A DNA stretch of 12,640 nt, from contig CAKPVW010000050.1 in NCBI GenBank assembly GCA_934196075.1, positions 1 to 12,640 of the forward strand, given 5' to 3'. The notes below the pieces were generated by a model. That model had not been told where the DNA came from, searched no databases, and saw nothing but the letters and a program-made list of their open reading frames with translations. The DNA is from an uncultured Anaerovibrio sp. (lineage in GTDB: Bacteria; Bacillota; Negativicutes; Selenomonadales; Selenomonadaceae). Shown here piece after piece: positions 1 to 12,640 of this stretch (the stretch's first letter is position 1; the number at the start of each line of letters is the position of its first letter). Both the position numbers and the translations under genes were made by a program.

Positions 1-225
1 CATGACACTTTTGCGTCAGGAGGCTTCCTGCTTTTGCGAAGCAAAAGTGAGCCCGGTGGCACTCTCTACAATTCCGGACTATGTGAATTGGCTCAGCGAC
101 AAGCGGTATCTGGGCGTAAGAATGAATCATCAGGTAGGGTCATTTAGCCGACAGAGCAAAAGTCGCCATGACCGCAGGCTGTCTCTCGAAAAACCTGGGA
201 TGCATGGCCCTGCAAATCAGAATTT
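1..225 (+). ncRNA. HEARO / IscB omega-RNA-like element, copy A (3' part only)
   Basis: About 225 bases matching, in inverted orientation, the 3' half of the larger element at 12169-12392; roughly nine bases in ten agree by eye, with one indel. The match stops sharply at AAATCAGAATTT (214-225), which marks a shared 3' boundary. A 9-bp stem (6-14 with 41-49, CACTTTTGC/GCAAAAGTG) is fully conserved, and a GTC/GAC hairpin near 159-169 keeps its stem while the loop differs between copies, as expected for a structured RNA. The 5' part lies left of the window. Open frames run through both copies but encode nothing recognisable. Assignment to the HEARO / IscB omega-RNA class rests on remembered sequence and on the fold of copy B; a non-autonomous repeat of another family is the alternative. 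Confidence 0.55.
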
Positions 226-244
226 ATATCACGAGATTTCCTAA

Positions 245-285
245 CCAAAAAACATCCCTGCTGGCACAATACCAACAAGGATGTT
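245..285 (-). terminator. Intrinsic terminator after the DUF4127 gene
   Basis: A 14-bp stem (251-264 with 272-285, two or three G-U pairs, 7-base loop) sits six bases past the DUF4127 stop codon and runs into a T-tract on the minus strand (252 down to 247). It closes the long minus-strand gene series to its right and separates it from repeat copy A. Confidence 0.85.
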
Positions 286-290
286 TTAAA

Positions 291-1943
291 TTAAATTCTT
301 GGATAGCACTCAAACAATCTATTCCAAGGCATTGTTACCTTGATATGCTTAAAATCCCACAAAGTCGGAAGATTATACTGAGCAAAAGTCTGTAATCTCA
401 AGGTTGCAGAAGCTTCTACAGAAGGACGCTTTTCATTCAAAGCGCCACCACTGCCCTTACCAGGCAAATTTCCCAAGGTATTAGCCAAATTCTGTCTCAC
501 ATTAGCCTGATATCCCCAGTCATCCAAATACCTAGTCAACAGCAATCCTTGACGGCTTTTTTCACTCATACGGGAAGCCAGCATTCCCTGGCCCAATACA
601 AAACCTGTACTATTAGTCGGCGTATTCCAGCCTGAATAGGCCTGTATTCTAAACAAAAGATTATTATCCCTAAGAAGGCCCATCATTGCATTATCGGCAC
701 CATTAGCATAGGCAATATCCGCTATAGCCACCGGTTTTCCATGGGACAACTCCTCAGTCACCATATTAACAAAATATTTATCTGAAAAATCTGTTTTTTC
801 AGTATTCATCACATCATTAGCCTCATATGTAACACCATTAGGATTGGTGTTAACCAGCAAGACTAAATCCGCTCTAGCAGGCGTAGTTACATACATCCCC
901 CCTGCCATAATCAAATGAGAGCGTATAGTTTTGTCAATAGCCTCATCGGAATAGGAAGGCACTACTGCCGGCCCCTGTCCCATATTATAACGGACATAAA
1001 CAAAGGGCATTTTTTTCTCCAAATCATTAACAGCCCTAGTCAGCAGCAGCATACCAAATTCATCAATACCTGCCATATTATTGAATCTGGTTTTACCAAG
1101 ACCCTCAGCATATTCATTCAGCCAGCGGCTTTCCCTATGTGTCTGAGAATAAGGTGCATTATCATCCCGTCCCAGACAAAAATAAGAAAAGCTTCCCTCT
1201 CTAGCCAAATCAATCATGGCCTTGTTTACAGCTAAATTCTTTTTGCGACGGCTCATCCAGTCACTAATAGCTTCCTGAGGAATCAACTCCGAAAGGAATT
1301 TCAGCTCTTTTTGCTCCCGTCTAGTCAAGGGCTCTACCTCCTGCTTATCCAAGAGAGAGGTGTAACGGAAAATATCCGTGCCATAGCTGAAATAGTAACT
1401 AGGCTCCTCACTGCCAGAGGCTTCCCCTGTACGAGGGGTTCGCATAATAGAGGAAAAAACATAAACCGGCACCTTAGGCCGTTCTTTTTTGAAGGTCTTG
1501 AATCTTTCTACCCGCTCCAAAAGTTCATCCTGAGGGATATGATGCTTGCGAGAAGCAACCAAACTACCATAAATCATGGCATCACCAGACATAACAACAG
1601 CCTTGATGCCTGGCAGCGGCTTATAAGGCGGCTTCTTATCTGGTTTGTGAGGCACCGTCGTATTATCCTCCAACCATTGCCACAACTTATCTGAATCACC
1701 CAAATTATTATTGCTGCCCAGCAGCTCATCTGGAGGCACAATAACCTCGTAGCCCAACTGACGTATGGTATCTGCTGTTTCCACATCAGATATAGGTCTA
1801 TTATCGTGAGGTATAAAGACAATTTTCCCTTTTTCCTGAGGCTTATCCTTTTTCTTGGCCACAGCTGTTCCTGTCAGGGCAGTTATTAACAATCCCAGAC
1901 ACAATACCAAAGCCAGCATCCTTCTAATAGATTTTCCCGCCAA
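291..1943 (-). CDS. Exported DUF4127 family protein
   Basis: 550 aa with a classical signal peptide (basic start, hydrophobic core at residues 9-24, likely cleavage after AVA at 27-29), so the mature protein should act outside the membrane. DUF4127 hallmarks as I know the family: IPHDNRP at 44-50, VPPDELLGS at 69-77, SGDAMIYGSLVASR at 119-132, GRDDNAPY at 258-265 and GIDEFGMLL at 292-300. The repeated acidic motifs suggest a metal- or sugar-binding active site, but no reaction is established for the family. The start is TTG (1941-1943): AGGAGG lies 8 bases upstream at 1952-1957, and the next ATG (codon 9) would remove the basic start of the signal peptide. It is the last gene of the minus-strand series, 119 bases after its neighbour, with an IS605-type end in that gap and a strong terminator after it. 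Confidence 0.88.
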   Translation of the reverse strand: MAGKSIRRMLALVLCLGLLITALTGTAVAKKKDKPQEKGKIVFIPHDNRPISDVETADTIRQLGYEVIVPPDELLGSNNNLGDSDKLWQWLEDNTTVPHKPDKKPPYKPLPGIKAVVMSGDAMIYGSLVASRKHHIPQDELLERVERFKTFKKERPKVPVYVFSSIMRTPRTGEASGSEEPSYYFSYGTDIFRYTSLLDKQEVEPLTRREQKELKFLSELIPQEAISDWMSRRKKNLAVNKAMIDLAREGSFSYFCLGRDDNAPYSQTHRESRWLNEYAEGLGKTRFNNMAGIDEFGMLLLTRAVNDLEKKMPFVYVRYNMGQGPAVVPSYSDEAIDKTIRSHLIMAGGMYVTTPARADLVLLVNTNPNGVTYEANDVMNTEKTDFSDKYFVNMVTEELSHGKPVAIADIAYANGADNAMMGLLRDNNLLFRIQAYSGWNTPTNSTGFVLGQGMLASRMSEKSRQGLLLTRYLDDWGYQANVRQNLANTLGNLPGKGSGGALNEKRPSVEASATLRLQTFAQYNLPTLWDFKHIKVTMPWNRLFECYPRI

Positions 1944-2002
1944 AGCTCCAACCTCCTTTACTTATCCATCGGCATATCAGCCAATTATCCAATTGCAAAT
2001 CC

Positions 2003-2062
2003 TTGACACTCCCCTGCCTAAAGGCAGGGAGAAGGGCTTAGTGTGATAACTTTCCCGCAGAA
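2003..2062 (-). mobile_element. Solo IS200/IS605-type right end (TnpB omega-RNA 3' end)
   Basis: A perfect 7-bp hairpin CCCTGCC-TAAA-GGCAGGG (2012-2029) is flanked on the minus strand by AAGCCCTTCT before it and GGAGTGTCAAG after it. This layout (conserved stem with a TTTA-type loop, then GAGTGTCAA) is what I know from the right ends of IS605-group elements, where the same DNA forms the 3' end of the TnpB guide RNA. No transposase or tnpB is nearby; only about 60 bases remain, wedged between two genes. It lacks a T-run, so it is unlikely to be an intrinsic terminator. The left limit of the remnant cannot be fixed by eye. Confidence 0.5.
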
Positions 2063-2761
2063 TCATCCTTCTTCTGTAGAAATTCTTCCTCTAAGCAGCA
2101 TATCCAGCACATCCCGCTGGATATCCTCAGGTATATTCAAACTAGTTTCAAAGGTAATATAACCATCATGGGGTACTGCCTTTTTAATTTCAATCATATT
2201 GAGCACAGAATGATCCTTAACCTTGGCCTGCCCCAACTCAGACTGTTCCAAAATATTCTTGCAGTATATGGTAATTGTATTGCCATGAATCTCCGTAGGC
2301 AGATTTTCACCTAAATCTATCTTACCAAAAAGCCGCTGAGCCATAGACAGAGACATACGAGAAAAGAACCAGGATGCCAAGCCATGATCCTTTAAAGCCC
2401 GTTCCCGCACCTTGTAGGTAACGTGAGAATCCTGACTATTGTGCACAAAATCCTCAATGGTGCCAGAAAATTCCACCCGGCCAGCTTTTTTTGTCTTGGC
2501 AAAAATCTCCAATCTGCCATTGGCCTTAGAGGTCAGCTTAACAGAAGTAATGGGAGCATTATCCCCTATATTATCAGTAATAGCCTTATTTATCACCTCA
2601 TCTGGCACAGATACTTTTCCCTGCATAATCTCTTTGAGAGTTTCATGCCCCCAGGTATGGCTGATTATCTGCCAGGCCGGCTGATATTTTTCCACCACAT
2701 AGCTTACCAACTCCATATTAATCTGGGGGAAATACTCCGACACAATAGCCGGCATATCCAT
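2063..2761 (-). CDS. Conserved-looking protein of unknown function
   Basis: About 232 aa, not recognised. There is no signal peptide or membrane segment, so it is probably cytoplasmic. The N-terminal third is helical and rich in Glu/Lys/Ile. The middle (about 75-190) alternates polar and hydrophobic residues in a beta-rich pattern (VKLTSKANGRLEIFAKT, then THVTYKV-like strands), and the C-terminus is again helical (DIQRDVLDML). A beta-sheet lipid- or ligand-binding fold is possible but unproven. I chose the ATG at 2759-2761 because AGGTGA stands 5 bases before it; a GTG at 2768-2770 is in frame but would have AAGGA only 3-4 bases away. The gene follows DUF2225 by about 20 bases and is probably co-transcribed. 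Its TGA abuts the IS605-type remnant, so a small C-terminal change on insertion cannot be excluded. Confidence 0.75.
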   Translation of the reverse strand: MDMPAIVSEYFPQINMELVSYVVEKYQPAWQIISHTWGHETLKEIMQGKVSVPDEVINKAITDNIGDNAPITSVKLTSKANGRLEIFAKTKKAGRVEFSGTIEDFVHNSQDSHVTYKVRERALKDHGLASWFFSRMSLSMAQRLFGKIDLGENLPTEIHGNTITIYCKNILEQSELGQAKVKDHSVLNMIEIKKAVPHDGYITFETSLNIPEDIQRDVLDMLLRGRISTEEG

Positions 2762-2785
2762 AATGGTCACCTATCCTTGCTTACC

Positions 2786-3568
2786 TCAAAACCACCGGCT
2801 CAAACCAGATTTTTTCTTTGGCTTGGCTGGACTGCTCTTCTTTACCGTATGCTGAACGGCCTGCTCCTGAGGTGCATCCTCCTGAACCTTCTCCTGATTC
2901 TGCTCCCGCACAGCCTGCCAAAGCCTTCTTGCATCCTTAGCCAGCTTGGCATCCGTTATAGCATTATTTTTATCGCTTACAATATCACTAAGATACAATA
3001 CTGCCTTTTTCCTATCACCTAGTTCAGCATAAAGGGCCCCAATCAGATACATCACCATAGTATCACTCAAATTATCAATGGGGTAACGCTCTGTTTCCAA
3101 GGAACGAATATAAAGATTCAATGCCTGTTCCGAAGCCTCTCGTTCCTTTTCCTTCTGTTCATCTATGCGATAAATCCAGGCCAAACGCATAGCCAAACCA
3201 GCCTGACGAGCCAAAGGGGCCTTCAAAACTTCAGCACAGAACATGGCTAGCTTAATAGCCGCAATGCCGTCTGGCACATCCCGCTCTTCATGAAAATCAA
3301 AATGAACATGTTTTTCCAGCAGTGCATTTCCCACCAGCTCCCGCCGTGCCGGAGATAAAGCCGTAAGGAATATTTTTTCATCAGCGGCAAAGCCACAGCC
3401 ATCACACACCCAAATGTGATATAAATACGGATTAAAATCCCTATAATGACAGCAGTAATCATTATCTACCTGAATGGCAGCCAAACGTGATTTTACCTTT
3501 ACCACCTTAACACTTTTGCCACAAACCGGACAGGTTTTCTCTACTACAAATGTAAATTCTGATGACAT
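2786..3568 (-). CDS. DUF2225 family protein, Cys-rich N-terminus plus helical repeats
   Basis: 260 aa, cytoplasmic. The N-terminus carries CPVCG (C13, C16) and then CC at 39-40, NPYLYHIWVCDGCGFAA at 46-62 (C55, C58). Paired CxxC motifs around an NPxLY-xxWVCxxCG signature are diagnostic of DUF2225 and suggest a zinc ribbon. Residues 90-220 are all-helical and TPR-like (ALNLYIRSLE, ALYAELGDRKKAVLYLSD). The last 40 residues are a charged, low-complexity Lys/Pro/Gln tail ending GLSRWF. The molecular role is unknown; a zinc-site scaffold for protein contacts is inference. AAAGG lies 7 bases before the ATG. The upstream 205 aa gene ends 12 bases away, which supports co-transcription. Confidence 0.88.
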   Translation of the reverse strand: MSSEFTFVVEKTCPVCGKSVKVVKVKSRLAAIQVDNDYCCHYRDFNPYLYHIWVCDGCGFAADEKIFLTALSPARRELVGNALLEKHVHFDFHEERDVPDGIAAIKLAMFCAEVLKAPLARQAGLAMRLAWIYRIDEQKEKEREASEQALNLYIRSLETERYPIDNLSDTMVMYLIGALYAELGDRKKAVLYLSDIVSDKNNAITDAKLAKDARRLWQAVREQNQEKVQEDAPQEQAVQHTVKKSSPAKPKKKSGLSRWF

Positions 3569-3580
3569 ATCCTTGCCTTT

Positions 3581-4198
3581 CTATTCATTATCTGAAGGTC
3601 TATCTGGTTTATTTTCAGCTCTATATGCTTCCTGAGCTGCCATCAGCTTATCTCTAACAGCTGCATCCAAATCACCTTTGGTTCGATCAGCCAATATCAG
3701 CTGATTCCGCAAGGCAAAATCAATAATCCGATCATAGAATCTTGCATCCAGACTTTTTTCGGACAGGGTATGCAGATTTACCTCCGCGTCTGAAGGCTCT
3801 ACTGCAATAGTAGTCCAGGTAGAGTCCAAATAATTAACCTCATTCAAAGACACCTTTTTTTCAGGCAGATTAATCATCAAATATTCTGACACACCGACAA
3901 AATCATCAAAGCCATGCAAGGATTTGCCGTTCCATCGACGTTTAGACACCACATCGTTAATCATAACATCATCAAAGGTTTTCAATACAGGAACAATCAA
4001 ATTATCTGTATCTATACTGCCATCCTCATTGACTGCAAAGCAAATCTGTTGTCTATTAAAATAATAATTTGTCCTTGCTGATGACTGTACCCAACGAAAA
4101 ATATCCTCTGGCACCTCCGGCGCAGCCTCTACTGAAGCAGGGGAAAAAGAAAAACACCACAGAGCAGCACCTATTACTGCCCATCCCTTATAATTCAT
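3581..4198 (-). CDS. Secreted protein of unknown function (205 aa)
   Basis: 205 aa with a signal peptide (hydrophobic core at 6-20, likely cleavage after VEA at 23-25), so it is exported across the inner membrane. The mature part starts APEVPEDIFRWVQSS and has no Cys pair, second membrane segment or lipobox. The stretch VSLNEVNYLD... through DARFYDRIIDFAL resembles a stretch of the 303 aa secreted protein of the same operon (ENETFYD-like, then DEDFYAYIVDSVF): an acidic strand, a turn, then a closing helix. The two may be distantly related domains; this is inference from pattern. AGGTGG stands 6 bases before the ATG. metA ends 18 bases upstream and DUF2225 begins 12 bases downstream. I do not recognise a named family. 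Confidence 0.8.
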   Translation of the reverse strand: MNYKGWAVIGAALWCFSFSPASVEAAPEVPEDIFRWVQSSARTNYYFNRQQICFAVNEDGSIDTDNLIVPVLKTFDDVMINDVVSKRRWNGKSLHGFDDFVGVSEYLMINLPEKKVSLNEVNYLDSTWTTIAVEPSDAEVNLHTLSEKSLDARFYDRIIDFALRNQLILADRTKGDLDAAVRDKLMAAQEAYRAENKPDRPSDNE

Positions 4199-4216
4199 AG
4201 ATATCCACCTTGTTTC

Positions 4217-5158
4217 TCAAATATTATCCTGATAACGACTCAGGCTGTCCAATTCATATGGAGTTTCCTGATATACATAATAATTCAACCAGTTGGCAAA
4301 AAGCAGATTGGCCACAGAACGCCATCTCACCACTGGCATCTTGCTTGGATCATCATCAGGATAATAATTCTGAGGCACATTAACATTATCCATGCCTGCG
4401 GCCATGTCCCGATCATATTCCCCTTTGAGGGAAAGAGGGTCATATTCGGCATGGCCAGTAATAAAGAACTGTCTTTCCTCCAAATTGGCAATAGCATATA
4501 CCCCTGCTTCATCATCAGACTCCGCTAAGATAGTCAGCTCCTCTACCTTTTCAATATCCTCCCTACGGATTTCGGTATGACGGGAATGTGGTACATAGAA
4601 CTCATCATCAAAGCCTCTAAAAAGAGGCTCATTCTCCACACACAGATGATGTTTATATACCCCAAATATCTTGGGAGCTACATCATATTTAGGAACACCA
4701 TAATGATAATAAAGGCCTGCCTGAGCACCCCAGCAAATATGGAAGGTGGAATAAACATGTGTCTTGCTCCATTCCATAATCTCTGCTACCTCATCCCAAT
4801 AGGCTACCTCCTCAAAGGGCATCTGCTCCACAGGTGCACCGGTAATGATAAAACCATCATAATTCTTGTGCCGTACTTCGGCAAAGGTGCCATAAAATTC
4901 TGTGAGATAATCCTGAGATGTGTGCGTCGGGGTATAGGATTCTGTATAAATAAAATCCACCTCAACCTGCAACGGAGTATTGCCCAAAAGCCGCAATAGC
5001 TGGGTTTCTGTTACCTGCTTCACAGGCATCAGATTTAGGATTAACAATTTTAGAGGACGAATATTCTGCCCATAGGCTCGATCCGCATCCATAATAAAAA
5101 TATTTTCCTTTTCCAGTATTGCCGCAGCTGGCAAATCATTTGGTATCTTAATTGGCAT
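4217..5158 (-). CDS. metA: Homoserine O-acyltransferase (MetA/HTS family)
   Basis: 313 aa, full length for the family. It transfers an acyl group from acyl-CoA to the hydroxyl of L-homoserine, the committing step of methionine synthesis, in the cytoplasm. Visible signatures: LLILNLMP at 38-45, TGAPVE at 106-111, the nucleophile Cys-142 in [15 protein letters not shown] at 191-196, and the His-236/Glu-238 pair in GHAEYD. Residue 111 is Glu, not Gly as in E. coli. In characterised members this position decides the donor, Glu giving acetyl-CoA and Gly succinyl-CoA, so I predict homoserine O-acetyltransferase despite the usual succinyltransferase label. GGAG lies 6 bases before the ATG. There is no S-box, T-box or other riboswitch in the 75-base gap upstream, so regulation probably comes from the start of the operon. 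Its neighbours are unrelated to methionine. Confidence 0.95.
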
Positions 5159-5233
5159 ATAATTAGCTCCCTACACTTGTCTACCTAAGGCCAATATATC
5201 TAATATCTCAGCCTCTATATTTCTTGAATATCT

Positions 5234-6145
5234 TTATTCTTCCGCCCTAACCCAAAGGGATTCATGGTCAGAAAGACTATAGCGATGCACCCACTGAGCA
5301 TGGGTTCTATCATAGCTGGAAAGCTGCAGCAGCTCCTTTTCTTCTGTAGAACCCTTTTCAATGGCGTGATAAGCACCATCTGTCTCTTTTTCGGTATAAT
5401 CCTGCCAACCTTCACGGCTGTTCCAATGCTGGTAACGAACTATTTTACCCGTGTATTGGGTAAGGTTGACAGCCTTCTTCATAAATCTAATCTGGGTAAC
5501 ACCTCCACTGGCATTTTTATATTCCTGCCATTCCCAGAAGATAATATTTTCGCCATTTGTCCGCATAGTGGTAGTATCTGCCATACAGATTACCGATCCA
5601 CCATCAGCCAATGGCTCCTGCCACAATAGCAGCCATCTATCAGAGGCACTACGCCGCTCTACTTCACCCTGGCCAAAGACTGAATCTACAATATAAGCAT
5701 AAAAATCTTCATCAAATTCCTGCGAATTCATTTCCTTGTATTTCAAAGGCTGATATTGCTTACTCCATAGCTTCTTGCCACTCTTATCGTAAAAGGTTTC
5801 ATTTATATAGGCCAACATTCTGGTTTGAGGTACAATCTGAATGGTGGCCAGACTGTAGGCCAAATCATTGGGCTGAATATCAGTAATACCATAGTTGTCC
5901 AAGGTTTCCTTGGCACCGCCATAGCTATAGCCTGTTTTGGTTACAGCAGTAATACGGGTAGCAATACCCCCAAAGGCTTCCTGTATTCTTACCTGCGCCG
6001 GATCATAAAATTTACTATAATTATTATCCGAGGAAATCCAATACCACTGTGGTTCTGCTGCATATGCTGTGCTATACATGAGAGTATTGCACATGACCGC
6101 CAGCAATAACATAACTCCTGAGAAGATAGACATACAGTATTTCAC
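5234..6145 (-). CDS. Secreted protein of unknown function (303 aa), possibly two-domain
   Basis: 303 aa with a signal peptide (hydrophobic core at 8-20, probable cleavage after AYA at 27-29), then a mature part rich in Trp, Tyr and acidic residues. It seems to contain two similar halves: WYWISSDNNYSKFYD at 34-48 and, later, WLLLWQEPLADGG near 176 followed by FWEWQEYKN and a beta-rich stretch. The W...yYD...I...vW spacing recalls the surface-adhesin protein E type domain, a weak resemblance I cannot verify. The start is GTG (6143-6145): GAGGG stands 7 bases upstream, while the next ATG (codon 5) has no such site. It is the first gene of the minus-strand operon, 75 bases before metA, so the operon promoter should lie in 6146-6250. 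Confidence 0.8.
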   Translation of the reverse strand: MKYCMSIFSGVMLLLAVMCNTLMYSTAYAAEPQWYWISSDNNYSKFYDPAQVRIQEAFGGIATRITAVTKTGYSYGGAKETLDNYGITDIQPNDLAYSLATIQIVPQTRMLAYINETFYDKSGKKLWSKQYQPLKYKEMNSQEFDEDFYAYIVDSVFGQGEVERRSASDRWLLLWQEPLADGGSVICMADTTTMRTNGENIIFWEWQEYKNASGGVTQIRFMKKAVNLTQYTGKIVRYQHWNSREGWQDYTEKETDGAYHAIEKGSTEEKELLQLSSYDRTHAQWVHRYSLSDHESLWVRAEE

Positions 6146-6195
6146 AACAACACCCTCTTTTCTTCATTGCTCCTAAAAAAACATACACTGCATTT

Positions 6196-6204
6196 ATTTT
6201 AGCA
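6196..6204 (-). promoter_or_regulatory. Candidate extended -10 for the metA-DUF4127 operon
   Basis: Reads TGCTAAAAT on the minus strand, an extended -10, about 50 bases before the GTG of the 303 aa gene. No convincing -35 lies 16-18 bases upstream, and the whole area is very AT-rich, so chance matches are likely. Confidence 0.3.
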
Positions 6205-6431
6205 TATTTTTTGACTATTTACCATATATAGACATATTTACCTAGATTTTACCTTAATTTACACAAAAATCTGTCTCTATACATGGTGGAATTTTATGCC
6301 ATATAGATATTATAAGCCTCTATCAATGGCGGATAGGGTGCCAATGACAGGGTGGAGTTAATATCTACACCTTCGTGGTCACCCCATTGAAAGAAAATGT
6401 AAAAGGCATTTTCTTTTAATAATATAGAGGT

Positions 6432-6437
6432 TATAAT
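6432..6437 (+). promoter_or_regulatory. Candidate -10 box for the 187 aa gene
   Basis: Consensus TATAAT 26 bases before the ATG at 6464. The -35 position (about 6409-6414) overlaps the 3' arm of the A/T hairpin at 6390-6416 and is poor, so either an activator or a longer leader transcript is possible. Confidence 0.4.
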
Positions 6438-6463
6438 AAAACCATGAAATTAAGGAGGAAGTT

Positions 6464-7027
6464 ATGGAATATATGAATTTTCAGGTAGGCGAAAAATTCC
6501 CCCTGCCTATTAAGAATCAGGGGGATGGTGGTCTATTTCAAATTGACGCCAATGGCTGTATGTTTATTTTGCAGCTAAGCAAAACAGATGTAATTGCCGT
6601 AGAGGCATTCCGAACAGGAAAACTGGAGCTGGGCCTCTATGAGCAGGATGGTATTTTGTTCCTGCTTTATAAAATAGATGGCATCTTCAAAGATGGCTGG
6701 GGAGACTGCCCTCTCGGCATACAGCTTTTGCCACCAGGACTGAAACCCATTTTAGAAGATTTACAAGAGCCGGTTATGCACCTGTATCTGGTTGATACTA
6801 CCCTGCAAATTTTGCTGGCGCAGCGCACTGTGGAACTTTCAGAGGAGTTCTTTGACCAGCTTCGCAAAGCTGTAAAAAATCAGTTAGAGTCCTCTATGAC
6901 CTCTGGTGCCTTTGTTGCCATCCTACAGAAAATATGGGCTCAGCATACTTCAAAAGATATGAGTGAGCATTTATTAGCTCATCAGCACATAGAGATGAAA
7001 ATCCCGCCTATGTCACCAAAATATTAA
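6464..7027 (+). CDS. Unknown cytoplasmic protein (187 aa)
   Basis: 187 aa, not recognised. An excellent ribosome site (AGGAGG at 6453-6458, 5 bases before ATG) and coding-like composition support it as real. It lacks a signal peptide and membrane segments. The first 100 residues look like a compact beta-rich domain (FQVGEKFPLP, GGLFQIDANGCMFILQL, LELGLYEQDGILFLLYKI). A short GWGDCPLGIQLLPPG loop follows at about 78-92, then a mainly helical part (SEEFFDQLRKAVKNQLESS). It is transcribed alone or with the tiny gene at 7116, divergently from the metA operon and convergent with the PHP gene. Nothing in its surroundings gives a function. Confidence 0.7.
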   Translation: MEYMNFQVGEKFPLPIKNQGDGGLFQIDANGCMFILQLSKTDVIAVEAFRTGKLELGLYEQDGILFLLYKIDGIFKDGWGDCPLGIQLLPPGLKPILEDLQEPVMHLYLVDTTLQILLAQRTVELSEEFFDQLRKAVKNQLESSMTSGAFVAILQKIWAQHTSKDMSEHLLAHQHIEMKIPPMSPKY

Positions 7028-7056
7028 TTATTTTATTTTCCAAAAACATATTTTAT

Positions 7057-7064
7057 GATATAAC
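7057..7064 (+). promoter_or_regulatory. Candidate promoter of the 27 aa membrane-protein gene
   Basis: TGATATAAC (7056-7064) is an extended -10. The -35 position is weak. Transcription from here would start near 7071, exactly at the 5' arm of the hairpin that covers the ribosome site. Confidence 0.4.
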
Positions 7065-7075
7065 CTGTGCGTTGC

Positions 7076-7107
7076 CTCCTCCATACTGGTAGCAGGAAGG
7101 GGGGGAG
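7076..7107 (+). promoter_or_regulatory. Hairpin that can mask the ribosome binding site of the 27 aa gene
   Basis: CTCCTCC (7076-7082) can pair over 7 bp, including one G-U, with GGGGGAG (7101-7107), the ribosome site of the ATG at 7116. An anti-Shine-Dalgarno stretch at the very 5' end of the predicted message is the usual way to keep a type I toxin mRNA silent until it is processed. The pairing is seen in the sequence; its function is inferred. Confidence 0.45.
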
Positions 7108-7115
7108 TTTTTGCA

Positions 7116-7199
7116 ATGGAGTACATTATCTCATTTCTCATCTCTGTTACGGCTGGCGTAGTTTGTCACTACTTCTGCAAATGGTTAGACAGAGATTAA
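7116..7199 (+). CDS. 27 aa single-span membrane protein, type I toxin-like
   Basis: The product is 27 residues, opening MEYIISFLISVTAGVVCHY and ending in a short basic/acidic tail, FCKWLDRD. Residues 3-19 form one membrane span. Support: a purine-rich GGGGGAG site 8 bases upstream, its own candidate promoter, a maskable ribosome site and a strong terminator 50 bases after the stop. Tiny proteins with this build (hydrophobic ISFLxSVxAGVV core, then CKWLD) are, from memory, scattered in many Firmicutes genomes as unnamed proteins. The layout matches type I toxin genes, whose product inserts into the membrane and is held off by an antisense RNA. The antisense RNA itself is not proven here. It could also be a regulatory small membrane protein. 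Confidence 0.6.
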   Translation: MEYIISFLISVTAGVVCHYFCKWLDRD

Positions 7200-7240
7200 T
7201 CGGCAACTAGCCTAGAGCCCAAGCCACTCTTAAAATTGGC

Positions 7241-7282
7241 ACAGCAAAACCCCCGCAACTGTCATTTGCGGGGGTTTTGTGC
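7241..7282. terminator. Bidirectional GC-rich terminator
   Basis: A perfect 9-bp core CCCCCGCAA/TTGCGGGGG (7250-7258 with 7266-7274, 7-base loop) is flanked by AAAA on the left and TTTT on the right. It therefore gives a GC stem plus T-run on both strands. The stem continues with ACAGC/GCTGT beyond a 2-base bulge. It ends transcripts from the plus-strand genes and could end the minus-strand PHP operon or start-proximal antisense RNA. Confidence 0.8.
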
Positions 7283-7333
7283 TGTCCGAAAACAACAATC
7301 GTTTTTGCAACGGACATCATCTCATTCTTGTCT

Positions 7334-7364
7334 ATTAAATTTTATCACAAAAATAAAATTTAAT
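7334..7364. repeat. Perfect 12-bp A/T-only inverted repeat
   Basis: ATTAAATTTTAT (7334-7345) and ATAAAATTTAAT (7353-7364) are exact complements around a 7-base spacer, eight bases after the PHP stop. It may be a 3'-end stabilising hairpin or a protein site; it has no GC pair and no separate T-run, so it is a poor intrinsic terminator. Confidence 0.5.
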
Positions 7365-7372
7365 CAATATAT

Positions 7373-8224
7373 TTATCCTAGCTCCACTAGACTTCTATGT
7401 CTATGGTCAAAGACAAGTCCCTGAGTATACCCAAATCCCTTGGCATATTCAATGGCCTTATCAATATAGCTGCCGCAATCCTCTGGCTTATGAGCATCTG
7501 ATGAGGTAATTATAGGCAAATCGTATTCCTTGGCCAGCTTCATAAACTCTGGATAAGGTGAAATTTCCTCAATAGGATAGCGATACAGAGTGCCAGTATT
7601 AACATCCACCCCCATATTGGCTTTTTTCAATGCCTTAACGGCTCGCAGCAAATAGGGATGTACATCAAAATCTGGCAGATATTTATACAAACGTATATTG
7701 AAGGGATGCCCCAGCACATCATAACAGCCGCCAGCACAAAGATGCTCAATCTCCTGAGTATACCATTCATAAATATCCTCCAGTGAATGTTTTTGCCATT
7801 CCGCCTTAATTTCACTGGAATCATAGGCCCACCCCCGAATGAAGTGAATCGACCCTATCACATAATCAAAGTCATAATGAGACAGTATTTCCTTCACCTT
7901 GGCCTGATTCTGAAAATTGCAGACCTCAATGCCAGTTTTTACCTTATACCCCAAGGAGCGAAGCTTGGCCATAAAAGCAAAATAATCCTCCAAGGTATGT
8001 TTGAATTTATTCCGCTTCAGCCATTGCTGTTGAAAACTTCCTACAAAGGAAGCATCCAAAATCAAATCATCATAATAGAGCTGTTGAAACTCTGGAAAGG
8101 TATGGCTATGCTCGCTAATACCGATTTCATCCAACCCTCTCCTAGCTGCTGCCTCAAAGAACCCCTTGACCCATTCCACATCATAATCACCATATTCAAA
8201 GTGCATATGATAATCATATTTCAT
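7373..8224 (-). CDS. PHP-family phosphatase, histidinol-phosphatase-like
   Basis: 283 aa, the normal length for PHP-type histidinol phosphatases (HisJ/HisK). These are cytoplasmic, metal-dependent phosphoester hydrolases with three bound metals. All expected ligands are visible in order: H6-x-H8 in YHMHFEYGD, H39 and H41 in GISEHSH, E100 in GIEVCNF, H127 in GSIHF, H173 in GHPFN, and D243/H245 in SSDAHKPED. No other his genes are present, so the true substrate may be another phosphate ester. I chose ATG 8224 because AGAAGG stands 7 bases before it and the PHP fold starts at once; a GTG ten codons earlier lacks a site. The HAD gene ends 86 bases upstream; the gap has a 6-bp inverted repeat (8254-8259/8288-8293) of unclear meaning. 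Confidence 0.88.
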   Translation of the reverse strand: MKYDYHMHFEYGDYDVEWVKGFFEAAARRGLDEIGISEHSHTFPEFQQLYYDDLILDASFVGSFQQQWLKRNKFKHTLEDYFAFMAKLRSLGYKVKTGIEVCNFQNQAKVKEILSHYDFDYVIGSIHFIRGWAYDSSEIKAEWQKHSLEDIYEWYTQEIEHLCAGGCYDVLGHPFNIRLYKYLPDFDVHPYLLRAVKALKKANMGVDVNTGTLYRYPIEEISPYPEFMKLAKEYDLPIITSSDAHKPEDCGSYIDKAIEYAKGFGYTQGLVFDHRHRSLVELG

Positions 8225-8310
8225 AACAAAACCTTCTTTTCCTAGCTTTTGCACCAGCTAAAGGCCATAAACAGACTGAATCCCTACAGCTGGCTCCCCT
8301 ATTTACTATA

Positions 8311-9111
8311 TCAAATCAAGCCCTGACGTATAAATTCCTTAATCTGCTCCATAACGCCATGCTCTATATTGCTCTTGCACTGGAATCTAGCCACCTTTTT
8401 CAAATCAGGATGGGCATTAGCCATAGCATAGCTATAATATACAGACTGCATCATTTCGTAGTCATTCATATAATCACCAAAGGCAGCACACTCCTCCGGC
8501 TTAAAGCCAAATTTTTCCTGAACCTTTTTTACAGCCCAACCCTTGTTGGCATCGGGATTCAAATAATCTACCCACACATTGCTGCTAAGGGTGCGATGCA
8601 GATAGGTGTCCAAATCAGACATAGGCTCCCAGATATTCTTTACTGAATCCTCATACTCATTATCTGCCAAAGCCAGCTTGATAAAATCATCATCAACATC
8701 CTCAAAGCTATCCACGTATTCAGCTCTAGTATAATATTTGTGCAGCTCGCCAATATACGGCTCCCACTGACGCAGGACATAACTGTTCTTTTTGCCACTG
8801 ACCACAGGATAAATATGAGGTACGCTCATGGCCTTGTGCAAGACCTTCATGTATTCAGCTTTATCAATGGTGCTGGAGAACATTTCCTTTTCCTTGTAAC
8901 AGGAATAAGCTCCATTTTCTGCCAAAAAGAGAAAATCATCCTTGTACTTGCCCATTTGATACATCAGGGCATAGTATTGACGGCCACTGGTAGGTGCAAA
9001 AATAACATTGCGCTTTTTCAGCTCCGCCATAACCTCATCAAATTCAGCTGGCAGTTGACCATTTTCATCCAGCAAGGTTCCATCCATATCGGAAAAAATT
9101 ACTTTTATCAT
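8311..9111 (-). CDS. Cof-type HAD-superfamily phosphatase
   Basis: 266 aa, typical of the HAD IIB (Cof) subfamily of soluble sugar- and nucleotide-phosphate phosphatases. The four motifs are complete: DMDGT at 8-12 (nucleophile D8, acid D10), S42-G-R, K190 in NPDANKGWA, and GDYMND at 212-217 for Mg2+. The cap domain lies between about 85 and 185. The family is promiscuous and the substrate cannot be read from sequence. I chose the ATG at 9109-9111 because GGGGTG lies 6 bases before it; the GTG three codons earlier would sit inside that site. It follows nirJ2 by 73 bases without a terminator, so it may be co-transcribed with it, and the PHP gene follows. Two phosphatases after a haem-type pair may be chance grouping. 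Confidence 0.9.
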   Translation of the reverse strand: MIKVIFSDMDGTLLDENGQLPAEFDEVMAELKKRNVIFAPTSGRQYYALMYQMGKYKDDFLFLAENGAYSCYKEKEMFSSTIDKAEYMKVLHKAMSVPHIYPVVSGKKNSYVLRQWEPYIGELHKYYTRAEYVDSFEDVDDDFIKLALADNEYEDSVKNIWEPMSDLDTYLHRTLSSNVWVDYLNPDANKGWAVKKVQEKFGFKPEECAAFGDYMNDYEMMQSVYYSYAMANAHPDLKKVARFQCKSNIEHGVMEQIKEFIRQGLI

Positions 9112-9184
9112 ATACTTCACCCCTATGTCATCAATTGTTTACATCTCATCAGAATCCTACAGTCCAAACCGAAGGCCGTGACTT

Positions 9185-10177
9185 TCAGCCCTTACGTCCA
9201 TGATAAAGGCACCATGGCTCCTCTGCCATATAGTCCCCCTCATGGTAATAGGCCGCCCTAGCCCTGCATCCACCGCAAGCTCTCTTGTACTGACAGCTGC
9301 CACAGCCACCAGAATATTCCATAGTCCGCAGCTTGTTCAGGACAGGACTGTTTTTCCAAATTTCATCAAAAGGCGTCTGGCGCACATCCCCCAGCTCCAT
9401 ATTCAAATAAGCACAGGGCTGCACCTTGCCTCTAGGGCTAATTATACAATAGGCTGTACCAGCAAGGCAACCTCTGCGGAATCTGGTTTTCAACCCCATC
9501 TGGTCTGCAATGCGCAGAAATTGCGGTGCACAGGTTGGCTTTAGCTCAATATCCACCTGCTGCTGTTTTTTCATAATTCTCGTAAGGGTTTCCTCGTAGG
9601 CCTCTGCCCGCAAGGATTCTGCCTCAATGGTTTTTGCCCGTCCAGTAGGCACCAAGAAGAAGAAATGATGCGCCACTGCCCCTTCTGCCACGGCAAAATC
9701 TGTCAATGCTTCCAACTCATGATTGTTCCACTCCATAACAGTGGTATGTATCTGGAAAGGCAGTCCAGCTGCCCGACAATTTCTCATGCCCTGCACGGCA
9801 CCTTCCCAAGCTCCTGGGAATTTGCGAAACTTATTATGCTTTTCCTTGTCCATGGAATCAAGAGATATGCCCATACCCATGGCACCGGCAGCCTTTAGCT
9901 TTTGGGCCATTTCCAAAGTAATCAATGTCCCGTTAGTACCAAATACAGGACGCAGCCCCAAACTAGAAGCATAGGCTACCAGCTCCACAATGTCAGGACG
10001 CATCAAGGGCTCTCCCCCAGAAAAAATCATAATCTTGAAATTAGCTCTGGCAATCTGCTCCAGAAGTGTTTTGGCTTCAGCGGTGGACAATTCCTCCTCT
10101 GCCTTGCAGCCTGCATCTCGATAGCAATGGTCACAATACATATTGCAAGCATTGGTAGTATTCCATGAAACAATCAT
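9185..10177 (-). CDS. nirJ2: Radical SAM/SPASM-like protein NirJ2 (AhbD-like haem synthase candidate)
   Basis: 330 aa, cytoplasmic iron-sulfur enzyme. The radical SAM cluster ligands are C11, C15 and C18 (CNMYCDHC), with the SAM-binding GGEP at 54-57. The C-terminus holds cysteines at 216, 237, 244, 255, 292, 295, 301, 304 and 323, enough for auxiliary cluster(s) of the SPASM/twitch kind. The close relative AhbD removes two propionate carboxylates from Fe-coproporphyrin III to give haem b; NirJ of denitrifiers acts on haem d1. No nir denitrification genes are here, so a role in sirohaem-derived haem synthesis is the better guess. Its ATG overlaps the nirJ1 stop by 4 bases (ATGA), with GGAGGTG 7 bases upstream, so translation is coupled. 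A PqqE-like peptide-modifying enzyme is a less likely alternative. Confidence 0.85.
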   Translation of the reverse strand: MIVSWNTTNACNMYCDHCYRDAGCKAEEELSTAEAKTLLEQIARANFKIMIFSGGEPLMRPDIVELVAYASSLGLRPVFGTNGTLITLEMAQKLKAAGAMGMGISLDSMDKEKHNKFRKFPGAWEGAVQGMRNCRAAGLPFQIHTTVMEWNNHELEALTDFAVAEGAVAHHFFFLVPTGRAKTIEAESLRAEAYEETLTRIMKKQQQVDIELKPTCAPQFLRIADQMGLKTRFRRGCLAGTAYCIISPRGKVQPCAYLNMELGDVRQTPFDEIWKNSPVLNKLRTMEYSGGCGSCQYKRACGGCRARAAYYHEGDYMAEEPWCLYHGRKG

Positions 10178-11367
10178 TTGTCAGCACCTCCAGCAATGCC
10201 AATTTCCTCATCGGTTAGATAACAAGAGGGATCAGATTCCCAGAAATCACCTGTTACAGCTTCCGCTCTCGTGCGGAAATTGCCATTGCAATTTTCCAGA
10301 AAACGACACTGACTGCAGCGTCCCTTGAGCAATGCCTTTCTATCCTTCAACCCTGCCATAATAGGGTGGGAAGTGTCCTGCCAGATTTCACTAAATTTTC
10401 GTTCCCTGACATTGCCAAAGGTATGATGCTGCGTAAACTGATCTGGATGAACATAACCAAATGGATCTACCTCTCCAAAAGCAATACCGGAGCGATTGCC
10501 TCCGTTCATGGAAATATATTTCTTTATCTGGGCTGCCTGCTCTTCATTGCCTTCAGCAAGTGCCTTGAGATACATATAGACACCATCACAATGATTATCC
10601 ACAGTCAGGATTTCCTTTTCTAGACCTCTGTCCTCAAAATCCTTGGTACGGCGGATAATAATATCCATAGCCCGTCTAGATTCTTCTGCGGTAACATCCT
10701 GATTCTTCATGGCTGTGCCTCGACCGGAATAAACCAAATGATAGAAGCAAACTCGATTAATATTTTCCCGCTCAATAAAATCAAAAATATTGTCCAACTC
10801 CTGAATATTGTGGTGGTTAATGGTAAAACGCAGACCCACCCGCTGGCCTACAGCCACGCAGTTCTGAATACCCTCCATCGCTTTCTGAAAGGCACCCTCT
10901 ACTCCACGGAATTTGTCATTGACATCCTGCAATCCGTCAAGGGAAATACCTACATAGCCTACCCCAATATCCTTGATACGCTGGGCTGTCTCTCTAGTAA
11001 TCAAGGTACCATTAGTAGATAGCGTAGGACGCACTCCTTTGGCCTGGGCATATTCGGCCAGTTCAAAAAAATCTGGGCGAATCAAAGGCTCACCGCCAGA
11101 AAAAAGCAGTACCGGTACATGAAAATCTGCCAAATCGTCAATAAATGCCTTGGCCTCATCAGTGGTTAACTCATTCTGATACTTCTTGTTATCGGAGCTC
11201 ATATAGCAATGACGGCATTTCAAATTGCAGGTTTTGGTGGAATTCCATACCACCACAGGGCCCATGCCCTCGCCAGCGCCGTTCCGCATACTGTGGGCAT
11301 TCTTGGTATATCTCAGAGAATCTCCATAGTATTCTCTGGCAAATAAAAGCTTGGTTACACTAATCAT
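10174..11367 (-). CDS. nirJ1: Radical SAM protein NirJ1 (AhbC-like)
   Basis: 397 aa. The N-terminus MISVTKLLFAREYYGD is characteristic of the NirJ1 family. Radical SAM ligands are C47, C51 and C54 (CNLKCRHC), GGEP is at 91-94, and a C-terminal cysteine set stands at 260, 351, 354, 360 and 382. Its relative AhbC converts the acetate groups of 12,18-didecarboxysirohaem to methyls, giving Fe-coproporphyrin III, the substrate of AhbD. Encoded just before nirJ2 with a 4-base overlap, it should supply consecutive steps. I chose ATG 11367 from the family N-terminus; the in-frame GTG at 11376 has AGGA only three bases away, and AGGA is 12 bases from the ATG, so the site does not decide. The gene lies 99 bases after tetR on the same strand. 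The early pathway genes are not in this window. Confidence 0.87.
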   Translation of the reverse strand: MISVTKLLFAREYYGDSLRYTKNAHSMRNGAGEGMGPVVVWNSTKTCNLKCRHCYMSSDNKKYQNELTTDEAKAFIDDLADFHVPVLLFSGGEPLIRPDFFELAEYAQAKGVRPTLSTNGTLITRETAQRIKDIGVGYVGISLDGLQDVNDKFRGVEGAFQKAMEGIQNCVAVGQRVGLRFTINHHNIQELDNIFDFIERENINRVCFYHLVYSGRGTAMKNQDVTAEESRRAMDIIIRRTKDFEDRGLEKEILTVDNHCDGVYMYLKALAEGNEEQAAQIKKYISMNGGNRSGIAFGEVDPFGYVHPDQFTQHHTFGNVRERKFSEIWQDTSHPIMAGLKDRKALLKGRCSQCRFLENCNGNFRTRAEAVTGDFWESDPSCYLTDEEIGIAGGADK

Positions 11368-11428
11368 TTTATACACTCATCCTATTACAAAAATCACACA
11401 ATTTTACATACTCATAAATGACATTTGC

Positions 11429-11442
11429 TGGGGAAATCCTCA
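11429..11442. promoter_or_regulatory. Weak candidate operator between tetR and nirJ1
   Basis: TGGGGAAATCCTCA is an imperfect palindrome (TGnGGA-AA-TCCnCA) in the 99-base gap between tetR and nirJ1, about 25 bases upstream of an AT-rich TAAAAT box (minus strand). A TetR-family dimer would bind a site of this general form. The half-sites are short, so it may be chance. Confidence 0.2.
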
Positions 11443-11466
11443 ATTTCACAAAAGCAAAACTCAACT

Positions 11467-12054
11467 TTACCCTTTTGCCCCTACGCAAATGCCATCGATT
11501 ATCAGCCTCAGCTTCATGGCAATATTTTCCTCAAAGCTTAGTGGGAGACTGCTAAAGGCTGCTGCCTGAAATAAGGAATGAAACATTTCTGTGATAATTT
11601 CTGCTGAAACATCCTGTCGAAACTCACCACTGGCTTGACCTTCCTGTACCAGCCGGAGGAACATGTCCATAAAAGCTGGGCCATGAGCGGCATGTTCTGA
11701 TCTGGCTCCAGCACTTAAAAATAGCGGTAAAACATATTTATTGCTGTCCACCAGCTTGGCTGTCATTAATATCATTTGGCGCAAAATTTCTGCTTTGCTT
11801 TCCTGTTCTGCTACTAACTGCTGTAATCTTTGGTGCAGCTGTACAGCCAAATTATCCAACAGACAATGCAGTAACTCGTCCTTGGATTCAAAATAATTGT
11901 AGAAAGTTCCTAATCCCATATGGGCGGCTTTCATAATATCCGCTATAGATGTTGCTTGAACCCCCTGCTTGATAAATTGTTCAATGGCTGTCTCCATGAT
12001 TGTGTTCTTAGCTAGAAGTTTTTTTTGCTCCCTTTTGCCAATGACATCAGCCAT
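11467..12054 (-). CDS. TetR/AcrR-family transcriptional regulator
   Basis: 195 aa, the usual family length. The N-terminal DNA-binding domain is clear: KNTIMETAIEQFIKQG helix, then the helix-turn-helix TSIADIMKAAHMGLGTFYNYF at 35-55 and ESKDELL. The rest is a helical ligand-binding and dimer domain with no recognisable ligand. Such proteins normally repress by binding a palindrome and let go on binding a small molecule; given its place directly upstream of nirJ1-nirJ2, a haem or tetrapyrrole signal is an attractive inference. GGAGGTG stands 7 bases before the ATG. It has its own promoter (12087-12115), and the 3' end of structured element copy B lies only about 55 bases beyond that promoter. 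Confidence 0.92.
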   Translation of the reverse strand: MADVIGKREQKKLLAKNTIMETAIEQFIKQGVQATSIADIMKAAHMGLGTFYNYFESKDELLHCLLDNLAVQLHQRLQQLVAEQESKAEILRQMILMTAKLVDSNKYVLPLFLSAGARSEHAAHGPAFMDMFLRLVQEGQASGEFRQDVSAEIITEMFHSLFQAAAFSSLPLSFEENIAMKLRLIIDGICVGAKG

Positions 12055-12086
12055 AAAAAAACACCTCCAAAATAACTCATTGCTAT

Positions 12087-12115
12087 ATTATATATGATAT
12101 TTATGGATTTTTAAA
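12087..12115 (-). promoter_or_regulatory. Promoter of the tetR gene
   Basis: Minus strand: perfect -10 TATAAT (12087-12092), a 17-base spacer, and TTTAAA (12110-12115) as a four-of-six -35. Transcription would start near 12080, 26 bases before the start codon. Confidence 0.6.
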
Positions 12116-12168
12116 GCAAAAAATGAATTGTGTTCATATTTTTCCTGCCACCCTAAAGTTGCATAAAC

Positions 12169-12575
12169 AAATTCTGATTTGTAGAGCCATACATACCAGT
12201 TTTTCGATGTACAGCCTGCGGTCATAACGACTTTTGCTCTGTCGGCTAAATGACCCTGCCTGATAATTTATCCTTACGCATAGATACCGCTTGTCGCTGA
12301 GCCAATTCACATAGTCCGGAATGGTAGAGAGTGCCACCGGGCTCACTTTTGCTTCGCAAAAGCAGGAAGCCTCCTAACGCAAAAGTGTCATGCCCCTCCG
12401 GCTGTTAACGAATCATCGTGATTTTCCTACTACAAATCGTCACAGCTGAGGCAGTACCCACGAAAACTCACTCCCGTTCCTAACTGAGCCTAGCGGATGC
12501 TAAATTCCTTCTGCGCCTTACGGCTTGAACTCATTAAGCACCGAGGCTCAGCAAGGGTTTTCTTAGGGTACTACC
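12169..12575 (-). ncRNA. HEARO / IscB omega-RNA-like structured element, copy B (complete, no iscB)
   Basis: About 400 bases that fold as a highly structured RNA on the minus strand. Helices seen: 12566-12572 with 12454-12460 (AGTACCC/GGGTACT); 12557-12562 with 12463-12468 (GAAAAC/GTTTTC); 12545-12551 with 12484-12490 (CTGAGCC/GGCTCAG); 12537-12542 with 12496-12501; 12527-12532 with 12502-12507; a GCC-GGC hairpin at 12515-12524; 12443-12447 with 12401-12405; 12397-12401 with 12316-12320; 12379-12387 with 12344-12352. The strings GAGTTCAAGCCG and CGTGGGTACTGCC match my memory of HEARO RNAs, the guide RNAs of IscB nucleases. In those systems the guide lies 5' of the scaffold (here beyond 12573) and iscB follows 3'; here tetR follows instead. 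So this is a stand-alone or non-autonomous copy. The class name needs a covariance search; the folding does not. Confidence 0.6.
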
Positions 12576-12640
12576 ATCTGCTGTTCCATTCCAGCCAGTT
12601 CGCAAAATATTCAAGTTGTGCCAAGGCGGGAAATTGCTGT
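12571..12640 (-). CDS. Possible 3' end of a gene entering from the right edge
   Basis: Twenty-two codons are open to the window edge and stop at TAG (12571-12573). The residues include ALAQLEYFANWLEWNSRW, which looks protein-like, but a frame this short stays open by chance about one time in three. The stop codon overlaps the first helix of RNA element B, as if the element had inserted at the very end of this gene or the guide segment were taken from it. Confidence 0.3.
   Translation of the reverse strand, partial: QQFPALAQLEYFANWLEWNSRW

Follow-up and report, generated by a model that had tools for sequence, protein, structure and literature searches.

The described systems closest to the locus considered here are MITEs, REP/REPIN repeats and the omega-RNAs of HEARO/IscB. 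Bacterial MITEs, according to passages of PMC10969869, are non-coding, multi-copy and intergenic, carry inverted ends and give transcripts predicted to fold strongly. REP/REPIN sequences are characterized in parts of PMC3733652 (compare also PMC3116915) as dispersed palindromic intergenic repeats that frequently form inverted dimers, and stems of 5-13 bp are given in the portion of PMC3733652 concerned. HEARO/IscB omega-RNA (RF02033), as portrayed in sections of PMC9755519, is a non-coding, structured RNA of considerable size (~200 nt), of which certain genomes carry many copies. The window, i.e., the whole stretch of 12,640 nucleotides that was analysed, comes from an uncultured Anaerovibrio sp.; its segment 12169-12575 had been read as a stand-alone guide RNA of the HEARO/omega-RNA class or a non-autonomous mobile element. 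The best explanation overall, which is held with good though not full confidence, is that the segment forms the 3'-terminal part of a MITE-like, non-autonomous transposon. One of its modules (X) is probably kept folded as RNA, and the segment is not a guide RNA.

Folding of 12169-12575 was confirmed as real structure. Both the minus-strand fold (-143.9 kcal/mol, z -4.59) and the plus-strand fold (z -3.22) were better than any of 100 shuffles, the advantage being greater on the minus strand; covariation of modules X and Y was computed on the minus strand. No long gene is present in the segment, which contains short ORFs only. The tetR-family gene at 11467-12054 (minus strand) is situated downstream of the structured segment, and no IscB-type nuclease was found among the 12 main window ORFs scanned. 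Two adjacent radical SAM/SPASM genes (9185-11376, minus strand) adjoin tetR. Searches for a plasmid or phage origin gave no match, and the exact patterns were absent from viral contigs.

Table 1. Features of the element and its surroundings in the window.
Feature	Position	Strand	Remark
Module X, ~125-nt branched hairpin, outer stem GGTAGTACCC/GGGTACTGCC	12450-12575	minus	dispersed structured repeat
Module Y, large hairpin, closing stem ACAGCC...GGCTGT	12211-12405	minus	common to window 1-225 and A. lipolyticus copies
Terminal inverted repeat, AAATTCTGATTTG as plus-strand sequence	12169-12181		one end of the element
Upstream part of the element, common to two A. lipolyticus copies	12576-12640	minus	includes the supposed guide stretch
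Second element copy, 3' part	1-225	plus	terminal repeat at 213-225
tetR-family regulator gene	11467-12054	minus	TetR_N match; neighbour of the element, not part of it

The sequence of 12169-12392 recurs in inverted orientation at the opposite end of the window with 92% identity over 225 bases. For each copy a single element end is visible inside the window, and the 5' end of the element under study falls outside it, past 12640. Both window ends would accordingly lie inside repeat copies, as expected if assembly had stopped at repeated sequence. The possibility that 1-244 encodes a protein was rejected: no Pfam family was matched, and an in-frame stop is found in the other copy in the window. 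Twelve short database "proteins" (P0001-P0012) were also set aside, as they look like translations of the module Y repeat, i.e., annotation artefacts.

A pattern derived from the repeat matched eight bacterial genome stretches, six of them in A. lipolyticus An883, one in A. slackiae and one in a Selenomonadaceae MAG. When the segment was searched against three Anaerovibrio-group genomes, at least 47, at least 41 and at least 40 matches were obtained, falling into two blocks. Block X (12450-12575) accounts for nearly all matches listed in the MAG and A. slackiae, and block Y (about 12201-12417) for the majority of those listed for A. lipolyticus; the two blocks are separable modules. Copies in A. 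lipolyticus start with AAATTCTGATTTG and finish with its complement, and the 12169 edge coincides exactly with this terminal end. The extended end, at two mismatches or fewer, occurs 70 times in A. lipolyticus, compared to 0 for the reversed control. Eleven distinct inverted-end pairs, 583-1110 bp apart, were found in the relatives (ten in A. lipolyticus, one in A. slackiae), so that terminal inverted repeats are present at both ends, as in MITEs.

A second element family with other ends is represented by 88 near-matches in the MAG and 86 in A. slackiae, and X in these two genomes is mostly located within second-family elements. The dinucleotide TA stands directly outside 27 of 57 second-family ends, against a background of 6.1%. 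No transposase was recognised inside the elements, as judged from the ORFs of five spans, four of these ORFs having been scanned against Pfam. The IS630 domain DDE_3 was matched in none of three genomes, in all of which the control was positive, so the mover could not be assigned to an IS630 transposase.

The MITE-like explanation is based on the multi-copy occurrence, the inverted ends, the lack of a recognised protein and the separable hairpin modules. A transposase acting in trans would move the element through its terminal repeats, and the second family would probably insert into TA. Several observations count against it: no transposase was found together with element ends, the search for a parent transposon with the same ends being negative in three draft genomes; TA stands directly outside just 5 of 60 first-family ends; and covariation in Y is low. 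In the last case, 18 copies with a mean column identity of 84% were compared, and both sides had changed in 3 of 56 predicted pairs. The predicted Y fold is plausible, and the alignment tests it little because the copies are so similar. In distinct Y arms, G-U exceeds A-C mismatches by 7 to 3, a weak lean in the same direction as in X.

Some second-family spans enclose other sequences. In genome G002 an end pair (L044 285-1819) surrounds an ORF (L044 679-1260) whose translation, by eye, closely resembles that of the window ORF 6464-7027; the latter belongs to no Pfam family. In two further spans (L041 1100-3225 and L042 302-2466) more than 2 kb separates second-family ends, with small ORFs encoding a tRNA_anti-like domain, a Cro-type HTH and an MmeI_N fragment, one each. 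These spans may represent two elements flanking genes instead of cargo.

The structure of X was analysed with 27 of 91 distinct profile hits, chosen for diversity and aligned by sequence only (a 28th, L053, was dropped). RNAalifold predicted 31 pairs, of which 14 had changed on both sides. With a 39-pair structure specified by the analyst, 93.3% of cells were paired and 18 of the 39 pairs had changed on both sides; the paired cells, the both-side changes and the covariation score were equalled in none of 500 shuffles, and pairing fell to 34.7-45.4% with slid partners. The value for further pair types was equalled by 22 of 500 shuffles. As the X copies are related, neither the compensatory changes nor the mismatch counts given below are independent events. 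In seven copies of genomes G025 and G053 (L114, L115, L117, L118, L119, L144 and L145) a CCTTAATGTAAAT-like sequence is shared immediately 5' of X and is preceded in several copies by a small hairpin; the X RNA may extend further 5' in these copies.

The closing stem of X varies from site to site, with the arms still complementary. For 37 copies the mean arm duplex energy was -17.25 kcal/mol with the own partner and -6.94 kcal/mol with the arms of other copies; the own arm was the best partner in 22 of 37, and the arm of another copy was as good or better in 15 of 37. Acquisition by each X copy of a private stem from its target through inverted duplication was considered. Two A. lipolyticus loci (L003 and L030) have one arm where others have two, as such an origin could suggest. 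However, deletion between short direct repeats accounts equally well for both, and shorter versions of X at the groEL site resemble deletions.

The preference for own arms, as well as the abundance of inverted pairs, could also be explained if X were a DNA-level hairpin, i.e., a cruciform or single-strand substrate whose arms are kept matching by arm-to-arm copying. In a DNA hairpin, G-T and A-C mismatches are expected to be equally tolerated, while RNA favours G-U. On the X strand, 61 copies contained 67 G-U and 19 A-C mismatches, with 28 copies leaning towards G-U and 8 towards A-C. This set comprises 58 of 72 X matches and three alignment rows; seven opposite-strand echoes, L149 (2), L053, L135, L124 616-747, L122 631-848 and L063 633-719 were left out. 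A set of 58 copies retrieved with nothing but the sequence profile yielded 37 distinct pairs of outer arms, in which 30 G-U and 2 A-C mismatches were counted. Such inequality is contrary to the DNA-level hairpin, which is considered improbable. The G-U excess hints at selection acting on a minus-strand RNA; strand-biased deamination is an alternative source of it.

The X covariance model at E <= 1e-3 matched 39 of 151 family genomes, a figure that includes several weak single hits and all 16 genomes of the nearest genus; at E <= 1e-5 it matched 8 of 250 genomes of the class. Each genome of the nearest genus has between 3 and at least 21 scored copies. X occurs alone and within two element families, frequently as inverted pairs. 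No Rfam 15 model matched X, either in the window or in those relatives that were scanned, and cmscan of 13 X-bearing loci gave nothing at the X copies while recovering glmS in L128 and L156. Titles and the beginnings of abstracts in the literature searched, whose coverage excludes most subscription journals, revealed no paper on the X repeat. For 42 solo copies, whose neighbours were called with heuristic ORFs, the gene on the 3' side is antisense in 28 cases and sense in 11, and in the other 3 no gene was called there. As regards X as an intrinsic terminator, TTTT follows 11 and AAAA precedes 9 of these 42 copies, raw counts that speak neither for nor against such a role.

At the groEL-glmS site, inspected over 330 bases past the stop in each of the 15 genomes where groEL was matched, X is complete in three, differently truncated in three and, by eye, absent in nine. 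The X stems of G007 and G008 at this site differ by paired changes. This compensatory change, the RNA-like mismatch bias and the occurrence in all 16 genomes searched of the nearest genus would agree with X being a host structured RNA class (a regulatory or 3'-end element) merely picked up by transposons. Completeness in only three of 15 genomes means, however, that no single copy is essential at that site, and the genes beside the copies vary widely; this origin is regarded as rather unlikely, though less so than the DNA-level hairpin. A related description receives somewhat under even credence: X could be a family of structured RNAs in Selenomonadaceae that is as yet undescribed, selected as RNA and spreading partly via two transposon families with unrelated ends. 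Within the MITE-like explanation, X would be kept folded as RNA transcribed from the minus strand of the window, and this RNA would most likely be a 3'-end or antisense structure rendering read-through of the insertion harmless.

Dispersed intergenic hairpins in frequent inverted pairs are reminiscent of REP dimers (as depicted in part of PMC3733652), and X could be regarded as a repeat of the REP/REPIN kind for whose mobility a Y1 (RAYT-type) transposase is responsible. This is very doubtful: Y1_Tnp was unmatched in six of the 16 genomes of the genus (G005, G007, G008, G012, G013 and G014), each of which has 3-16 X matches, and no X match was found in 21 loci around Y1 genes.

The guide-RNA half of the earlier interpretation could not be upheld. 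In the covariance search which it had itself proposed, RF02033 had no match in the window at the gathering score, and none in 12050-12640 at E <= 10, HEARO having been recovered in L167 and L168 as cmscan positive controls. In the nearest genus HEARO was detected in 0 of 16 genomes, in a scan where the positive controls were silent, and RRXRR, the iscB domain, exceeded the cut-off in 0 of the same 16, a set to which the source genome does not belong. The supposed guide stretch (12573-12595) is identical at 20 of 23 positions in two A. lipolyticus copies; as these lie at other sites, it is not a variable 5' guide. The notion of a stand-alone omega-RNA served in trans by a distant IscB could still appeal to the large non-coding RNA-like fold adjoining a non-nuclease gene, and to the presence of HEARO and iscB elsewhere (above the cut-off, HEARO in 9 of 300 class genomes and RRXRR in 13 of 151 family genomes). 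The same figures show that both models perform in related taxa. A diverged member could also escape RF02033, which in one survey, as reported in a section of PMC9755519, matched only 65% of the 5' UTRs of HEARO nucleases. Against this stand the missing RF02033 match in the window, the absence of HEARO and above-cut-off iscB from the 16 genus genomes, the guide stretch kept at other sites and the occurrence of X in all 16 iscB-less genomes, which leave the notion next to no credibility. The segment 12169-12575 is not a HEARO/omega-RNA by any test applied.

The mobile-element half of the interpretation is supported: the element is multi-copy, has terminal inverted repeats, and contains no recognised transposase. 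Further copies, for which a search had been suggested, were found at 1-225 and in large numbers in Anaerovibrio-group genomes, and both the covariation across homologues and the conservation of helices in related copies, which had been named as tests, are present in X.

Side observations were made on RRXRR and HEARO in the relatives. Two sub-threshold RRXRR matches lie in ORFs of ~1050 residues in L039 and L040 (genomes G005 and G014); the start of the L039 ORF resembles that of a Cas9, but a 580-residue part of this ORF matched no Pfam family. Genome G102 (contigs C47, C13, C54 and others; L167) has seven HEARO and five RRXRR matches, none adjacent, separated on shared contigs by about 7, 12 and 52 kb, and may thus present a stand-alone-type HEARO/IscB arrangement elsewhere in the family. 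For G107 (six HEARO) and G119 (two HEARO) there is no RRXRR among the matches listed.

A false omega-RNA is thereby removed, and in its place stands a testable branched repeat with strong compensatory change and an RNA-like G-U bias, common to two transposon families and to all 16 genomes searched of one genus. The question raised is whether a useful RNA is being distributed by mobile elements, or whether an element is rendered harmless by the RNA it carries. For comparable folds, a search for repeats is advisable ahead of any guide-RNA proposal.

Compared with the known systems, the element agrees with omega-RNA in being a large, structured, non-coding and multi-copy sequence, but differs in having no sequence or structure match to HEARO, no iscB (in the 16 genus genomes) and no variable guide end. 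X shares with REP/REPIN the dispersed palindromic intergenic character and the frequent inverted dimers; unlike them, it is ~125 nt long, branched and present in genomes without a Y1_Tnp match. The element resembles bacterial MITEs in all the properties listed for them at the outset; the difference is that two families here share the branched X, which also occurs solo, with no parent insertion sequence identified for the element.
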